NCBI GenBank assembly: GCA_902770965.1
Contig: CACXUY010000002.1
Location: forward strand, 1 to 64,000
Direction: 5' to 3'
DNA from: an uncultured Lachnospiraceae bacterium
GTDB lineage: Bacteria > Bacillota > Clostridia > Lachnospirales > Lachnospiraceae
Length of the DNA: 64,000 nucleotides
Part shown: piece by piece, positions 1 to 64,000 of the stretch
How positions within the stretch are numbered: the stretch's first letter is position 1
How the letters are laid out: each line of letters begins with the position of its first letter
Notes under the pieces: generated by a model
The model's input: only the letters and a program-made list of their open reading frames with translations
Databases searched by the model: none
Told to the model about the DNA's origin: nothing
Translations under genes and position numbers: made by a program

Positions 1-600
1 TAGATCAGGTAGAGGCATCAGGCTAATGCCATTAAAAGACCGGAGCATAAAAAGCTTCGGGAATTTATAAATATCAACCATGAGTTGGTAAATAGCCACT
101 GACATTGTACCCTGTGAATGTACTAAAATCAAGTTTTGGGCAGACAAATTCTATCAGAATAACAAATGTTTGCACCTTACATTATCAGGCACACGCTGTA
201 TTTCAGCGTTTGCCTGTTTACACAAAGCTCCGGCACGGTGCGCAGCCAATTTTACAAAAATCGTTCAGAAGGGTTTGGGGAGTTTTCCCAACAAGCCAGC
301 TTCATCTTAGAAGCACGCAAAGCAGCAAGCAAGTGATAAACCATGAATCCGATCATAGCTTTCCATGCATAAAAACCCGGAAATGTTGAATTCCCGGGGT
401 TTTCGAGTCTCTCTTGTTCTCGATCAGCGCTTGCTGAACTGAGTTTCACTCGTTCCTTTGGACAGGAAAAAGTGACGATTGTATTATCGGTGCCAATGAG
501 TTCTTTCAGCTCTGTCTGATAGAGCCCTTGTATTTTTCCAAAGCAGGTGAAGCTCCAGCTATTAATATCACATCAGTGTCAGCGCCATATATGGATGTTA
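1..600. other. Left edge without a recognisable gene
   Basis: No reading frame here has a ribosome site, a family motif or a convincing length. The only structured part is the rpsI-end copy at 367-443, annotated separately. The composition is more AT-rich than the genes to the right. This stretch may be chromosome beyond the island or the remains of another insertion; the sequence does not decide. Confidence 0.5.
367..443 (-). repeat. rpsI 3'-end copy with terminator (distal att-like site)
   Basis: Read on the minus strand, CTCAGTTCAGCAAGCG (428-443) is identical to the last coding bases of rpsI at 10678-10693. It keeps the frame Q-F-S-K-R and is followed by TGA. The next bases form a short spacer and a hairpin ending in a T run, which looks like the native rpsI terminator. 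The block is nearly identical to 6211-6285. This is what a tyrosine recombinase that inserts in the 3' end of a gene leaves at the far end of its element. Confidence 0.75.
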
Positions 601-1143
601 TTACTCCAGCGCTTTTCCGAATTCATAAGCTTCATGCTGTGGTTCTTTCTTTCCCGAGGCCTCGCCGGGAGCGCCCATGCCGCCGCAGAAGAGCGTTCCT
701 GCAAGCTCTGCCTTTTCAAAGCAATCCAGCCAGCCCTGTAGGCCGTTTACCGCTTTTTCCGGCACATAGTCTTCATCTTCCGCAGCTGTCATCAGCATAT
801 AAACCTTGCGGAATCTGTAATCAGAGGGATAGAGCGGATTCAACCGATCCAGCAAGGTCTTCATCTGACCGCTCATTTCGTAGTAGTAAATAGGCGTTGC
901 AAACACGAGAGTATCCGCATTCTTGACCTTTTCGGCGATCCAGACCGCATCGTCTTTCAGCACGCACTTTTGCGTCTTCTGACATGCAAGGCAGCCGATG
1001 CAGAATTTCAGTTCCTTGCCCTTCAGACTGATCTGCTCGACTTCATGCCCGGCAGCTTTAGCACCTTTCACCAGACACTCTGTCATAATATCTGAATTAC
1101 TCTTTGCCCGCAGGCTCGTGGAAATCACAAGTACTTTGCTCAT
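601..1143 (-). CDS. NAD(P)H-dependent FMN reductase / flavodoxin-fold oxidoreductase
   Basis: This 180-residue protein has a flavodoxin-like fold. The N-terminal ISTSLRAKSNSD segment matches the phosphate-binding loop of FMN-dependent NAD(P)H reductases. CIGCLACQKTQKC (about 48-60) is the cysteine-rich segment typical of the iron-sulfur flavoprotein-like branch, and ATPIYYYEMSGQMKTLLDR (about 82-100) is the usual FMN-contact motif. The expected role is cytosolic reduction of flavin, quinone or an electrophile with NAD(P)H. AGGAGC lies just before the ATG. It is the last gene of a three-gene minus-strand operon, 11 bases after the hydrolase gene, with a divergent LysR regulator. The family is certain; the substrate is unknown. 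Confidence 0.88.
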   Translation of the reverse strand: MSKVLVISTSLRAKSNSDIMTECLVKGAKAAGHEVEQISLKGKELKFCIGCLACQKTQKCVLKDDAVWIAEKVKNADTLVFATPIYYYEMSGQMKTLLDRLNPLYPSDYRFRKVYMLMTAAEDEDYVPEKAVNGLQGWLDCFEKAELAGTLFCGGMGAPGEASGKKEPQHEAYEFGKALE

Positions 1144-1154
1144 CGGTCCGCTCC

Positions 1155-2156
1155 TTATTTCAGGTATTCTTCAAAGAAGCTCTGCAGCTTTTCAAAGGGA
1201 ATTGCGTTCTTGCTGCCTCCGTCATAAAGATCGGTATGGGAAGCGCCGGGGATGATCAGCAGTTCCTTGTTGTCAGTATACTTGCTGTCCTTCACCATGT
1301 CGGCGTAGGCGTCCTTGCCGAAATAGCATGAATGGGCTGCATCGCCGTGCATCACCAAAACAGCGCTGCGGATCTCATTGCTGTACTTAAGGATCGGCTG
1401 ATTGATAAAGCTCTCACAGCCGATGACGTTCCAGCCGCCGTTGGAATTGAGTGATCTTGCGTGATAGCCTCGTCCGGTCTTGTAATAATCGTAATAGTCT
1501 TTGACAAAGAAAGGCGCATCCTCCGGCAGAGGATCGACCACTCCGCCGCCCAGCTTGTTTTCACCAGCCTTCAGATCCTCGAGTCTCTGGGCGCACATGG
1601 CGGCTCTTTTTTGATAGCGGGCTTCCTCGCTGTCCTCAGAATCGAAGTATCCCTTCGCGTTCACACGGGTCATGTCGTACATGGTGGAAGCAACGGTCGC
1701 CTTGATCCGGGTATCCAGCGCCGCCGTATTGAGAGCCATGCCGCCCCAGCCGCAGATCCCGATGATGCCTATGCGATCCGGGTCGACCTTCTCATTCAGG
1801 GAGAGGAAGTCCACTGCTGCCATGAAATCTTCGGTATTAATATCGGGGGAGGCCATGTAACGGACATTTCCACCGCTCTCACCCGTGAATGAGGGATCAA
1901 AAGCAATCGTCAGGAATCCGCGCTCTGCCATCGTCTGAGCGTACAGGCCGGAGCACTGTTCTTTGACCGCGCCGAAGGGACCGCAGACTGCGATCGCAGG
2001 AAGCTTTTCTTCCGCATTCTTCGGAACATACATGTCTGCCGCCAGCGTAATGCCGTAGCGGTTGACAAAGGTCACTTTGCTGTGATCAACTTTTTTGCTC
2101 TTCGGGAAAGTCTTATCCCATTCGCTTGTGAGTACGAGTTCTTCTTTTTTGATCAT
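1155..2156 (-). CDS. Alpha/beta hydrolase (dienelactone-hydrolase-like)
   Basis: A 333-residue cytosolic protein without a signal peptide. IAVCGPFGAVKEQCSGLYAQ marks the oxyanion-hole region. IGICGWGGM (about 150-158) sits at the nucleophile elbow with Cys in place of the usual Ser, as in dienelactone-hydrolase relatives. The late VLVMHGDAAHSC and IIPGASHTDLYD segments supply the likely acid and histidine. AAGGAG precedes the ATG by a normal distance. It is the middle gene of the LysR-linked operon with the flavin reductase. Such pairs often act on reactive or aromatic small molecules, but the substrate cannot be read from sequence. Confidence 0.85.
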   Translation of the reverse strand: MIKKEELVLTSEWDKTFPKSKKVDHSKVTFVNRYGITLAADMYVPKNAEEKLPAIAVCGPFGAVKEQCSGLYAQTMAERGFLTIAFDPSFTGESGGNVRYMASPDINTEDFMAAVDFLSLNEKVDPDRIGIIGICGWGGMALNTAALDTRIKATVASTMYDMTRVNAKGYFDSEDSEEARYQKRAAMCAQRLEDLKAGENKLGGGVVDPLPEDAPFFVKDYYDYYKTGRGYHARSLNSNGGWNVIGCESFINQPILKYSNEIRSAVLVMHGDAAHSCYFGKDAYADMVKDSKYTDNKELLIIPGASHTDLYDGGSKNAIPFEKLQSFFEEYLK

Positions 2157-2174
2157 GGTCTTGATCTCCTTATC

Positions 2175-2408
2175 TCATATTGTCTGCTGAAACATTTTTG
2201 CTGTCTGCCGGATCAGGAAATCCAAACAATCCACTTTTCGCTGGCTTTCGTGAAGCTCCTCCATCCGGCTGCACCGGCATTTCCGGAAGTGCCGGATCAT
2301 GGCTTCCGCATCTCCGGCTTCATAGAGCTTTCTTGCTTTTTCCAGTTCCTCGCTTCCACATCCTGCATCCGAAAGGTTCGTAAGGATCTTCTCCAGTTCT
2401 TCCTTCAT
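2175..2408 (-). CDS. Small helical protein, first gene of the LysR-linked operon
   Basis: A charged, helix-forming protein of 77 residues from ATG 2408, which has GGGAGA upstream. An in-frame ATG at 2429 would add seven residues but has a poorer ribosome site. Cys residues in the centre (CRCSRM) and a C-terminal segment LDFLIRQTAKM recall the effector-side helix of MerR-type regulators, but no helix-turn-helix is present. It precedes the hydrolase gene by 18 bases and is transcribed with it. No function can be assigned. Confidence 0.6.
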   Translation of the reverse strand: MKEELEKILTNLSDAGCGSEELEKARKLYEAGDAEAMIRHFRKCRCSRMEELHESQRKVDCLDFLIRQTAKMFQQTI

Positions 2409-2458
2409 CTCTAGGGTTCTCCCAACCATTTTTCTTTCTGTTTGTTCATTATAAAGGC

Positions 2459-2503
2459 TTTACGAACGTCTCGCTAATGGATATAATGAATATCGTGATA
2501 TTC
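2459..2503 (+). promoter_or_regulatory. lysR promoter with start-site palindrome
   Basis: TTTACG (2459-2464), 17 bases, then TATAAT (2482-2487) form a promoter for the LysR gene. Directly downstream lies the perfect palindrome GAATATC-gt-GATATTC (2488-2503), over the expected transcription start. LysR proteins bind such dyads between themselves and a divergent target, so this is probably the shared site for autorepression and for control of the minus-strand operon. Confidence 0.6.
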
Positions 2504-2549
2504 GTAATCAGCATATCATTCCATCAAAACTGCAGGAGGATAAGCTACC

Positions 2550-3431
2550 ATGGAGATCCGCACCCTAAGGTATTTTCTGGCTGTTGCCAGGGAAGAGAAT
2601 ATGTCCCGCGCTGCAGAGCATCTGCACGTAACGCAGCCTACACTTTCCAAGGCGCTGAAAGCCTTAGAGGATGAGCTTGGCAAGAAGCTTTTCATTCGGC
2701 ACAGCTTCAGCATCGCACTGACGGAGGAAGGCGTGCTTCTTCGGAACCGGGCAGAGGATCTCATATCCATGGCAGACAAGATCGAGCAGGAATTCCTGAC
2801 CCTTGACGACATCACCGGCGGCGATATCTACTTCGGCCTGGCAGAGTCCTATCAGATCCGTTACCTGGCCAGGGAGATCCGCACTTTTAAGGAAACCTAT
2901 CCTGATCTCCAGTATCACATCACCAGCGGAGATACAGAACAGGTCACGGAAAAGCTTGATAAGGGACTGCTGGATTTCGCAGTGATCTGTGAAATCCCGG
3001 ATGAAAGGAAATATAACTACATCATTTTTCCGGAGGCAGACTATTTCGGGGCAGCTGTCCCCACATCGTCCGCACTGGCGGAGAAGGAATGCATCACTGC
3101 GCAGAACCTTGCGGGCCAGCCTCTGTTCTGCTCCGAACAAAGCTGGGAAAACGATATCCGTCCCTGGGCAGGAGATTTGTTCCCTCAGCTGCATCTGGAA
3201 GGCTCCTTTCGCCTTTCCTATAACGGTTCCATGTTTGCGAAAGAAGGCCTTGGAATCTTGCTTACACTGAACAATTTGATTGATACGTCGCCGGAAAACG
3301 GACTAGTCTTCCGACCGCTCTCGCCGCGTCTTGAATTGAAAATGTATTTGATCTGGAATAAATACCAGAGCTTCACGCCTATCGCAGAGAGGTTCCTGAA
3401 TCAGATAAAGAATTCATTTGCCAATCAATAA
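2550..3431 (+). CDS. LysR-family transcriptional regulator
   Basis: A 293-residue protein with the LysR winged helix at residues 1-60 (MEIRTLRYFLAVAREENMSR, then AAEHLHVTQPTLSKALKALE) and a periplasmic-binding-protein-like effector domain from about 90. GCAGGAGG precedes the ATG. It is divergent from the small protein/hydrolase/flavin reductase operon and about 120 bases from it, the usual LysR layout, so it most likely controls that operon in response to a small molecule. The effector is unknown. Confidence 0.93.
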   Translation: MEIRTLRYFLAVAREENMSRAAEHLHVTQPTLSKALKALEDELGKKLFIRHSFSIALTEEGVLLRNRAEDLISMADKIEQEFLTLDDITGGDIYFGLAESYQIRYLAREIRTFKETYPDLQYHITSGDTEQVTEKLDKGLLDFAVICEIPDERKYNYIIFPEADYFGAAVPTSSALAEKECITAQNLAGQPLFCSEQSWENDIRPWAGDLFPQLHLEGSFRLSYNGSMFAKEGLGILLTLNNLIDTSPENGLVFRPLSPRLELKMYLIWNKYQSFTPIAERFLNQIKNSFANQ

Positions 3432-3509
3432 AAGACCGCCGGATGACATCCTGAACCGGGCATCTTTCGGCGATTTTGATTTCAGTGTTGACTCCGCGGT
3501 CCTGTTCTT

Positions 3510-4541
3510 TTATCGCACCCATTGTTTCAGAAAGCTTATCATCCTGTCAAATGCGTCTTTTGCCACATCGTTTTCACGTTCAGAGGCAACAAAGCAGTGC
3601 TGCATCTGAAGGTTCTGTTCAGCCAGAGGATCGACTAAAGCGTGTTCTGCGTTTGCGCTGGTTAATGCAGCATCCATTTCCCGCATATCTACGTAATACT
3701 CACTGCCCAGCAAGAACGCTTTAGGGTAGTTTGAATCAACCCACAGGATGTTATTGTATTTTTGCTTTTCCTCATGATTGAGGAAGATAGAGCCTTTTAC
3801 ATAGTTGCCCACAAGAACCTTGGTTCCTAAAGAAAACTTATCATAAACGAGAGGTGCATCGTCAAGCACCACTGCCTTGATCTGCTCAGGCTTCAGCACG
3901 GGCGAAATACCCAAGACCTCAGCATAATCCGGATTGGTAATAATACTCCCCAGCTGACTTGTCATGATCGCTCCCGCGGACGAGCCCATGATAACCACTC
4001 GACCCATATCCAGATGATATTCGTCAGCGTGATCGTTCAAAAACCGGAAGGCTTCATTGGCCTGGATCAGAGGAGCCGGAAAATGGTACTCGGGAACCAG
4101 CACGTAATCAATATTTACAAAATTATACCCTTCAGCACAAATATCGTCCAGCAATGCAGTCGCGTCACTTTCAGCGAGGGGATCCCCTACGCTCTTACTG
4201 CCGCCAAAGAATCCGCCGCCATGAAAGTAGATAAGAGTGGGCCTTGATGTTTCCCTGTTCTCATCCGGGTAGGTAATGTCCAGGAAGCTGTTTGGATAGG
4301 TTTCAGAATACTTGAGTTCGGTTATGATGTACTGACCATTATTCTTTACACCTTCCATCGGCTCACCAAGCGGCTCGTAGGAGTTTATGGTGTTTACCGT
4401 ACCGGCCGATAGTTTTTGGATCGTACCTACGATGATCTGCGTGTGCGTCATAAGGATCAAAGCGATTATCGCCGGAACAGCCGGTAAGACAGCAAGAACT
4501 ATCAATACAGTATGTCTCTTTTTCCCTGTTTTCCTGCTCAT
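3510..4541 (-). CDS. Membrane-anchored alpha/beta hydrolase (esterase/lipase, HSL-like)
   Basis: A 343-residue protein with an N-terminal hydrophobic anchor (about residues 10-35). Then come YFHGGGFFGG, the HGGG oxyanion motif of hormone-sensitive-lipase-like esterases, and VIMGSSAGAIMT, the G-x-S-x-G nucleophile elbow. A late His lies in the QHCFVA segment. I chose ATG 4541 over the upstream ATG 4565 because GGAGAAG sits at the right distance and the start overlaps the stop of the preceding gene as ATGA, typical of translational coupling. It is second in a two-gene operon under the divergent TetR-type regulator. Likely an extracytoplasmic carboxylesterase. Confidence 0.86.
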   Translation of the reverse strand: MSRKTGKKRHTVLIVLAVLPAVPAIIALILMTHTQIIVGTIQKLSAGTVNTINSYEPLGEPMEGVKNNGQYIITELKYSETYPNSFLDITYPDENRETSRPTLIYFHGGGFFGGSKSVGDPLAESDATALLDDICAEGYNFVNIDYVLVPEYHFPAPLIQANEAFRFLNDHADEYHLDMGRVVIMGSSAGAIMTSQLGSIITNPDYAEVLGISPVLKPEQIKAVVLDDAPLVYDKFSLGTKVLVGNYVKGSIFLNHEEKQKYNNILWVDSNYPKAFLLGSEYYVDMREMDAALTSANAEHALVDPLAEQNLQMQHCFVASERENDVAKDAFDRMISFLKQWVR

Positions 4542-5491
4542 TTGTTCTTCTCCACATCCTGCCAATTGTTATTATGAAGGATCTCCGCAGATTCACCGAT
4601 GAAGACCTCAGCAGCTTCTTCGTCTCCGCATAGCTGCCACAGCATCCACGCCGTCATGTAGCCGTCACTCCGGGCAAGCATGTCCTCGTGCTCTGCGCCT
4701 GTTGCTCTTGCGCGTACCTTAAGCACATCATCGCTGATCATTTCATAATTCCCGACAAGAGAAGCAAGCGGTGCAACTCCGGCATATTCCTTGGTGATAT
4801 CAGCAGCGCCATTATCATCCGTTTTCCCGGTTCCTGCTGCCATGAAATATGGTATCTTGATTTTTGAAACGTCATATCTCCACCCCATGTTTTCGGCAAG
4901 GAGCGGATAGGCTGCGCTACCGGTAAATATTGCTTTATACGCTGTACCATTGTCATACATCGTTACTGCAGCTATGGCTCCGGCTCCGCCCTGTGAGAAT
5001 CCCACAATTCCGATATTATCCGCGTCCAGCCTGCCGTTTAATTGGTGAGCCGACGGCAGATTCAGAATATAGTCTAGCATGATGGACGTTGTTTCACCTG
5101 TCCCTGTCTGCGGGTCTTCATTTCCGACAACGATGAACCCCCACGACGCAAGACGCTTAAACCACGGTTCATATTTGAATGCAGGTGTCCCGCTGGCATT
5201 AACGACAACAATCACAGGATACTTTTTATCATTGCTCGCTAGTTCTGAAGGATACCAAAAGCGCACCTTTTTGATCGTCTCATTATCTGATGGATCATCG
5301 AAAGAGGAAACCTCGTACTCGCCGACCTGCGAATACTTCTGCTCAAGAGGCGCGGAAGAAGCGAAATCGGTATAATATTCCTCTTTGACGGAGGCCTTCT
5401 TTGCCTCTATAGACCCTTTGAGCACAAGTGCAGCTGCTACAGCTGCTATGGCTAAAATGATCACTCCGATGATTTTCATGATCTTTTTCAT
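4538..5491 (-). CDS. Membrane-anchored alpha/beta hydrolase
   Basis: A 317-residue protein starting at ATG 5491 (MKKIMKIIGV), which has AGGAGGT seven bases upstream; an in-frame ATG at 5530 has no such site and lies in the operator. Residues 1-25 form a signal anchor. PVIVVVNASGTPAF marks the first core strand region. VGFSQGGAGA is the nucleophile elbow, followed by a core containing YFMAAGTGKTDDNG and a late GAEHEDM. It resembles the cutinase/PET-hydrolase-like branch of alpha/beta hydrolases, but substrate assignment would be a guess. It is first in the TetR-linked operon and overlaps the next hydrolase gene by four bases. Confidence 0.84.
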   Translation of the reverse strand: MKKIMKIIGVIILAIAAVAAALVLKGSIEAKKASVKEEYYTDFASSAPLEQKYSQVGEYEVSSFDDPSDNETIKKVRFWYPSELASNDKKYPVIVVVNASGTPAFKYEPWFKRLASWGFIVVGNEDPQTGTGETTSIMLDYILNLPSAHQLNGRLDADNIGIVGFSQGGAGAIAAVTMYDNGTAYKAIFTGSAAYPLLAENMGWRYDVSKIKIPYFMAAGTGKTDDNGAADITKEYAGVAPLASLVGNYEMISDDVLKVRARATGAEHEDMLARSDGYMTAWMLWQLCGDEEAAEVFIGESAEILHNNNWQDVEKNK

Positions 5492-5520
5492 ATTGACCTC
5501 CTTGACATGCCGTTGAAACA

Positions 5521-5549
5521 AGTGTATCATTAATTCATCGATGATACAA
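5521..5549 (-). promoter_or_regulatory. Hydrolase-operon promoter covered by a TetR-type operator
   Basis: On the minus strand TTGTAT (5544-5549), 17 bases and TACACT (5521-5526) form a promoter. The inverted repeat TGTATCAT (5523-5530) / ATGATACA (5541-5548) overlaps both boxes, so binding would block RNA polymerase. A further TGATACA half-site lies at 5572-5578, before the tetR-type gene. The arrangement fits repression of both directions by the TetR-family protein encoded next door. Confidence 0.68.
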
Positions 5550-5595
5550 GTGTTTTAGCAAACTGATACAATGACCGGAGGTTTGTTTCGTCATC

Positions 5596-6111
5596 ATGAT
5601 TATGAACAACGAACAGAAAAAAACCTATGTGAAAAAGCAGCTCACCACTGCACTTCTTGCGCTTCTTAAAGAAAAGCCTCTCTCTGATATCTCCATCAGT
5701 GAACTTGCAGATAGGGCCGAGGTTGGTCGCGTCTCCTTCTATCGGAATTATAAGAACAAAGAAGATATCCTGAAGGAAGAATCGGACCGTCTCATTAAGG
5801 AATGGGGAAAGCTGTATGAGTCAAATCCGGAATCAGCACCGGAGACCTTGTTTCCATCGTTGTTTGATTTCTACCGGGACCACAGGGATTTCTACACCAC
5901 TCTCTATGATGCCGGTATGTCCTCCATCATGATGGAAACGATCATAGACACTATTCGGATCACGCCTGAGATGCAGAATCTTGAGGCATACATGAAATCC
6001 TTTTGGGCATATGGCATATACGGGTGGATGCTCGAATGGATCAAACGTGGCATGCAGGAGAACGGAAAAGAGCTGAGCACGCTCTTTTCACTTTCTGCTC
6101 CAAAAGGATAA
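5596..6111 (+). CDS. TetR/AcrR-family transcriptional regulator
   Basis: A 171-residue protein. Residues 10-60 form the TetR DNA-binding domain: LTTALLALLKEKPLSDISIS, then ELADRAEVGRVSFYRNYKNK. The remainder is the all-helical ligand and dimer domain. GGAGGT lies upstream of the ATG at a somewhat long distance. It is divergent from the two membrane-anchored hydrolases, and the palindromic operator sits between them, so it is expected to repress that operon. The inducer is unknown. Confidence 0.9.
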   Translation: MIMNNEQKKTYVKKQLTTALLALLKEKPLSDISISELADRAEVGRVSFYRNYKNKEDILKEESDRLIKEWGKLYESNPESAPETLFPSLFDFYRDHRDFYTTLYDAGMSSIMMETIIDTIRITPEMQNLEAYMKSFWAYGIYGWMLEWIKRGMQENGKELSTLFSLSAPKG

Positions 6112-6210
6112 AAACCAACCTGCAACTGTTCAGCAGCCCTTATGTGAAAATAAACGTAACTTTCTCGCAGTACTTGCATAGGACATTATGTCGAGGTTTA
6201 GAGGCTTTGG

Positions 6211-6285
6211 GCATGAAAAAACCCCGGAAATGTTGAATTCCCAGGGTTTTCGCATCTCTCTTGTTCTCGATCAGCGCTTGCTGAA
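6211..6285 (-). repeat. rpsI 3'-end copy with terminator (internal att-like site)
   Basis: This block is close to identical to 367-443: TTCAGCAAGCG followed by TGA, the same spacer and the same terminator hairpin with a T run, read on the minus strand. Upstream of the 11-bp core the sequence differs from rpsI and from the first copy, although the frame still reads E-F-S-K-R-stop. It marks the junction between two accreted segments. Confidence 0.7.
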
Positions 6286-6575
6286 TTCCCTTATCTCTTC
6301 GGAGACTGCCAGGCACTTCCGAAAAAGCCCGAGAAAACTGAGATGGTTTTGCGTTTTCCGCTCAGTTTTGCTTGATTCTGGCGGTTTCTGTAAGCAAAGA
6401 TCGTGATCCCCGGTATCAGCGCAACCCCCGTATGGAGTGAGGATTTGCTGCATGTGTGCTTCATACCCACCGCATCCCAGGGCGATGGATTTTAGCACTA
6501 TATACGCAGATCCTCACTTTAATTTCCACTTTTTGAGAACATGTCGAATGGATATTCTGCAAAACACATTAGCGG
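6286..6575. other. Non-coding junction after the internal att copy
   Basis: No gene is supported. An inverted repeat is visible around 6329-6372 (AAAACTGAG paired with CTCAGTTTT). One TGCTGCATG motif occurs at 6446, like those clustered beside rpsI. Confidence 0.45.
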
Positions 6576-6776
6576 TTAATATGCTCCATCGTCATCGATT
6601 GAATCTTTTTTGTACTCCTTATAGCACCAGCGGGCGATTGTCTGTATCAGCTCCGTTGGTAGTTCTTTATTCCACGGCAGGCTGATCGTACCCTTGCTCA
6701 CGTCGTATTCCTTCAGTTCCTCCGCAAATACTGTCGTTGCCTCGCCTCCTGGATAAAGGCCCAGATGCTTCCGCAT
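6576..6776 (-). CDS. DUF1801-like C-terminal protein (short)
   Basis: A 66-residue protein that begins at the HLGLYPG motif and continues through SKGTISLPWNKELP to LIQTIARWC, which matches the C-terminal half of DUF1801 (YdhG-like) proteins. Full-length members are about 120 residues, so the N-terminal half is missing. It nevertheless has a good AAGGAG site, formed by the last codons of the upstream DUF1905 gene, two bases away. It is either a stand-alone half domain or a decayed gene. Confidence 0.6.
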   Translation of the reverse strand: MRKHLGLYPGGEATTVFAEELKEYDVSKGTISLPWNKELPTELIQTIARWCYKEYKKDSIDDDGAY

Positions 6777-6778
6777 AT

Positions 6779-7072
6779 TCAGTCTCCTTTATCTGCTGCC
6801 AGCTCAATGACAACATGGATCACATCACCGTCGCATTTGTTCAGTTGCTTTCTGATCGACTTCAGTACTCCAATGATATAGCATATCGATCCGTCTTCAT
6901 TTTTCAGTCCCATATTGACGATACTGCCATTGTATGGAATGCTGTCAAACAGAGCAGCGACCTTAACACGGCCTTTTCCAAATTCCCGGCGGATATCCCA
7001 AGGGAAAACCACGTAGGCTCCGCCGTTGTCCTCCATCTCATGAAGAGTCGCATCATATTCGTATCGTTTCAT
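6779..7072 (-). CDS. DUF1905 domain protein
   Basis: A 97-residue protein matching DUF1905: a central FPWDIRREFGKGRVKVAALF segment, then PYNGSIVNMG, followed by the strand-rich YIIGVLKSIRKQL and a DVIHVVIEL end. DUF1905 modules are found alone or joined to YdeI/DUF1801-type modules; here the partner-like fragment is the next gene. The biochemical function is unknown. The ribosome site is weak (GAAAGA). Confidence 0.72.
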   Translation of the reverse strand: MKRYEYDATLHEMEDNGGAYVVFPWDIRREFGKGRVKVAALFDSIPYNGSIVNMGLKNEDGSICYIIGVLKSIRKQLNKCDGDVIHVVIELAADKGD

Positions 7073-7465
7073 AATTATCTTTCAAACAACTCCAATTATC
7101 CTATGGTTAAAGTCAGTCCTACATTTTAGGACTCTCGATTTATATGATCTTTCCGTATTTGTCCCTGACATCCCCGGAAACGCAATTTCTTTCATTCTTG
7201 CGGGAAATCATCAGATGTCCGGCGGCTTACCGGATCCATGGGTCGTTCCTGCCCCTCCGTGGTTCTCACCGAGCCGTCTCTCGACGGAAGTCTCATTATT
7301 CTGTGACAGATCTTCGCTTATGCGCCGGTTGCTGTCCGGCTCTTACAGGCCAGCTGCCGCTCTGGTCTTTCGACCGTCTCCGCGTTCGCTGCTGCTGTAG
7401 CTCCTTATCACTGGATCGTACCTGATGAATGTGTATTCAATTGTCCCGGCTTTCATCTTCTGGCC
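7073..7465. other. Intergenic stretch, nothing recognised
   Basis: Short frames on both strands lack ribosome sites and family motifs. No repeat shared with the rest of the window was found. It may be decayed mobile-element DNA. Confidence 0.4.
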
Positions 7466-7702
7466 TCAGACCGCCTCCGGCTGGAAGTACCCGATCTCTT
7501 CCCAGACCTTCCGGTCGGGGCAGTAGTAGTTGTACTCGTTGGAGTCATCCAGCTTGATCGCGTATCCGAACCGGAAGATTCCCTGCTGGAGCCCGACCCT
7601 TACGTACTGGGCGTCCTTGTGCATGGCCTTCGCGATCTCGATAATCGGAACGTTTCGTCCGGTGAAGGGCGGAAGTTCCAGATAGACCTTCTCCTGGCTC
7701 AT
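7466..7702 (-). CDS. Small excisionase/regulator-like protein of the island
   Basis: A 78-residue protein starting at ATG 7702, preceded by AAGGAGGTG; the longer frame from 7780 runs through the promoter and is rejected. The segment PIIEIAKAMHKDAQYVRVGLQ resembles a helix-turn-helix with the pattern of small proteins found beside integrases in Clostridia elements. The rest (RFGYAIKL, YNYYCPDRKVWEEIGY) is conserved-looking but of unknown function. A strong promoter bracketed by two operators drives it. An excisionase or early regulator is a reasonable guess, not proven. Confidence 0.62.
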   Translation of the reverse strand: MSQEKVYLELPPFTGRNVPIIEIAKAMHKDAQYVRVGLQQGIFRFGYAIKLDDSNEYNYYCPDRKVWEEIGYFQPEAV

Positions 7703-7727
7703 TTGCCTCACCTCCTTTCCCCTAAAA

Positions 7728-7806
7728 TACGAAATATCAGTTCGCATCGTGATGGTATCACACCCTGCGCTTCTTGTCAATACCTTTTACGAATTATTAT
7801 TTCGCA
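7728..7806 (-). promoter_or_regulatory. Repressor-type promoter with two 19-bp operators
   Basis: TTGACA (7775-7780), 17 bases and TACCAT (7752-7757) form a minus-strand promoter. TACGAATTATTATTTCGCA (7788-7806) lies just upstream of the -35 box and TACGAAATATCAGTTCGCA (7728-7746) just downstream of the -10 box. Both are imperfect palindromes of the form TRCGAA-N7-TTCGYA, 60 bp apart. A third copy lies at 9366-9384 before the XRE gene. Confidence 0.75.
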
Positions 7807-7909
7807 TTGGCACCATGAGATACGCACAACAGTGCCGCACATCACCTCCGGTCTTTTTCTATTGATAACTTAAACAATTTATTAGCCAAGTTCTCAACGA
7901 ACATGTCCC

Positions 7910-7938
7910 TTGACTTTGTGCAAAACTTAGTCTAAAAT
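7910..7938 (+). promoter_or_regulatory. Promoter of the DUF4143 ATPase gene
   Basis: TTGACT (7910-7915), 17 bases and TAAAAT (7933-7938) lie about 38 bases before the ATG at 7976, which has AAGGAGG. No operator palindrome of the neighbouring type overlaps it. Confidence 0.65.
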
Positions 7939-7975
7939 ATAGTAGACTTCATTTCAGCCTAAGGAGGCACGTGCC

Positions 7976-9202
7976 ATGGAATATATAAGAAGAGAACTGG
8001 AACGCAAGTTCCTGAAGGCCAGTCAGGCATTCAAAGCCGTCATGGTCGTCGGTGCCAGGCAGGTCGGGAAATCGACGATGCTGAAGCAGCTTGCCAAAGA
8101 CCAGAAGCGGACCTGTGTTACGATGGACGATACTCAGCTTCGGCAGTTTGCCCAGACGGATCCGAAACTGTTCCTGCAGACCTATCAGCCGCCGATCCTG
8201 ATCGACGAAGTACAGAAAGCCCCGGAGCTTTTTGAACGGATCAAGATCATCTGCGACGAAAGTGAAGAAAGAGGCCTTTTCTGGCTGACCGGTTCCCAAA
8301 GCAAAAAACTCATGAAAAAAGCCGGCGATTCCCTGGCCGGCCGGCTATGCGTTCTGAAAATGTACAGCCTGTCACAGCGCGAGCTTCTGGGCATTTATCC
8401 GGATGAAGAGATCGACTTTTCTTTTCCTGTCTGGGCAACCAGGAAACAGATGTTTCCGGCGAACAATGTCCTGGACACGTTCGAGCGGATCTGGAGAGGC
8501 GGCATGCCGGATGTGCAGCCGCTGAACCAGGAAATGATGCAGGAATACTTCAACTCCTATATAGAGACCTATCTGATGCGCGATGCCGTGGATGACAACG
8601 GGATCACCGATACTGAAGGCTTCCGCAAGTTTCTAAGGGCCTGTGCGGCCTTTGCCGGGCAGCTGCTGAATTATAACGACCTTGCTGTATCGGCCGGAGT
8701 CACGGGTGCGACAGCCAAAGAATGGGTCAAGGTCCTTCAGTCCATGGGGGTCATTACACTTCTGGAGCCCTACGCTTCCAATGAACTGAAGCGCCTGATC
8801 AAGACGCCGAAGCTGTACTTCTGCGATACCGGTCTATGCGCATACCTGTCTTCCTGGACATCCAGAGATGTGCTGATGAACGGAGCGGCCTCGGGCCATT
8901 ACTACGAAAACTACGTGGTCGGTGAGTTCATCAGAAACTATGCCTACGGCAAAAACAAAGTCAACATGAACTTCTACCGGGACCGCAACATGAAGGAGAT
9001 CGATCTGATCATTGAATCGGACGGTATCCTCCACCCCATCGAGATCAAGAAGGGAAGCTCCCCGGAGAGAAAGCTGATAAACGCATTCTCCGTTTTGAAG
9101 GAAACGGAGAAGCAGACCGGAAACGGCGGCATCGTCTGCATGACCGATACGCTCCTTCCGATCGATGAAAAGAACTTCTTTATTCCGTCAAATATCATTT
9201 AA
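7976..9202 (+). CDS. AAA-like ATPase with DUF4143 domain
   Basis: A 408-residue protein. VVGARQVGKSTMLKQL (about 23-38) is the Walker A loop and PPILIDEVQKAPELF (about 72-86) the Walker B region. A winged-helix-like middle follows. The C-terminal DUF4143 part ends in a nuclease-like fold with FYRDRNMKEIDLIIESD and IEIKKGSS, which resembles the D..EID...E.K core of PD-(D/E)XK enzymes. This family is common in gut Clostridia and Bacteroidetes, often on islands, and its role is unknown; defence or mobile-element maintenance is speculative. It has its own promoter and terminator. Confidence 0.88.
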   Translation: MEYIRRELERKFLKASQAFKAVMVVGARQVGKSTMLKQLAKDQKRTCVTMDDTQLRQFAQTDPKLFLQTYQPPILIDEVQKAPELFERIKIICDESEERGLFWLTGSQSKKLMKKAGDSLAGRLCVLKMYSLSQRELLGIYPDEEIDFSFPVWATRKQMFPANNVLDTFERIWRGGMPDVQPLNQEMMQEYFNSYIETYLMRDAVDDNGITDTEGFRKFLRACAAFAGQLLNYNDLAVSAGVTGATAKEWVKVLQSMGVITLLEPYASNELKRLIKTPKLYFCDTGLCAYLSSWTSRDVLMNGAASGHYYENYVVGEFIRNYAYGKNKVNMNFYRDRNMKEIDLIIESDGILHPIEIKKGSSPERKLINAFSVLKETEKQTGNGGIVCMTDTLLPIDEKNFFIPSNII

Positions 9203-9239
9203 TGCTATATTGACAGATCTGCAGTGTTCTGTCGGCTGT

Positions 9240-9274
9240 GCCCTCTCGTTTGGAACCCTGGCTCACGAGAGGGC
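9240..9274 (+). terminator. Terminator after the DUF4143 ATPase
   Basis: GCCCTCTCGT (9240-9249) pairs perfectly with ACGAGAGGGC (9265-9274) across a 15-base loop, followed by a T-rich run (TTTCTCTTT). Confidence 0.8.
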
Positions 9275-9365
9275 TTTCTCTTTGCATTTTAGGCTGATCT
9301 ATAGTGCACTTCATTTCTGCCTGCATTTCCTTGCTGCATACACCCGGCGTCTTACCACCGCCATA

Positions 9366-9421
9366 TGCGAATAATATTTTCGTATTACGCTATTACAATT
9401 CTCACAACTCTGTGCTACAAT
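9366..9421 (+). promoter_or_regulatory. XRE-gene promoter with upstream operator
   Basis: TTACAA (9393-9398), 17 bases and TACAAT (9416-9421) form a promoter before the XRE gene. TGCGAATAATATTTTCGTA (9366-9384) lies just upstream; in the opposite orientation it matches the two operators at 7728-7746 and 7788-7806. This suggests autoregulation by the XRE protein. Confidence 0.68.
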
Positions 9422-9442
9422 ATGATCCGGAGGTGAAAAATC

Positions 9443-10039
9443 ATGAATACGGTACCCTCAGGGATCGGCATCAGGATCAGGGATGCCCGGAAAGCTGCCG
9501 GGATGAGCCAGACGGTCCTGGGCCAGCATCTGAACAAGACGCTCCGCACGATCCAGAAATACGAAAGCGGAGAGATCGAGCCATCGATCGCTACCATAAA
9601 CGAACTTGCGAAGATCTTACATGTTTCTTCCGCGGAGCTAATGGGCTATAAGCGGCAGGAGATCCGGCTGGAATCCTTCGCCGATGTACTGGAAGCCCTG
9701 AACGAACTCAACAAAAAGGCCGGAATTCGATTCAAGATCGATGTGAAACGGCCTCCGAACGCGGAAGGGTGGACCTGCTCTCTCACCTTCGACGGGAACG
9801 ACCAGACAGCCGAACACAATTCGGATCTGTGCCTCTTTCTGGAGAGGTTCGCGGAGGAACGGGAACGGGTCGAGACCTACTGGACCGATCAGGCCTACTT
9901 CGACCGGTGGTTCGATCAGGAACTGGCCTACTATGCCGGAGTAAAGCTTCCGGACAAAGAACAGGAAGACCTGACCCCGGAAGAGCGCTTGAAGCGCCGG
10001 AACGAGCTCATCGGACACAGTGCGGAAGAAACAGACTAA
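9443..10039 (+). CDS. XRE-family transcriptional regulator
   Basis: A 198-residue protein. Residues 8-66 form a lambda-repressor-like helix-turn-helix (IGIRIRDARKAAGMSQTVLG, then NKTLRTIQKYESGEIEPSIA). The C-terminal part, with an EDLTPEERLKRRNEL end, has no recognised domain. CCGGAGGTG precedes the ATG. It lies between the ATPase and the integrase remnant. Three copies of one palindrome in front of this gene and in front of the small protein at 7466-7702 make it the probable repressor of the element. Confidence 0.85.
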   Translation: MNTVPSGIGIRIRDARKAAGMSQTVLGQHLNKTLRTIQKYESGEIEPSIATINELAKILHVSSAELMGYKRQEIRLESFADVLEALNELNKKAGIRFKIDVKRPPNAEGWTCSLTFDGNDQTAEHNSDLCLFLERFAEERERVETYWTDQAYFDRWFDQELAYYAGVKLPDKEQEDLTPEERLKRRNELIGHSAEETD

Positions 10040-10056
10040 TTCCACAGGGATCATTC

Positions 10057-10395
10057 AGTGATACGGGGAAGACCCCTTATCATAAGATCCTGCCGATGTT
10101 CAAGGCCTGGTATAAGGGATCTCCTTGTGAGTACCTGCTCTACTGCCCTTCGGGAACGGCATTCGATTACCGGAACTACTACGACAGCTACTGGACGCCG
10201 GTGATGGAGAGCCTGGGCTTCGACCACAAGCCTCATGACACGCGGCACACCTGTGTCTCGATGCTGGCGGAGGCTCATGTGGATACGACCATGATCAAGA
10301 AGATCGTAGGCCACTCCGGTGCCATGACACTGACGGAGAGGGTGTACACCCATCTGGATGTGAAGGCACTGCTGGAAGCGATCAACCAGATCTAA
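10057..10395 (+). pseudogene. Tyrosine recombinase/integrase, 3' fragment
   Basis: About 112 codons of the catalytic domain remain. KILPMFKAWYKGSPCEYLLY is the beta-strand region after the lost first Arg and Lys. HDTRHTCVSMLAEA carries the H-x-x-R box. GHSGAMTLTERVYTH carries the last His and the Tyr nucleophile, and the protein ends EAINQI. The SAM-like and arm-binding N-terminal domains and the first catalytic Arg are absent. The frame upstream overlaps the XRE gene without integrase similarity, so the fragment is not expressed as an active enzyme. It ends about 280 bases from the rpsI end, the expected place for an integrase that targets rpsI. Confidence 0.82.
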
Positions 10396-10424
10396 ATGAC
10401 GTACCGGGGTCATGATCATAGTTT

Positions 10425-10590
10425 TGCTGCATACGCAGCTTGGGAAATTTAAGCATAAAAAAACAGGAGACCCTCTCCTTAAAGAAGATCTCCTGTCTGA
10501 TGTGAGTTTTTCGGGGTTGTGAGAACTCTGGTGTGCTGCATGCGTGCTGCATATACGTTACTTATCTTAGAACGCGAATTGCTGCATACG
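10425..10590 (+). repeat. Four direct TGCTGCATRCG repeats (possible integrase arm sites)
   Basis: TGCTGCATACG occurs at 10425 and 10580, TGCTGCATGCG at 10534 and TGCTGCATATACG at 10545, all in one orientation between the integrase remnant and the rpsI end. Related copies occur at 9332 and at 6446. Short direct repeats beside an attachment core are typical arm-type binding sites of tyrosine integrases. Confidence 0.5.
10457..10496 (-). terminator. Terminator downstream of rpsI
   Basis: On the minus strand ACAGGAGA (10489-10496) pairs with TCTCCTGT (10463-10470) and is followed by seven T (10457-10463). It would end transcripts of the ecf-truA-rplM-rpsI block. It lies inside the island, so it replaces the native terminator that seems to survive in the copies at 367-443 and 6211-6285. 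Confidence 0.75.
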
Positions 10591-10673
10591 ACTTCTTACA
10601 ACTACATATAGTGGATAACCAACGTAATAGGACGCAATATGTTGTATAAAGACGTCCTGAGAAGCGCCACTGA

Positions 10674-11063
10674 TTAACGCTTGCTGAACTGAGGTGCCCT
10701 ACGGGCTTTCTTGAGACCGTACTTCTTCCTCTCCTTCATACGAGGGTCGCGGGTAAGATAACCGGCCTTCTTGAGGATGGGGCGATACTCAGCATCGACC
10801 TGAAGCAGGGCTCTGGAAAGGCCGTGGCGAATAGCGCCGGCCTGACCGGTGAAGCCGCCGCCGCGGACAGTGACCTTCATGTCAAGCTTGTCAACGTTAT
10901 CGGTAGCTACTAGGGGCTGCCTCACGACTGTCTTGAGGGTCTCTTCTCCGAAATAGTCATCAATGTCCCTTTTATTGATAGTGATCTTACCGGTGCCGGG
11001 CATCACATAAACGCGCGCGATGCTCTTCTTACGTCTTCCGGTGCCATAGCATGTATTAGCCAT
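10674..11063 (-). CDS. rpsI: 30S ribosomal protein S9 (uS9)
   Basis: 129 residues with the family pattern: [15 protein letters not shown] at the start, [19 protein letters not shown] in the middle and the basic tail [12 protein letters not shown], which reaches the ribosomal P site. AGGAGG precedes the ATG. It follows rplM by 19 bases in the usual rplM-rpsI pair. The last codons double as the attachment core of the adjacent island, which keeps the tail intact. Confidence 0.98.
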
Positions 11064-11082
11064 TTTCTATATCCTCCTTGAT

Positions 11083-11511
11083 TCAGATGTCGAGAACTTC
11101 CGGCTTCTGTGCCTGATGGCAATGATCCGGACCTGCATAGACGTGAAGCTTCTTGTACATCTGATCGCCGAGCGCTCCCTTCGGAAGCATGCCCTTGACA
11201 GCATGTTCGATAACTCTCTCGGGATGCTTCTGCAGCTGTTCGCGCAGGCTTACTTCCTTCACTCCGCCGACATACTCGGTGTGGGAAAAATACTTCTTCT
11301 GATCAAGCTTCTTGCCGGTGACGACAACCTTCTCAGCATTGACTACAATTACATAATCTCCTGTATCAATGAAAGGAGTAAAAATAGGTTTCTTCTTGCC
11401 TCTTAAGACACTGGCAACCTCTGCCGCGAGACGGCCAAGGGTCTTTCCCTCCGCGTCGACGACATACCACTTCCGCTCAATCGTCGAGGGGGTCGCTACA
11501 TAGCTCTTCAT
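11083..11511 (-). CDS. rplM: 50S ribosomal protein L13 (uL13)
   Basis: 142 residues from ATG 11511 (MKSYVATPS), which has AAGGAGG upstream; the longer frame to 11640 runs through the leader. [20 protein letters not shown] and [20 protein letters not shown] are the family hallmarks, and [15 protein letters not shown] is the C-terminal segment. It is an early assembly protein of the 50S subunit and is co-transcribed with rpsI from its own promoter. Confidence 0.98.
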
Positions 11512-11698
11512 GTGGAGCATCCTCCTTAAATATATCAAATAAAAATCATCGAGTGTTGTACAGCGGTGAGGAGTCGCTGCCGACCTTATCACATCTTTAT
11601 GCTGCTGCATCCTCCTCCGGGGCTTTGGTATCGGACACAAAAAAGATTGCGATTTGGCCGCACCACGATATTATATTTCATCTGGCAGACTATGTCAA
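11512..11698 (-). promoter_or_regulatory. rplM-rpsI promoter and structured leader
   Basis: TTGACA (11693-11698), 17 bases and TATAAT (11670-11675) are a perfect-spacing promoter on the minus strand. The leader of about 150 bases is G/C-rich with complementary segments, for example GCAGCGACTCC and nearby CACCGCTG. L13 leaders with autoregulatory structure are known in Firmicutes; whether this one is such a leader would need a covariance-model search. Confidence 0.65.
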
Positions 11699-11760
11699 TT
11701 ATATTTTTTCGCAAAATCACTGAATCGCGTATTGCGTATCATATCGTTTGATGCCATCAT

Positions 11761-12510
11761 TCAGAACGGAGGGTCTTCGAGTTCTATCTCGATCAGGCAC
11801 AAACCTTCGGGCGGCGCGGTGGGACCTGCTACCTGTCTGTCGCGGGCAGCTATGATCTGCTTCATCCTCGACGGCTTCCACTGTCCGCTTCCGACCTTCA
11901 TAAGCGTGCCCACTATGATGCGAACCATGTTGTACAGGAAACCGCTCCCGCTTATCCTGACGCGGATCAGGTCGCCTTCCTTCATGACTGTGCAGGAATA
12001 GATGATCCTGAAGGTATTCTCAGCAGTGCTGCCCGCCGAACAGAAGCTCGCGAAATCATGTTCTCCCACCAGATACCCTGCCGCCGCCTGCATGTCCTCA
12101 ACATTCAGCCTGCCATAGTGGAAGCATGAGTACCTTCGGTAAATGGGATTGCGCATCTTTCCATTATATATGGTATATTCATAGGTCTTGACGCTGTCCC
12201 ACTTCCTGGGATGGAAGCCCATCGGCACTTCCATCGATTCCATCACCGAAATATCCTCGGGAAGGCGCTGGTTAAGGGCATAGCTGATCTTATCGGCGGG
12301 GACTCTGGTCTCAGTGTCAAATACGCAGAGATTGCCCATCGAATGAACACCGGAGTCGGTGCGGCTGCAGCCCAGGATCTGTATCTCCTCCTTCAGCATG
12401 CGGCCAAGCTCCTCCTCCAGCACCTGCTGTATGGTTATGCCGTTGCTCTGACGCTGCCAGCCGCAGTAATCCGTGCCGTCATACGCGACCTTCAGCATGA
12501 CTCTCTTCAT
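11761..12510 (-). CDS. truA: tRNA pseudouridine(38-40) synthase
   Basis: 249 residues from ATG 12510, which has AAAGGGG upstream; a GTG at 12540 that overlaps the ecfT stop is possible but less likely. MLKVAYDGTDYCGWQRQ is the N-terminal motif, LGCSRTDSGVHSMGN contains the catalytic Asp of the R-T-D-x-G-V box, and SGSGFLYNMVRIIVGTLM is the C-terminal motif. It modifies uridines 38-40 in the tRNA anticodon arm. Its place after ecfT is conserved in Firmicutes. Confidence 0.96.
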   Translation of the reverse strand: MKRVMLKVAYDGTDYCGWQRQSNGITIQQVLEEELGRMLKEEIQILGCSRTDSGVHSMGNLCVFDTETRVPADKISYALNQRLPEDISVMESMEVPMGFHPRKWDSVKTYEYTIYNGKMRNPIYRRYSCFHYGRLNVEDMQAAAGYLVGEHDFASFCSAGSTAENTFRIIYSCTVMKEGDLIRVRISGSGFLYNMVRIIVGTLMKVGSGQWKPSRMKQIIAARDRQVAGPTAPPEGLCLIEIELEDPPF

Positions 12511-12536
12511 ATTATATATATCCCCTTTGCGATTAT

Positions 12537-13337
12537 TCACAGCACCTTCTTCAATATGACCATCACGGCAATATATGCCGCCAATATGAGCCAGGCTATA
12601 GCGTCTTCGCGCTTCCAGCGGAGCGGCCTCATCTTCGTCCTGCCCTCGCCGCCGTGATAGCAGCGTGCTTCCATGGCCATGGCCAGGTCTGAAGCCCTGC
12701 GGAAAGCGGAGATGAAAAGCGGCACCAACAGCGGTATCAAAGCCTTGGCGCGTCTCACCAGGCTGCCGGTCTCAAAATCGGCTCCCCTGGCCATCTGAGC
12801 CTTCATGATCTTGTCCGTCTCATCGGTCAGGATAGGGATGAAGCGCAGGGCGATATTCATCATCATAGCGATCTCGTGCACCGGCGCATGCACCACCTTA
12901 AGCAGTGACAAGGACTTCTCCATGCCGTCCGTGAGCGCGTTCGGCGTTGTAGTAAAGGTCATCAATGACGAACCCATGATCAGAAAAATGAGCCTCGCAG
13001 CCATATAAAGCGCCTGAATCAGACCTTGTCTGGTTATGCGTACAGGACCCAGACCGACCAATACATCTCCTGGCGTCAGAAAGAGGTTGAACACCACGGA
13101 AAACAAAAGCAGAAAAAGAACCGCCTTAAGTCCTTTGACGATGTAACGTAACGGTACCTTCGAAAGACGTATGCAGAAATATAAAAACACTGCCGCCGCG
13201 ATATAGCACTGCCATTCATTTGCTATAAATAAAGATATAATGAACAGCAGTGTTCCTCCTAGCTTGGTGCGCGGGTCAAGGCTGTGCACGACTGAACCGG
13301 AAGGATAGTATTTTCCTATAGTAATATCTCTAAGCAT
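12537..13337 (-). CDS. ecfT: Energy-coupling factor transporter transmembrane protein EcfT
   Basis: A 266-residue integral membrane protein with about five to six hydrophobic helices. The cytoplasmic coupling-helix motifs AQMARGADFETG and MAMEARCYHGG match the A-R-G and E-A-R-C-Y boxes that contact the ATPases. It forms the shared ECF module with the fused ATPase encoded 19 bases upstream and serves various S components for vitamins or metals encoded elsewhere. GAGGGGG precedes the ATG. Confidence 0.95.
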   Translation of the reverse strand: MLRDITIGKYYPSGSVVHSLDPRTKLGGTLLFIISLFIANEWQCYIAAAVFLYFCIRLSKVPLRYIVKGLKAVLFLLLFSVVFNLFLTPGDVLVGLGPVRITRQGLIQALYMAARLIFLIMGSSLMTFTTTPNALTDGMEKSLSLLKVVHAPVHEIAMMMNIALRFIPILTDETDKIMKAQMARGADFETGSLVRRAKALIPLLVPLFISAFRRASDLAMAMEARCYHGGEGRTKMRPLRWKREDAIAWLILAAYIAVMVILKKVL

Positions 13338-13356
13338 ATTCTGCCCCCTCCCTCAA

Positions 13357-15255
13357 TCAGCTGTCTTTCTTAAGTCTGCCATGTTGAACACCTGTCGAGG
13401 ATTTTTTGACAGCAGCTGTGACTGCGGCATCCTCCATGCTGTCCAAAGCGATAATGATCGCTTGCTCCGCTTCCTCCAGGGTCGTGATGCCATCCGGTAT
13501 CATCCAGCCGTCCTCAATAAGCGCGCGATTAATGTAGGTGACCTGCGGCGCGGACAGTCCTATCTTTTCCAGTTCATCCGAATGGCGGAACACATTTCGC
13601 GGGGTATCATCGAAAAGAATCCTGCCGTCGTCTACCACCACAAGGCGGTCGGCGTAAGTAGCCACATCCTCCATGCTGTGGGATACGAGCACTACTCCCA
13701 TGTCCTGCTCTCCGTGAAGCTTTGCTATGGTGTCAAGTATTTCATCTCTTCCGCCGGGATCAAGGCCTGCGGTTGGTTCATCAAGGACGATGACCTCAGG
13801 GTGCATGGCAAGGGCTCCTGCGATGGCGACACGGCGTTTCTGACCGCCTGACAGCTCAAAAGGCGACCGGGTGAAATTGCTCTCATCCACTCCTACCAGC
13901 TTGAGTGCCTCTCTGGCGCTGGCAGCGGCTCCCTCATCACTCATTCCGAGGTTCTTCGGACCAAAGCAGACATCGCTAAGGACGTCAGCTTCAAAAAGCT
14001 GATGTTCAGGATACTGGAAGACCAGAACCACCTTGCTTCTCAAGGTCTTCATATTAAAGCCTTCCGCGTAGATGCTTTTTCCGTGGAAAAGCACATCGCC
14101 TGAGGATGCCTTGAGCAATCCGTCCAGATGCTGGACCAGTGTTGATTTTCCGGAAGCTGTGTGCCCGATAATCCCTATAAAATCTTCCTTGCGCACAGTC
14201 AGTGAAATGTCCTTCAGCGCGTGCCTCTCCATAGGAGTTCCGGGGTTGTATATGTAATTGACATCCTTGAGCTCTATAACAGGATCAGAAAGGGGTGCGG
14301 CATATCTGAAATCGCGCGCGGCCGAAGCTGCATATCCATCTGCTGATCCGGCATCAAGGATCGTGCCGAAATAACCGTCAGTCTTCTCTGCTTTAATATA
14401 TCCGCGGAGTATCTTCGCCATCTCCTCACGGAACTCAGGAATGGTCAGGATGCAGTCCGACAGCTTCAGCCCCCTGTTCTTTAGCCTGTGAGCAAGCTCA
14501 GTGACCTGCGGTACATCCAGATTGAGTGCTCTGAGTTCCTCGACTCTGGCAAATATCTCCCTCGGAGTCCCTGTCATGCAGACCTTGCCCGCATCCATGA
14601 CCATGATCTCGTCCGCGTCTACAGTCTCTTCCATATAATGAGTTATGAGGATAATAGTTATGCCCTCGGTGCGGTTCAGCTCATGGGCTATGCGGATGAC
14701 ATCCTTCCGCCCGTTCGGATCCAGCATCGCCGTGGGTTCATCGAAAATTATGCACTTCGGACGCATGGCCAGGACGCCGGCAATGGCGACGCGCTGCTTT
14801 TGTCCGCCCGAAAGCCTGTCAGGCGAGCTTTTGCGATATGCCGCCATTCCCACTGAAGTCAGGCACTCATCAACCCTCTTCCATATCTCTTCAGTCGGTA
14901 CGCCCATGTTCTCAGGTCCAAAGCCGACATCCTCTTCGACCACGGTCGCTATGATCTGATTGTCTGGGTTCTGGAAGACCATGCCTGCCGCCTGGCGCAC
15001 GTCAAGAAGCCTGTCCTCATCCTTTGTGTCGATCTCTTCTACCCATATCGTGCCCTCGGTAGGAAAGAGGAGCGCATTGATGTGCTTCGCGAGCGTGGAT
15101 TTGCCCGATCCATTTCTCCCTAGTATAGCCAGGAAGGTTCCTCTTTCGACATCCATATCCACACCGTCGACCGCTCTGACGACCTCAAGTACCTTGTCAT
15201 TCTCATCACGCATGGCATACTCATACACCAGTTTAGCCGCTTTTATTATACCCAT
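13357..15255 (-). CDS. Fused energy-coupling factor ATPase (EcfA1-EcfA2 in one chain)
   Basis: A 632-residue protein with two complete ABC domains. The first (about 1-280) has GRNGSGKST, the Q-loop region FQNPDNQIIA, signature LSGGQKQR and Walker B CIIFDEPTA. The second (about 320-600) has GHTASGKST, FQYPEHQLFE, LSGGQKRR and VIVLDEPTA. They are joined by a linker of about 40 residues around 280-320. In most Firmicutes these are two genes of about 280 residues each. FQNPDNQ belongs to the A1 type and FQYPEHQLF to the A2 type, so the fusion keeps the heterodimer's two different halves. Confidence 0.94.
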   Translation of the reverse strand: MGIIKAAKLVYEYAMRDENDKVLEVVRAVDGVDMDVERGTFLAILGRNGSGKSTLAKHINALLFPTEGTIWVEEIDTKDEDRLLDVRQAAGMVFQNPDNQIIATVVEEDVGFGPENMGVPTEEIWKRVDECLTSVGMAAYRKSSPDRLSGGQKQRVAIAGVLAMRPKCIIFDEPTAMLDPNGRKDVIRIAHELNRTEGITIILITHYMEETVDADEIMVMDAGKVCMTGTPREIFARVEELRALNLDVPQVTELAHRLKNRGLKLSDCILTIPEFREEMAKILRGYIKAEKTDGYFGTILDAGSADGYAASAARDFRYAAPLSDPVIELKDVNYIYNPGTPMERHALKDISLTVRKEDFIGIIGHTASGKSTLVQHLDGLLKASSGDVLFHGKSIYAEGFNMKTLRSKVVLVFQYPEHQLFEADVLSDVCFGPKNLGMSDEGAAASAREALKLVGVDESNFTRSPFELSGGQKRRVAIAGALAMHPEVIVLDEPTAGLDPGGRDEILDTIAKLHGEQDMGVVLVSHSMEDVATYADRLVVVDDGRILFDDTPRNVFRHSDELEKIGLSAPQVTYINRALIEDGWMIPDGITTLEEAEQAIIIALDSMEDAAVTAAVKKSSTGVQHGRLKKDS

Positions 15256-15374
15256 GGCAACTCCGTTCCATACTACTATGGTAACTCAACAATTACATTA
15301 TATGATAACTTAATAATCATTACGGCTCATTTTACCACAAATATCCATCAAATAAAACCATAGATAAAAGAAAA

Positions 15375-15415
15375 CCGCCGCAACCTGCGCAATTGTGATG
15401 CGCATATTGCGGCGG
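15375..15415 (-). terminator. Terminator between the beta-helix protein gene and ecfA
   Basis: CCGCCGCAA (15375-15383) pairs with TTGCGGCGG (15407-15415), with an inner TGCGCA pairing. On the minus strand it runs into TTTTCTTTT. It closes the secreted-protein gene upstream and shows that the ecfA block has its own promoter. Confidence 0.82.
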
Positions 15416-15495
15416 CATAAAAACCTGTATGAAGCGTGGTGCAATTGCGAATATCGGTATTTTTTTAACCGCTATTTGTCTGTAGAAACACCTTA

Positions 15496-18192
15496 TCAAT
15501 CACTTAATGATTCGTAGTGCACCTTATCCTTCAGTTCATTGGGTTCGACCGTGATCTTCGTGTCGTTCGGTATGAGAAGATCCAGCCTGCAGACGTCACG
15601 GTTGTCCATGTCGCTGTAGAAATCATCGGGGAGCTTGATCCTGATTCCGGTCTCCGAGCTTCCGTATACATAGCTGTCATTGATGCGAAGGCCTCTGACC
15701 AGCCTGTTAGGACCATATACGACATAGGCGTCCCTGGTCTCGTTAAGCGTTGTGAAGGCGCAGCCGGAAACGCTTATGTTGTACACGCCTTTCTTGGCAT
15801 TGCCGGTGGCCGCAAGATCGATGCTCTTCTTGTTTCTCATGAAGATGCAGTTCGTGTACCAGATGCTTCCGCTTCCCCTTGAATATCCGCTCTCGCCTCT
15901 CACCTGAGTTGCTGAACCTTGATACCAGTTGCAGAAGTCATTCTTGTCAAAGAACAGGAGCAGGCTGTTAGTAGACAGGGCGCCCACTCCCTTCCCGTTG
16001 TTGAACTTGCCCTCAAAGGAGCAGTTCTCAACGTAGCCGTACTCGCCATCCTCATACCAGAGCTCGTAGAAGCAGTCAAGATTCGAGACTCCGGTTCCCT
16101 TTCCGTTGATGAAATGGGTCTGGTAAACATAAGAATACATACTGTTTGTTATGTGAAGGCCTCTTATGCAGTTAAGGAAACGGCAGTCATTGATAAATGT
16201 GTCATGGCATTCTTTCTGTAAGAAGACCATATCCGCAGGGTTCTCGTTATCATTGACGAACGTGATCGAGAAGAGTCTTATCCTGTGGCCGTTTTTGAAG
16301 GTCAGCGGAACCTGTCCCGATGAGCAGTTAAAGCGGAATTCCGTACCTAACTGGCTCTCTCCCAGGAAGGTGACTCCGGCGTTCCTGCCCTGATATTTGC
16401 CTGATGATACTTTATCGTTGACGCAAACCACAGGACTCTCAAAGCGGTATATGCCGCTGGGGAAGAACAAGGTGCGTCCCGCGACTTCATCCCAGAGCTC
16501 GCTTAATATGTAATTAAGCTTTCCTGATACATCCTCGTAGCCGGTGCTGTCGAGGTTGTAATCACCGAAATCTGTGGTGACATTGATATAACGAGATGTA
16601 TCGGTGTATGTGATCTTATTGCCTAAGTTTGCGTCCAGATCCTCAAGCTGAGCCTCGATCTCCTCTATTTTCTTCTCAAGCGATGAAATCTTCATGTCTT
16701 CATCGGAAAGCTTGGAATCGGATGCGTTTATTCTGGCATCGAGATCATCGAATCTTTCGTCAGACTGCGCCAGCCTCGTCTCAGCCGAGGTAAGCCTCTC
16801 TTCATTTGCGGAGATCCTCTCCTCATTGGTCAGCAGTCTCTCTTCGGCTCCCGCTATTCTGGCGACAGCTCCGGCAAGCTCGTCTTCTACCGCGAGGATC
16901 TTCTCCGCGGCCATTCCTGAGCCGCTGTCGCCCTGCAGAAGCCTTCCTTCTATAGAAGTCAGTCTCTCAGAAGCGTTTCCGATCTCATTTTCGGCGTCTG
17001 ACAGCCTGTTCGTAAGCTTCACCATACTGTCCGCGTTCGCGGATATCGTCTTGTGTACCTGTGCGAGATCAGCGTCCATAGACGCTATTTTGCCTGAAAT
17101 CTGACCGATATCTGACGCGGAGCCTGACGATGAACCTTCATCGATGGACTTTATTGCCGTTTCGATCTCCGTGAGCTTGAGTGTAATGGCTGCTATATCC
17201 TTCTGCTCGCGGCTGGATGTCTGTATAAGCATCTCTACTTCTGACTCAAGCTCGTCTATCCTCTCCTTTGCCTGAGAAAGGCTTGAAGAGACTGACAGGG
17301 CTTCTCCTGAAGTGACGGACTCCTCACCTTCCACTGACGAAAGCCTGCCCTCAACATTTTTTAGCTTGCTCTCTAGAGTCTTCAGCCTATTACTGATATC
17401 CGTGATCTGCTCGCTGTTATACAACTGGCTGTTATCAGCTATGTCCTGCACCCTGTTTTCGAGCACAGCCAGTCTGCCGGCTACAGCGGACATGTCAGAG
17501 GAACTGCCGGATGTACCACCCATGGCTTGTACTGTATCTTCAAGTGCTTTGACCCTATTAGACAAAACAGTAACCGCGCTTGTCCCATCGGATGTGATGC
17601 CAATATTTCTTACTTTTTCCTCAACCTGATTTAATCGTTGTGATATGTCGCCTATGCTGCCGCTGACATCATTGAGTCTTTTGTTGACATCATCAAAAAG
17701 CTGTTCGGCTGAAGTTATTCTTTTCACCGCGTTGGAAATCTCTTTGTCGATCTGTTTGATATTATTATCTGATGTTACTTTGTATGATTCGAGCTGTTCT
17801 ATTCTTTCTTCTATTGAAGCATCTGCCGATGCGTTTCCTGAAGTGGAATTATGACTTGAACTGTCCTCTATTTCCGCAGGATCTGTATCGCTTAAATATG
17901 AATCATTTGGAGGTAAGCTCTCTGATATGACATCCACCGGACTTGTATCTATTATGGTAGTTGCCTCTGTGCTTTTCTCAGTTTGTGGCTGTGTAGAAGC
18001 TGGTTTTGAGCTTTGGCCGCCGCCTCCGAATATCCCTTGCCAGAACGACTTCCATGAATAAACTCCCATATCGAAAACCGCATTGGCAGGTCTTTCCGCC
18101 ACACCTGATGAAGCGCCCATGACAGGCACGGCGGTGACCAACATGCATACAGAAAAGCAAGTAATCAATAACCTCTTTCCTATGCTGTTCAT
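15496..18192 (-). CDS. Secreted coiled-coil protein with C-terminal beta-helix (pectate-lyase-like) domain
   Basis: 898 residues from ATG 18192, which has AAAGGAGGA upstream. Residues 1-28 are a signal peptide ending near VPVMGASS, and a Ser/Thr/Pro-rich linker follows to about 110. From about 120 to 530 there are heptad-like repeats rich in LE, LES, RLS and SVE (for example GRLSSVEG, TSAETRLAQSDE), a long coiled coil or tropomyosin-like rod. The C-terminal part begins DFGDYNLDSTGYED and includes LFFPSGIYRF, the entry motif of right-handed beta-helix proteins such as pectate lyases and phage tailspikes. Likely a trimeric surface fibre with a carbohydrate-binding or -cleaving head; no cell-wall anchor is seen. 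Confidence 0.8.
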   Translation of the reverse strand: MNSIGKRLLITCFSVCMLVTAVPVMGASSGVAERPANAVFDMGVYSWKSFWQGIFGGGGQSSKPASTQPQTEKSTEATTIIDTSPVDVISESLPPNDSYLSDTDPAEIEDSSSHNSTSGNASADASIEERIEQLESYKVTSDNNIKQIDKEISNAVKRITSAEQLFDDVNKRLNDVSGSIGDISQRLNQVEEKVRNIGITSDGTSAVTVLSNRVKALEDTVQAMGGTSGSSSDMSAVAGRLAVLENRVQDIADNSQLYNSEQITDISNRLKTLESKLKNVEGRLSSVEGEESVTSGEALSVSSSLSQAKERIDELESEVEMLIQTSSREQKDIAAITLKLTEIETAIKSIDEGSSSGSASDIGQISGKIASMDADLAQVHKTISANADSMVKLTNRLSDAENEIGNASERLTSIEGRLLQGDSGSGMAAEKILAVEDELAGAVARIAGAEERLLTNEERISANEERLTSAETRLAQSDERFDDLDARINASDSKLSDEDMKISSLEKKIEEIEAQLEDLDANLGNKITYTDTSRYINVTTDFGDYNLDSTGYEDVSGKLNYILSELWDEVAGRTLFFPSGIYRFESPVVCVNDKVSSGKYQGRNAGVTFLGESQLGTEFRFNCSSGQVPLTFKNGHRIRLFSITFVNDNENPADMVFLQKECHDTFINDCRFLNCIRGLHITNSMYSYVYQTHFINGKGTGVSNLDCFYELWYEDGEYGYVENCSFEGKFNNGKGVGALSTNSLLLFFDKNDFCNWYQGSATQVRGESGYSRGSGSIWYTNCIFMRNKKSIDLAATGNAKKGVYNISVSGCAFTTLNETRDAYVVYGPNRLVRGLRINDSYVYGSSETGIRIKLPDDFYSDMDNRDVCRLDLLIPNDTKITVEPNELKDKVHYESLSD

Positions 18193-18275
18193 AAGTTCCT
18201 CCTTTAAGATAAATACATCTCCCTTATGTTGCAAAAACTGTTGTAGGGCAATGTTTTTTCTGCAAAACTGCACTT

Positions 18276-18304
18276 ATTCTATCATAAGGTCTATGGCTTG
18301 TCCA
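18276..18304 (-). promoter_or_regulatory. Promoter of the coiled-coil/beta-helix gene
   Basis: TGGACA (18299-18304), 17 bases and TAGAAT (18276-18281) on the minus strand. The spacer region to the divergent degV-type gene is AT-rich. Confidence 0.6.
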
Positions 18305-18518
18305 TAACAAATGTAACTTTTTGTAATTTTTCCGTAATATATAACGAAAAATATGTAATATGTTTTCTGATTTGTTGTCCTTAAAATGCAGTCAACAATA
18401 CATATTCAAACGGTTTTCAGCTACGTATGACGTAGACTTCATTACTATCTGGCTATTATGCTTTTTTTGTGATATCATCTTTAAATAAGAGCGACTATTC
18501 AGTATCCCCGGTTTCGGG

Positions 18519-18572
18519 ATGCTGCACATCACTGCTCCCATAGATAAATCGATGCAGCATCGACTGATGTGC
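18519..18572 (+). repeat. Inverted repeats in the DegV leader
   Basis: GCACATCA (18524-18531) pairs with TGATGTGC (18565-18572), and the overlapping GATGCTGC (18519-18526) pairs with GCAGCATC (18553-18560), so two alternative hairpins are possible before the degV-type gene. No T run follows, so it is not an intrinsic terminator. Confidence 0.5.
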
Positions 18573-18609
18573 TTCTTGACGGATATTATATCGGAGGATT
18601 TAGATACAC

Positions 18610-19485
18610 ATGAACAGAATTGCCATAGTTACGGACAGCAACAGCGGCATAACCCAGACTGAGAGTGAGAATCTCGGGATTACTGTCGTACCCATGCCGT
18701 TTTATATTGACGGCGAGCTTTACTATGAGGACATAGATATAAGCCCTGAGCGATTCTTCCGGTTTCAGGACAGCGGCGCCGATATAACGACATCGCAGCC
18801 CATCGCCGGCGATCTGCTATCCTTGTGGCGCGGCCTTCTTGAGACCCACGACTCGGTGCTTTATATACCGATGTCCAGCGGCCTTTCAGGCGCCTGCTCT
18901 ACTGCCACAGCCATGTCTCAGGATTTCGGCGGACGGGTTCAAGTAGTGGACAACCAACGTATCTCGCTTACTATGCGCTCATCAGTTTACGATGCCATAA
19001 AGCTCGCCGACAAAGGCCTCTCTGCAAAAGAGATCAAAGAGATTTTAGAGCAGGATGGACTGAACGCCACTATTTACATCATGGTTGATACATTGAAATA
19101 TCTCCGCAAGGGCGGAAGGATCACGCCTGCCGCCGCCGCTATAGGCTCCATCCTTCGTATCAAGCCGGTGCTGCAGATTCAAGGAGACAAGCTTGATTCC
19201 TTCGCCATCGCCCGTTCGGTATCTCAGGCAAAGTCGATCATGTGCGAAGCATTGAAGCATGATTTTACGACTCGTTTCGGCTGCCCGGAAGACGGGGATG
19301 GCATGCAGCTCGACATCGCGTACACAGGGTCGCCGAATAACGCGGAGGCTTATATGGATGAGTTAAAGGCCGTATTTCCCGCATGTGCCGCTTCTATGGT
19401 CGTCAATCCCCTTTCCTTGTCGGTATCCTGCCACATAGGTTCAGGGGCGCTTGCTGTCGCCGCGTCAAAGAAGCTTGATGTATAA
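18610..19485 (+). CDS. DegV family fatty-acid-binding protein
   Basis: A 291-residue protein with DegV hallmarks: IVTDSNSGITQTES at the start, VVPMPFYIDGELYYED, DITTSQPIAGDL, PMSSGLSGACSTA and a C-terminal SCHIGSGALAVA. DegV/FakB proteins bind a fatty acid and present it to the FakA kinase for phospholipid synthesis. No fakA is nearby. CGGAGGA precedes the ATG. It is a single-gene unit with a terminator, lying in the insertion between rplQ and ecfA. Confidence 0.94.
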   Translation: MNRIAIVTDSNSGITQTESENLGITVVPMPFYIDGELYYEDIDISPERFFRFQDSGADITTSQPIAGDLLSLWRGLLETHDSVLYIPMSSGLSGACSTATAMSQDFGGRVQVVDNQRISLTMRSSVYDAIKLADKGLSAKEIKEILEQDGLNATIYIMVDTLKYLRKGGRITPAAAAIGSILRIKPVLQIQGDKLDSFAIARSVSQAKSIMCEALKHDFTTRFGCPEDGDGMQLDIAYTGSPNNAEAYMDELKAVFPACAASMVVNPLSLSVSCHIGSGALAVAASKKLDV

Positions 19486-19615
19486 ATATCACGCTCAGGC
19501 GATTGTTCCGGCTATGTACTTGGCGAAGATCTAATGAGCGGTTATAAAGATACTGTTCAACCCTTCGGAAACAGCGATGCTGTGCAATAATAATAGGAAC
19601 ACTTATAACTAAATG

Positions 19616-19643
19616 AGCCGGAGCGTATAAGCCCCGGCTTTTT
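19616..19643 (+). terminator. Terminator after the DegV gene
   Basis: AGCCGG (19616-19621) pairs with CCGGCT (19634-19639), followed by five T. A near copy of the 3' arm, GTAAGCCCCGGCT, lies some 30 bases further on. Confidence 0.75.
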
Positions 19644-19715
19644 GTTTGCTTTTGGGCGCGTAAGCCCCGGCTGACAGATCGATCAGCCTTCAGCGCATAG
19701 GTCGCGTCTGCCTGA

Positions 19716-20321
19716 TCAGTCTTTTATAACTTCCTTTATGGCGGCGAGCAGCTCGTCATATTCTTCGAAAGCAGGGAGCTGAGGATAATCAGCCTTGATC
19801 TGTTCCGTGCTGCGGAACAGAAAGCCTGCCTTGCTGTTAAGTATCATGCCAAGGTCGTTGTGACTGTCCCCGCTGGCGATGGTCTCATAGCCGATGGACT
19901 GGAGGGCTTTCACTGTCGTGAGCTTGGACTGAGCGCAGCGCATCTTGTAGCCTGTTATGGCTCCGTCTTCAGCGACCTCCAGACTGTTGCAGAAGATCGT
20001 AGGATACCCAAGCTTCTTCATAAGAGGACCCGCGAACTGGGCAAATGTATCGCTTATGATGATCACCTGACAGATGGATCTCAGTTCATCAAGAAACTCT
20101 TTCGCTCCGGGCATAGGATCGATCTTCGCTATCGTCTCCTGTATCTCCTTGAGCCCGAGTCCATGCTCCTTGAGGATGGCCAGACGGTATCTCATGAGCT
20201 TATCATAATCCGGTTCGTCGCGAGTTGTCCGGCGAAGCTCAGGGATGCCGCTGGCTTCGGAGAACGCGATCCAAATCTCAGGTACCAGTACTCCTTCAAG
20301 ATCTAAACATGTGATGTACAT
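19716..20321 (-). CDS. thrH: ThrH-like HAD phosphatase (phosphoserine phosphatase / homoserine phosphotransferase)
   Basis: 201 residues from ATG 20321, which has AGAGGAG upstream. CLDLEGVLVPEIWIAF is motif I in the D-x-E form typical of ThrH, IIISDTFAQFAGPLMKKLGY is motif II, and SGDSHNDLGM is the Asp-rich motif III/IV. Known ThrH enzymes dephosphorylate phosphoserine and can pass the phosphate to homoserine. It stands alone between the DegV gene and the giant esterase. The bifunctional activity is inferred from family similarity. Confidence 0.87.
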   Translation of the reverse strand: MYITCLDLEGVLVPEIWIAFSEASGIPELRRTTRDEPDYDKLMRYRLAILKEHGLGLKEIQETIAKIDPMPGAKEFLDELRSICQVIIISDTFAQFAGPLMKKLGYPTIFCNSLEVAEDGAITGYKMRCAQSKLTTVKALQSIGYETIASGDSHNDLGMILNSKAGFLFRSTEQIKADYPQLPAFEEYDELLAAIKEVIKD

Positions 20322-20381
20322 AATCATCTCCTCTTTCTGTTTTATCTGATTCAATAGTTAACCATATATAAAGCAAACATC

Positions 20382-20419
20382 CCTATATGGCCACCCGCTT
20401 CGCGGGGGCCGACTTTCAA
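20382..20419 (+). repeat. REP-like hairpin element, copy 1
   Basis: A 38-bp element starting CCTATATGGCCA and ending GCCGACTTTCAA, with a hairpin core CCCGC-ttc-GCGGG. An inverted copy lies at 52341-52380 with the core CCTGC-ttc-GCAGG; both arms changed together. It lies upstream of the thrH-like gene. Confidence 0.65.
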
Positions 20420-20532
20420 TGTAAAAGGCGACGTAATTCATATGAACTGCGCCGCCCTATTTTAACATGTTTTTTTATTTTGCTCAAGCCGATGTTTTGC
20501 TCAAGCCGATGTTCTGCTCTAGCCCGGCATAT

Positions 20533-21741
20533 TTACCGCTCTATGCCAAATGATTTGCAAAGATTGTCGAACTCAACAGACTTCGTGAAGCCTCTGACGA
20601 CCTGCTCACGGGTAGAGCCGTCCTTAAGCGACTTGACCCATGCGTTGAAGCCGTCAGCATCGGGTTCGCGGTCGAACATCGTATGGTAAAGAACAGTTAC
20701 AAAATCCTCATCGCTAAGATTGCGGTTCTCGAACTCCTTGCTTGTCAGGAAGCCTTCAGCGACTCTGGAGCCGGCAGCCTGCTTGTTGATCAGGCTGAAG
20801 GTCCAGTCCTTAAGTCCGTTCGTGTCGAAGTCACGATCAAGCGCCACCTTGTACAGACGGACGACGAAGGCCGTGACATCAGGATTGACATCGACCGGAT
20901 TATCGGAACTGTAGGAACCGGGCTTGATGCCGTGTGCCGCGCAGTCCGCCCTAAACTCGTCAGAATTGACGAAACCGGCGAAGACCTTCTCCCGGCTGGT
21001 TCCCTTATCAAGGAAGCTGACCCAGGTATTGAGGCCTTCCTCATCGGGTTCACGGCCCATGATGGCTTTGTACAGATCCGTGACATACTCATTGTTGCTC
21101 TTCTTCGAGTTTGTGTACTCGGGGCTGAAGAAGAAACCATAAGCTGTCTTGGCGCCTGTCACATCACCGTTCTTGAGCAAATCAGCCCAAGTGGCGATCT
21201 CGTGGTCTCTGCCCTCTCTGCCAAGGCAAGTCTCATACAGGTTTCCGACGAACTCACTGACAGGATCCTTTTCAATCACAGTATCTATGGCTGCTCCGTC
21301 GTACTTGCGGACTCCGTCCTCAAGCGACCAGTGGCTGAACCACTTATAGAGCATGGGCATCTCTGTCTGGATGCAGTTGTGGTTGCGAAGAGCTGTCTGA
21401 CCGAACTGGAACAGGGGCTGTCCGGCAGCATTCTTCCACACGTAGGTGGTATACCTGCCATCGACTACTTTGTCATCGAACCCGGAAGCATCAGCAAAAC
21501 CGTTCCTGCCAAGCAGGTATGAGACGATGGTGCTGCACTTGTTCATATCCTCACCGGTCTGCTGGAAATCCCAGTTGTCGACATCATACTCACCAAGGAT
21601 CAGGTAGAAAGGAATGATGCCTTCGGCAGGATCGGTGTAAGCGGCAATCTGATCCTTGCCCATGCAGGCGGAGGTGGAACCGATGGCCGCATAGTACTCA
21701 GGCATCTCGATCGCGCTCTGCTCACTCATCAGCGACCCCAT
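20533..21741 (-). CDS. Displaced C-terminal part of the giant esterase: unit-4 catalytic end plus DUF4214 repeats
   Basis: This 402-codon frame has no ribosome site. Its first residues continue the giant protein in another frame: in-frame bases just upstream read T-G-Q-S before MGSL, the nucleophile elbow of esterase unit 4. Then come the acid region LILGEYDVDNWDF and the His region LRNHNC, as in units 1-3. From about residue 165 there are at least four DUF4214-type repeats (FVGNLYETCLGREGRDHE, VTDLYKAIMGREPDEEG, VRLYKVALDRDFDTNG, VTVLYHTMFDREPDADG), a domain of surface proteins. Originally the C-terminus of the 21722-28195 protein; separate translation is unlikely. Confidence 0.72.
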   Translation of the reverse strand: MGSLMSEQSAIEMPEYYAAIGSTSACMGKDQIAAYTDPAEGIIPFYLILGEYDVDNWDFQQTGEDMNKCSTIVSYLLGRNGFADASGFDDKVVDGRYTTYVWKNAAGQPLFQFGQTALRNHNCIQTEMPMLYKWFSHWSLEDGVRKYDGAAIDTVIEKDPVSEFVGNLYETCLGREGRDHEIATWADLLKNGDVTGAKTAYGFFFSPEYTNSKKSNNEYVTDLYKAIMGREPDEEGLNTWVSFLDKGTSREKVFAGFVNSDEFRADCAAHGIKPGSYSSDNPVDVNPDVTAFVVRLYKVALDRDFDTNGLKDWTFSLINKQAAGSRVAEGFLTSKEFENRNLSDEDFVTVLYHTMFDREPDADGFNAWVKSLKDGSTREQVVRGFTKSVEFDNLCKSFGIER

Positions 21742-24700
21742 GGACTGGCCGGTGCATGATCTTCCATGAAGGGCTCATAGGACCGCCCTCCTGCGCCATG
21801 GTCATGACGAGGATGAAGCCCTCATCCCTGGCAACCTGCCACCATCCGGTAGCATCCATGAAGACATTGTCTGTCTGGGAACCGCCGGGGAACACGTACA
21901 CGACGGGAGCAGGACTCTTGACCTCATCGGGGGTATAAACGATGTACTCACGCGCATAGGTGACTCCCTCGAAGGTCTGGTCAAAGGTCACGGTCTTGAA
22001 GTTTTCTCTGGCCAAGTCGGCTCTCTCATTAAGTACATTGCCGCCGATGTAGTTGTTCTCATAACGGGTGAACGTAGATATATTCTCATAGATGAAATTC
22101 GTCAGCTCTTTATCGGTCACATGGTTGGAAAGCTCCGACTCAACAACAAAGCTGCTGACTTCTTTGTACGATGTCACCATGCTTGAGTATACATCATCCT
22201 GGAAATAAATCTTCATCCCATCATCGTCGTAGATAGGGTCCTCATTAACAGCATTTGCCTTCTTCCAATAACCAAGGGCTGCCGCTGCCTTTGAGAGATC
22301 CTTCTCAAATATCATTATCGGAACAGGAATCTCAGCTTTTGTGACATCGCTCATCACAGACGCGCTGTAAGGAAGGGTGCCCTTTCCGGCCTCCTCAAAG
22401 AATTCCTCTCCGATGCTGCTTGCGTTGACGAATGCTCCGGCGATAACCCTCAGAGGGTTCTCCGCGGCGTACATCTGAAGCGCGGTGCCGCCATTTCCAT
22501 CATAGCCCACGAGATAATGCTCGCCGAAGAGCTTGAAGTATGTGCCGGACTCAAATGCCTTTATGGCAGCGTCAACATAGGCTTTCTCATCATCTATGGA
22601 ACCCCAGGAACCTGCTATGGGCTCCAGGATAACAAGACCATCGCCCGTCTTATCAGCCATTTCCTTCCAGCCGCTCTCGGTCAGGAAGACCTCGGTACCG
22701 ATCTCCTCCGGGACGGTGATGATCGTGAAATATCCACGGATCTTCATCTGTTCAGGAATATAGTACTTGACAGTACGATCAACGCCATTTACATTGATAG
22801 TCTGTTTGTAGTAGCCGGTGTACTCCTGATGATTGCCCCTTGTGTAATCAACCGCGGGAGCCTCAAGGGCAGCTACGTCAATCGCTTCGAGCTCGTCAGT
22901 GAAGTCGATGAGCTGTCCGTCATAATATGTGTTGTCCTCATCATCCTGACTGTAGTGCTCGAACCAACGCCACAGCTCCGCCATATCGGTCACGACCACG
23001 CTGTGTCCTCTTCCGTGGCACTCAGTGAAATCAAACACAGGGATGTCCTGGCTGTTCTTCCAGACATAGCTCACATAGCGGCCACCGGTTTCAAGATTGC
23101 TGTTGACCTCATATCCAGCATCGGGGATACCGCCCTTGTTAGTCCTGACCCAGTGGGCAACTGTCTTTCTGGTCTGAGCATCCGAACCTGAGAAATCCCA
23201 GCTCATGACGTCAAACTCACCCACGATAAGCTTGTAGGGGATAGGAGTCGTGCTGTCATTGACGCTTATCATACCGGCATTGATTCCGGCGGAAGTAGAG
23301 CCGATGGCAGCAAAGATCTCAGGAAGATTCATGCCCACATAATGGCTGAGCACCGAACCCTGAGACTGCCCTGTGAAGTACAGGCGGGAGGCATCGACGT
23401 TGTAGTCCGCCTTGACCTGATCCACAACGGTCTTGATGTAGTTGAGGTCTCTGTCGGAACGGTTGTCCCATGAGACCGAATGAAGAGAGGTCGTGGAATT
23501 GCCGGTGACAGGCGCAGTCAGCTCAACGACGATGAAGCCATTGTCCTGAGCGACCTTCCACCACATCGAAGTGTCGAACATAAAGGTATCGGTGGAGCCG
23601 GCTCCGGGGGCAACAAAGATCGCGGGAGCCGCATCCTTGTCAGCCGCGCTATCAGGGACATAGACCATGTACTCACGCAGGTAGCCGTCCTGCTCAAAGG
23701 TCTTGAACTTGACGCCGAGCTCGTCATAGTCGGCGCGCTCGCCCGTGATCCATCCGGTAGCTATAGAGCCATAGGTGAAGTATTCCTTCATGAAGTTCCA
23801 GGCGCCGTTGGCAAGGGCAGGATCGGAATAATCAGCCTGTTTTTCTAATGTTGCTACCTTTAGATTGTTAAAGTGCGTGGTGAACATGGTGTCTTCTATC
23901 TGAGTATAGATAGATTCGCCATAAGGTCCTTCATGATCCGGCAAAGTGCCGACATAGTTCGAGGACCTCCAGTAATCGATGACGTTCTTGGCATCATCAG
24001 CACTGGCCTCGACGATATATGCCGGAGTAGGGACTTCATGCTTCTGTACGGAAGTACGGGAATCAGCCTTATCGATTCCGATGCTCTTGAGGACAGAATA
24101 GCTGATGTCACCTGCGTCGATAAACGCGGCGGCGCCGAAGGTCATGGGATTCTTCATGACAAACTGCTCGATCGCATTGCCGGTCTCACCATAACCTACC
24201 GCATAGTATGAGGTACCGGGCTTGAAATACTTTGCGCTGCTCATAAACCTATAAGCAGCCTCAATAAATTTCTGCCGTTCTCCCTCTGACTCAAACTCCT
24301 CATCAATGATCACGATACCGAACTGCTCCTGTTCAGCAAGCTGAGCCCAGCCGCTCTCTACGAGGAATTCGTCCGCGTTCATTCCGGCGGGAGTATTCAT
24401 GAGCACATAGTAAAGCGCCCAGTGGCTGTCCTTAGGAATGTAGAACTTTATCTGCTTCTGTTCGCCGTCCACATTGATCTCGGTGTAGAAATATCCCGTG
24501 AAAGGATTCTTCTGTCCGACATACTTAGCGGTAGCGAAGGCTTCTTCTGTCAGATGTACAGGAGTGAGCGCTCCGCGCCTGGATGCTATGGGAGTGCCCT
24601 CATAGCAGCGGGGGCCGCCCTCTTCCCTGGTCCACTTGGAGAACCATTTCTCCCAGATCATGCGAGGCTCGCTGGGAACGCAGTTATGGTTGCGTCCTTC

Positions 24701-27700
24701 GGTCTGAGTGAAGACATACAGCGGGATGCCTTCTTCGTTCGCCCAGGTGTAGGTAGTGTATCTGCCGTCTACGCTCTTCTCATAATCCTCAAGAGAGCCA
24801 AGGCCATCGCGGTCAAGATAGTATTCAACCGTTTTCTTCAGGCTGAAGCCTTCGGTGACATCCTTCGTGAAATCCCAGTCAAAGATGTCATACTGACCGG
24901 CGTACAGCCATACAGGAACAACATCGGTATCCTCAGTGCCATCGATATCGAAGCTGATAGGACCTGAGGTTGAACCGAAAGCAGTGAAGTAGTCGCTCAT
25001 GTGCAGAGCGCAGTAGTTGGTCCACATGGAACCATAAGACTGGCCTGTCACATAGCGCCTGGACTTATCAGTGTTATAGTTCTCGTCAACCTCGGCGATG
25101 ATGTCCTTGAGGAACTGGACGTCATCAGCGGTGGCAGTCGCGGAACCGGGCTGATAGTCAGTGATGTTCCAGGTAAGGTCCACAGCGGTATTAAACTGCT
25201 CACTGGGCAGGACGATCATGAAGCCATAGTCGTCCGCGACCTGCCACCAGCTTGTGCAGTCAAAGAAGACATGCATAGACTGAGTATTGCCGGCCATGAC
25301 ATAGACTACGGGAATGTTCTCTTCAGGAGCGCTCGCGGGCTTGTAAACCATATACTCGCGCTTGAAGCCATCCTGATCAAACTCATGGAACTCTACTCCA
25401 AGCTCCTCATAATCGGGCCTGAGCATGAGCGCGTTGCCGTTCGCCCAGTTATTCTCGTAACGGGTGTATACGGCCATCTTGTCATATGCGGCCTTCGTGA
25501 ACTCAGCTGTGTAAGGTTCGACCCTTTCGTTCGCGATAAAGACAACGGATTTCACACCCTTGGTGTAGGAGGTCTGCAGGCAGTCCTCGCTCTGAGTATA
25601 GAGTGTTCCGCCCTCAACCGCTTCTCCGTCGCCTACGCAATAATTCGCTGAAAGCCAGTAAGCAGCTACATCAGCATTTGTCCCATATTCATAGACGGGA
25701 ACAGGGATGGTTCCCTTCAGGATGTCGGTCTGTGTGTCATTGACCGTGGCGGCGTTCTCTTCAATGAAATCCTTGCTGATGTTACTTGCGTTGATAAATG
25801 TGCCGGCGATAAACGCGGTGGGCTTGAACATGACATACTGCTGAAGAGCGGCTCCACCGTCTCCATAGCCTACAGCATATGACTCGCCGTAATTTGAATA
25901 CCATTTCCTTGTGTTGTAAGCCCCCATCGCGGCGGCGATGTAGGCTTGCTCCTCGTCAGCGGTACCCCAGCCGCCTTCTCCGGGTTCAAGGACGAAGACA
26001 CCTTCTTTGCGCTCATCCATGAGGTCGATCCAGCCGGTCCTCTTCAGGAACTCGTAAGTGTCAATTCCATCGGGAACGTTGATGATGCTCATGTAGCAGC
26101 GGATAGGAGCACCCTTGCCGATGTAAAGGCTGACTGTCCTGGTCTCTTCTCCGACCTGAATATCCTGTGACAGATAACCGGTCATAGGAAGGACCATGCC
26201 GCGAGTCCTGTCGATCTGGGGGACGTTGGCATCTGTGAGTTTAGTGGGCTGTACCTTGCCCTCATACGCGCGGCCACCCGTGGTCTTTGTCCACTTGCTG
26301 AACCACTGTGTCCACATTGTGACGTTCTCGTCCACTATATTGACGTGATCTTTCGCCGTAACCCACGCGTAGCGGACAACGGGTATGCCGTTCTCATTCT
26401 TCCATACAGAATTGTTATACCTTCCTTCGACGTACTCATCATCAGGGTTGGTGCGTACGTCTTTGACATTGTCCGCGGTGGCGATGCCGTTGCGGATCAG
26501 CCAGTTGTCGACGGCCTTAGTGACTCCCGACTCACCGCTGATGTCATAAGACCACATGTCATACTCTGCCATGGTGAGGAACATAGGAACGGCTTCTTCA
26601 TAGTCATAATCCGCTTCGCCGTTGAGAGGTCCGGAGGTGGAGCCGCAGGCAGCGAACCGGTCGCTGACCTTACTGGTTCCAAGGTAATTGGTCATCATGC
26701 TTCCCATGGAATGACCGGTGCAGTATATGCGGTTCTCATCGACATTGTAATTGGCGATGACATCGTCAAGCAGTTCATCCGCATAAACTTCCTCAGTATC
26801 GATCATCTCAGGATTCTCAAGCTGCCACAAAGGACGGTAGGCTTTGGTCAAACCACCGGTAAGGGCAGCGGCCACCGGGATCAATGTGGATTCAGGGAAT
26901 ACTACGATGAACCTACCGGAATTAGCGATCCTGTAGTACAGCGTATTCTCGAAGAAGTTCCTCATCGAAGTCTGTGCGCCGTGATATGCGATAACAAGCG
27001 GAGCGCCCTCTTCAGAGCCGCGAATAGATTCAGGGACATAGACCATATACTCACGGTCAATACCGTTACTATCGGTGAATGAGCAAAAATCGACTCCGAG
27101 CTTATCATAATCAACCTTGTTTGCGATCATGTTCGACTTGGGACCGCCGCCATAACGATAGTACCTGTTAAGGAAGCTTGCGATAGAGGTCGCCCCGGGA
27201 GTACCTTTGACATTGCCTACAAGGACGATATTACCTTCCGGGGTGAACATGCTCTCTTCCGACTGCTGCCAGAAGGTCATGGTCTCTGTATTTGATACTT
27301 CCTTGTCAGCAGAGGAAACGCCCTTCCAGTAATTCACAAGCTTCTCATCGCTGTTGGCAAGCATAACAGGAACAGGAACCTCGTTGTACATGACACCGTA
27401 GTCCCTGCCGGGTCTGTCAAATGATTTCTCGCCCATCTCTTCAAGATAAGCATCATCGATCTCATTTGCTCCGACAAACGCAGCTGCCGCGATGGAAAGA
27501 GGATTCGCCATGGCGATCTTCTGCAGATTGGAACCTACTGTGCCGTATCCTACTACGTAAACGCTAGGACCTGCCATAAGATATATGCCGCTCCTCTCGG
27601 CAGAATAACCTGCCTGAAAATATGGCATCTCTTCTTCAGCTGTTTTCCAGCCGCCCTCACCGGGTTCAAGTACGAACAGGCAGAATCCATAGCTGTCTGC

Positions 27701-28195
27701 CAGCTGGATCCATCCGCTGTTGTACATCCAGCCAATGGTGTTTGCCTGTCCCTCAGGAACATTCATAAGAACGAAAGTGGTTCCTTGAGGGGTGTTCTCA
27801 GGGACATAGATCTTGGCAGTACGAACTTCCTCGCCGACCTTGATCTTCTGTTCAAGGAGACCCTGCCACAGCATAGGAATGACAGTAGCGTCGGTCTTTG
27901 TCGCGGCCATCCTCTCGGCCATGATGTCCGCCAGATTGTCCTGGTTAAGTTCAGGAAGCTCTGTCAAACCAAGTCTTCCGTCAACCACGATGCTCTGGGC
28001 TTCATCATCTTCAGCTATCTCAGCGATTTCAACCTCCGGAGCTTTGACTGCTTCATCTGCCGTAATCCCGATCTGGCCGGAATCGGCCGCGGGAGCAGCA
28101 AAGATAGCTGTCGGCGTAATGACGGAAACTGTCATCGCTGCGGATATCATGACTGCAATCAGCCTTGACATCCATTGATGCTTCTTCTTACTCAT
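21722..28195 (-). CDS. Giant secreted multi-unit esterase (PHB-depolymerase-like), truncated in unit 4
   Basis: 2157 residues with a signal peptide (MSKKKHQWMSRLIAVMISAA, cleaved after about TAIFAAPA) and an AAAGGAGG site. It has tandem units of about 557 residues. Each unit has an upstream alpha/beta half with a G-Y-G-x-x-G pseudo-elbow (VVGYGTVGS, AVGYGDGGA, AVGYGETGN, LVGYDGNGG). A second half follows, with REYMVYVP and the nucleophile elbow: TGHSMGS near 495, TGQSYGS near 1052, TGQSQGS near 1608. The acid (AEYDMWSYD, GQYDIFDWD, GEFDVMSWD) and His (KDHVN, RNHNC, RGHSV) follow in each. The frame stops right where the fourth elbow should be; its remainder is at 20533-21741. Polyester, feruloyl or acetyl esters are possible substrates. 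Confidence 0.82.
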   Translation of the reverse strand: MSKKKHQWMSRLIAVMISAAMTVSVITPTAIFAAPAADSGQIGITADEAVKAPEVEIAEIAEDDEAQSIVVDGRLGLTELPELNQDNLADIMAERMAATKTDATVIPMLWQGLLEQKIKVGEEVRTAKIYVPENTPQGTTFVLMNVPEGQANTIGWMYNSGWIQLADSYGFCLFVLEPGEGGWKTAEEEMPYFQAGYSAERSGIYLMAGPSVYVVGYGTVGSNLQKIAMANPLSIAAAAFVGANEIDDAYLEEMGEKSFDRPGRDYGVMYNEVPVPVMLANSDEKLVNYWKGVSSADKEVSNTETMTFWQQSEESMFTPEGNIVLVGNVKGTPGATSIASFLNRYYRYGGGPKSNMIANKVDYDKLGVDFCSFTDSNGIDREYMVYVPESIRGSEEGAPLVIAYHGAQTSMRNFFENTLYYRIANSGRFIVVFPESTLIPVAAALTGGLTKAYRPLWQLENPEMIDTEEVYADELLDDVIANYNVDENRIYCTGHSMGSMMTNYLGTSKVSDRFAACGSTSGPLNGEADYDYEEAVPMFLTMAEYDMWSYDISGESGVTKAVDNWLIRNGIATADNVKDVRTNPDDEYVEGRYNNSVWKNENGIPVVRYAWVTAKDHVNIVDENVTMWTQWFSKWTKTTGGRAYEGKVQPTKLTDANVPQIDRTRGMVLPMTGYLSQDIQVGEETRTVSLYIGKGAPIRCYMSIINVPDGIDTYEFLKRTGWIDLMDERKEGVFVLEPGEGGWGTADEEQAYIAAAMGAYNTRKWYSNYGESYAVGYGDGGAALQQYVMFKPTAFIAGTFINASNISKDFIEENAATVNDTQTDILKGTIPVPVYEYGTNADVAAYWLSANYCVGDGEAVEGGTLYTQSEDCLQTSYTKGVKSVVFIANERVEPYTAEFTKAAYDKMAVYTRYENNWANGNALMLRPDYEELGVEFHEFDQDGFKREYMVYKPASAPEENIPVVYVMAGNTQSMHVFFDCTSWWQVADDYGFMIVLPSEQFNTAVDLTWNITDYQPGSATATADDVQFLKDIIAEVDENYNTDKSRRYVTGQSYGSMWTNYCALHMSDYFTAFGSTSGPISFDIDGTEDTDVVPVWLYAGQYDIFDWDFTKDVTEGFSLKKTVEYYLDRDGLGSLEDYEKSVDGRYTTYTWANEEGIPLYVFTQTEGRNHNCVPSEPRMIWEKWFSKWTREEGGPRCYEGTPIASRRGALTPVHLTEEAFATAKYVGQKNPFTGYFYTEINVDGEQKQIKFYIPKDSHWALYYVLMNTPAGMNADEFLVESGWAQLAEQEQFGIVIIDEEFESEGERQKFIEAAYRFMSSAKYFKPGTSYYAVGYGETGNAIEQFVMKNPMTFGAAAFIDAGDISYSVLKSIGIDKADSRTSVQKHEVPTPAYIVEASADDAKNVIDYWRSSNYVGTLPDHEGPYGESIYTQIEDTMFTTHFNNLKVATLEKQADYSDPALANGAWNFMKEYFTYGSIATGWITGERADYDELGVKFKTFEQDGYLREYMVYVPDSAADKDAAPAIFVAPGAGSTDTFMFDTSMWWKVAQDNGFIVVELTAPVTGNSTTSLHSVSWDNRSDRDLNYIKTVVDQVKADYNVDASRLYFTGQSQGSVLSHYVGMNLPEIFAAIGSTSAGINAGMISVNDSTTPIPYKLIVGEFDVMSWDFSGSDAQTRKTVAHWVRTNKGGIPDAGYEVNSNLETGGRYVSYVWKNSQDIPVFDFTECHGRGHSVVVTDMAELWRWFEHYSQDDEDNTYYDGQLIDFTDELEAIDVAALEAPAVDYTRGNHQEYTGYYKQTINVNGVDRTVKYYIPEQMKIRGYFTIITVPEEIGTEVFLTESGWKEMADKTGDGLVILEPIAGSWGSIDDEKAYVDAAIKAFESGTYFKLFGEHYLVGYDGNGGTALQMYAAENPLRVIAGAFVNASSIGEEFFEEAGKGTLPYSASVMSDVTKAEIPVPIMIFEKDLSKAAAALGYWKKANAVNEDPIYDDDGMKIYFQDDVYSSMVTSYKEVSSFVVESELSNHVTDKELTNFIYENISTFTRYENNYIGGNVLNERADLARENFKTVTFDQTFEGVTYAREYIVYTPDEVKSPAPVVYVFPGGSQTDNVFMDATGWWQVARDEGFILVMTMAQEGGPMSPSWKIMHRPVHGVADE

Positions 28196-28290
28196 AGTTA
28201 CCTCCTTTTTATATTCCGGCAGCCACGCCGGTAAAAAGAATACGCCGGATTATGCTTATCCGCTGCATGAGCATATCCAGCTTAGCTTTT

Positions 28291-28344
28291 GTGGATACTA
28301 TCCACTATGTGAAAAAGTATAGCATTTTATGTAAAATCCGTAAA
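28291..28344 (-). promoter_or_regulatory. Promoter and start-site palindrome of the giant esterase gene
   Basis: TTTACG (28339-28344), 17 bases and TATACT (28316-28321) form the minus-strand promoter. GTGGATACTATCCAC (28291-28305), a perfect 7-1-7 palindrome, lies about 10 bases after the -10 box, over the early transcript, where a repressor would block initiation. A CCGG-rich inverted repeat follows nearer to the ATG. Confidence 0.6.
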
Positions 28345-28423
28345 TCAGATATTGTTAATTGTTAAGAAATATGTAAAACATGACAAGAATGATTAGCTTT
28401 GCCAATCACATCAGAGATGCTGA

Positions 28424-28462
28424 AAAATAAAAAAGATGCTTACTATATAAACAGTAAGCATC
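28424..28462 (-). terminator. Terminator of the S10-spc-alpha cluster after rplQ
   Basis: GATGCTTACT (28435-28444) pairs with AGTAAGCATC (28453-28462) around an 8-base loop. On the minus strand it is followed by TTTTTTATTTT. It ends the ribosomal transcript right after rplQ, before the inserted genes. Confidence 0.88.
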
Positions 28463-28488
28463 CTATAATTGATCCGTATAAATATAGA

Positions 28489-29025
28489 TCAGACCAGCTC
28501 AAGAACGACCTGCATGGCAGCATCGCCGCGGCGAGGACCGATCTTGATGATACGGGTATAGCCGCCCTGACGATTGACATACTTAGGCGCGATCTCGTCA
28601 AAAAGCTTCTGGCTAAGATCAATCACCTTGGTGTTTCTCTTGCGTCCGGCAGTCTCCTTCGGGACATACTTTACAGTATAAAGAGTCTCATTCATGAGAC
28701 GACGCGCATGAAGGCGGCTGGGCTTATCCTTTTTGATAGTCTTCTGCTCGATGTCATATACGACGACCCTCTTGCCGTCAACTACCTCTCTGACCCTCTT
28801 GCCATCCTTATCCTTACGCGGAACCTTAGCCTGAACGGTCACAGTCTCGTAATTGTCCTTCTCTTTAATCGCGAGAGTGATAAGACCCTCAGCAATCTTG
28901 CGGACTTCCTTAGCCCTGGCTTCGGTCGTAACTATGCGACCGCTGTTGATCAGGCTGGTGACCTGACCTCTCAGGAGGGCTTTACGCTGGCTGGAAGTCC
29001 TGCCAAGCTTTCTATACATTGCCAT
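28489..29025 (-). CDS. rplQ: 50S ribosomal protein L17 (bL17), extended form
   Basis: 178 residues. [20 protein letters not shown] is the conserved start and [23 protein letters not shown] the conserved end. Between them lies a charged insertion of roughly 50 residues (about 62-115: [20 protein letters not shown] and following) absent from typical 115-130-residue L17. It is the last gene of the cluster and is followed at once by the terminator. Confidence 0.97.
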
Positions 29026-29045
29026 GATAAAAATCCTCCGATCAG

Positions 29046-30005
29046 TTATTCATCGCTGGGATTAAGTTCAAGCCCCAGCTCCTTAAGCTTCGCCAGAACC
29101 TCCTCAAGAGACTTACGGCCGAGATTCCTGACCTTCATCATCTCTTCGGGAGTCTTGTTTATCAGTTCCTCAACGGTGTTTATGCCTGCGCGTTTCAGGC
29201 AGTTGTAAGAACGCACGGACAGCTCAAGCTCGTCAATGTTCATCTCAAGAACCTTTTCCTTCTCATTGTCCTCTTTCTCAACCATGACTTCAGCGGTCTT
29301 GGCGTTCTCAGAAAGATCTATGAAAAGGTTAAGATGCTCTGACAGAACTTTCGCGGCGAGGCTGACGGCCTCATCCGGAGCAAGAGCCCCATTGGTGTAT
29401 ACATCCAGCGTCAGCTTGTCATAGTCTGTTATCTTGCCTACGCGAGTGTCTTCTACTGTCATGTTGACGCGCTCGACGGGCGTATAGATAGAATCCGTCG
29501 CTATGACACCTATAGGCAGGTCCTCTGACTTATTACGGTCGGCACTCACATAACCGCGACCTTTGGTAATGGTGATCTCCGCATTGAACTTCGTGTCTTT
29601 TCCGCCGCTGCAGGTGCATATAAGCTGATCGGGGTTCATTATCTCGACATCCTGGTCGACATGAATATCTGATGCCTTGACCTGTCCTTCGCCAACGAAC
29701 TCGATATATCCTGTCTTAGGCTCATAGCTGTCAGAATTGTTCCTGATAGCAAGACTCTTGAGGTTCATAATGATCTCAGTGACATCCTCCTTAACACCGG
29801 GGATGGAACTGAATTCATGGAGTATACCGTCGAATTTGACCTGACTCACGGCAACGCCGGGAAGGGAGGACAACATGATGCGGCGAAGGGAGTTCCCCAA
29901 GGTCGACCCATAGCCTCTCTCAAGAGGCTCGACTACAAACCTTCCGTATTTCTTGTCTTCTGATATCTCGGCTATCTCAATATTGGGTTTCTCAAATTCA
30001 AACAC
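29046..30005 (-). CDS. rpoA: RNA polymerase alpha subunit
   Basis: 319 residues. The N-terminal assembly domain includes [20 protein letters not shown] and [19 protein letters not shown]. An acidic linker follows near 230-245. The C-terminal domain ([20 protein letters not shown], then [13 protein letters not shown]) binds UP elements and activators. It sits between rpsD and rplQ as in other Firmicutes. AGGAGG precedes the ATG. Confidence 0.99.
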
Positions 30006-30055
30006 GTGGTATCCCCTCCTAATGGGAAATTATCCGGAGAATCAATCACCGAAAA

Positions 30056-30649
30056 TTACTTGGAATACAACTCGACGATAAGCATCTCATTGACAGGGAC
30101 ATCGATAGACTCCCTGCTGGGCTTCTCGTTGATGGTCGCGCTGAGGGTCTCCAGATTCGCGGAGAGCCACGCAGGGGTAACCCTGCCGTCAGTCGCGGCG
30201 ACAATATCCTTGTATCTCTGGTCGCCCTTATGCTTTTCCTTAATCTCGATAACATCGCCTACCTTGCACTGATAGGAAGGAATGTTGACGCACTTGCCGT
30301 TGACAGTCACATGCTTGTGATCAACGATCTGTCTTGCCTCCATACGTGTCCTGGCCATGCCGGCGCGGAACACTACGTTGTCAAGACGCAGCTCGAGGAG
30401 AATCATAAGGTTCTCACCGACCTGTCCGCGCATGCGGGATGCCTTGGCATAGTAATTGCGGAAGGGCTTCTCCATGACTCCGTAGATAAACTTTGCTTTC
30501 TGCTTCTCACGAAGCTGAAGTCCATACTCGCTTATCTTACGATTTGTGTGGTGAGGCTGTCTTTTGGACTTTTTATCAATACCCAGATGTACAGGATCCA
30601 GATCCAGGGACCGGCATCTTTTAAGTACAGGAACTCTGTTAATAGCCAA
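30056..30649 (-). CDS. rpsD: 30S ribosomal protein S4 (uS4)
   Basis: 197 residues. RVPVLKRCRSLDLDPVHLG starts the protein, and LELRLDNVVFRAGMARTRMEARQIVDHKHVTVNG is the conserved RNA-binding S4 domain, split here around its middle. It nucleates 30S assembly on the 5' domain of 16S rRNA. The N-terminal Cys residues are too few for the zinc knuckle found in some homologues. Confidence 0.98.
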   Translation of the reverse strand: MAINRVPVLKRCRSLDLDPVHLGIDKKSKRQPHHTNRKISEYGLQLREKQKAKFIYGVMEKPFRNYYAKASRMRGQVGENLMILLELRLDNVVFRAGMARTRMEARQIVDHKHVTVNGKCVNIPSYQCKVGDVIEIKEKHKGDQRYKDIVAATDGRVTPAWLSANLETLSATINEKPSRESIDVPVNEMLIVELYSK

Positions 30650-30666
30650 TTCTCTTTACCTCCTGA

Positions 30667-31071
30667 TCAAACTCTTCTACGTTTAGGCGGGCGGCAGCCG
30701 TTGTGAGGAACGGGTGTCACATCCTTAATGCTTGTGACTTCAAGACCTGCTGCGGACAGGGCGCGGATTGCGGCCTCACGTCCGGATCCCGGACCTTTCA
30801 CAAAGACATCCACGGTCTTGAGACCATGGATAAGAGCGGCTTTGGTAGCAGTTTCTGCTGCCATCTGCGCTGCATAAGGTGTAGATTTCCTTGAACCTTT
30901 AAATCCCAGACCGCCCGCACTCGCCCATGACAGAGCATTACCCTGTGTATCCGTAAGGGTAACAATAGTGTTATTGAAGGATGATTGGATGTGGGCCTGT
31001 CCGCGTTCAACGTTTTTCTTGACGCGCTTCTTAGCCGACTTAGCGGCAGAAGATCTCTTGGTCTGTGCCAT
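30667..31071 (-). CDS. rpsK: 30S ribosomal protein S11 (uS11)
   Basis: 134 residues with a basic N-terminus. [39 protein letters not shown] and [17 protein letters not shown] are family hallmarks. It lies on the 30S platform near the mRNA exit. It is 18 bases upstream of rpsD; the gap of about 110 bases to rpsM is larger than usual in this cluster. Confidence 0.98.
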
Positions 31072-31183
31072 CTTAAACTAACCTTCCCTTATGGGTTCCT
31101 TTCTTTAAAATTTTGATCCCTCATGACGTGTGAAACTCACATCCTGAGGCATAGCATAAAAAACAACAGCCTGCTGCGAAGAA

Positions 31184-31552
31184 TTACTTCTTCTTGTTCG
31201 CAACAGTCTTCTTCGGTCCCTTGCAGGTACGAGCGTTTGTCTTGGTCTTCTGACCACGGCAAGGCAGGCCCCTGCGGTGACGAATGCCGCGATAGCAGCC
31301 GATTTCCTTGAGACGCTTGATGTCCATCGCTATCTGTCTGCGAAGATCACCTTCAACGGTGTAATGACCTTCTACGATGTCACGGATGCGGATGACTTCA
31401 TCATCGGTGAGATCCTTCACGCGGGTGTCGGGATTGACATTCGCCTTCTCAAGGATCTTTCCGGAGCTTGTACGTCCGATTCCGTAAATGTAGGTCAGAC
31501 CGATTTCAATACGCTTGTCTCTAGGTAAATCTACACCAGAAATACGAGCCAT
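31184..31552 (-). CDS. rpsM: 30S ribosomal protein S13 (uS13)
   Basis: 122 residues. [20 protein letters not shown] opens it, [13 protein letters not shown] follows, and the basic tail contains [20 protein letters not shown]. It is in the 30S head and contacts the P-site tRNA and L5. A short hairpin separates it from rpmJ. Confidence 0.98.
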
Positions 31553-31580
31553 TTGATGCTACCTCCATAATTATTGTGCT

Positions 31581-31600
31581 GCCGCGTCAAAAGACGCGGC
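31581..31600 (-). repeat. Hairpin between rpmJ and rpsM
   Basis: GCCGCGTC-AAAA-GACGCGGC is a perfect 8-bp stem with a 4-base loop. No T run follows in either direction, so it is unlikely to be an intrinsic terminator. It may set mRNA stability or processing within the operon. Confidence 0.55.
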
Positions 31601-31610
31601 TGTGAAAGAA

Positions 31611-31724
31611 TCAGCCCTGTCTCTGCTTGTGCTTGGGATTCTCGCAGATGATGCGGATGATTCCTTTCCTTTTGATAACCTTGCATTTTTCACACATCGG
31701 TTTTACCGAGGATCTCACTTTCAT
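31611..31724 (-). CDS. rpmJ: 50S ribosomal protein L36 (bL36), zinc-binding
   Basis: 37 residues, encoded by 38 codons: it starts [20 protein letters not shown] and ends NPKHKQRQG. Cys11, Cys14, Cys27 and His32 form the zinc ribbon, so this is the zinc-dependent version. AAAGGAGAG precedes the ATG. It lies between infA and rpsM, its normal place. Confidence 0.97.
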
Positions 31725-31845
31725 GATATTCTCTCCTTTCAAAAAAACGCACCGTTACAGTATAGCACTGTGAATATTCTTTGGCAAGCACTTTCTTGAA
31801 GAACTGTTATAACCCACAGGGTGCGTTCGGGGGAGTGACCACAGG

Positions 31846-32064
31846 TCATTTGTCTCTCCAGATGATCCTTCCTTTAGTCAGATCGTAAGGAGAAAGCTCC
31901 AAAGTAACTTTGTCACCCGGCAGTATACGTATATAATGCATACGCAGCTTGCCACTGATGTGGGCAAGAACCTCAAGACCGTTCGCACATCTTACATTGA
32001 ACATCGCGTTCGGAAGCTTATCAATGACGGTTCCTTCAATTTCAATCACATCACTTTTGGACAT
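31846..32064 (-). CDS. infA: Translation initiation factor IF-1
   Basis: 72 residues of OB fold: [20 protein letters not shown], then [20 protein letters not shown] and a [11 protein letters not shown] end. It blocks the A site during initiation. It starts directly after the map stop codon, so translation is likely coupled. Confidence 0.98.
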
Positions 32065-32859
32065 TTACGCTCTCCTTATTATGATTCCCGTCATTGGATC
32101 CGCATCCTCCTCCAAGGAGAGGATCTCGGGATCTCCTTCGGTTATCAGGATAGTGTTCTCGTAGTGTGCAGCAAGCGAGCCATCCGCTGTGACGACTGTC
32201 CAGTCATCATCCAGCCACTCGACGTCGTCAGTCCCAAGAGTGATCATGGGTTCGATGGCAAGCGTCATACCGGGCTTAAGCCTGATGCCTCTGGTCTTCT
32301 GCCTGAAATTTGGAATCTCGGGGGATTCATGAAGGCTTGTGCCTATGCCATGACCCACAAGATCCTTTACTATACCGAAGCCAAAGCTTCTGACATATGA
32401 ATCTATCGCGTTCGAGATCTCATGCAGATGATGACCGGCCTTCGCGAATTTTATACCCTCGAAGAAGCTCTGTCTGGTGACATCTATCAATTTCTGAGCC
32501 TCAGGACTTATGCTGCCCACAGCGTAAGTACGGGCCGCATCTGAATGATAGCCTTTGTAGATCAGGCCGGCATCCAGGCTCACTATATCACCTTCCTGCA
32601 GATATCTGTGCTTCGACGGGATGCCGTGAACGACTTCATCATTAACTGAGACACAGATGGAAGCGGGATAGCCGTCATAATTCAGGAAATTCGGTACACA
32701 TCCAAAACTTCTGATCAGCTTCTCTCCCATCTTGTCGATGTCCTTTGTTGACATCCCCGGACGGATCGATTTACCAAGTTCTCTGTGGACGATGGAAAGG
32801 AGTCTGTTTGACTCCCTCATCAGTTCAATCTCATGATTCGATTTTATAGAAACAGACAT
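32065..32859 (-). CDS. map: Methionine aminopeptidase, type I
   Basis: 264 residues from ATG 32859; GGTGA lies at the right distance, and the slightly longer TTG frame start is less likely. EVVHGIPSKHRYLQEGDIVS, DAGLIYKGYHSDAARTYAVG and GHGIGTSLHESPEIPNF contain the metal-binding Asp, Asp, His and Glu positions; a further Glu is in TLAIEPMITLG. It removes the initiator methionine from nascent proteins. Its stop abuts infA. Confidence 0.97.
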   Translation of the reverse strand: MSVSIKSNHEIELMRESNRLLSIVHRELGKSIRPGMSTKDIDKMGEKLIRSFGCVPNFLNYDGYPASICVSVNDEVVHGIPSKHRYLQEGDIVSLDAGLIYKGYHSDAARTYAVGSISPEAQKLIDVTRQSFFEGIKFAKAGHHLHEISNAIDSYVRSFGFGIVKDLVGHGIGTSLHESPEIPNFRQKTRGIRLKPGMTLAIEPMITLGTDDVEWLDDDWTVVTADGSLAAHYENTILITEGDPEILSLEEDADPMTGIIIRRA

Positions 32860-32861
32860 CG

Positions 32862-33506
32862 TCAATCACCAAGCTTTTCGGTAATGGCCTTAAACACAGC
32901 ATCCATAGCTTTTGTTCCGTCTATAGTGATCACCCTGTCAAGGCTGCTGTAATAATCTATCAAGGGCTGTGTCTGTTCGTGGTAAACGGCAAGACGCTTT
33001 TTGACTGTCTCTTCCTTGTCATCTTCACGAATATAGAGCTCAGCGCCGCAGTGATCGCAGATGTCCTCTTTCTTAGGCGGAATATGGGCTATATGATAGC
33101 TCGCTCCGCATGACGGGCACATACGACGTCCGGACATACGGTTTATGATATCCTCATCGGGAACCTCGACATCTATAGCCCAGTCAATCTCACCGGAGCT
33201 CTTTGTAAGAGCTTCGGTGAGTTTCTTTGCCTGGTTGATGGTACGAGGGAAGCCATCCAGTATGAAACCGTTCGCGCAATCATCCGAAACAAGCCTGTCC
33301 ATGACTAAGTCAATGGTGAGTTCATCCGGAACCAGGGCTCCGGCATCGATATAAGCTTTAGCTTTCCTGCCAAGCTCAGTCCCGTTCTTGATGTTAGCGC
33401 GGAAAATGTCTCCGGTGGATATGTGAGGTATAGAGTATTTTTCTGCCAGCATCATGGCCTGCGTTCCTTTGCCGGCGCCAGGTGCTCCTAGCATTATTAT
33501 CTTCAT
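32862..33506 (-). CDS. adk: Adenylate kinase with zinc-type lid
   Basis: 214 residues. IIMLGAPGAGKGTQAMML is the P loop, and FILDGFPRTINQAKKL is the NMP-binding core region. CPSCGASYH with CDHCGAEL in the lid supply four Cys for zinc, as in Gram-positive enzymes. It catalyses ATP + AMP to 2 ADP. The gene lies between secY and map. Confidence 0.98.
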   Translation of the reverse strand: MKIIMLGAPGAGKGTQAMMLAEKYSIPHISTGDIFRANIKNGTELGRKAKAYIDAGALVPDELTIDLVMDRLVSDDCANGFILDGFPRTINQAKKLTEALTKSSGEIDWAIDVEVPDEDIINRMSGRRMCPSCGASYHIAHIPPKKEDICDHCGAELYIREDDKEETVKKRLAVYHEQTQPLIDYYSSLDRVITIDGTKAMDAVFKAITEKLGD

Positions 33507-33533
33507 ATAATATCCTCCGTCGTACCTAGTGCA

Positions 33534-34862
33534 TCAATCCTCGCTCAGGAATCCCTTGTAGTAACGGACAGTCATCATGGATTCAACCTGCTTAATGGTC
33601 TCAAGAATGACGCCGACGATAATGATAAGAGATGTGCCAAGGAATGACAATGAGTTGCCAACACCGGTCAGTCCAGTCAGTATTATCGGAATGACGGCTA
33701 TGATCAACAGCCCTATCGCACCGATGAAGATGATGTAATTAAGGACACCGTTCATATAGTCAGAGGTGGGCTTCCCTGGACGTATGCCGGGAATGAAGCC
33801 GCCCTGCTTCTTCATGTTGTCCGCGATCTCGATCGGATTGAAGGTGATCGAAGTGTAGAAATACGCGAAAAACACCAGAAGAACGATGTATACGAGAAGG
33901 CCAATCGTGTAGATCGGCTCTTTCGGGTTACACCAGCTGCTCTGGCTGAGTCCCTTGATGATCTTGCCGCCGATACCTGTAGGATTGGTGGTATTAATTC
34001 CTGCAAACGCGGCTATGATCGAAGGAATGCTCATTAGCGAAGCAGCAAAGATGACCGGGATGACGCCAGCCGTGTTTACCTTGATCGGAATATTTGACGA
34101 TTGGCCGCCAACCATCTTGCGTCCCTGGATCTTCTTGGCATACTGAACGGGGATACGGCGCTCGCCGCCCTGAAGCTTCACTGTGTAGTAAATAAGAGCG
34201 AACAGCAAAGCACAGATAAAAACAGCGATGAGGACCATTAGCGCAATGGGTTTATTGGCGCAGAATGTCGTAAACAGGGTCACCAGATCATTCGGCAGCT
34301 GGTCAATGATGTTGACCAACAGGATGATTGATATACCGTTTCCGATACCCTTCTGTGTGATCTGTTCACCGATCCACATAAGCACTGTACTGCCGGCCGT
34401 CATTATAACAGCGATGGCAATAACATTGTACCACGTATAGTTAGTGATATAGTTGGATCCAAAGCCTATCGCCATAGAGACTGACTGAAGAAGGGCAAGT
34501 CCCACTGTAAGGGCTCTGGTTATCTGGGTTATCTTTTTCCTTCCATCTTCTCCCTCACGGCGAAGCTCCTCAAGACGCGGAATCGCTATTGTGAGGAGTT
34601 CGATGATGATCGATGAAGTGATGTAAGGCGAGATGCCCAGTGCAAAGATCGACATCTGTGTCAGCGATGTTCCCGTTATGCTCGAGAAGAAGTTAAATGC
34701 TGAGTTCGTCTGGTTCTGCCACCATGCCTCCAGATAAGCAGTGTTGATCCCCGGTGAGGGGATCTGGCTGCCTATACGGACTATGAGGACCATGAGAAGC
34801 GTGAAACCAAGCTTCCGTCTGATCTCTTTGATATTTAGCGCGTTAAGGAAGGTTTTAAACAT
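33534..34862 (-). CDS. secY: Protein translocase subunit SecY
   Basis: 442 residues from ATG 34862, with GAGGAGG at the right spacing. About ten transmembrane helices are visible. SPYITSSIIIELL, ERRIPVQYAKKIQGR (cytosolic loop used by SecA and the ribosome) and QGGFIPGIRPGKPTSDYM are conserved. It forms the membrane channel for Sec export, used by the secreted proteins in this window. The start lies 2 bases after the rplO stop. Confidence 0.98.
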   Translation of the reverse strand: MFKTFLNALNIKEIRRKLGFTLLMVLIVRIGSQIPSPGINTAYLEAWWQNQTNSAFNFFSSITGTSLTQMSIFALGISPYITSSIIIELLTIAIPRLEELRREGEDGRKKITQITRALTVGLALLQSVSMAIGFGSNYITNYTWYNVIAIAVIMTAGSTVLMWIGEQITQKGIGNGISIILLVNIIDQLPNDLVTLFTTFCANKPIALMVLIAVFICALLFALIYYTVKLQGGERRIPVQYAKKIQGRKMVGGQSSNIPIKVNTAGVIPVIFAASLMSIPSIIAAFAGINTTNPTGIGGKIIKGLSQSSWCNPKEPIYTIGLLVYIVLLVFFAYFYTSITFNPIEIADNMKKQGGFIPGIRPGKPTSDYMNGVLNYIIFIGAIGLLIIAVIPIILTGLTGVGNSLSFLGTSLIIIVGVILETIKQVESMMTVRYYKGFLSED

Positions 34863-34864
34863 AT

Positions 34865-35308
34865 TCAAACCTCCTCAGCTGTTCCACCCGCCGCTTCTAT
34901 CTTTTCTTTTGCACTTGCTGAATAAGCGTTGACTTTGACGGTAAGCTTCTTGGAAAGCTCTCCGTTTCCAAGTATCTTCACGCCATCGCGGGGATTCTTT
35001 ACGATGCCCTTCTCTCTCAGGCTCTCAACTGTAACAACATCTCCGTTCTCATACTTTTTCTCGAGGTCAGAAACATTGATGCCAATTATGATCTTGGAGT
35101 TGATATCCGTAAAACCACGCTTGGGCAGTCTACGGAACAAAGGCATCTGGCCGCCTTCAAATCCAGGACGGGGCGAGCCACTGCGTGCCTTCTGTCCCTT
35201 ATGTCCTTTGCCGGCGGTTTTGCCGTTGCCTGAGCCATGGCCACGGCCTCTGCGGAAGTTATCGCTGTGTTTAGAACCCTCAGCGGGCTTCAGATTGAAT
35301 AAATCCAT
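34865..35308 (-). CDS. rplO: 50S ribosomal protein L15 (uL15)
   Basis: 147 residues from ATG 35308 ([14 protein letters not shown]), preceded by AGGAGGT; an upstream in-frame start overlaps rpmD. The glycine- and arginine-rich [20 protein letters not shown] segment is the extension that reaches into 23S rRNA. Confidence 0.98.
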
Positions 35309-35321
35309 TGTCGTAACCTCC

Positions 35322-35504
35322 TTATGCCTCTTCAACCTTGACCAGATGCCTTACCTGGTCAACCATGCCGCGGATAGCGGGGTTGTCAGGAAGCTCTACG
35401 GTCCTGTGAAGTTTGCCCAGTCCCAGAGCGGCGATAGTTTTTCTGTGCTTCGGTATCGCACCAATGGTGGATCTTATCTGAGTCACCTTTAATTTCTCTG
35501 CCAT
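35322..35504 (-). CDS. rpmD: 50S ribosomal protein L30 (uL30)
   Basis: 60 residues from ATG 35504 with AGGAGG before it: [19 protein letters not shown] and [20 protein letters not shown]. The longer frame start at 35522 is a TTG that overlaps rpsE and is rejected. Small 50S protein, in its normal place between rpsE and rplO. Confidence 0.97.
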
Positions 35505-35518
35505 CTCGAAACCTCCTG

Positions 35519-36028
35519 TCAACCGACAATCTCATCAACCGACTTGTTGCGAAGCTTGGCGACTTCCTCGGGAGTCCTCATAGCTTTAAGCGCCTCGATT
35601 GAAGCAAGTACAACGTTCTGCTTGTTATTAGAACCAAGAGACTTTGTACGGATGTTCTTGATGCCTGCAAGCTCCATGACAGCACGGGCAGGGCCGCCGG
35701 CGATAACACCGGTACCTTCGGGAGCTCTCTTCATCATGACGGTCGCGCTTCCGAATTTACCTATATAGTCATGAGGTACGCTCCTGTTCTCATCGATCGG
35801 AACCTCGACTACATTCTTCATGGCGCTCTCTTTGCCCTTGCGGATGGCTTCCGGAATCTCGGCTGCCTTGCCGATTCCCGCGCCGACATGACCATTGCCG
35901 TCACCTACGACTACCAGAGCGGAGAAACGCATATTGCGGCCGCCTTTGACAGTCTTGGAAACGCGCTTGATCGTAACTACCTTATCGTTTAATTCAAGTT
36001 TGCTGATATCGACGATATTACGCTTCAT
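35519..36028 (-). CDS. rpsE: 30S ribosomal protein S5 (uS5)
   Basis: 169 residues. [20 protein letters not shown] and [19 protein letters not shown] belong to the double-stranded RNA-binding domain, and the C-terminal domain carries [19 protein letters not shown]. It contributes to decoding accuracy and mRNA helicase activity at the entry channel. Confidence 0.98.
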
Positions 36029-36040
36029 GCTGTCCTCCTC

Positions 36041-36409
36041 TTAGAATTCAAGACCGGCTTCGCGAGCAGCTTCAGCCAGAGCCTGAATCTTTCCAGTGTA
36101 AATGAAACCGCCGCGGTCAAAGACTACGCTAGTGATGCCCTTCTCAAGGGCTCTCTTGGCGATGACGGTTCCAACATAGGAAGCTGCAGCCTTGTCGTTA
36201 GTCTTGGTCAGCTCATCCTTGACCTCTTTCTGGGTGGTGGAAGCTGATACAAGAGTCTTCTGAGCAACGTCGTCAATTATCTGCGCATAGATATGCTTCT
36301 CGCTCCTGAATACGGCCAGGCGAGGACGCTCGGCCGTACCGGAAAAGCGGCTGCGGATCTTCAGATGTTTTTTTCTGCGGACTTCAGTCCTGCACTCTTT
36401 TCTAACCAT
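36041..36409 (-). CDS. rplR: 50S ribosomal protein L18 (uL18)
   Basis: 122 residues. [20 protein letters not shown] and [17 protein letters not shown] are conserved, and [20 protein letters not shown] ends the protein. It binds 5S rRNA together with L5. Confidence 0.98.
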
Positions 36410-36426
36410 CTTAGCTCACTCCTCCT

Positions 36427-36969
36427 TTATTTCTTACCGGCCTTACCGACCTTACGGCGGATGGTCTCGTCGGCGTACTTGATGCCCTTGCCCTTGTAAG
36501 GCTCAGGTCCCCTCTTCGATCTGATGTCTGACGCGTACTGGCCGACCTTCTCCTTGTCAATACCCTTGACAACGATATGGGTCTGATCCGGAACTACAGC
36601 CTCAACACCTTCAGGATCGATCATGATGACGGGATGAGAATAACCAAGCGTCAGAGTAAGCTCGTTGCCTTTCTTAGCGGCGCGATAGCCAACGCCGTTG
36701 ATCTCCAGCTTCTTCTCGAATCCATCAGAAACACCTACGACCATGTTGTGAAGCAGGCTTCTGGTCAGGCCATGAAGGGCCTTCGTCTTCTTCTGATCGT
36801 TGGGACGAGTAACGGTGAGCTCGGTGCCGTTGAGTTCAATCACCATCTCTGCGGGAAGGACTCTGTTCAACGTCCCTTTAGGACCCTTAACCGTCACATT
36901 ATTATTTTCTGCGATGTCAACCGTAACGCCGGCAGGCACCGCGATGGGCATTCTTCCAATTCGTGACAT
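36427..36969 (-). CDS. rplF: 50S ribosomal protein L6 (uL6)
   Basis: 180 residues with two similar domains. [15 protein letters not shown] starts it, [20 protein letters not shown] is in the middle, and [20 protein letters not shown] is the L6 signature. It lies near the GTPase centre. Confidence 0.98.
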
Positions 36970-37031
36970 TTCGCCATACCTCCAAAAAACTGTAGCTATG
37001 CGGCTATGCAGTCACAGCCGCAAAGCATAAC

Positions 37032-37433
37032 TTACCATACAAACGCGAGCACTTCTCCGCCGACATTCTTCTTTCTGGCTTCCTTGTCGGTCATGATACC
37101 GAGATTGGTTGAGACGATAGCGATTCCAAGTCCGCCAAGGACCTTGGGCATCTCTTCAGCTTCCGAATACACGCGAAGACCGGGCTTGGATATCCTCTTG
37201 AGACCGGTGATGACCCTCTGGCTCTTTGCGCCGGTATAACGGAGATAAACCCTGATATCCTGGAAAGCGCCGTTGTCAACCATCTCATATTTCTCTATAT
37301 ATCCCTCGTCTACCAGGATGTCAGCTATAGCAAGCTTCATCTTGGAAGAAGGAATGTCCACTGTGTCATGCTTTGCCATATTGGCATTGCGGATTCTGGT
37401 TAGCATATCCGCAATGGGATCTGTCATTGTCAT
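37032..37433 (-). CDS. rpsH: 30S ribosomal protein S8 (uS8)
   Basis: 133 residues: [20 protein letters not shown] at the start and [19 protein letters not shown] at the C-terminal signature, ending EVLAFVW. It binds the central domain of 16S rRNA and in some bacteria represses the spc operon by binding its mRNA. The 60-base gap to rplF is longer than most gaps in the cluster. Confidence 0.98.
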
Positions 37434-37456
37434 TTCAGTTGCCTCCTCTTCAAAAT

Positions 37457-37642
37457 TTACCAGCTTGCCTTACGGACTCCCGGAATCTCGCCCTTATAAG
37501 CGAGCTCACGGAAGCAGATTCTGCAAATTCCGTATTTTCTCAGGTAGGCATGCGGACGCCCACAGATCCTGCAGCGGGTATACTCCCTGGTGGAGAACTT
37601 CGCAGGACGCTGCTGCTTAATCTTCATAGATGTCTTTGCCAT
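37457..37642 (-). CDS. rpsN: 30S ribosomal protein S14, zinc type (uS14)
   Basis: 61 residues, the short form. Cys24, Cys27, Cys40 and Cys43 form the zinc knuckle ([20 protein letters not shown], then RICF). This type is usual in Firmicutes; the longer zinc-free form is not encoded here. It is in the 30S head. Confidence 0.98.
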
Positions 37643-37653
37643 GACAATCCTCC

Positions 37654-38196
37654 TTAATTCTTGCTGAAGGGCATGTTGAACAGTGTCAGCAGCTCTCTGG
37701 CCTCTTCGTCTGTCTTTGCAGTGGTGACGAAGATGATATCCATGCCGCGGATCTTATCGACCTTGTCGTACTCGATCTCAGGGAAGATAAGCTGTTCCTT
37801 TATGCCAAGGGCGTAATTGCCTCTTCCATCAAATGCGTTGGCATTGACGCCGCGGAAGTCGCGGACGCGAGGAAGCGCGAGGTTGATAAGGCGGTCAGCA
37901 AAATCGTACATCTTCTCACCGCGAAGAGTAACCTTGCAGCCGATCATCATGCCTTCACGAATCTTGAAGTTCGCGATAGACTTCTTGGCTTTGGTCATGA
38001 CCGGCTTCTGTCCGGTGATGATCTCCATATCCTTAGCGGCTGATTCAAGAATCTTGGAATTATCCTTTGCCTCGCCGACTGCCATGTTGACGACAATCTT
38101 GTCAAGCTTGGGGATCTCCATGACGTTCTTATAACCGAACTTCTTCTGCATCGCCGGAGCTATCTCACTCAGGTAAGTTTCTTTTAATCTGCTCAT
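37654..38196 (-). CDS. rplE: 50S ribosomal protein L5 (uL5)
   Basis: 180 residues. [39 protein letters not shown] and the [20 protein letters not shown] segment identify it. It binds 5S rRNA and contacts S13 across the subunit interface. Confidence 0.98.
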
Positions 38197-38207
38197 AAGG
38201 AACCTCC

Positions 38208-38519
38208 TCAGTCAATCACGGAGCCATCTGACTTGGCGACGCGGACCTTCTTGCCGTCCACGAACTTAAAGCCAACTCTGGTGGTCTTTCCGTTAACAAG
38301 CAGCATGACGTTCGATGCGTCAATAGGTGCTTCTTTGCGGATGATGCCGCCGTTAGGATCCTGTGCGTTCTGCTTGTTGTGCTTTGTGATGATGTTGGCA
38401 CCCTCAACGATCAGACGTCCGGTCTTGTGATCGATACGCTTAACCTTGCCGTCATGTCCCTTATCTTTTCCGGCGATAACCCTTACGTTGTCGCCGACCT
38501 TGATCTTCATCGTAGCCAT
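38208..38519 (-). CDS. rplX: 50S ribosomal protein L24 (uL24)
   Basis: 103 residues from ATG 38519, with GAGGAGG upstream; an in-frame start at 38534 overlaps rplN and is rejected. [20 protein letters not shown] is the KOW motif. It is an early assembly protein of the 50S subunit. Confidence 0.98.
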
Positions 38520-38530
38520 CTTTATCCTCC

Positions 38531-38899
38531 TCACAGTACTTCGGGAGCCAGGGATACGATCTTCATGAACTGCTTTTCACGAAGCTCTCTGGCGACCGGT
38601 CCGAAAATACGGGTTCCGACAGGAGTCTTATCATCGTTGATGATAACAGCTGCGTTCTCATCAAATTTGATCAGGGAGCCGTTTGAGCGGCGGGCGCCGT
38701 GTACGGTACGGACGACGACTGCTTTGACAACCTGTCCTTTCTTGACAACGCCCCCGGGTGTTGCATCTTTAACCGTAGCAATAATAGTATCGCCGATATT
38801 GGCATATCTTCTGAAGGAACCGCCTATGACACGGATGCAGAGAAGTTCCTTCGCTCCGGTATTGTCGGCAACCTTCAGTCTGGTTTCCTGCTGGATCAT
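38531..38899 (-). CDS. rplN: 50S ribosomal protein L14 (uL14)
   Basis: 122 residues from ATG 38899 ([19 protein letters not shown]), with CGGAGGT upstream. [20 protein letters not shown] and [16 protein letters not shown] are signature segments. It bridges the two subunits. A longer frame from 38950 overlaps rpsQ and is rejected. Confidence 0.98.
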
Positions 38900-38913
38900 A
38901 TTGCACCTCCGTA

Positions 38914-39168
38914 TTATTTCGCCTTCTCGACGATCTGTACCAGTCTCCATCTCTTATCCTTGGAAAGAGGCCTGGTCTCCATGACCTTTACGGTATCGCC
39001 GATTCCGCACTCGTTGTTCTCATCGTGTGCTTTCAGCTTGTAGGTTCTCTTGACGATCTTGCCATACAGAGGGTGCTTCACGTGGTCAACAATTGCCACA
39101 ACGATGGTCTTGTCCATCTTATCGCTGACAACCTTGCCCGTACGGGTCTTCCTTAAATTTCTCTCCAC
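38914..39168 (-). CDS. rpsQ: 30S ribosomal protein S17 (uS17)
   Basis: 84 residues: [20 protein letters not shown] and the OB-fold segment [20 protein letters not shown]. Primary 16S rRNA binding protein, positioned between rpmC and rplN as usual. Confidence 0.98.
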
Positions 39169-39180
39169 GTCAGTTCCTCC

Positions 39181-39393
39181 TTATGCTTCAGCAGCCGCAG
39201 ACTTCTGAGTCATGACTGTCTGGATACGGGCGATCTTCTTGCGAACCTCCCTGATCTGAACAGTATTGTCCAGCTGGTTTGTGGCGTTCTGGAATCTCAG
39301 GTTGAAAAGCTCCTTCTTAGCTGCGACAAGCTCATCCTTGAGCTGGTCTGCTGACTTAGCTCTGATATCATTCATAAAATCTTTGCGCTTCAT
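39181..39393 (-). CDS. rpmC: 50S ribosomal protein L29 (uL29)
   Basis: 70 residues of helical hairpin: [20 protein letters not shown] and [20 protein letters not shown]. It lies near the exit tunnel where chaperones and SRP dock. Its start codon overlaps the rplP stop by one base. Confidence 0.97.
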
Positions 39394-39833
39394 TATTCAC
39401 CGCTCCCTTCCGCCTGATTGGCGAAATCTGCTTTGGAAACGACTTTGCACTTGATGGGCAGCTTCATGCTGGCCAGGCGAAGTGCTTCCTTTGCCGTCTC
39501 CTCAGGGATTCCAGCGATCTCAAAGAGAACTCTGCCGGGCTTGACGACTGCTACCCAGTAATCAACCGAACCTTTACCGGAACCCATACGAGTCTCGGCG
39601 GGCTTTGCTGTTACGGGCTTATCAGGGAAAATACGAATCCAAACCTTGCCGCCGCGCTTGATGGAACGTGTCACGGCAACACGGGCTGCCTCGATCTGAT
39701 TGGACTTGATCCAGGCGGGTTCAAGAGCGACAAGGCCAAAATCGCCATTTACGACGGTTGTGCCTTTGGTGGGCTTACCAGCCATAGAACCGCGGAACTG
39801 TTTGCGGTGTTTGACTCTTTTCGGCATTAACAT
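39393..39833 (-). CDS. rplP: 50S ribosomal protein L16 (uL16)
   Basis: 146 residues. [20 protein letters not shown] opens it, and [20 protein letters not shown] with [20 protein letters not shown] forms the signature. It is required for peptidyl transfer and A-site tRNA placement. Start ATG 39833 directly follows the rpsC stop. Confidence 0.98.
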
Positions 39834-40493
39834 TTATTTATCGCTCCCTTCCTTATTCTTTTTGGTGGGAAGCACTTCCCCTTTGTATATCCAGACCTTG
39901 ACGCCAAGCTTACCGTAGGTGGTGTCTGCTTCAGCAAAACCGTAGTCGATGTCGGCGCGCAATGTCTGCAGCGGGATCGTGCCCTCACTGTAGAACTCTT
40001 TTCTGGCGATATCAGCTCCGCCCAGACGGCCGGTGACGGCTGCCTTGACTCCGAGCACGCCTGCCTTCATGGAGCGGGACATACCGGACTTAAGGGCACG
40101 GCGGAAGGATACGCGGCTTTCAAGCTGCTTCGCGATCCCTTCGGCGACGAGCTGAGCCTCACGCTCAGGCCTCTTTACTTCCTTGATGTCGATGAAAAGC
40201 TTGCGGCCTGTCATCTTCTGGACATCCTTCTTCAGCTTCTCGATCTCCGTGCCGCCCTTGCCGATGATAAGGCCGGGCTTTGCGGCGTAGATGATGAGCT
40301 TGACTCTGTCAGAAGCTCTCTCGATATCGATCTTGTTGATGCCTGCCTCATAGAGGCGCTTCTTAAGATACGTGCGGAGCTTGTAATCTTCTACAAGATT
40401 ATCGGCGAAATCAGGACCTTCCGCATACCAGCTTGAGTTCCAGCCTTTGATGACGCCAACTCTGTAACCATGAGGGTTAACTTTCTGTCCCAT
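39834..40493 (-). CDS. rpsC: 30S ribosomal protein S3 (uS3)
   Basis: 219 residues. [20 protein letters not shown] starts it; the KH domain contains [20 protein letters not shown]. The C-terminal domain includes [20 protein letters not shown]. It lines the mRNA entry site. Confidence 0.98.
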
Positions 40494-40507
40494 AGTGACT
40501 CTCCTCC

Positions 40508-40897
40508 TTACTTCTTCTCGTCAAGGACGATTGTGATGTGGCTGGAACGCTTCAATATACGGTAAGCCCTGCCCTGTGCCCTGGGCTGGATACGCTTCAT
40601 CGTAGGGGCTTCGTTGGCGTAGCACTCTGCGATATACAGATTCTCCGCCGCGAGACCGTTGTTGTTCTCCGCGTTCGCGATAGCCGACTTAAGCAGCTTG
40701 GTGATCAACTCTGAGCCATATCTGGGGTTGTAAGTAACAATAGCGAGCGCTGTCTGCACGTCTTTTCCACGAATTGCATCCAGAACGAAATTAGCCTTCT
40801 GGACGGAGATTCGGGCATAAGACAGCTTTGCACTCGGTCTTCCATCGACCTGTGAATTTCTCTCTCTCTTTATCTGAGATCTATGTCCCTTAGCCAT
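40508..40897 (-). CDS. rplV: 50S ribosomal protein L22 (uL22)
   Basis: 129 residues. [20 protein letters not shown] opens the fold, and the C-terminal hairpin [20 protein letters not shown] lines the peptide exit tunnel, the region where macrolide resistance changes occur; no unusual insertion is seen. Confidence 0.98.
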
Positions 40898-40914
40898 TTG
40901 CTAGAACCTCCTTT

Positions 40915-41193
40915 TTACCTGCCGGCTTTCTTCTCGTCCTTGCCGTGGCCGCGGAAAGTCCTGGTTGCTACGAACTCTCCCAGCTTATGACCGACCATGT
41001 CCTCAGTCACGTAGACCGGTACATGGCGGCGACCGTCATGGACAGCGATTGTATGGCCAACCATCTGCGGGAATATAGTTGATCTTCTGGACCAGGTCTT
41101 GACGACTGTCTTCTGTCCGGAAGCGTTCAGGGCATCAATCTTCTTGAGCAGATGATCATCCGCAAAAGGGCCTTTCTTTAATGAACGAGCCAT
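40915..41193 (-). CDS. rpsS: 30S ribosomal protein S19 (uS19)
   Basis: 92 residues: [20 protein letters not shown] and the signature [20 protein letters not shown], ending in [18 protein letters not shown]. It works in the 30S head with S13. Confidence 0.98.
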
Positions 41194-41207
41194 GTTTTAC
41201 CTCCCGA

Positions 41208-42053
41208 TTATTTCAGTGTCCTGCCGTCGCGACGTCTCACGATCAGCTTGTTGGAGTGCTTCTTCTGCTTCCTGGTCTTCAGGCCGAGCGCCGGCTTGCC
41301 CCAAGGAGTGCTGGGACCCGGGCGTCCGATAGGAGCTCTGCCTTCGCCGCCGCCATGAGGATGGTCGTTAGGGTTCATGACCGAGCCGCGGACTGTAGGA
41401 CGTATGCCCTTGTGACGTATTCTGCCGGCTTTGCCGTAGTTGACAAGGGAGTGCTCTCCGTTGCCCACCGTACCGATGGTGGCGCGGCAGTTGATGGGAA
41501 CCATTCTCATCTCGCCGGACGGAAGACGAAGGGTGGCATACTTGCCTTCCTTTGCCATGAGCTGCGCGGAACCGCCTGCGGAACGAACCATCTGCCCGCC
41601 CTTGCCGGGGTACAGCTCGATGTTATGAACGCTGGTACCGACGGGGATATTCTGAAGAGGAAGGCAGTTGCCGACCCTCGCTTCAGCTGTCTCTCCGCTC
41701 ATGATGGTAGACCCAACGGTAAGTCCTTCGGGAGCGATGATATATGACTTAATGCCTGTCTGATACATGATCAGAGCAATGTTTGCAGTCCTGTTGGGGT
41801 CGTATTCGATTGCGATGACCTTCGCCGGAATACCGTCATAAGCGTTGCGCTTGAAATCGATGATGCGGTATTTCCTGCGGGAACCGCCGCCGCGGTGCCT
41901 TACAGTGATCTTGCCCTGATTATTACGTCCAGATGACTTCTTCAGGCTCACGACCAGTGAGCGTTCGGGAGTCGATTTGGTAATAACATCAAAATCAAGT
42001 CCCGTCATCTGTCTCCTGGATGGAGTATACGGATTGTATTTCTTAATACCCAT
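41208..42053 (-). CDS. rplB: 50S ribosomal protein L2 (uL2)
   Basis: 281 residues. [20 protein letters not shown] starts it; [20 protein letters not shown] is in the N-terminal part, and [20 protein letters not shown] contains the conserved His of the peptidyl-transferase region. One of the largest 50S proteins, needed for subunit joining. Confidence 0.98.
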
Positions 42054-42116
42054 GATGTAATTATCTCCTTAATTGTTATCGCGGTATTCTGTCACCGCAT
42101 AGTCGGGACCAGGCGA

Positions 42117-42416
42117 TTACAGTCCCTGGAAGATCTCGATATCGCTGCTGTCGGCGGTGAGCTTGACAATAGCCTTCTTGCTCCTGGCGGTATAGCCTAC
42201 CACCATGCCCCTGCGGCGCTTCTTGCCGCCGATGTTCATGGTATTGACTCTCTCAACCTTGGTGCCGCTGAACATCTTCTCAACAGCTTCTTTTACCTGA
42301 GTCTTCGTGGCCAGAGGGTTTACATAGAATGAATATTCCTTATCGGCCATCTTGCTCATGCTCTTCTCCGTGATCACAGGTCTCAGGATCACGTCGTAAT
42401 ATTTGATGTCAGCCAT
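42117..42416 (-). CDS. rplW: 50S ribosomal protein L23 (uL23)
   Basis: 99 residues: YYDVILRPVITEKSMSKMAD and YSFYVNPLATKTQVKEAVEK. It is the docking site for trigger factor and SRP at the exit tunnel. Its ATG overlaps the rplD stop by one base. Confidence 0.98.
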   Translation of the reverse strand: MADIKYYDVILRPVITEKSMSKMADKEYSFYVNPLATKTQVKEAVEKMFSGTKVERVNTMNIGGKKRRRGMVVGYTARSKKAIVKLTADSSDIEIFQGL

Positions 42417-43030
42417 TACGCATATACCTCCTCGATCGCGGCCACGGTATCCTTGCCGACTATCATCGTCTGATATTTCAGAATATCGTAGACGTTGATG
42501 GTGTTGACCTTCGCCGTCTTGACGCCGGGAAGGTTGCGGGCGGAAAGCTGGATGTTGGCGTCATCAGTGACGACCAGTGCCTTGCCGACCTTCAGCGCGT
42601 CAAGAACCTTCTTGAATTCCTTTGTCTTGATCTCGTCCATCTTGAGATCATCGATGACGATGAGCTTGTTCTCATTCAGGCAGGAGGTGAGCACGGAATA
42701 AAGAGCCGCGCGCTTCTCCTTGCGGTTGATCTTGAAACTGTAGCTGCGAGGCTGGGGCGCGAATACAACGCCGCCGCCCTTCCACTGGGGAGCCCTGATG
42801 GAACCCTGACGGGCGTGGCCTGTGCCCTTCTGCCTCCAAGGCTTCGCGCCGCCGCCTCTGACCGCGCTGCGGTTTCTGGCTGCCTGCGTGCCCTGGCGCC
42901 TGTTGGCAAGATACTGAACTACGCTCATGTGAACCAGATGCTCGTTGATCTCAGCGCCGAAAATCTTATCGTTCAGCTCGAGTTCTCCGACCTGGCTTCC
43001 CTTCATATTATAAACATTGACTTTAGCCAT
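42416..43030 (-). CDS. rplD: 50S ribosomal protein L4 (uL4)
   Basis: 204 residues. RQGTQAARNRSAVRGGGAKP with WRQKGTGHARQGSIRAP is the conserved tunnel loop. In Gammaproteobacteria L4 represses the S10 operon; such control is not established for this lineage. Confidence 0.98.
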   Translation of the reverse strand: MAKVNVYNMKGSQVGELELNDKIFGAEINEHLVHMSVVQYLANRRQGTQAARNRSAVRGGGAKPWRQKGTGHARQGSIRAPQWKGGGVVFAPQPRSYSFKINRKEKRAALYSVLTSCLNENKLIVIDDLKMDEIKTKEFKKVLDALKVGKALVVTDDANIQLSARNLPGVKTAKVNTINVYDILKYQTMIVGKDTVAAIEEVYA

Positions 43031-43059
43031 TTCCTTGTTCCTCCTCTTTTCGCAAAGCC

Positions 43060-43689
43060 TTATGCCTTGACCGCGCTCTTGAGCGTGACGAGGCCCTTGC
43101 GAGGACCGGGCACGGAGCCTTTTACAAGAATCAGGTTGTCATCCGAATCAACGCGGACGACCTCCAGGTTCTGGATGGTGATCCTGCGGTTGCCCATGTG
43201 GCCTGCCATGTGCTTGCCCTTGAAGACGCGGCTCGGATCTGAGCAGGCGCCGTTGGAACCTGCATGGCGATGATACTTGGAACCATGGGTCATAGGTCCG
43301 CGGTGCAGGCCCCAGCGATGGATAGCGCCCTGGAAGCCCTTTCCCTTGGAAGTGGCGGTGGCATCGACCTTGTCTCCTGCCGCGAAGCTGTCAGCCTTGA
43401 TCTCATCGCCGGGCTTGAACTCCTCGGCGTTGTCAAGCTTGAGCTCGCGCACGTATCTCTTATAGGATACGCCTGCCTTGTCAAAATGTCCCCTGAGGCA
43501 CTTGTTGACCAGCTTGTTGCGCTTGTCTACAAAACCGACCTGTACGGCTGAATAGCCATCATTGTCAGCGGTTTTTACCTGTGTTACGACACAAGGACCT
43601 GCCTGAAGGACGGTGACCGGCGTGACTGTTCCGTCTTCGCTGAAGATCTGGGTCATGCCAACCTTGGTTGCCAGAATAGCTTTTTTCAT
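43060..43689 (-). CDS. rplC: 50S ribosomal protein L3 (uL3)
   Basis: 209 residues from ATG 43689 ([20 protein letters not shown]), with GTAGGAGG upstream; the longer frame start at 43725 is rejected. [20 protein letters not shown] and [20 protein letters not shown] belong to the loop that reaches the peptidyl-transferase centre. About 205 bases separate it from rpsJ, an unusually long gap for this pair. Confidence 0.98.
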
Positions 43690-43894
43690 TTCTTTTCCTC
43701 CTACAGCGGAACGCGTTGCGTTCATACTAGAATGATGTGTTTGCCCTTACGGGCGTCTTCCTGTTCCTTTACTCGGAATCCGGTTCAATCCCTCTGCGCA
43801 TCTCTGTATAAACCTCTCTGTATTAAGATATACTAAGATATTTCTATATAGGAGGTATAGGACATAAGGGAATGCCGGAAGCTAAGTACCATGA

Positions 43895-44206
43895 TTACTT
43901 CATCTTGATGTCGATGTAAACGCCGGCAGGCATCTCAAGCCTAGAAAGGGCATCGACGGTCTTCTGGTTGGGTGTGAGGATGTCGATGAGTCTCTTGTGA
44001 GTCCTCTGCTCGAACTGCTCACGGCTGTCCTTGTACTTGTGGACAGCGCGGAGGATCGTGATGATCTCCTTCTTGGTGGGAAGCGGGACGGGTCCGCTGA
44101 CCTCTGCGCCTGTCTTCTTGACAGTATCGATGATCTTCGCCGCGCTCTGGTCGATCAGCTGGTGGTCATAAGCCTTCAGCGTGATTCTCATAATCTGGTT
44201 TGTCAT
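43895..44206 (-). CDS. rpsJ: 30S ribosomal protein S10 (uS10, NusE)
   Basis: 103 residues from ATG 44206 ([19 protein letters not shown]), with TGGAGG upstream; the longer frame to 44290 is leader. [19 protein letters not shown] and [20 protein letters not shown] are signatures. It also acts as NusE in antitermination. First gene of the cluster. Confidence 0.98.
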
Positions 44207-44457
44207 AAAAAAGTCGCCTCCATTCGCACTTTTCAGTACGACAAGCGGTGACTGTACACGTTTCCGTGCGTGTCCATATGGAAAACGCACTTAGCGGTTC
44301 AAAGCTCTCTGAACCTTAGATTGTACAGTGACTTGTCGCCAGTATCTTGACTTGACATTCGCTCCCCGCAAATTACCTGCTCAAGGCAGCAACCTCACGG
44401 ATCAACGCTATCACGTCACAACTCATAGAATATACACCTTTGAAGTATCATTGTCAA
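44207..44457 (-). promoter_or_regulatory. S10-cluster promoter and leader
   Basis: TTGACA (44452-44457), 17 bases and TATATT (44429-44434) on the minus strand form a near-consensus promoter. The transcript then has a leader of about 215 bases before rpsJ. It contains complementary segments such as GAGAGCTTTGAACC and GGTTCAGAG, but no known leader class could be identified by eye. Confidence 0.75.
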
Positions 44458-44605
44458 CTGTTATTTTAAAACTTTTTTCATCGTTTTTTCGTCTTTATCA
44501 TCTGTTTTTCGCAGCTGTTTCTCGTCCTCGGTCACCCAAAGTCTCAGATCGCTCAAATCCTTCAGGGAACGCCCCACTGTTCATCAGGACTCGATGGACT
44601 GTTCC

Positions 44606-44779
44606 TCATTGTACCAAAGAATACTCGAAGAGTTCATACACAAGCCTTACTCCCTCATCAATCTCAGCGGGAAGCAGCGCCCTGGCGACGCACCTCTCCT
44701 CCGCCAAAGGATCCGATTCATTTCTCAGATACGCATAATCGCCGTCCAGCCTCGCCACCACAAAATACGTCTTCTCCAT
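44606..44779 (-). CDS. Small conserved-looking protein (57 residues)
   Basis: It starts MEKTYFVVARLDGDYAYLRN and continues with SDPLAEERCVARALLPAEID and a YELFEYSLVQ end. GAGGG lies at a normal distance before the ATG. The pattern of an R-x-D-G-D-Y-A-x-L strand pair followed by L-L-P resembles DUF3006-type small beta proteins, but the match is by eye only. It sits upstream of the S10 promoter, on the same strand. Function unknown. Confidence 0.62.
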   Translation of the reverse strand: MEKTYFVVARLDGDYAYLRNESDPLAEERCVARALLPAEIDEGVRLVYELFEYSLVQ

Positions 44780-44828
44780 TTCTGTTCCCTCTTACTCCTA
44801 TAAACATCCCATAAACACAGACTTTAGC

Positions 44829-45006
44829 CTTTCATATCCTGCATGCCTTTCGTATCCTGTTTGCATTTCATATCCTTCATGCATTTATATCCTGTACGCA
44901 TTTTGTATCCTGCATGCATTTATAATTTATATCCTGTACGCATTTTGTATCCTTCATGCATTTATAATTTATACCCTGTACGCATTTTGTATCCTGCATG
45001 CATTCG
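44829..45006. repeat. Imperfect tandem array of TATCCTGNAYGCATTT-type units
   Basis: About ten copies of a short unit (TATCCTGCATGCATTT, TATCCTGTACGCATTTTG, TATCCTTCATGCATTT) fill 178 bases, with a higher-order period near 42 bases in the second half. It is AT-rich and non-coding, between the small protein gene and the LUD gene. Confidence 0.8.
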
Positions 45007-45138
45007 ATAGCTCACATGCCTTCGCCAATTCGCGCGGCTTTTGTCTCATTCATCCTTCAAAATGCTGCCATATCGTATGAAGGGCGCAGCATATGCTTCT
45101 CTAAATTCCATTTTTCGAAAAAGACATTTCGCAAAATC

Positions 45139-45181
45139 GTGCTTCGCAAAGCCCGGCCTTAGATGAGCTTTTGCGAAGCAC
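45139..45181. repeat. Inverted repeat GTGCTTCGCAAA / TTTGCGAAGCAC
   Basis: A perfect 12-bp stem with a loop of 19 bases. The GTGCTT/AAGCAC arms recur in the hairpins at 58287-58378 and 60787-60843. No T run of terminator type follows. Confidence 0.6.
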
Positions 45182-45238
45182 ATCCTACGGACACGTAAAT
45201 ACAGCAGCTGCGCTTACGTAGAAACGGACACCTCGAGA

Positions 45239-45868
45239 TCAATAGCCCAGGTTGTCATTTACAAGGATCACGTGTATCCTGTCCTTATGTCTTGAGAATC
45301 TGGTGATGAGGAACTGGCAGCAAATAGTGTCCGGAGACTTGCAGTCCAGGCATGCCCCTGTCTTGCAGCACGGAGTCGCCAGCCCGAAACGCTGCGCGTT
45401 CGCGGGTGCCGCGACATTCCTCGCCCTCTTCATGGCTCCGTCAAGGTCATTACATACCTTATTCATGCCCACGATGAAGACGACTTTCTTCGGACCGAAC
45501 GCTATGGACGCGACCCTGTTGGCGTTTCCATCAATGTTCACCATGATCCCGTCATTGGTGATAGCGTTCGCGCTCGCGAGATAAACATCGGCATCGAAGC
45601 CCGCGAGCACTGCAGCCCTTTTATCCTCCATGGCATCCCTGTCTATATAGTTGTAATTGCCGCTCTTCACGGCATCCACAAGGCCTATCTCGGCCGCACT
45701 CGCCGCTCCTCCCATGGTCACCGTGCTGCCCTCCGGGATCAGCTCAAGCGCCTTCGCCAATGCCGCTTCCTTATCAGGCGCATAATATCCGGTCATATTG
45801 CGGGAATTCAGCCCCTTGATAACCACCTGAGCCAGCAGTTCATTTCTCTTGTACATGTTCTGATTCAT
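45239..45868 (-). CDS. LUD-domain (lactate utilization-type) protein
   Basis: 209 residues from ATG 45868 with GGGAGGA upstream; the longer frame to 45931 overlaps the preceding metallopeptidase gene. TVTMGGAASAAEIGLVDAVK, ANAITNDGIMVNIDGNANRV and FGPKKVVFIVGMNKVCNDLD are the LUD (DUF162) core. The C-terminal Cys cluster (TPCCKTGACLDCKSPDTICC) could hold a metal or iron-sulfur centre. In lactate operons LutC-type proteins act with LutA and LutB, neither of which is here; stand-alone members of this form are common in Clostridia with unknown function. Confidence 0.9.
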   Translation of the reverse strand: MNQNMYKRNELLAQVVIKGLNSRNMTGYYAPDKEAALAKALELIPEGSTVTMGGAASAAEIGLVDAVKSGNYNYIDRDAMEDKRAAVLAGFDADVYLASANAITNDGIMVNIDGNANRVASIAFGPKKVVFIVGMNKVCNDLDGAMKRARNVAAPANAQRFGLATPCCKTGACLDCKSPDTICCQFLITRFSRHKDRIHVILVNDNLGY

Positions 45869-45908
45869 GTCATCCTCCCTATCTTGTGATTGTGTATAAA
45901 AACTGGTT

Positions 45909-46568
45909 TCATGCAATTGTATCTGTATCAAACTCTCCCCGTTTCATAAGCTCAGGACCGTTTCTCTTCAGCCACTCGGTCCATTTCCAATAATCAGGAA
46001 ATACCCTAAGAACCTCGGAGTAAAAGCGCTCGGAGTGGTTCATTTCCTTGCGGTGGCAAAGCTCATGCACAACGACGCTGTCCACAACCTCAGGAGGTGC
46101 CAGCATCAGGAGGCAGTTGAAATTAAGATTCCCCTTCGCGGAACAGCTGCCCCACCTGGTCCTTTGATTACGGATCGTTATCCTCCCATATGTGACCCCT
46201 ATCAGAGCGGCGTAATGCCTCACCCTCTCCGGTATGATCTCCATGGCTTTATTCGCGAGCTCCTGCACGTCTTCATATGTCAGAGGCGTCACTTCCGAAA
46301 TCTGCTTCGCATGCTCCTTCATCAGATCGATGTGCTTCAATATCCACTTGCGATGGCTGCTGACAAATCCTTCTATCTCGGCATCAGTCACATGGTAAGG
46401 CGCCCTCACGACGACGCCGTCGCCGCGCACCTGAAGAGCCATGGTCTTCCTGCCGCTCCTCACGACTTTATAATCGATGCCACAGCCAGCCTCCGAATTT
46501 TTCTCTTTCTTCATTACGACTTTATAATCGATGCCGCAGCCAGCCTCCGATATTTTCTCTTTCTTCAT
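45909..46568 (-). CDS. YgjP-type (DUF45) zinc metallopeptidase
   Basis: 219 residues. VVHELCHRKEMNHSERFYSE carries the H-E-x-x-H zinc site and the downstream Glu/His region of WLM/SprT-like proteins; RWGSCSAKGNLNFNCLLMLA is the other family hallmark. The first 36 residues are two copies of an 18-residue segment (MKKEKxSEAGCGIDYKVV) from a 54-bp tandem duplication at 46464-46571. The original start may be the second Met (46514). Lies just upstream of the LUD gene. Confidence 0.88.
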   Translation of the reverse strand: MKKEKISEAGCGIDYKVVMKKEKNSEAGCGIDYKVVRSGRKTMALQVRGDGVVVRAPYHVTDAEIEGFVSSHRKWILKHIDLMKEHAKQISEVTPLTYEDVQELANKAMEIIPERVRHYAALIGVTYGRITIRNQRTRWGSCSAKGNLNFNCLLMLAPPEVVDSVVVHELCHRKEMNHSERFYSEVLRVFPDYWKWTEWLKRNGPELMKRGEFDTDTIA

Positions 46569-46632
46569 TATGCGTCATTACCCCAAAACAAGAAATTCCC
46601 ATAAGCTTATCTCAAATATCATACACTGCGTC

Positions 46633-46735
46633 CATCACCCCGGTCCATAACAGGCACTCAGCTGTCCTGTCACTCTGTCACATTCCTGTCACCGCGGCCA
46701 TCACCCCGGCTCATGACAGGCACTCAGCTGTCCTG
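46633..46735. repeat. Two 37-bp repeats (type A)
   Basis: Copies at 46633-46669 and 46699-46735 differ at a few bases; both contain CATCACCCCGG and ACAGGCACTCAGCTGTCCTG. The part CAGGCACTCAGCTGTCCTG can fold back on itself. They lie between the hybrid kinase and metallopeptidase genes, both on the minus strand. Confidence 0.75.
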
Positions 46736-46740
46736 CGCCC

Positions 46741-46842
46741 TGACGTATACTGCGCTATGACATATAACAGACACATGAAGCCCTGCATGGTCTGAGCCTG
46801 AGGCTGGCTGACGTATACTGCGCTATGACATATAACAGACAC
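46741..46842. repeat. Two identical 34-bp repeats (type B)
   Basis: Perfect copies at 46741-46774 and 46809-46842, each beginning TGACGTATACTGCGCTATGA, separated by 34 bases. Repeat and spacer are the same length, but with only two copies a CRISPR is not supported. They follow the end of the hybrid sensor kinase gene. Confidence 0.75.
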
Positions 46843-46852
46843 CCACCCCGGC

Positions 46853-49330
46853 TCATGAATCCTTCTGAGCGGCGCGCTCCTTCTCCTCTCTCTCATAGAT
46901 CAAGGTTTCCAAGGTCTGATAAAGCTGTTCCTGGTTGACAGGCTTCGACAGATGCGCGTTCATTCCCACCTGCAGCGAAAGCTGCTCGTCCTCATCGAAA
47001 GCATTTGCCGTCATAGCTATGATTGGAACCACCGACGCGTCCGCCCGATCAAGCTTTCTTATCGCCTCAGTGGCTTCAAGCCCATCCATGACCGGCATAC
47101 GTATGTCCATGAGTATAGCGCTGTAATAACCTGCCGGGCTTTCAGAAAACATCCTCACGGTCTCACTGCCGTCAACGGCGTGTTCTATCTCGGCTCCCTT
47201 GGCTCCGAGCAGCTGCCTCATGATCTCGGCGTTGATCCATATATCCTCTGCCATGAGGATCTTCTTTCCATCCAGCCTCACGCGTCTGCTGTTCTTAAGA
47301 AAGGTGATGTTTTTGCGCCTGGCTATACGCCCGAACTCTTCTATGATGTCCGCTGAGAACAGAGGCTTCACCAGAACACTGTCCACGCCTGCCTTGATGG
47401 CATCATCTAAAACATCATCGAGATTATAAGCCGTAAGGATTATGATTACCATATCGTCCTTATACCGGCTTCGAATCTCTTTCGCGACCTGGACACCGTC
47501 TATCTCAGGCATCTTCCAGTCAAGCAGGATCAGGTTGTAAGGCTCATGCTTCGCGTTGTGGCGTTCCACCCTAAGCAGCGCCTCCTTGCCGCTCATAGCG
47601 ACGTCGGCCATAATGCCCGCTTCTTCAAGAACCATCTTCGCATGGCTGCAGGCCACAGGATCATCGTCCACGATCAGAATCTTCATATCATGCAAATGAA
47701 CGATCCCCGCGGAATGACTATCCTCTTCCCCGTCGATAAGGGTCACGGACACGACGAATTCAGTTCCGGCACCCTTCTGCGAGCTTACGTTGATGGTGCC
47801 GTTCATCATCTCAACGATGTTGCGCGTTATGGCCATTCCAAGTCCGGTGCTGCCGTATCTATTGCTCCTGCTGCTATCCTCCTGCGTGAACGGTTCAAAT
47901 ATATTAGGAAGAAACTCCTCCGATATACCGATACCGGTGTCCTTTATTGAGAATCTGAACGTTGATCTATTGTCAAATGAAGCCGTCTTCTCCACCCTTA
48001 AAGTCACCGCCCCCGGAGCATCCGTGAACTTGATGGCATTGCCAAGGATATTGAGCAGGATCTGTTTGAGCTTTGTGGAATCGCCCATATAGTTCTTTCC
48101 CAGATCTCCGATAACCTGGCACTCGAATGTCAATCCTTTGTCGCTGCACTGAGACTGCACCATGGTGTTTATCTGATCAAGCATCCCACCAAAGGAGAAT
48201 TCCTCGATACGCAGTGACATGCGGCCGGATTCGATCCTGCTCATGTCGAGTATGTCATTTATAAGACTGAGCAAATGCCTCGCGCTTTCCCCGATCTTCT
48301 CCAGATATCCTCTGGTCTCAGACGACAGGTTCTCATCCTTCAGGGCGAGGGTGTTGAGCCCTATGATGGCATTCATAGGGGTTCTGATCTCATGGCTCAT
48401 GTTCGACAGGAAAACGGTTTTTGCCTGATTTGCCCTCTCCGCCTCCTTCAAAGTCTGCGCCAGGATCTCATTTCTCTCACGTTCAGCATGTATCACCTCT
48501 GTTATGTCCGTCTTGAGGACTATATAGAAATTCGCGTCCTGGTCAACAGAGTGATAGCTGAACCTCTTATTATAATGCGCTCCGTCTATCTCGCAGGTGA
48601 GATCTACGGTGTAGCTGTCAGAATCTGCAAGCTCATTTGCTATCCGTTCAACCGACAGAGCCTCGCGAAGCTTCTCAAGCTCCTCCGGCGTGCCGACTGC
48701 GACCGGCATGACCTGACTGTTGATATACTCATCATACAGCCCCTCCCTTTTTCTGGGGAAAATGCTTCCCACCTTAATGCTGGAGGAGTTTCCTATGACC
48801 ACGCCGTAATGGTCGCCCACGATATAGCTGACCATATCATATTGCTGCGCGAGTACCTTCTCGTTCAAGGCTTGCGCGACCATCTCCATGTTGCATTCCT
48901 TCTCAAGGCCAAAGGACATCACATCACCGGTCAGCGGGTTCACGAGAACAGATCCTGTGAACCTCACGAAGCACTGTCTTCCGGAAGCCCTCTTGCAGTA
49001 CCCCACCATGGACACCGGACCCAAGCCATTATAATAACGCTCAACCAGATTGTCCATCATGAAAAGGTTCCTGAAATTATCTCTGTCTTTCCGGAAAATA
49101 AAGCTATTCAGCCTTGCTTCGATACAAGCCTCAAGCGAGCCTCCGTCATAATCGGTTTCAAATAAATCCTGCCCGCGCACCTCCTCCACAGTACCCTTTT
49201 TGACATTCGACCTTAAGACAGCCAGCGCACTGTCGGCGTCCTCATCGAACTGCGTCAGCATTCCCTGAAAAACGTTCTCCCGGCGGATGTCATCCTGAAC
49301 TTCCCATTCATCTGTAACTTCTTTTTTCAT
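46853..49330 (-). CDS. Hybrid sensor histidine kinase with two receiver domains
   Basis: 825 residues from ATG 49330, with AGGG upstream; the longer frame to 49480 lacks a better site. An N-terminal sensory half (PAS-like, about 20-300) has no membrane helix. The kinase core has FLSNMSHEIRTPMNAIIG with the phospho-accepting His near 315, then QILLNILGNAIKFT and DTGIGISEEFLPNIFEPF. Receiver 1 has ILIVDDDP and the phospho-Asp in ILLDWKMPEIDG (near 600). Receiver 2 has ILMAEDIWINAEI and ILMDIRMPVMDG (near 740). A cytosolic phosphorelay whose final output protein is not encoded nearby. It follows the lipoprotein gene by 91 bases. Confidence 0.93.
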   Translation of the reverse strand: MKKEVTDEWEVQDDIRRENVFQGMLTQFDEDADSALAVLRSNVKKGTVEEVRGQDLFETDYDGGSLEACIEARLNSFIFRKDRDNFRNLFMMDNLVERYYNGLGPVSMVGYCKRASGRQCFVRFTGSVLVNPLTGDVMSFGLEKECNMEMVAQALNEKVLAQQYDMVSYIVGDHYGVVIGNSSSIKVGSIFPRKREGLYDEYINSQVMPVAVGTPEELEKLREALSVERIANELADSDSYTVDLTCEIDGAHYNKRFSYHSVDQDANFYIVLKTDITEVIHAERERNEILAQTLKEAERANQAKTVFLSNMSHEIRTPMNAIIGLNTLALKDENLSSETRGYLEKIGESARHLLSLINDILDMSRIESGRMSLRIEEFSFGGMLDQINTMVQSQCSDKGLTFECQVIGDLGKNYMGDSTKLKQILLNILGNAIKFTDAPGAVTLRVEKTASFDNRSTFRFSIKDTGIGISEEFLPNIFEPFTQEDSSRSNRYGSTGLGMAITRNIVEMMNGTINVSSQKGAGTEFVVSVTLIDGEEDSHSAGIVHLHDMKILIVDDDPVACSHAKMVLEEAGIMADVAMSGKEALLRVERHNAKHEPYNLILLDWKMPEIDGVQVAKEIRSRYKDDMVIIILTAYNLDDVLDDAIKAGVDSVLVKPLFSADIIEEFGRIARRKNITFLKNSRRVRLDGKKILMAEDIWINAEIMRQLLGAKGAEIEHAVDGSETVRMFSESPAGYYSAILMDIRMPVMDGLEATEAIRKLDRADASVVPIIAMTANAFDEDEQLSLQVGMNAHLSKPVNQEQLYQTLETLIYEREEKERAAQKDS

Positions 49331-49421
49331 AAAGCGTCCCTGTCCTTTGCTTATCCGAAGCCTGCCCCAATGGCAGTCGTCAGTTGCGCTTTTCTCCCCC
49401 GCTTTGACTTGTCCGGTACGC

Positions 49422-50516
49422 TTATTCTCCTGGCCGGCTGAATTCCATCGTATAGTACCACGTCTCCCATCCGTACACATCCTTCCAGTCGGTCAGATAA
49501 CCGGCAAGATTCGGGATGTCCTCGTCACTGCTGCCGCTGTAATACAAAGAGAGCGTATATCTTTGCTCTGCCGTCCTGTTCCTGTCCGCCTCCTCATAAT
49601 TCCTTATCTGTCCGAGAGAAAATGTATAAGCCGTGCTCGTCCCGTCTTTTTCCAGTATCAGCCTGCCCCGGTCATCAAAAGAGTAGCTGTATAAGCTGCC
49701 ATCCAATTTAAAGCCTTCCTCATCTATGACGAGCCGCAGCCCCTCGGTGTCCCAAACCCCGTATAGTGATTCAGGAGCTACAGGATTCTTAGCTACCGAC
49801 GTGCCAAGACCTCCGCCGCTTTCTGCCTTGTAAAGAACCTGGAGGGTGGAAACATAACTGTTGTAAGGCTCATCGACATTTTCGATGTCGGCCATATAGA
49901 GAGTGCCGTTCACTATATCATAGGCGTAATAAGCTATCTCTGTCCTGGTCTGATCCTCTTCTTCTTGATCCAGAAGAGAGATCGCGATGGCATCATAAGC
50001 TATTACGGGTGTACCTTCTATGTAAAATGTGGTATACTTCGTCTCCGTTTTCGTATCATAGAGATAGTATCTTGCCTTCATCACTCCTTCATCAGAAAAA
50101 GCATAATACAGGCTTCCATCAGCAGAATACCATTCCCCAACAAGCCTGGCATCGATAGAAGGAGGGTTGACATCGGATACGGTGCCGTATTTGCCGGACA
50201 GCCCCAGTTCATCCTCACGTTTGTCAAGCAGCTTGAGCTTCTCCAAAAGATTGATCTCCTGCCCGACAGCTATCGCGTTGTCTTTTTGTACCGGCACGAC
50301 TGAAATGCCGTTGTCCGGCAGAGAGCCTTGGCTGCCCTCCGCAGAACCCTCGCTGTCCTTGGCAACAGACTGACTGTCCGCAGTGAATTCGGTATCATTG
50401 TTTACATGAACATCAACCGGCTGTGATGACGGTTTCCCCCGCTCACAGCCTGACGCTAAAGCCAGAATTGCGCCTGTCATGATCAAAGCCATATATTTTA
50501 CAGAAATACTTTTCAT
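49422..50516 (-). CDS. Lipoprotein of unknown function
   Basis: 364 residues. MKSISVKYMALIMTGAILAL followed by ASGC is a lipoprotein signal with Cys near position 24. A Ser/Asp-rich linker follows, then two similar beta-rich modules: GEWYSADGSLYYAFSDEGVM near 130 and GVWDTEGLRLVIDEEGFKLD near 260, each resembling lipocalin-like or DUF5640-type folds. GGAAGG precedes the ATG. It is upstream of the hybrid kinase on the same strand and could be an extracellular sensor partner; that is only context. Confidence 0.8.
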   Translation of the reverse strand: MKSISVKYMALIMTGAILALASGCERGKPSSQPVDVHVNNDTEFTADSQSVAKDSEGSAEGSQGSLPDNGISVVPVQKDNAIAVGQEINLLEKLKLLDKREDELGLSGKYGTVSDVNPPSIDARLVGEWYSADGSLYYAFSDEGVMKARYYLYDTKTETKYTTFYIEGTPVIAYDAIAISLLDQEEEDQTRTEIAYYAYDIVNGTLYMADIENVDEPYNSYVSTLQVLYKAESGGGLGTSVAKNPVAPESLYGVWDTEGLRLVIDEEGFKLDGSLYSYSFDDRGRLILEKDGTSTAYTFSLGQIRNYEEADRNRTAEQRYTLSLYYSGSSDEDIPNLAGYLTDWKDVYGWETWYYTMEFSRPGE

Positions 50517-50607
50517 CCTTCAAACCTTCCCGAAATGATTACTAACCGATGTGATTCGTCTCTTCTCTTATGAGACCTTCTTCATCATATAATCATTTGG
50601 ATAAAAA

Positions 50608-50652
50608 CTCAATAAGATTGAGTGCTCATTATCATGAAATTGCAATGATAAT
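50608..50652. promoter_or_regulatory. Two palindromes between the lipoprotein and permease genes
   Basis: CTCAAT-aag-ATTGAG (50608-50622) and ATTATCAT-N9-ATGATAAT (50628-50652) lie 5 bases apart in an AT-rich divergent spacer. They look like regulator sites. A TATAAT at 50742-50747 may be the -10 box of the permease, with a weak -35 box. Confidence 0.5.
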
Positions 50653-50812
50653 TAGTAATCCTGGCCATTTTGCCTAAAAACATGCCTAAAATCTTATGCG
50701 AACCAGCCTTTATAAGCCTATCGTTCATAGCAATATGATGATATAATCATAGAAACAAAATACGTATCTTTTTCCCGTTGTTCACGAACATATCAATAGA
50801 AGGAGGGTTACC

Positions 50813-52249
50813 ATGTCAGGAAACAAATTCTCTACTCCCTACAGCCTTGACGGCAGGATACCGCTCGGGCAGGCTATCCCGCTGGGGCTTCAGCATGTCC
50901 TTGCGATGTTTGTAGGAAATCTGTCTCCTCTGCTCATCGTCATGGGCGTCTGTTCTATTACTGTTGACGGCGGCTTCGGAGCGCTCCGCGTCTCGCTGCT
51001 TCAGAACGCCATGTTCATCGCCGGGTTAGTAACGCTGGTCCAGCTCTATCCCATAGGTCCTGTCGGCGGCAGGCTGCCCATCGTCATGGGCACGTCTTCT
51101 GGCTTTATCGGGATTAACAACGGCATCGCGCTGTCCATGATCGCGGGCGTCGGCGCGGGAACCATAACCACCGACCTCAATGCCGGGATCTATGCTTACG
51201 GAGTCATCATGGGAGCGTCCCTTATAGGCGGCATTTTCGAGACCGGTTTGGGATTCTGCATCAAGCCGCTCCGCCGGTTCTTCCCGCCCGTCGTCACCGG
51301 AACAGTCGTCATGGCCATAGGCCTGTCTTTGCTGTCAGTCGGCATCGGCTTCTTCGGCGGCGGTTCTTCGGCAAAAGATTACGGCGCCATATGGAACCTC
51401 ATCCTGGGACTGCTGACGCTTTCTGTCATCATTTATTTCAAGCATTTTACCGATGGATTCACCTCAGTCGCTTCCATACTTATCGGCATAGCCGCCGGTT
51501 ACGTGCTGTCCTTCATCATGGGGCTCTTCCTGCCACATACTATGGAGGTTGACGGCGCCGTCGTCAGCTGCGCCTACATCACGCAGTGGTCGCAGGTCAG
51601 GGACGCGGCCTGGTTCTCATTGCCAAAGCTCCTTCCGGTAAGACCGCAGTTTAACATCTCTGCGATCATCCCTATGTGCATCATGTTCGTGGTCACCGCC
51701 GTGGAGACTATAGGGGATACCGCCGGTGTCGTCGAGGGAGGCCTCGGAAGGGAAGCGACGGACAGAGAGCTCTCAGGCGCTGTCATCTGCGACGGCGTCG
51801 GCTCCTCCATAGCCTCATTGTTCGGCGTGCTCCCCAACACGTCCTTCTCTCAGAACGTCGGCTTGGTGGGCATGACGAAGGTCGTCAACCGCTTCGCCAT
51901 CTCCATGGGCGCGTACATACTTATCATCGCGGGCCTCTTCCCGAAGATCGGCGCGATCATCTCCGTCATGCCCCAGCCGGTCCTCGGCGGCGCCGCGGTA
52001 TTCATGTTCGCCTCCATTGTGATCTCCGGTATCAACCTGATCACCAAGGATGCCCTGACAGGCAGGAACGCCACCATAGTCGCCATCGCGCTGGGCCTTG
52101 GCTACGGCATGGGCGCTACCAGCGCGGTGCAGAACTTCATGCCCCAGTGGCTGAAATACATCTTCGGCGGTTCCGGCATAGTCCCGGCTGCGCTTATAGC
52201 GATAATACTCAACATAATCCTGCCCAAAGACAAGGAGTTCATGCCGTAG
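50813..52249 (+). CDS. NCS2-family nucleobase permease (xanthine/uracil type)
   Basis: A 478-residue polytopic membrane protein with about 12-14 helices. IPLGQAIPLGLQHVLAMFVG is the N-terminal NCS2 hallmark; MGTSSGFIGINNGIA follows. VTAVETIGDTAGVVEGGLGR contains the substrate-site Glu region, and GVLPNTSFSQNVGLVGMTKV is the N-x-S-x-x-Q-N-V motif. MPQPVLGGAAVFMFASIVIS belongs to the C-terminal part. It imports a purine or uracil with H+ or Na+. The E-T-I-G-D form points to the xanthine/purine branch. AGAAGGAGG precedes the ATG. No purine riboswitch was recognised upstream. Confidence 0.93.
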   Translation: MSGNKFSTPYSLDGRIPLGQAIPLGLQHVLAMFVGNLSPLLIVMGVCSITVDGGFGALRVSLLQNAMFIAGLVTLVQLYPIGPVGGRLPIVMGTSSGFIGINNGIALSMIAGVGAGTITTDLNAGIYAYGVIMGASLIGGIFETGLGFCIKPLRRFFPPVVTGTVVMAIGLSLLSVGIGFFGGGSSAKDYGAIWNLILGLLTLSVIIYFKHFTDGFTSVASILIGIAAGYVLSFIMGLFLPHTMEVDGAVVSCAYITQWSQVRDAAWFSLPKLLPVRPQFNISAIIPMCIMFVVTAVETIGDTAGVVEGGLGREATDRELSGAVICDGVGSSIASLFGVLPNTSFSQNVGLVGMTKVVNRFAISMGAYILIIAGLFPKIGAIISVMPQPVLGGAAVFMFASIVISGINLITKDALTGRNATIVAIALGLGYGMGATSAVQNFMPQWLKYIFGGSGIVPAALIAIILNIILPKDKEFMP

Positions 52250-52340
52250 CTCCGGAGCTGTCTCAGCTTCGGTTCAGACGATGCCGGATCGCTAAGCCGA
52301 AAGGCAGAAGCCGATCCGGTAGTTCCTGAACTGTCTTAAT

Positions 52341-52380
52341 TTGAAAGTCGGCCCCCTGCGAAGCAGGATGGCCATATAGG
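52341..52380 (-). repeat. REP-like hairpin element, copy 2
   Basis: The reverse complement of this 40-bp block matches 20382-20419 over its whole length; the hairpin core differs by paired changes (CCTGC/GCAGG here, CCCGC/GCGGG there). Lies after the permease gene. Confidence 0.68.
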
Positions 52381-52395
52381 TATGCATACATACAT

Positions 52396-52441
52396 CGCCT
52401 GTATGCTGCCACAACTTTCATGCGTTGTGGCAGCACAGGCG
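52396..52441. repeat. Long hairpin GCTGCCACAAC / GTTGTGGCAGC
   Basis: A perfect 11-bp stem (52405-52415 with 52424-52434) is extended by CGCCTG (52396-52401) and CAGGCG (52436-52441) across a small asymmetric bulge. The loop is 8 bases. No T run follows directly, so a terminator is not certain; it may end the permease transcript. Confidence 0.6.
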
Positions 52442-52554
52442 TGCTATGGATGTTTGATTCGGCATAGACAGTCATGCATGGCAGAACGCTGTGATATAAA
52501 TGCTTAAGCCAGCTTAAGCCATAAATGCAGAATATACCTGATACTTCTTTATCC

Positions 52555-52583
52555 TTGACAATTGACGCAGATTAATATATCAT
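52555..52583 (+). promoter_or_regulatory. Promoter of the decarboxylase beta-subunit leader
   Basis: TTGACA (52555-52560), 17 bases and TATCAT (52578-52583). Transcription would begin near 52590, exactly at the 5' side of the leader's P1 helix. Confidence 0.78.
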
Positions 52584-52590
52584 CAACTGA

Positions 52591-52740
52591 GTGAAAGGGA
52601 GTAGCTGGTCATACATTTACCGTCAGTATGATCGCCGGAGACGCCATACCCGATGATAAGCATCCGGATCCGGCTCGGTTTCAGATACCTACAGCAAGAC
52701 TTTTACCATGCAGAAGCTTTGGTATGAGTCTTGCTTTTTT
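52591..52740 (+). promoter_or_regulatory. Candidate metal-ion riboswitch with terminator
   Basis: P1 pairs GTGAAAG (52591-52597) with CTTTTAC (52700-52706). GGAGTAGC follows P1 directly. A P2 hairpin GGTCATAC/GTATGATC (52607-52614 with 52626-52633) holds CCGTCA in its loop, and GCCGGA/TCCGGC closes a further arm. The 3' P1 strand also forms the 5' side of an intrinsic terminator, 52693-52707 with 52721-52735, followed by six T. The P1-GGAGTAGC and AGA-P1 flanks resemble the yybP-ykoY (Mn2+) family; a Na+-sensing class would suit the downstream Na+ pump better. P1 formation would prevent termination, so ligand binding should switch the gene on. Confidence 0.65.
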
Positions 52741-52826
52741 CATAAGCATCGCCATTTGAAGGCACAAATAATGCGGCGTGTTCTTCAAGATATACAGCGG
52801 GCTGCCGCGCCTGCAAGGCTGAAAAT

Positions 52827-53963
52827 ATGGCTGAATTAACTGCATTGTTCGGAAATGTCACAAATCTCACCTGGCAGATGGCCGTCATGTGGATAGTCGG
52901 AGGCATCCTGATCTATCTGGGCATCGTGAAGCAGATGGAACCCACCTTGCTGGTACCCATGGGCTTCGGCGCGATCCTCGTCAACCTTCCCATGTCCGGA
53001 GCCATCACCCAGACGATAAACGGCGTGGTGGAGGAAGGCCCGCTCGACATCCTTTTTAATGCCGGCATCGCGAACGAGCTGTTCCTGCTGCTTCTCTTCA
53101 TAGGCATCGGCGCGATGATCGACTTTACTCCCCTGCTTGCATGTCCTCAGATGATGCTTTTCGGAGCAGCTGCCCAGTTCGGCATCTTCTTCACGCTGAG
53201 CCTGGCGACGCTCTTCGGCTTCAATCTCCAGGACGCGGCATCCGTCGGTATCATCGGCGCGGCAGACGGTCCCACTTCGATCTTCGTGGCGGATTTCTTC
53301 AATTCAAAGTACCTCGGAGCTATCATCGTCGCCGCTTATTCATACATGGCGCTGGTACCCATCATCCAGCCGCCGGTCATACGTATGGTTACCACGAAGA
53401 AAGAGCGCATGATCCATATGGAATACAAGGCGCAGGATGTCTCAAAGACCGCGAAGCTCCTCTTCCCGATCTGCATCACCGTAGTCGCAGGCATGATCGC
53501 GCCCCGCTCCGTATCGCTCGTCGGCTTCCTCATGTTCGGCAACCTCATCCGTGAGTGCGGAGTGCTTGATACACTCTCAGACACAGCTCAGAACGTGCTC
53601 GCCAACCTTGTCACACTCATGCTTGGCCTGACGGTCGCTTCCCAGATGCTGGCTGACGCGTTCCTGAACCTCCAGACCCTGGCGATCCTGCTTCTTGGTC
53701 TCTTCGCCTTCATATTCGATACCGTCGGCGGAGTCATATTTGCCAAGATACTAAACATCTTCCTCAAGAAGAAGATGAACCCGATGATCGGCGCCTGCGG
53801 CATCTCGGCCTTCCCGATGTCGAGCCGCGTCATCACACAGATGGCCCTGAAGGAAGACCCCACCAACATCATCCTCATGCAGGCAGCGGGGGTTAATGTA
53901 TCAGGACAGATCGCCTCAGTCATCGCAGGAGGACTCATACTGACGCTGATTCCCAGGCTGTGA
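52827..53963 (+). CDS. Sodium-translocating decarboxylase beta subunit (OadB/GcdB/MmdB family)
   Basis: A 378-residue polytopic membrane protein. VKQMEPTLLVPMGFGAILVN, LLFIGIGAMIDFTPLLACP and GIIGAADGPTSIFVADFF (with the conserved Asp that takes part in Na+ movement) are family hallmarks. GLTVASQMLADAFLN and ISAFPMSSRVITQMALKEDP belong to the C-terminal half. The subunit couples decarboxylation of a biotin-bound carboxyl group to Na+ export. Carboxytransferase and biotin-carrier subunits are not in the window. The ribosome site (AAGG) is modest. Expression is probably governed by the leader upstream. Confidence 0.93.
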   Translation: MAELTALFGNVTNLTWQMAVMWIVGGILIYLGIVKQMEPTLLVPMGFGAILVNLPMSGAITQTINGVVEEGPLDILFNAGIANELFLLLLFIGIGAMIDFTPLLACPQMMLFGAAAQFGIFFTLSLATLFGFNLQDAASVGIIGAADGPTSIFVADFFNSKYLGAIIVAAYSYMALVPIIQPPVIRMVTTKKERMIHMEYKAQDVSKTAKLLFPICITVVAGMIAPRSVSLVGFLMFGNLIRECGVLDTLSDTAQNVLANLVTLMLGLTVASQMLADAFLNLQTLAILLLGLFAFIFDTVGGVIFAKILNIFLKKKMNPMIGACGISAFPMSSRVITQMALKEDPTNIILMQAAGVNVSGQIASVIAGGLILTLIPRL

Positions 53964-54000
53964 GCAGACGTAATGTTCATATTGTTCGCTTCATACCTTA

Positions 54001-54108
54001 ATTAATACATCGGCTGCAGCCATATCATCGATACTAATCATTACTATATTTGTAACTGTAGCAGTCGCTTTTCAATTAATACGCCGGCTACGGCTATACC
54101 ATCGATAC
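54001..54108. repeat. Two 34-bp direct repeats between beta and gamma subunit genes
   Basis: Copies at 54001-54034 and 54075-54108 share 28 of 34 positions, both beginning ATTAATAC and ending CATCGATAC. Each centre is partly self-complementary (GGCTGCAGCC in the first). They may form RNA stem-loops that set the ratio of the two subunits. Confidence 0.6.
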
Positions 54109-54157
54109 GACATTGTTTGATAAAAACAGGATAAAAATGATAAGGAGAACTCACATT

Positions 54158-54301
54158 ATGATAGAGAATTTTATAGCTTCTCTCAGAGTCATGGGGCTTG
54201 GCATGCTTGGCATATTCGCCGTCGCCATAGTGCTGGTCATCATCATGAAGCTGCTCACCCATTTCTTCCCGGCCGACAAGAAGGACGAGCTTAAGGGCTA
54301 G
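54158..54301 (+). CDS. Small OadG-like membrane subunit
   Basis: 47 residues from ATG 54158 with AAGGAG upstream: a short amphipathic start MIENFIASLRVMG, one membrane helix (MLGIFAVAIVLVIIMKLL) and a charged tail. The size, single helix and place after the beta subunit match gamma-type (OadG-related) subunits that hold Na+-decarboxylase complexes together. The longer frame from 54113 lacks a ribosome site. Confidence 0.75.
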   Translation: MIENFIASLRVMGLGMLGIFAVAIVLVIIMKLLTHFFPADKKDELKG

Positions 54302-54336
54302 TGATCGTAAGAGTGACCAACCACTAATAACCTACA

Positions 54337-54395
54337 ATGAATGCTTGCACATTCACCGATTAACCAAGTGCTCTCCTGAATGTGCAAGCATTCAT
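54337..54395. terminator. Convergent hairpin with perfect 19-bp arms
   Basis: ATGAATGCTTGCACATTCA (54337-54355) is exactly complementary to 54377-54395, with a 21-base loop. It lies between the plus-strand OadG-like gene and the minus-strand kinase gene, overlapping the last codons of the latter. It probably ends both transcripts, although no long T run is present. Confidence 0.65.
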
Positions 54396-55399
54396 ATCAT
54401 TATGGAGAATCTGAATATATTTCCTTTCTCTTCTATTATATACCTCCCATGATATTTGTTTATTACTCCTATAATATTTTTTATGCCCAATCCATGCAGA
54501 TCAACCTCTGTCGATTTTGTTGTTTCAAATATATCGTCGTCTCGTATCAGGATATTGTCAAATGTATTTTCAACTGATATTATTAGCGCATCGGGTTCAT
54601 TCATCAGTTTAACCCTGATAATTTTTTTATTTTTTACTTTTGTGGCTGCTTCTATTGCATTGTCTAGTAAATTTGAAATTAATACAACTATATCCGCATC
54701 GCTTACTATTATTCCAGATAAATCGTTCACCTTTAGTAATAATAATATTTGCCTCGATAATGCTTCTCTATATTTTACATTTATAACCGAATTGACCATG
54801 ATATGGTTTGTATCAATTATATTTGTCTCTTCATTATGAATGTATGTATCAGATATATCCTCGATATACCTCACTGCTTCAGCATATTTTCCATTAGCTA
54901 TCAATGCTTGCAAACAAAACAAATGGTTTTTATGTTCATGATTGAGCCTTCTATGTTTTTCATAGTTTTCGATTATGTTACTGTACATCATTAACTGGTC
55001 TTTGCTCTGAACCGCAACCATTTCTTTTTCTTTTATTATTTCATTCTTTTTTGTTAATTCATGCAGCAAAGACAGAAAAAAAAAGTTCATCACTACAGTC
55101 CCAAAAGAAATTCCAAATGCAATCTGATATTGGAATTCATCACTGTAGCATATATAGAAAATGGATGCTATTGATATGATTGAAAACAAATGGAATAAAG
55201 CAGATTTAAAAGATATATTATCCACATCTCTATATATTGCCCTTTTAATGATGCCTGTAAGTAGAAGAACAAATAAAAAAATGATTATTAAGAGAGCCTC
55301 ATGAAAGATCATCGAATTAAATACCACATTAGCCGCATATCCAAAAACAACTTCTGCTATTTTGTGTGAGCAACGCTGCTTCTGGAATAATCCATACAC
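54392..55399 (-). CDS. AgrC-like sensor histidine kinase (GHKL domain), possibly shortened
   Basis: A 335-residue frame beginning with GTG at 55399; a later Met at 55312 is also possible. Three membrane helices remain where full-length AgrC-type kinases have five to seven. RRLNHEHKNHLFCLQALIA is the H-box, LISNLLDNAIEAATKVKNKK the N-box and HGLGIKNIIGVINKYHG the G-box. Such kinases usually sense peptides and sit beside a LytTR response regulator; none is present. The gene is clearly more AT-rich than its surroundings, which suggests transfer. Confidence 0.8.
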   Translation of the reverse strand: MYGLFQKQRCSHKIAEVVFGYAANVVFNSMIFHEALLIIIFLFVLLLTGIIKRAIYRDVDNISFKSALFHLFSIISIASIFYICYSDEFQYQIAFGISFGTVVMNFFFLSLLHELTKKNEIIKEKEMVAVQSKDQLMMYSNIIENYEKHRRLNHEHKNHLFCLQALIANGKYAEAVRYIEDISDTYIHNEETNIIDTNHIMVNSVINVKYREALSRQILLLLKVNDLSGIIVSDADIVVLISNLLDNAIEAATKVKNKKIIRVKLMNEPDALIISVENTFDNILIRDDDIFETTKSTEVDLHGLGIKNIIGVINKYHGRYIIEEKGNIFRFSIMI

Positions 55400-55521
55400 A
55401 TCGTTTATATCTCAATAACTAAAACGAATGATTGAAACATGGCTGAAGCGTAAAGCATAAAACCATGCTGCAATCATTCTTATATATTAATCCGTCCCAT
55501 GACCGCATTTATGTGCAATAC

Positions 55522-55647
55522 TTATGGAGCAATGCCATAAGTATCACATAAATTGCTAAACTCAACAGAATTCGCAAATCCATTAAAAACAAATTCCCTG
55601 CTATGTCCTGAATTCAAAGCATTCAGCCAATTCCTGAGTTTTTTCAT
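55522..55647 (-). CDS. DUF4214 C-terminal fragment (41 residues)
   Basis: A short frame beginning MKKLRNWLNALNSGHSREFV and ending SNLCDTYGIAP. It matches the last repeat of the giant esterase tail (FNAWVKSLKDGSTREQVVRG and NLCKSFGIER) almost position by position. A GGAGAT site precedes the ATG. It is either a remnant of a surface protein or part of the membrane protein gene just upstream that has separated. Confidence 0.55.
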   Translation of the reverse strand: MKKLRNWLNALNSGHSREFVFNGFANSVEFSNLCDTYGIAP

Positions 55648-55663
55648 TATATATCTCCATTGT

Positions 55664-56542
55664 TCAAAAAACTATCGGCAATACGCCGGCTAAAAAGATA
55701 CCTATTAACCACGAAGACAAATTAGCTATAACTCCATAAGTAATCGGTTTTGCTCGGTTGCCGTTTTCTTCCAGAAGTATAGCATAAGCAATTGATTCCA
55801 ATACGATAATAGCTAGTTCCATATATCCATATGAAAGCACGCCCAATATTCCAATTCCATAAATCAGAGGATAAGTCAGAGGGAAACTGGCTATCGCATA
55901 TATATTAAGCATAATCTGTGTGACGATATTCACCACAACAATTATATTCTTTGATTTCTTATTAAAACCTAATAGAATTGCTACTCCAATCTCAACTGTG
56001 ATTGTCAGTATTAGTCGCAGCAAAAAAGCAAGGACTTCCAACGGAAGCGCACTCCCTTTAGCGACAGGGAATTTTCCATGTTCTGCTCTGGACAGATCCA
56101 CACGAAATATACTGCTGAAGGAATAACGTTCCTGAATCGAATCGCTTACCAATGAAACCCCCGAATCAGGCAAGTACACCAATATTTTGAACCTGAATGG
56201 CGGATAGTGATTCCACTCGAATGCCTTGCCCTCCGTAACTGACCTTGAAAACTGGATAAAATAATAACCATCCGTATCCTGATACGAATAGAAATATGCC
56301 CAAGCCTTTTCGTGCCCTATGGGGGGAGTTGATTTTGTAAACTCCCGATTAACATCATACGCGGAAAAAGCTCCTGTACTGGATCTCTCTGATAACAGGG
56401 TCACGATCACTTCTGACTCCGGCAGATTAGAGAAGGATATCTTCACTCTATGACTAGGACTCATATCAGCATAGACAGGAAGAGCAAACAAAAGAGAAGA
56501 CAATACTATTAAAATGAATGATGCATGTACATATCTCTTCAT
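55664..56542 (-). CDS. Exported/membrane protein of unknown function
   Basis: 292 residues with a signal peptide (MKRYVHASFILIVLSSLLFA, cleaved near VYADMS). An extracytoplasmic beta-rich part follows to about 165 (VKISFSNLPESEVIVTLLSE, then AYFYSYQDTDGYYFIQFSRS). The C-terminal 120 residues form about four or five membrane helices. AGGAGG precedes the ATG. AT-rich like its neighbours. No family was recognised by eye. Confidence 0.75.
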   Translation of the reverse strand: MKRYVHASFILIVLSSLLFALPVYADMSPSHRVKISFSNLPESEVIVTLLSERSSTGAFSAYDVNREFTKSTPPIGHEKAWAYFYSYQDTDGYYFIQFSRSVTEGKAFEWNHYPPFRFKILVYLPDSGVSLVSDSIQERYSFSSIFRVDLSRAEHGKFPVAKGSALPLEVLAFLLRLILTITVEIGVAILLGFNKKSKNIIVVVNIVTQIMLNIYAIASFPLTYPLIYGIGILGVLSYGYMELAIIVLESIAYAILLEENGNRAKPITYGVIANLSSWLIGIFLAGVLPIVF

Positions 56543-56894
56543 GACGGCTCCTCCTGTATAAGATAGTCACTTTTTCCTGTATCCATATTTGTAATCAACG
56601 CTGTATTTTCAATAAAGCATATTAATATTTTAACAGAATTGAATATCATAGTAAAGCAGACTTGCAGAAAGTGCATTTTTATTACAGAAAATGTTCATTG
56701 ACTTTATTATATAACTTCCCCCACTTGAGGTTCCCACTAACGATCTAAGAATTTTTCACAGCTTTCTTGCCCATTTGTTTTATATACGGTATAATGATTC
56801 GAAGCTTTGGCTCATTAAAAGTTATTACAGGATACTGAGCAATATAATATTGAGCAAGACGTTTACTAAAGCACCGCTCGAAAGGACATCTGCC
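56543..56894. other. AT-rich spacer with the trpB promoter
   Basis: No gene. TTGCCC (56767-56772), 17 bases and TATAAT (56790-56795) form a promoter, leaving a leader of about 95 bases before trpB. No tryptophan codon run, T-box or terminator pair was found. Confidence 0.55.
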
Positions 56895-58139
56895 ATGAAC
56901 AAATACAGAGATTATGATAATTACCTCAAGGAATACCCGACTTCCGACGGCTATTTCGGAAAATACGGAGGCAACTATCTGGAAGACCCTGAGCTGATCA
57001 AGGCTTTCAATGAATACGCCGAAGCCTACAACACCATCGCCCAGTCCGCGCAGTTCATCGCGGAGCTTCGCCGCATCCGCAAGGATTTTCAGGGGCGTCC
57101 GACCCCCGTCTACCACTGCCAGAACCTGTCGAATCTGCTCGGCCGCACCCAGATATACCTCAAGCGCGAGGATCTGAACCACACCGGTGCGCATAAGCTC
57201 AACCACTGCATGGGAGAAGGGCTGCTTGCAAAATACATGGGTAAGAAGAAGCTCATCGCTGAGACCGGCGCAGGCCAGCACGGCGTCGCGCTTGCGACAG
57301 CGGCAGCATATTTCGGACTTGAGTGCGACATCTATATGGGCGAGGTTGACATCGCGAAGCAGGCTCCGAACGTCACGCGCATGAAGATCCTCGGCGCAAA
57401 TGTCATTCCGGTGCGCTTCGGGCTTAAAACTCTGAAGGAAGCCGTCGACGCCGCCTTCATGGCCTACTCAAAGGAGTATAAGGACGCCATCTACTGCATC
57501 GGCACGGCGGCGGGTCCTCATCCCTTCCCTCTTATGGTGCGAGATTTCCAGTACTGCGTCGGTCAGGAGGCGAGGGCGCAGTTCCTTGAACAGACAGGCC
57601 ATCTTCCGGACCAGGTCGCTGCCTGTGTGGGAGGAGGTTCCAATTCTATCGGCATGTTCACTCCTTTCCTTGCAGACCCCGTTGAGCTTGTCGGCATAGA
57701 GCCTCTCGGCCACGGACCTAAGCTCGGTGACCATGCGGCAACCATCACCTACGGCAGCGAGGGAGTCATGCACGGCTTCAACAGCATCATGCTCTCAGAT
57801 TCCGAGGGCGAACCCGCTCCGGTTTATTCCAACGCCAGCGGTCTCGATTACCCTTCCGTAGGACCTGAACACGCCATGCTTCACGACATGGGACGGGTGA
57901 GGTACACCACCATAGCGGATGAGGAGGCCATAGAGGCTCTCTTCCTTCTCTCCAGGCACGAGGGCATCATCCCCGCCATAGAAAGCTCTCATGCTCTGGC
58001 ATACGCCATCCGGATCGCGAGAACCGGCATGACCGGCTCCATCCTCGTAAATCTCTCCGGCCGCGGCGACAAGGACCTTGACTACGTGGTCGAGCACTAC
58101 GGTTACGGTCCCGAATTCCTTGAGAAGTACGGGAAGTGA
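56895..58139 (+). CDS. trpB: Tryptophan synthase beta chain (stand-alone)
   Basis: 414 residues from ATG 56895, with AAAGGA upstream; the longer frame from 56775 runs into the promoter. [20 protein letters not shown] starts it, [20 protein letters not shown] holds the pyridoxal-phosphate Lys, and [20 protein letters not shown] follows. The phosphate-binding loop is [12 protein letters not shown] and the end is GRGDKDL. It joins indole and serine to make tryptophan. No trpA or other trp gene is in the window. K-L-N-H replaces the usual K-I-N-N. Confidence 0.94.
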
Positions 58140-58286
58140 CTTGCCAAGTATATGCTTTGAGAAAAGATTCTCTTAATCGGCCGCATAGACTGTAGTCTTT
58201 ATGTCATTTTTTCATGCGAGATTTCGGCACTTGAAGGGATTAGGATCAGCATTAAGATTATGCCTCGATGATTTAGCTACAGATCG

Positions 58287-58378
58287 ATCATGCAGCATGT
58301 GCTTTGCAGTATAAATCTCCATGCCAATATTGCCGCCACCACCTGTATCGGTAATATTCGAAGCACATGCTGCATGAT
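58287..58378. repeat. Inverted-repeat element with 18-bp perfect arms
   Basis: ATCATGCAGCATGTGCTT (58287-58304) is exactly complementary to 58361-58378. An inner pair AATATTgCCG / CGGtAATATT extends the fold. The arms share AAGCACATNCTGC with the hairpin at 60787-60843. Confidence 0.7.
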
Positions 58379-58449
58379 TAAACGTCTTGAACAATATCGA
58401 ATAAATGGTATCGGAGTGTTTCTGCGAGCGCACCTTAACAGCTTACCCA

Positions 58450-58515
58450 GGTACCTGAACAGCATACCTGAGGTACCTGAACAGCATACCTGAGGTACCT
58501 GAACAGCATACTTGA
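58450..58515. repeat. Three 22-bp tandem repeats
   Basis: Units at 58450, 58472 and 58494, each beginning GGTACCTGAACAGCATAC; the third has one base change. The unit contains the palindrome GGTACC and the array is non-coding. Confidence 0.85.
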
Positions 58516-58572
58516 GGAATACCCGAGAAATTGACAGCCACTTCAGCAATTTGACGCACTTTTAAAAAACAG

Positions 58573-58601
58573 TTGACATGACCGTAATACTGTATTATAA
58601 T
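58573..58601 (+). promoter_or_regulatory. Promoter of the tRNA cluster
   Basis: TTGACA (58573-58578), 17 bases and TATAAT (58596-58601): both boxes and the spacing are fully consensus, as expected for stable RNA genes. Confidence 0.9.
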
Positions 58602-58644
58602 GCTACTTGCGTCTGTTAAGAAAATGATTCGGACGAAGATTTTA

Positions 58645-58715
58645 GCGGGTGTAGTTCAATGGTAGAACACCAGCCTTCCAAGCTGGACACGTGGGTTCGA
58701 TTCCCATCACCCGCT
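58645..58715 (+). tRNA. tRNA-Gly (TCC)
   Basis: The acceptor stem GCGGGTG pairs with CACCCGC. The anticodon arm CCAGC-CTTCCAA-GCTGG gives anticodon TCC. The T arm is GTGGG-TTCGATT-CCCAT with one wobble. First of four tRNA genes; CCA is not encoded. Confidence 0.95.
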
Positions 58716-58752
58716 CTGCGAATTTATATGATTCGCTGGTCTTAACTGACAT

Positions 58753-58827
58753 GGTGGGTGTGGCACAGTTGGTTAGCGCGCCAGATTGTGGTTCTGGATG
58801 TCGTGGGTTCAAGTCCCACCACCCACC
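58753..58827 (+). tRNA. tRNA-His (GTG)
   Basis: The acceptor stem GTGGGTG pairs with CACCCAC, and an extra G at 58753 faces the discriminator C, the hallmark of tRNA-His. The anticodon arm CCAGA-TTGTGGT-TCTGG gives GTG. The T arm is GTGGG-TTCAAGT-CCCAC. Confidence 0.95.
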
Positions 58828-58831
58828 CTCT

Positions 58832-58903
58832 TGGGCTATCGCCAAGCGGCTAAGGCACAGGACTTTGACTCCTGCATCGTTGGTTCGAATCCAACTAGTC
58901 CAG
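58832..58903 (+). tRNA. tRNA-Gln (TTG)
   Basis: The acceptor stem TGGGCTA pairs with TAGTCCA (one G-T pair). The anticodon arm CAGGA-CTTTGAC-TCCTG gives TTG. The T arm is GTTGG-TTCGAAT-CCAAC. A first acceptor base of U is typical for bacterial tRNA-Gln. Confidence 0.94.
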
Positions 58904-58932
58904 CTTAGCGAGCTCTGCCGAAGACTTATATT

Positions 58933-59005
58933 GGACGATTAGCTCAGGCGGTAGAGCACTTGACTTTTAATCAAGTTGTCGCGGGTTCGAATCCCGCATC
59001 GTTCA
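58933..59005 (+). tRNA. tRNA-Lys (TTT)
   Basis: The acceptor stem GGACGAT pairs with ATCGTTC. The anticodon arm CTTGA-CTTTTAA-TCAAG gives TTT. The T arm is GCGGG-TTCGAAT-CCCGC. Last tRNA of the cluster, followed by a strong terminator. Confidence 0.95.
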
Positions 59006-59016
59006 CTGCATATTCT

Positions 59017-59046
59017 ATCCCCCGGGAGCTATGGTTCCCGGGGGAT
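59017..59046 (+). terminator. Terminator of the tRNA cluster
   Basis: ATCCCCCGGGA pairs with TCCCGGGGGAT around a short loop, then TTTATT. One of the strongest stems in the window. Confidence 0.85.
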
Positions 59047-59115
59047 TTATTCAATCTCAGACACGAACAGCCTTGCTGCTATTATTAAGACACATACCAG
59101 ACAGGAGGAATCGAC

Positions 59116-59406
59116 ATGGAAGCTCGTGAATCACTTGAGAAGCTCCGCTCTCTAGCACTTGATGACAGGAATGTCCGTGACCGCTTGCTCGCCACAAAAA
59201 AAGAACCCAATCCGATCTCTGCCTTCTGCAGGCTGAGCACCGAACTGGGCTGCGAGCTTTATGAGATGGATCTCATCGACCTGGGCGAAGAGGCATATGC
59301 CGCCATGCGCCGCAGCACTAACGGCGGCGGTGAGAACTCCCCTCTTCTCGCAGGTGAGGATGATTACTATGAACTCTTTCTCGATGAACTCACCAAGATG
59401 GAGTGA
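59116..59406 (+). CDS. Nif11-like small protein
   Basis: 96 residues, with CAGGAGGAA before the ATG. The helical start ARESLEKLRSLALDDRNVRD, then the PISAFCRLSTELGCELYEMD segment, follows the Nif11 pattern of leader-like proteins. A STNGGG stretch and an acidic tail DDYYELFLDEL follow. Nif11 domains serve as leaders of some ribosomal peptides, but the tail lacks Cys and no maturase is nearby. Its stop is adjacent to that of larC, which runs the other way. Confidence 0.6.
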   Translation: MEARESLEKLRSLALDDRNVRDRLLATKKEPNPISAFCRLSTELGCELYEMDLIDLGEEAYAAMRRSTNGGGENSPLLAGEDDYYELFLDELTKME

Positions 59407-60696
59407 TCATAGTTCTTTTAGCACTTCTTTCTCGGCCTCGGCCATGCTCATTTCATTCTCATGAGCTATGTGGGCGATATCATCGTATTCACATTTCAGC
59501 CTGGATACTCCATATCCGGCTGATTTTTTTATGCGCACCTTGCCGTAAGCCGTATCTACCTCTTCGATATGCCGGTCTAAGACGAAGCGCCTCGTGACGG
59601 TCTCGCGCACCCCGATGGTGGTCGTGTGCCTGAAAATGAGCCGGACCATTTTCTCGCGGTCCTCTTCACGGCACATCACGCGGATCAATATTCCGGGACG
59701 GGATTTTTTCATGCCGACCGGCACCGTATATACCTCAAGCGCCCCACCCTCAAAAAGCCTGTCCATCGCGAAACCAACAGACTCTGCCGTCATATCATCA
59801 ACGTTCGCTGAAAGCTCAAGGACAACGTCTGTCCTATCTTCCGCCTCACCTATCATAGCCCTAACGCAGTTGACCGCCTCGAAGTCCTTTTTGCCCATGC
59901 CATAACCGATAGCCTCAGTCCGCATGACAGGCATCTCACCGTATTTATTGACAAAGTGCTTTATGAGTGCAGCGCCCGTCGGCGTGCACAGCTCGCTGCT
60001 GATTTTTCCGCTGTAGGAAGGCACTCCGCGAAGTATATGAGCGGTCGCCGGAGCCGGCACCGGCATGATTCCATGGGCGCAGTGAACGTGCCCGCTTCCG
60101 GTACATACAGGAGAAGCGATGACCTCGTCAGGACACAGCTCGTCCATCAGCAAGCATACAGCCGTGATGTCGGCGATGGCATCCTTGTCCCCTACTTCAT
60201 GGAAATGTATCTGCTCAACCGGTTCCGAATGGACGTGGCTCTCCGCCTCAGCGATGATATTGTATACAGCAAGAATATCTCCCTTGACCTTCTCGGAGAT
60301 ATCCATGCCGGACACGATTCTCCTGATGTCACTCATTCCCGTGTGGTGGTGATGATGGGCGTGGCTATGTTCATGGTCATGGTCACTCTCATGGCTATGG
60401 TGATGACTGTGTTCATGGTCATGGCTGTGGCAGTGCTCATGTTCGTGGTCATGTTCGTGGTCATGAGCATGTCCATGATCATACTCTCCTTCTTCCTCAC
60501 CGTCTATCTTCACCGAAACCTGTGTGCCGGTTATCCCTGACTTCAGCTTTTTTTCAGCCTCTACCGTCACGCCAGGTATCCCAAGCCCATTGATACGGCG
60601 CAGGAATCCTTCCTGATCCGGTATCAGCTCAAGCAATGCAGCCGTGAGCATATCACCGGCCGCTCCCATTCCGCAATCGATATACAACACCTTCAT
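59407..60696 (-). CDS. larC: Nickel-pincer cofactor biosynthesis protein LarC
   Basis: 429 residues from ATG 60696 with TGGAGA upstream. VLYIDCGMGAAGDMLTAALL starts it. A His/Asp-rich stretch (about 75-120, D-H-E-H type repeats) is the nickel-binding region. IHFHEVGDKDAIADITAVC and CTPTGAALIKHFV are conserved, and ELSANVDDMTAESVGFAMDR marks the C-terminal domain. LarC inserts nickel into the pincer cofactor used by lactate racemase and related enzymes. In some lactobacilli it is made by frameshifting between two frames; here it is one continuous frame. Confidence 0.94.
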   Translation of the reverse strand: MKVLYIDCGMGAAGDMLTAALLELIPDQEGFLRRINGLGIPGVTVEAEKKLKSGITGTQVSVKIDGEEEGEYDHGHAHDHEHDHEHEHCHSHDHEHSHHHSHESDHDHEHSHAHHHHHTGMSDIRRIVSGMDISEKVKGDILAVYNIIAEAESHVHSEPVEQIHFHEVGDKDAIADITAVCLLMDELCPDEVIASPVCTGSGHVHCAHGIMPVPAPATAHILRGVPSYSGKISSELCTPTGAALIKHFVNKYGEMPVMRTEAIGYGMGKKDFEAVNCVRAMIGEAEDRTDVVLELSANVDDMTAESVGFAMDRLFEGGALEVYTVPVGMKKSRPGILIRVMCREEDREKMVRLIFRHTTTIGVRETVTRRFVLDRHIEEVDTAYGKVRIKKSAGYGVSRLKCEYDDIAHIAHENEMSMAEAEKEVLKEL

Positions 60697-60786
60697 ATAT
60701 AAGTCTCCATTCCGCCGACTATCGATAGTCAGCAATTAGCTGTTTAAAACCACTGTCCCGCCACGCCTCGGCAAGCGATAATCTAA

Positions 60787-60843
60787 GCAGTATGTGCTTC
60801 ACAGAAAACGAATTTATCTGAGTTTTCGTGAAGCACATACTGC
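60787..60843. repeat. Long hairpin between larB and larC
   Basis: GCAGTATGTGCTTCAC (60787-60802) pairs with 60828-60843, and GAAAAC (60804-60809) with GTTTTC (60822-60827), leaving one bulged A: a stem of 22 base pairs. It lies in the 280-base gap between the two lar genes. The arms share AAGCACATNCTGC with 58287-58378. Confidence 0.72.
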
Positions 60844-60976
60844 GAAGATGCAGGTGCCTTATCTATCAAATATATATACCGCTATATTTACCGACTGTTT
60901 TTCTTGCTGTTTTCTGCATTTTTTGTTCTATTCCAGATATCCAGGTATTACGCGCTCTCTCTGTAATGCGCCGCCC

Positions 60977-61726
60977 CTATGCATTCATATGGTTTATCCT
61001 GCTCGCCATGACTGCCGCACCGAATCCGTTGTCGATATTGACGACCGCAACTCCGCTGGCACACGAGTTCAGCATCGAAAGCAGCGCAGACACTCCCCCA
61101 AATGAAGCCCCATATCCTACACTGGTCGGAACCGCGATCACCGGACATGAAACCAAGCCCCCTATAACGCTTGCCAGAGCGCCCTCCATACCCGCTATCG
61201 CGATGATAACAGACGCGCTCATAAGCTCATCCATATGCGCGAGCAGCCTGTGAAGCCCCGCTACCCCGACGTCATACAGGCGAACCACTTCATTTCCAAG
61301 GACTTCGGCCGTCAGCGCGGCTTCCTCGGCTACCGGTATGTCGCTCGTCCCACCGGTGGCTACCACAATACGACCTATTCCGCCAGGCTCAGGCATAGCT
61401 CCGATCACTGCCGCGCGGGCCTTCTCATTATAATGAAGCTCATATTTATCTCCCAATCTAACCGCACTGTCAGCTGAAAGCCTCGTTATCAATATACTTG
61501 CTTCCCCATGCTTCTGCATTGCGCTCACTATGCCGTCTATCTGCTCAACTGTCTTTCCTGCTCCATAGATCACCTCGGCAGCGCCCTGCCTGACTTTGCG
61601 ATGCAGGTCGATCTTCGCGAAATCAATGTCATGAAAAGGTTCTTTGCGTATAGCCAGCAGGGCATCGTCAACTGACATCTCCCCCCTTCTTACCTCATCC
61701 AGAATTGTCCTGATATCCTCACTCAT
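60977..61726 (-). CDS. larB: Nickel-pincer cofactor biosynthesis protein LarB
   Basis: 249 residues. IRTILDEVRRGEMSVDDALL starts the LarB-specific N-terminal part. IVVATGGTSDIPVAEEAALT and VGVAGLHRLLAHMDEL belong to the PurE-like carboxylase fold, and PVIAVPTSVGYGASFGGVSA is the hallmark. LarB carboxylates and hydrolyses nicotinic acid adenine dinucleotide in the first step of the pathway. The sulfur transferase LarE and the racemase LarA are not in the window. Confidence 0.95.
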   Translation of the reverse strand: MSEDIRTILDEVRRGEMSVDDALLAIRKEPFHDIDFAKIDLHRKVRQGAAEVIYGAGKTVEQIDGIVSAMQKHGEASILITRLSADSAVRLGDKYELHYNEKARAAVIGAMPEPGGIGRIVVATGGTSDIPVAEEAALTAEVLGNEVVRLYDVGVAGLHRLLAHMDELMSASVIIAIAGMEGALASVIGGLVSCPVIAVPTSVGYGASFGGVSALLSMLNSCASGVAVVNIDNGFGAAVMASRINHMNA

Positions 61727-61839
61727 CGCTCAATCAGCCTCCTCCTATTTTCATGGCGGTCCCGCCGTTATGCCAACATATACCGACCGCAAAACGGTCA
61801 CACATATCTAAGCTCACGGCTTCATTTTTGTATGCCTGC

Positions 61840-63144
61840 TTAGATGTTCACCACATTCTTCCAGCCTCGTAAATCCACAGGCTCAAACCTGCGCTTTATC
61901 TCCTTCACCATACTGTCTCCGGAGTTCGACAGGTTTTCATCGGCGCAGCTCTCCGGTATCCCGAATTTTATTATCTTCTCCACTCCGAGTTCCCTCTTCA
62001 GCCTTCCGATCATCCTCTCCCTGGTTGCCTGCGCCGAATAGACGCGGACGATCATTTCCCCTTCATCGCATCCAAATGTATCAAAATCAACGCGGATGCG
62101 GCCAGCAAAAGGCTGTGCCATAAGCTCCTCGGCAAACACCCTCACAGCAGCCTCTTCCCCGACAATGACAAAATTGACGATATCCTCATAGACAACATGC
62201 TCGGTGTGGACGTAGTTCCGGTACAAAGATCCGCGCCTGTTCATGAAGAGCTTCTTCATAGGCCCGTCATCCATCCGGCGGTACAGAGTCACTAGCAGAT
62301 TGTCTTCGATAGTATTGATGAAACAACAAGCATCCTTACTCCTTATATAGGCCGCCACCTCCCGGCCAAGAACATCACCCATCTTCTCCGCATAGATAAA
62401 CGCCCTTGTTTCCATATCCACCATCACCGCGCCGTCCATGGCGATGACAGGATACTTGAGCTTCACACCATCAAGCACGTCACGTATCATGGCAGGCGTT
62501 TGCTTTGTTATGACGGTGAATTTCGCCCCATCCTCGATCAGGCGGTTCAGCTCCACCTTCGTGTAAGGTGACATGCTTCGTGTTTTCCCCGATAATACGG
62601 GATCTATGCCCGATATGAACATGATGTCCTTCATTCGAAGCCTGGGAAGATGCAAGGAATTCACGAATATGCCCACCGCCACACCTATGACCGTATCCAT
62701 AGCCCTGTTCGTGATGTATATGCTTGGATTCACATCCGTCACATGGTTCATGGCGATGCTCAGGAAGACAACAGCCGAAAAATACGCGCTCTCCTGTATC
62801 CTCAGGACAACCGCCGTGTACAGCACCGCCCCGACACAGGCTCCAAGAAGCATAAAATGCAGGAACTCCTCGCCTGTCGGGTTGAAGCCGCTAAAAAGCT
62901 CAAGGTATATCACCAGTGACCCCCATATCGTGCCGACGATGGTTCCGATTATCCTCTTCTTCCCCATGGTGAGCATATTTTCGGTATAAGGCTGTATACA
63001 CTGCAGTGCCGCGACGACCGAAAAAAACAAGATGCCGTTCCCGCCCCTGGCATAGTAAACAGCCAGGCATGCCCATACGGCAAGCATGGAACGAAGTATG
63101 CGCTGACCCGGAAACGGAAGATGTATGTTATGTATTATGTTCAT
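61840..63144 (-). CDS. FUSC-type membrane protein fused to a degenerate HAD domain
   Basis: 434 residues. The first 165 form about four to six membrane helices of the aromatic-acid-exporter/FUSC type (RILRSMLAVWACLAVYYARG, KKRIIGTIVGTIWGSLVIYL). From about 175 there is a Cof-type HAD fold: MFISGIDPVLSGKTRSMSPY where the catalytic D-x-D-G-T should be, then GAKFTVITKQTP, KYPVIAMDGAVM and a late LGVEKIIKFG. The nucleophile Asp is replaced, so phosphatase activity is unlikely; a sensory or regulatory role for the domain is possible. The gene has a repeat array just upstream of its start. Confidence 0.78.
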   Translation of the reverse strand: MNIIHNIHLPFPGQRILRSMLAVWACLAVYYARGGNGILFFSVVAALQCIQPYTENMLTMGKKRIIGTIVGTIWGSLVIYLELFSGFNPTGEEFLHFMLLGACVGAVLYTAVVLRIQESAYFSAVVFLSIAMNHVTDVNPSIYITNRAMDTVIGVAVGIFVNSLHLPRLRMKDIMFISGIDPVLSGKTRSMSPYTKVELNRLIEDGAKFTVITKQTPAMIRDVLDGVKLKYPVIAMDGAVMVDMETRAFIYAEKMGDVLGREVAAYIRSKDACCFINTIEDNLLVTLYRRMDDGPMKKLFMNRRGSLYRNYVHTEHVVYEDIVNFVIVGEEAAVRVFAEELMAQPFAGRIRVDFDTFGCDEGEMIVRVYSAQATRERMIGRLKRELGVEKIIKFGIPESCADENLSNSGDSMVKEIKRRFEPVDLRGWKNVVNI

Positions 63145-63153
63145 CTTAACACC

Positions 63154-63243
63154 ATGCCCTTAATGCCCTTAATGCCCTTGATGCCCTTAATGCCCTTGAT
63201 GCCCTTAATGCCCTTGATGCCCTTAATGCCCTTAATGCCCTTG
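63154..63243 (-). repeat. Ten 9-bp tandem repeats at the FUSC-HAD gene start
   Basis: Ten units of ATGCCCTTA or ATGCCCTTG (plus strand) lie 10 bases before the start codon. On the coding strand each unit reads YAAGGGCAT, so it repeats a Shine-Dalgarno-like AAGGG. The two unit types alternate in part. Copy-number change by slippage could alter leader length or ribosome loading. Confidence 0.9.
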
Positions 63244-63289
63244 ATCTTTAGTTTCTTTAGCATTCCAAGAATTGCTTTCCATATTTAAA

Positions 63290-63322
63290 ACGGTACTGCC
63301 ACACAAATCGCAACAGTACCGT
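63290..63322 (-). terminator. Terminator after glgB
   Basis: ACGGTACTG (63290-63298) pairs with CAGTACCGT (63314-63322). On the minus strand TTTTAAAT follows. It closes the glgB transcript before the next gene. Confidence 0.7.
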
Positions 63323-63407
63323 CAATAATTATACGTTATGAATGTATGTAAGTCTAGTGTGTTATGAAACTGTTTGGTTCAAGTTTCAATCCGCTGATGC
63401 CCCGCGT

Positions 63408-64000
63408 TCAATCGATCTTCTTCAGCACGACCGCAGTCCTGCAAGGGATATAGATGCAGAAGCCGTGCCCTTTGTCCTCGAAATCGGCCGACTCATAGAC
63501 GTATTTCTTATCAACAAAGGCCTGTCCGCCGTACTCAGGTTCGTCGGAAGTGAAGATCGTCTCAAACTTTCCGTCGCCCACCGACCATGTAGGCACGAAG
63601 AACGCCGTATCAGAGAAGGTGGTGTGAAGGTTCACGACAAAGATAAGTCCGTTGCGCGAGAAGGCTATGATCTTCTTGTCAGGATCGATCCACAGGCTCT
63701 GAGGCTTATCGTTCTCAAGGATGTGGTTCTCCTCGGCCATGTGTACCATGCCCTTATCGAAATTGTCAAGCCACTCGTACTTCAGGTCAGGATTCATGGC
63801 AAGCGACCACTGGCGACGGCAGTAATGATAGCTCCAGCCGTTGCCCTCTCTCGGGAAATCGATCCACTCGGGATGTCCGAACTCATTGCCCATGAAATTG
63901 AGGTATCCATCACCTGCAAGCGTCAGTGTGATAAAGCGGATGAGCTTATGCATGTCGATGGCGGCATCCATGCTGAGGCTGTGGTAGGATTTCTCCATGC
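63408..64000 (-). CDS. glgB: 1,4-alpha-glucan branching enzyme, C-terminal part (runs off the window)
   Basis: About 197 residues of the C-terminal part are visible. LNFMGNEFGHPEWIDFPREG and GWSYHYCRRQWSLAMNPDLK belong to the GH13 branching-enzyme catalytic domain, of the type shared with eukaryotic enzymes (GH13_8). The all-beta C-terminal domain follows (FVVNLHTTFSDTAFFVPTWS, then CRTAVVLKKID). The enzyme forms alpha-1,6 branches in glycogen. The start and the first catalytic residues lie beyond 64,000. Confidence 0.92.
   Translation of the reverse strand, partial: MEKSYHSLSMDAAIDMHKLIRFITLTLAGDGYLNFMGNEFGHPEWIDFPREGNGWSYHYCRRQWSLAMNPDLKYEWLDNFDKGMVHMAEENHILENDKPQSLWIDPDKKIIAFSRNGLIFVVNLHTTFSDTAFFVPTWSVGDGKFETIFTSDEPEYGGQAFVDKKYVYESADFEDKGHGFCIYIPCRTAVVLKKID

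Follow-up and report, generated by a model that had tools for sequence, protein, structure and literature searches.

A probable divergent yybP-ykoY riboswitch upstream of a sodium pump gene in a Lachnospiraceae bacterium

Which signal is read by the leader that lies upstream of a sodium pump gene in an uncultured Lachnospiraceae bacterium? The window (the whole stretch of 64,000 nucleotides that was analysed) contains a leader in which a helix and an intrinsic terminator compete for the same strand. An earlier note, made from the sequence alone, had seen in this leader a likeness to the yybP-ykoY Mn2+ family and, given the nature of the controlled gene, had considered a Na+-sensing class or a variant with changed ion choice as an attractive alternative. 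In our analysis, the leader is very probably a divergent yybP-ykoY (Mn2+) riboswitch, which would switch on the transcription of oadB and of a small oadG-like gene.

Architecture of the leader and of the oadB locus

The features of the locus are listed below with their coordinates in the window, strand, description and basis.

52555..52583, + strand: sigma-70-type promoter TTGACA-17-TATCAT (11 of 12 consensus positions)
52591..52597, + strand: 5' strand of P1.1, GUGAAAG, the switch helix (sequence; paired changes in relatives)
52598..52603, + strand: 5' strand of L1, GGAGUA (invariant among 73 relatives)
52604..52607, + strand: 5' strand of P1.2, GCUG, with its partner CAGC at 52692-52695 (helix 95.5% paired; 4 of 4 pairs covary)
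52608..52632, + strand: P2 hairpin GUCAUAC/GUAUGAU, with a loop including CCGUCA (fold; alignment with relatives)
52634..52674, + strand: P3 arm, made of P3.1 GCCGGA/UCCGGC, the internal loop L3 and P3.2 GAUG/CAUC (alignment with L082, L137 and L289; fold)
52640..52651, + strand: 5' strand of L3, GACGCCAUACCC, in P3 (alignment with relatives)
52677..52689, + strand: P4 hairpin GGU/ACC, weak (predicted fold)
52693..52740, + strand: intrinsic terminator hairpin and T run (hairpin 52693-52735, -22.6 kcal/mol)
52696..52699, + strand: 3' strand of L1, AAGA (AGA at 52697-52699 invariant among 73 relatives)
52700..52706, + strand: 3' strand of P1.1, CUUUUAC, doubling as part of the 5' arm of the terminator (sequence)
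52827..53963, + strand: oadB, sodium ion-translocating decarboxylase subunit beta, 378 aa (TIGR01109, 399.5 bits against a cut-off of 190.6, E = 1.2e-119)
54158..54301, + strand: OadG-like small subunit, 47 aa (NF040909, 23.1 bits, slightly below the cut-off of 25)

Our analysis recovered every element described in the earlier note: the consensus-like promoter, the P1 helix of 7 bp and the strong terminator. The -35 element (TTGACA) occupies 52555-52560 and the -10 element (TATCAT) 52578-52583, with a spacer of 17 nt, and the pairing of GTGAAAG (52591-52597) with CTTTTAC (52700-52706) in P1 is perfect. Since P1 and the terminator both use 52700-52706, they are mutually exclusive. Compared with shuffled sequences, the whole leader folds with a z value of -3.9, and about 85 nt separate the terminator from oadB.

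The short motifs that had been pointed out are present as described, with GGAGTAGC directly 3' of P1 (52598-52605), AGA before the closing strand and CCGTCA in the loop of P2 (52620-52625). The proposal that CCGTCA is a conserved element did not stand: in the alignment it is not kept in the closest relatives, and the true L3 is CGCCA (52642-52646), which is located in P3 within the conserved loop GACGCCATACCC (52640-52651) and has CGUCA as its aligned counterpart in Mn2+ riboswitches. Two other placements of L3 were discarded during the analysis. An initial MAFFT alignment of the full set of leaders put L3 in the wrong place both in the window and in L137, and the covariance model's own placement in the window (CCGTCAGTATGAT) was rejected, P3 aligning with L289, L082 and L137 at GACGCCATACCCGATG.

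The controlled gene had been correctly named as the beta subunit of a Na+-exporting decarboxylase. Residues D147, N318, G322, S327 and R334 of OadB, which we take to be known Na+-pump residues, are kept in 10 of 10 aligned members. The 47-aa OadG-like gene is probably co-transcribed with oadB, and a small gene resembling it sits 3' of oadB in most relatives. No carboxyltransferase gene adjoins oadB or lies in its operon, and one OadA-like gene, with a score under its cut-off, is found on a different contig of the genome. Next to the operon, 54392-55399 (- strand) encodes a protein that resembles sensor kinases and matches DcuS/MalK in its C-terminal part (E = 5.5e-9). Elsewhere, the window carries an S10-Clostridia leader (44333-44413, - strand), a pemK RNA motif (7236-7299, - strand) and a cluster of four tRNAs (58645-59005, + strand).

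Conservation among relatives and sensitivity of the Rfam model

Among 299 genomes of the family, about 60 encode an OadB of the subfamily of the window (about 60-81% identity). Many of the upstream regions contain a leader in which GGGAGUAGC, CGNCA and GAGACUUUU follow one another. A covariance model (R1) was built from nine oadB leaders, the window being left out; in this alignment, 19 of 30 pairs are changed on both sides and the covariation is 0.513, against 0.218 after shuffling. This window-blind model gave a single match in the 64 kb (52588-52709, E = 3.5e-5), showing that the leader exists beyond chance. It found leaders in 33 of the 60 sources of oadB upstream regions, window included, with E of 0.1-0.9 for the weakest matches, and it matched 123 of the 299 family genomes. 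Across the whole 2.8-Mb genome, the model R2 has a single match, which is the leader of the window (E = 2.2e-4), and control of this kind may be limited there to oadB.

Paired changes, which the earlier note had proposed to look for in related leaders, are plentiful. Among 73 of the R1 copies, 91.3% of the cells are paired and 27 of 30 pairs show compensatory change; the covariation reaches 0.612, against 0.229 for shuffled alignments and at most 0.122 with slid partners. This covariation supports P1, P1.2, P2, P3.1 and P3.2 of a P1-P2-P3-P4 junction, P4 being weak in the window and outside the covariation set. No variation is seen among the 73 copies in GGGAGUA and AGAC, nor in the C of CGNCA or the opposing G of P3, and CGNCA retains its adenosine in 72 of them and in the window. 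The mutually exclusive, ON-type geometry is likewise strengthened, as P1 and the terminator overlap in 25 of 26 oadB leaders, and 103 of 108 other copies show the same overlap. At the level of sequence comparison, these data establish the structure of the leader and the competition of P1 with the terminator.

In a second collection, the leader is present at 28 of 80 oadB loci, always on the coding strand and upstream of the gene. These loci belong to Oscillospiraceae, Lachnospiraceae, Gemmiger and other Clostridia, and one of the leaders is that of Gemmiger formicilis ATCC 27749 (L326). It is apparently absent from L255, a close relative with an 80% identical OadB. The copies associated with ATPase genes and with oadB have an identical L3 (CGUCAGUAC). 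The L3 of the window (CGCCAUACCC) differs by a U39 to C change that is unique among the copies seen and, compared with its closest relatives (GACGCCAUACCC against GCGUCA-GCAC), by one extra nucleotide; by its sequence, the window is an outlying member. At L118, L122, L126 and L131, a compact aptamer devoid of P2, with GUCAACA as L3, precedes oadB.

The covariance-model search suggested by the earlier note returned no match of the window to either the yybP-ykoY or the Na+ (DUF1646) model at E<=10, and the Rfam scan of the leader gave nothing relevant even at this threshold. At the gathering threshold, Rfam reports the leader in none of 20 scanned oadB loci of the second collection, and at E<=1 RF00080 reached 0 of 19 family copies, MntP-associated ones included. 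RF00080 does match the oadB leaders of the sister loci L048, L045 and L057, at 20-26 bits. The model was also applied to E. coli (L253:2462-2576 and L254:1872-1967), where mntP scored 41.6 bits for a cut-off of 45 and alx was not among the matches listed at E<=0.01. The silence of Rfam on the window is therefore a property of the model and means little. We consequently rejected RF00080 as a judge of class membership: the window is below its gathering cut-off, but this cut-off is a detection rule rather than a biological feature and, given the mntP and alx results, does not define the class. The earlier note had named as contrary signs the lack of a model hit and the lack of a conserved competition in relatives; the former was observed, with an insensitive model, while conservation is strong. 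Class annotation by the Mn2+ riboswitch model of Rfam 15 is likely incomplete. Phage records gave no match to the leader, and plain BLAST with the leader across the family gave one clear relative only.

Genes sharing the aptamer and choice of the ligand

Genes downstream of the R1 copies were read for about 108 copies, with their identity taken from one scanned representative per cluster. They encode P-type Ca/Mn (cation) ATPases (47), Ca/Na antiporters (17), OadB (8), HflK-like proteins (7), CNNM (4), flotillin-like proteins (4), MntP (4) and DASS-like proteins (3), together with a Na/Pi symporter (L120) and others. Seven loci have a CNNM-type gene upstream of oadB, and at L113, L110 and L107 it is the CNNM-type gene that the leader precedes. 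In the family genomes, the aptamer thus sits before Mn2+ exporters (MntP and the P-type Ca/Mn ATPases), and its targets as a whole fit a Mn2+ regulon. The position of the aptamer before HflK-like and flotillin-like genes (L196, L215, L217, L157, L205, L229 and L245) suggests that metal load controls membrane quality-control proteins. At L227, L234, L237 and L238, it precedes a gene whose product, a small soluble protein (about 140-185 aa), matches no NCBIfam family.

From the class membership and the genes sharing the aptamer, which form a common regulon, we infer that the ligand is Mn2+ and that the direction is ON. A metal ion bridging L1 and L3 would dock the aptamer and hold P1.1 closed; its 3' strand would then be withheld from the terminator, allowing read-through into the Na+ pump gene. 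When the metal is lacking, the terminator would form and transcription would end about 85 nt before oadB. Under metal load, divalent-cation exporters, several of them Na+-coupled, could be expressed along with a pump that rebuilds the Na+ gradient. Against the Mn2+ reading stand the silence of Rfam on the window, the weak scores of the E. coli riboswitches in the reverse comparison (below), the U39 to C change in L3 and the fact that oadB is not known to take part in Mn2+ handling.

Several other explanations could be issued. A yybP-ykoY-derived variant could have kept the docking and the antitermination with an ion choice shifted to Na+, Ca2+ or another divalent ion for Na+-coupled genes such as oadB. 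The Na+-coupled or Ca2+ targets (OadB, Ca/Na antiporters, Na/Pi symporter, CNNM), the altered L3 of the window and the ability of the S. pneumoniae mgtA member to bind Ca2+ as well (PMC9495176) are in agreement with it. We nevertheless consider it unlikely, as 72 of 73 relatives, and the window too, retain the Mn2+-contacting A41, the oadB copies share their L3 with the ATPase copies and the same model matches MntP leaders; moreover, the Mn2+ contacts other than N7 of A41 are backbone phosphates (PMC9190785), so that the U39 to C change need not matter. A more specific version, in which the fold of the oadB-associated branch now senses Na+, alone or with a divalent ion, and turns on the Na+ pump, appears to us quite improbable.

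The Na+-sensing class offered as an alternative in the earlier note is not supported. The Na+-I (DUF1646) riboswitch is also an ON switch and is known before some oxaloacetate decarboxylase genes (PMC9337991), but membership of the leader in this class or in the Li+ class is extremely improbable: the leader has no match to them at E<=10, none was found at the gathering threshold in 20 oadB loci, it resembles Na+-I in neither sequence nor structure, it has the L1/L3 core of yybP-ykoY, with the Mn2+-contacting adenosine retained, and genes for MntP, ATPases and antiporters are preceded by the same aptamer. That the leader is no more than a constitutive attenuator, or two hairpins present by chance, and senses no ligand, is very unlikely. 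The terminator would by itself attenuate, and the apparent lack of a leader in L255 would suit such a view, but the covariation of 27 of 30 pairs and the near invariance of both loops over 73 otherwise freely varying sequences argue against it.

With the Mn2+-type riboswitch as the preferred reading, the novelty lies in an unannotated Clostridial branch of the class, large in gut and rumen Clostridia and unreported by Rfam's class model, and in its link to a Na+ pump. In our literature search, which did not extend to the founding papers of the class, neither a yybP-ykoY member before oadB nor any connection of metal sensing with a Na+-pumping membrane protein was reported. Whether divalent-metal load is linked to the Na+ gradient can thereby be tested directly.

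Comparison with known systems

The L1/L3 core, the RF00080 matches to sister leaders and the shared MntP and ATPase targets strengthen the kinship with yybP-ykoY that had been suspected. We take A41 of L. lactis to be the A of CGUCA, from our own reading of the numbering, and in the alignment A52646 of the window is its counterpart. Five phosphates and N7 of A41 hold Mn2+ in the structure from L. lactis (PMC9190785), and the mechanism published for L. lactis has P1.1 forming in competition with a terminator (PMC11087558). The order P1.1/L1/P1.2, P2, P3.1/L3/P3.2 is alike in the window and in yybP-ykoY members (RF00080; L. lactis yoaB, E. coli mntP and alx), and the GGGAGUA, CGNCA and AGAC core with the conserved L3 adenosine is common to them. 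In the window, P1.1, L1 GGAGUA(GC) and (A/G)AGAC are found at 52591-52606 and 52696-52706, CGCCA keeps the invariable adenosine of CGUCA and the preceding C in spite of the U39 to C change, the multi-helix junction P1-P2-P3-P4 is present, and the 3' strand of P1.1 doubles in the terminator as in the ON type, a competition shared by 25 of 26 oadB leaders. The window differs by CGCCA in a longer L3 loop, by a score below RF00080 detection and by its target, oadB.

Both E. coli riboswitches were located at the right place by R2, weakly (16-17 bits, E about 0.01 in 9 kb), and they represent two L3 forms that are both present among oadB leaders: alx (CGUCAUUACGAUG..CAUCCG) resembles the L3 of the ATPase and oadB copies, and mntP (GUCAACAU) has the GUCAACA form of other oadB leaders. 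Finally, SSRC10 (RF02617), a Streptococcus RNA filed as a trans-acting sRNA and lying upstream of a putative calcium transporter (PMC3675131), aligns end to end, terminator included, with leaders of relatives (42.9 bits on L045, 2715-2826; 43.2 on L157, 1470-1592), the window itself not reaching RF02617. SSRC10 is probably a terminated yybP-ykoY leader rather than a trans-acting sRNA.
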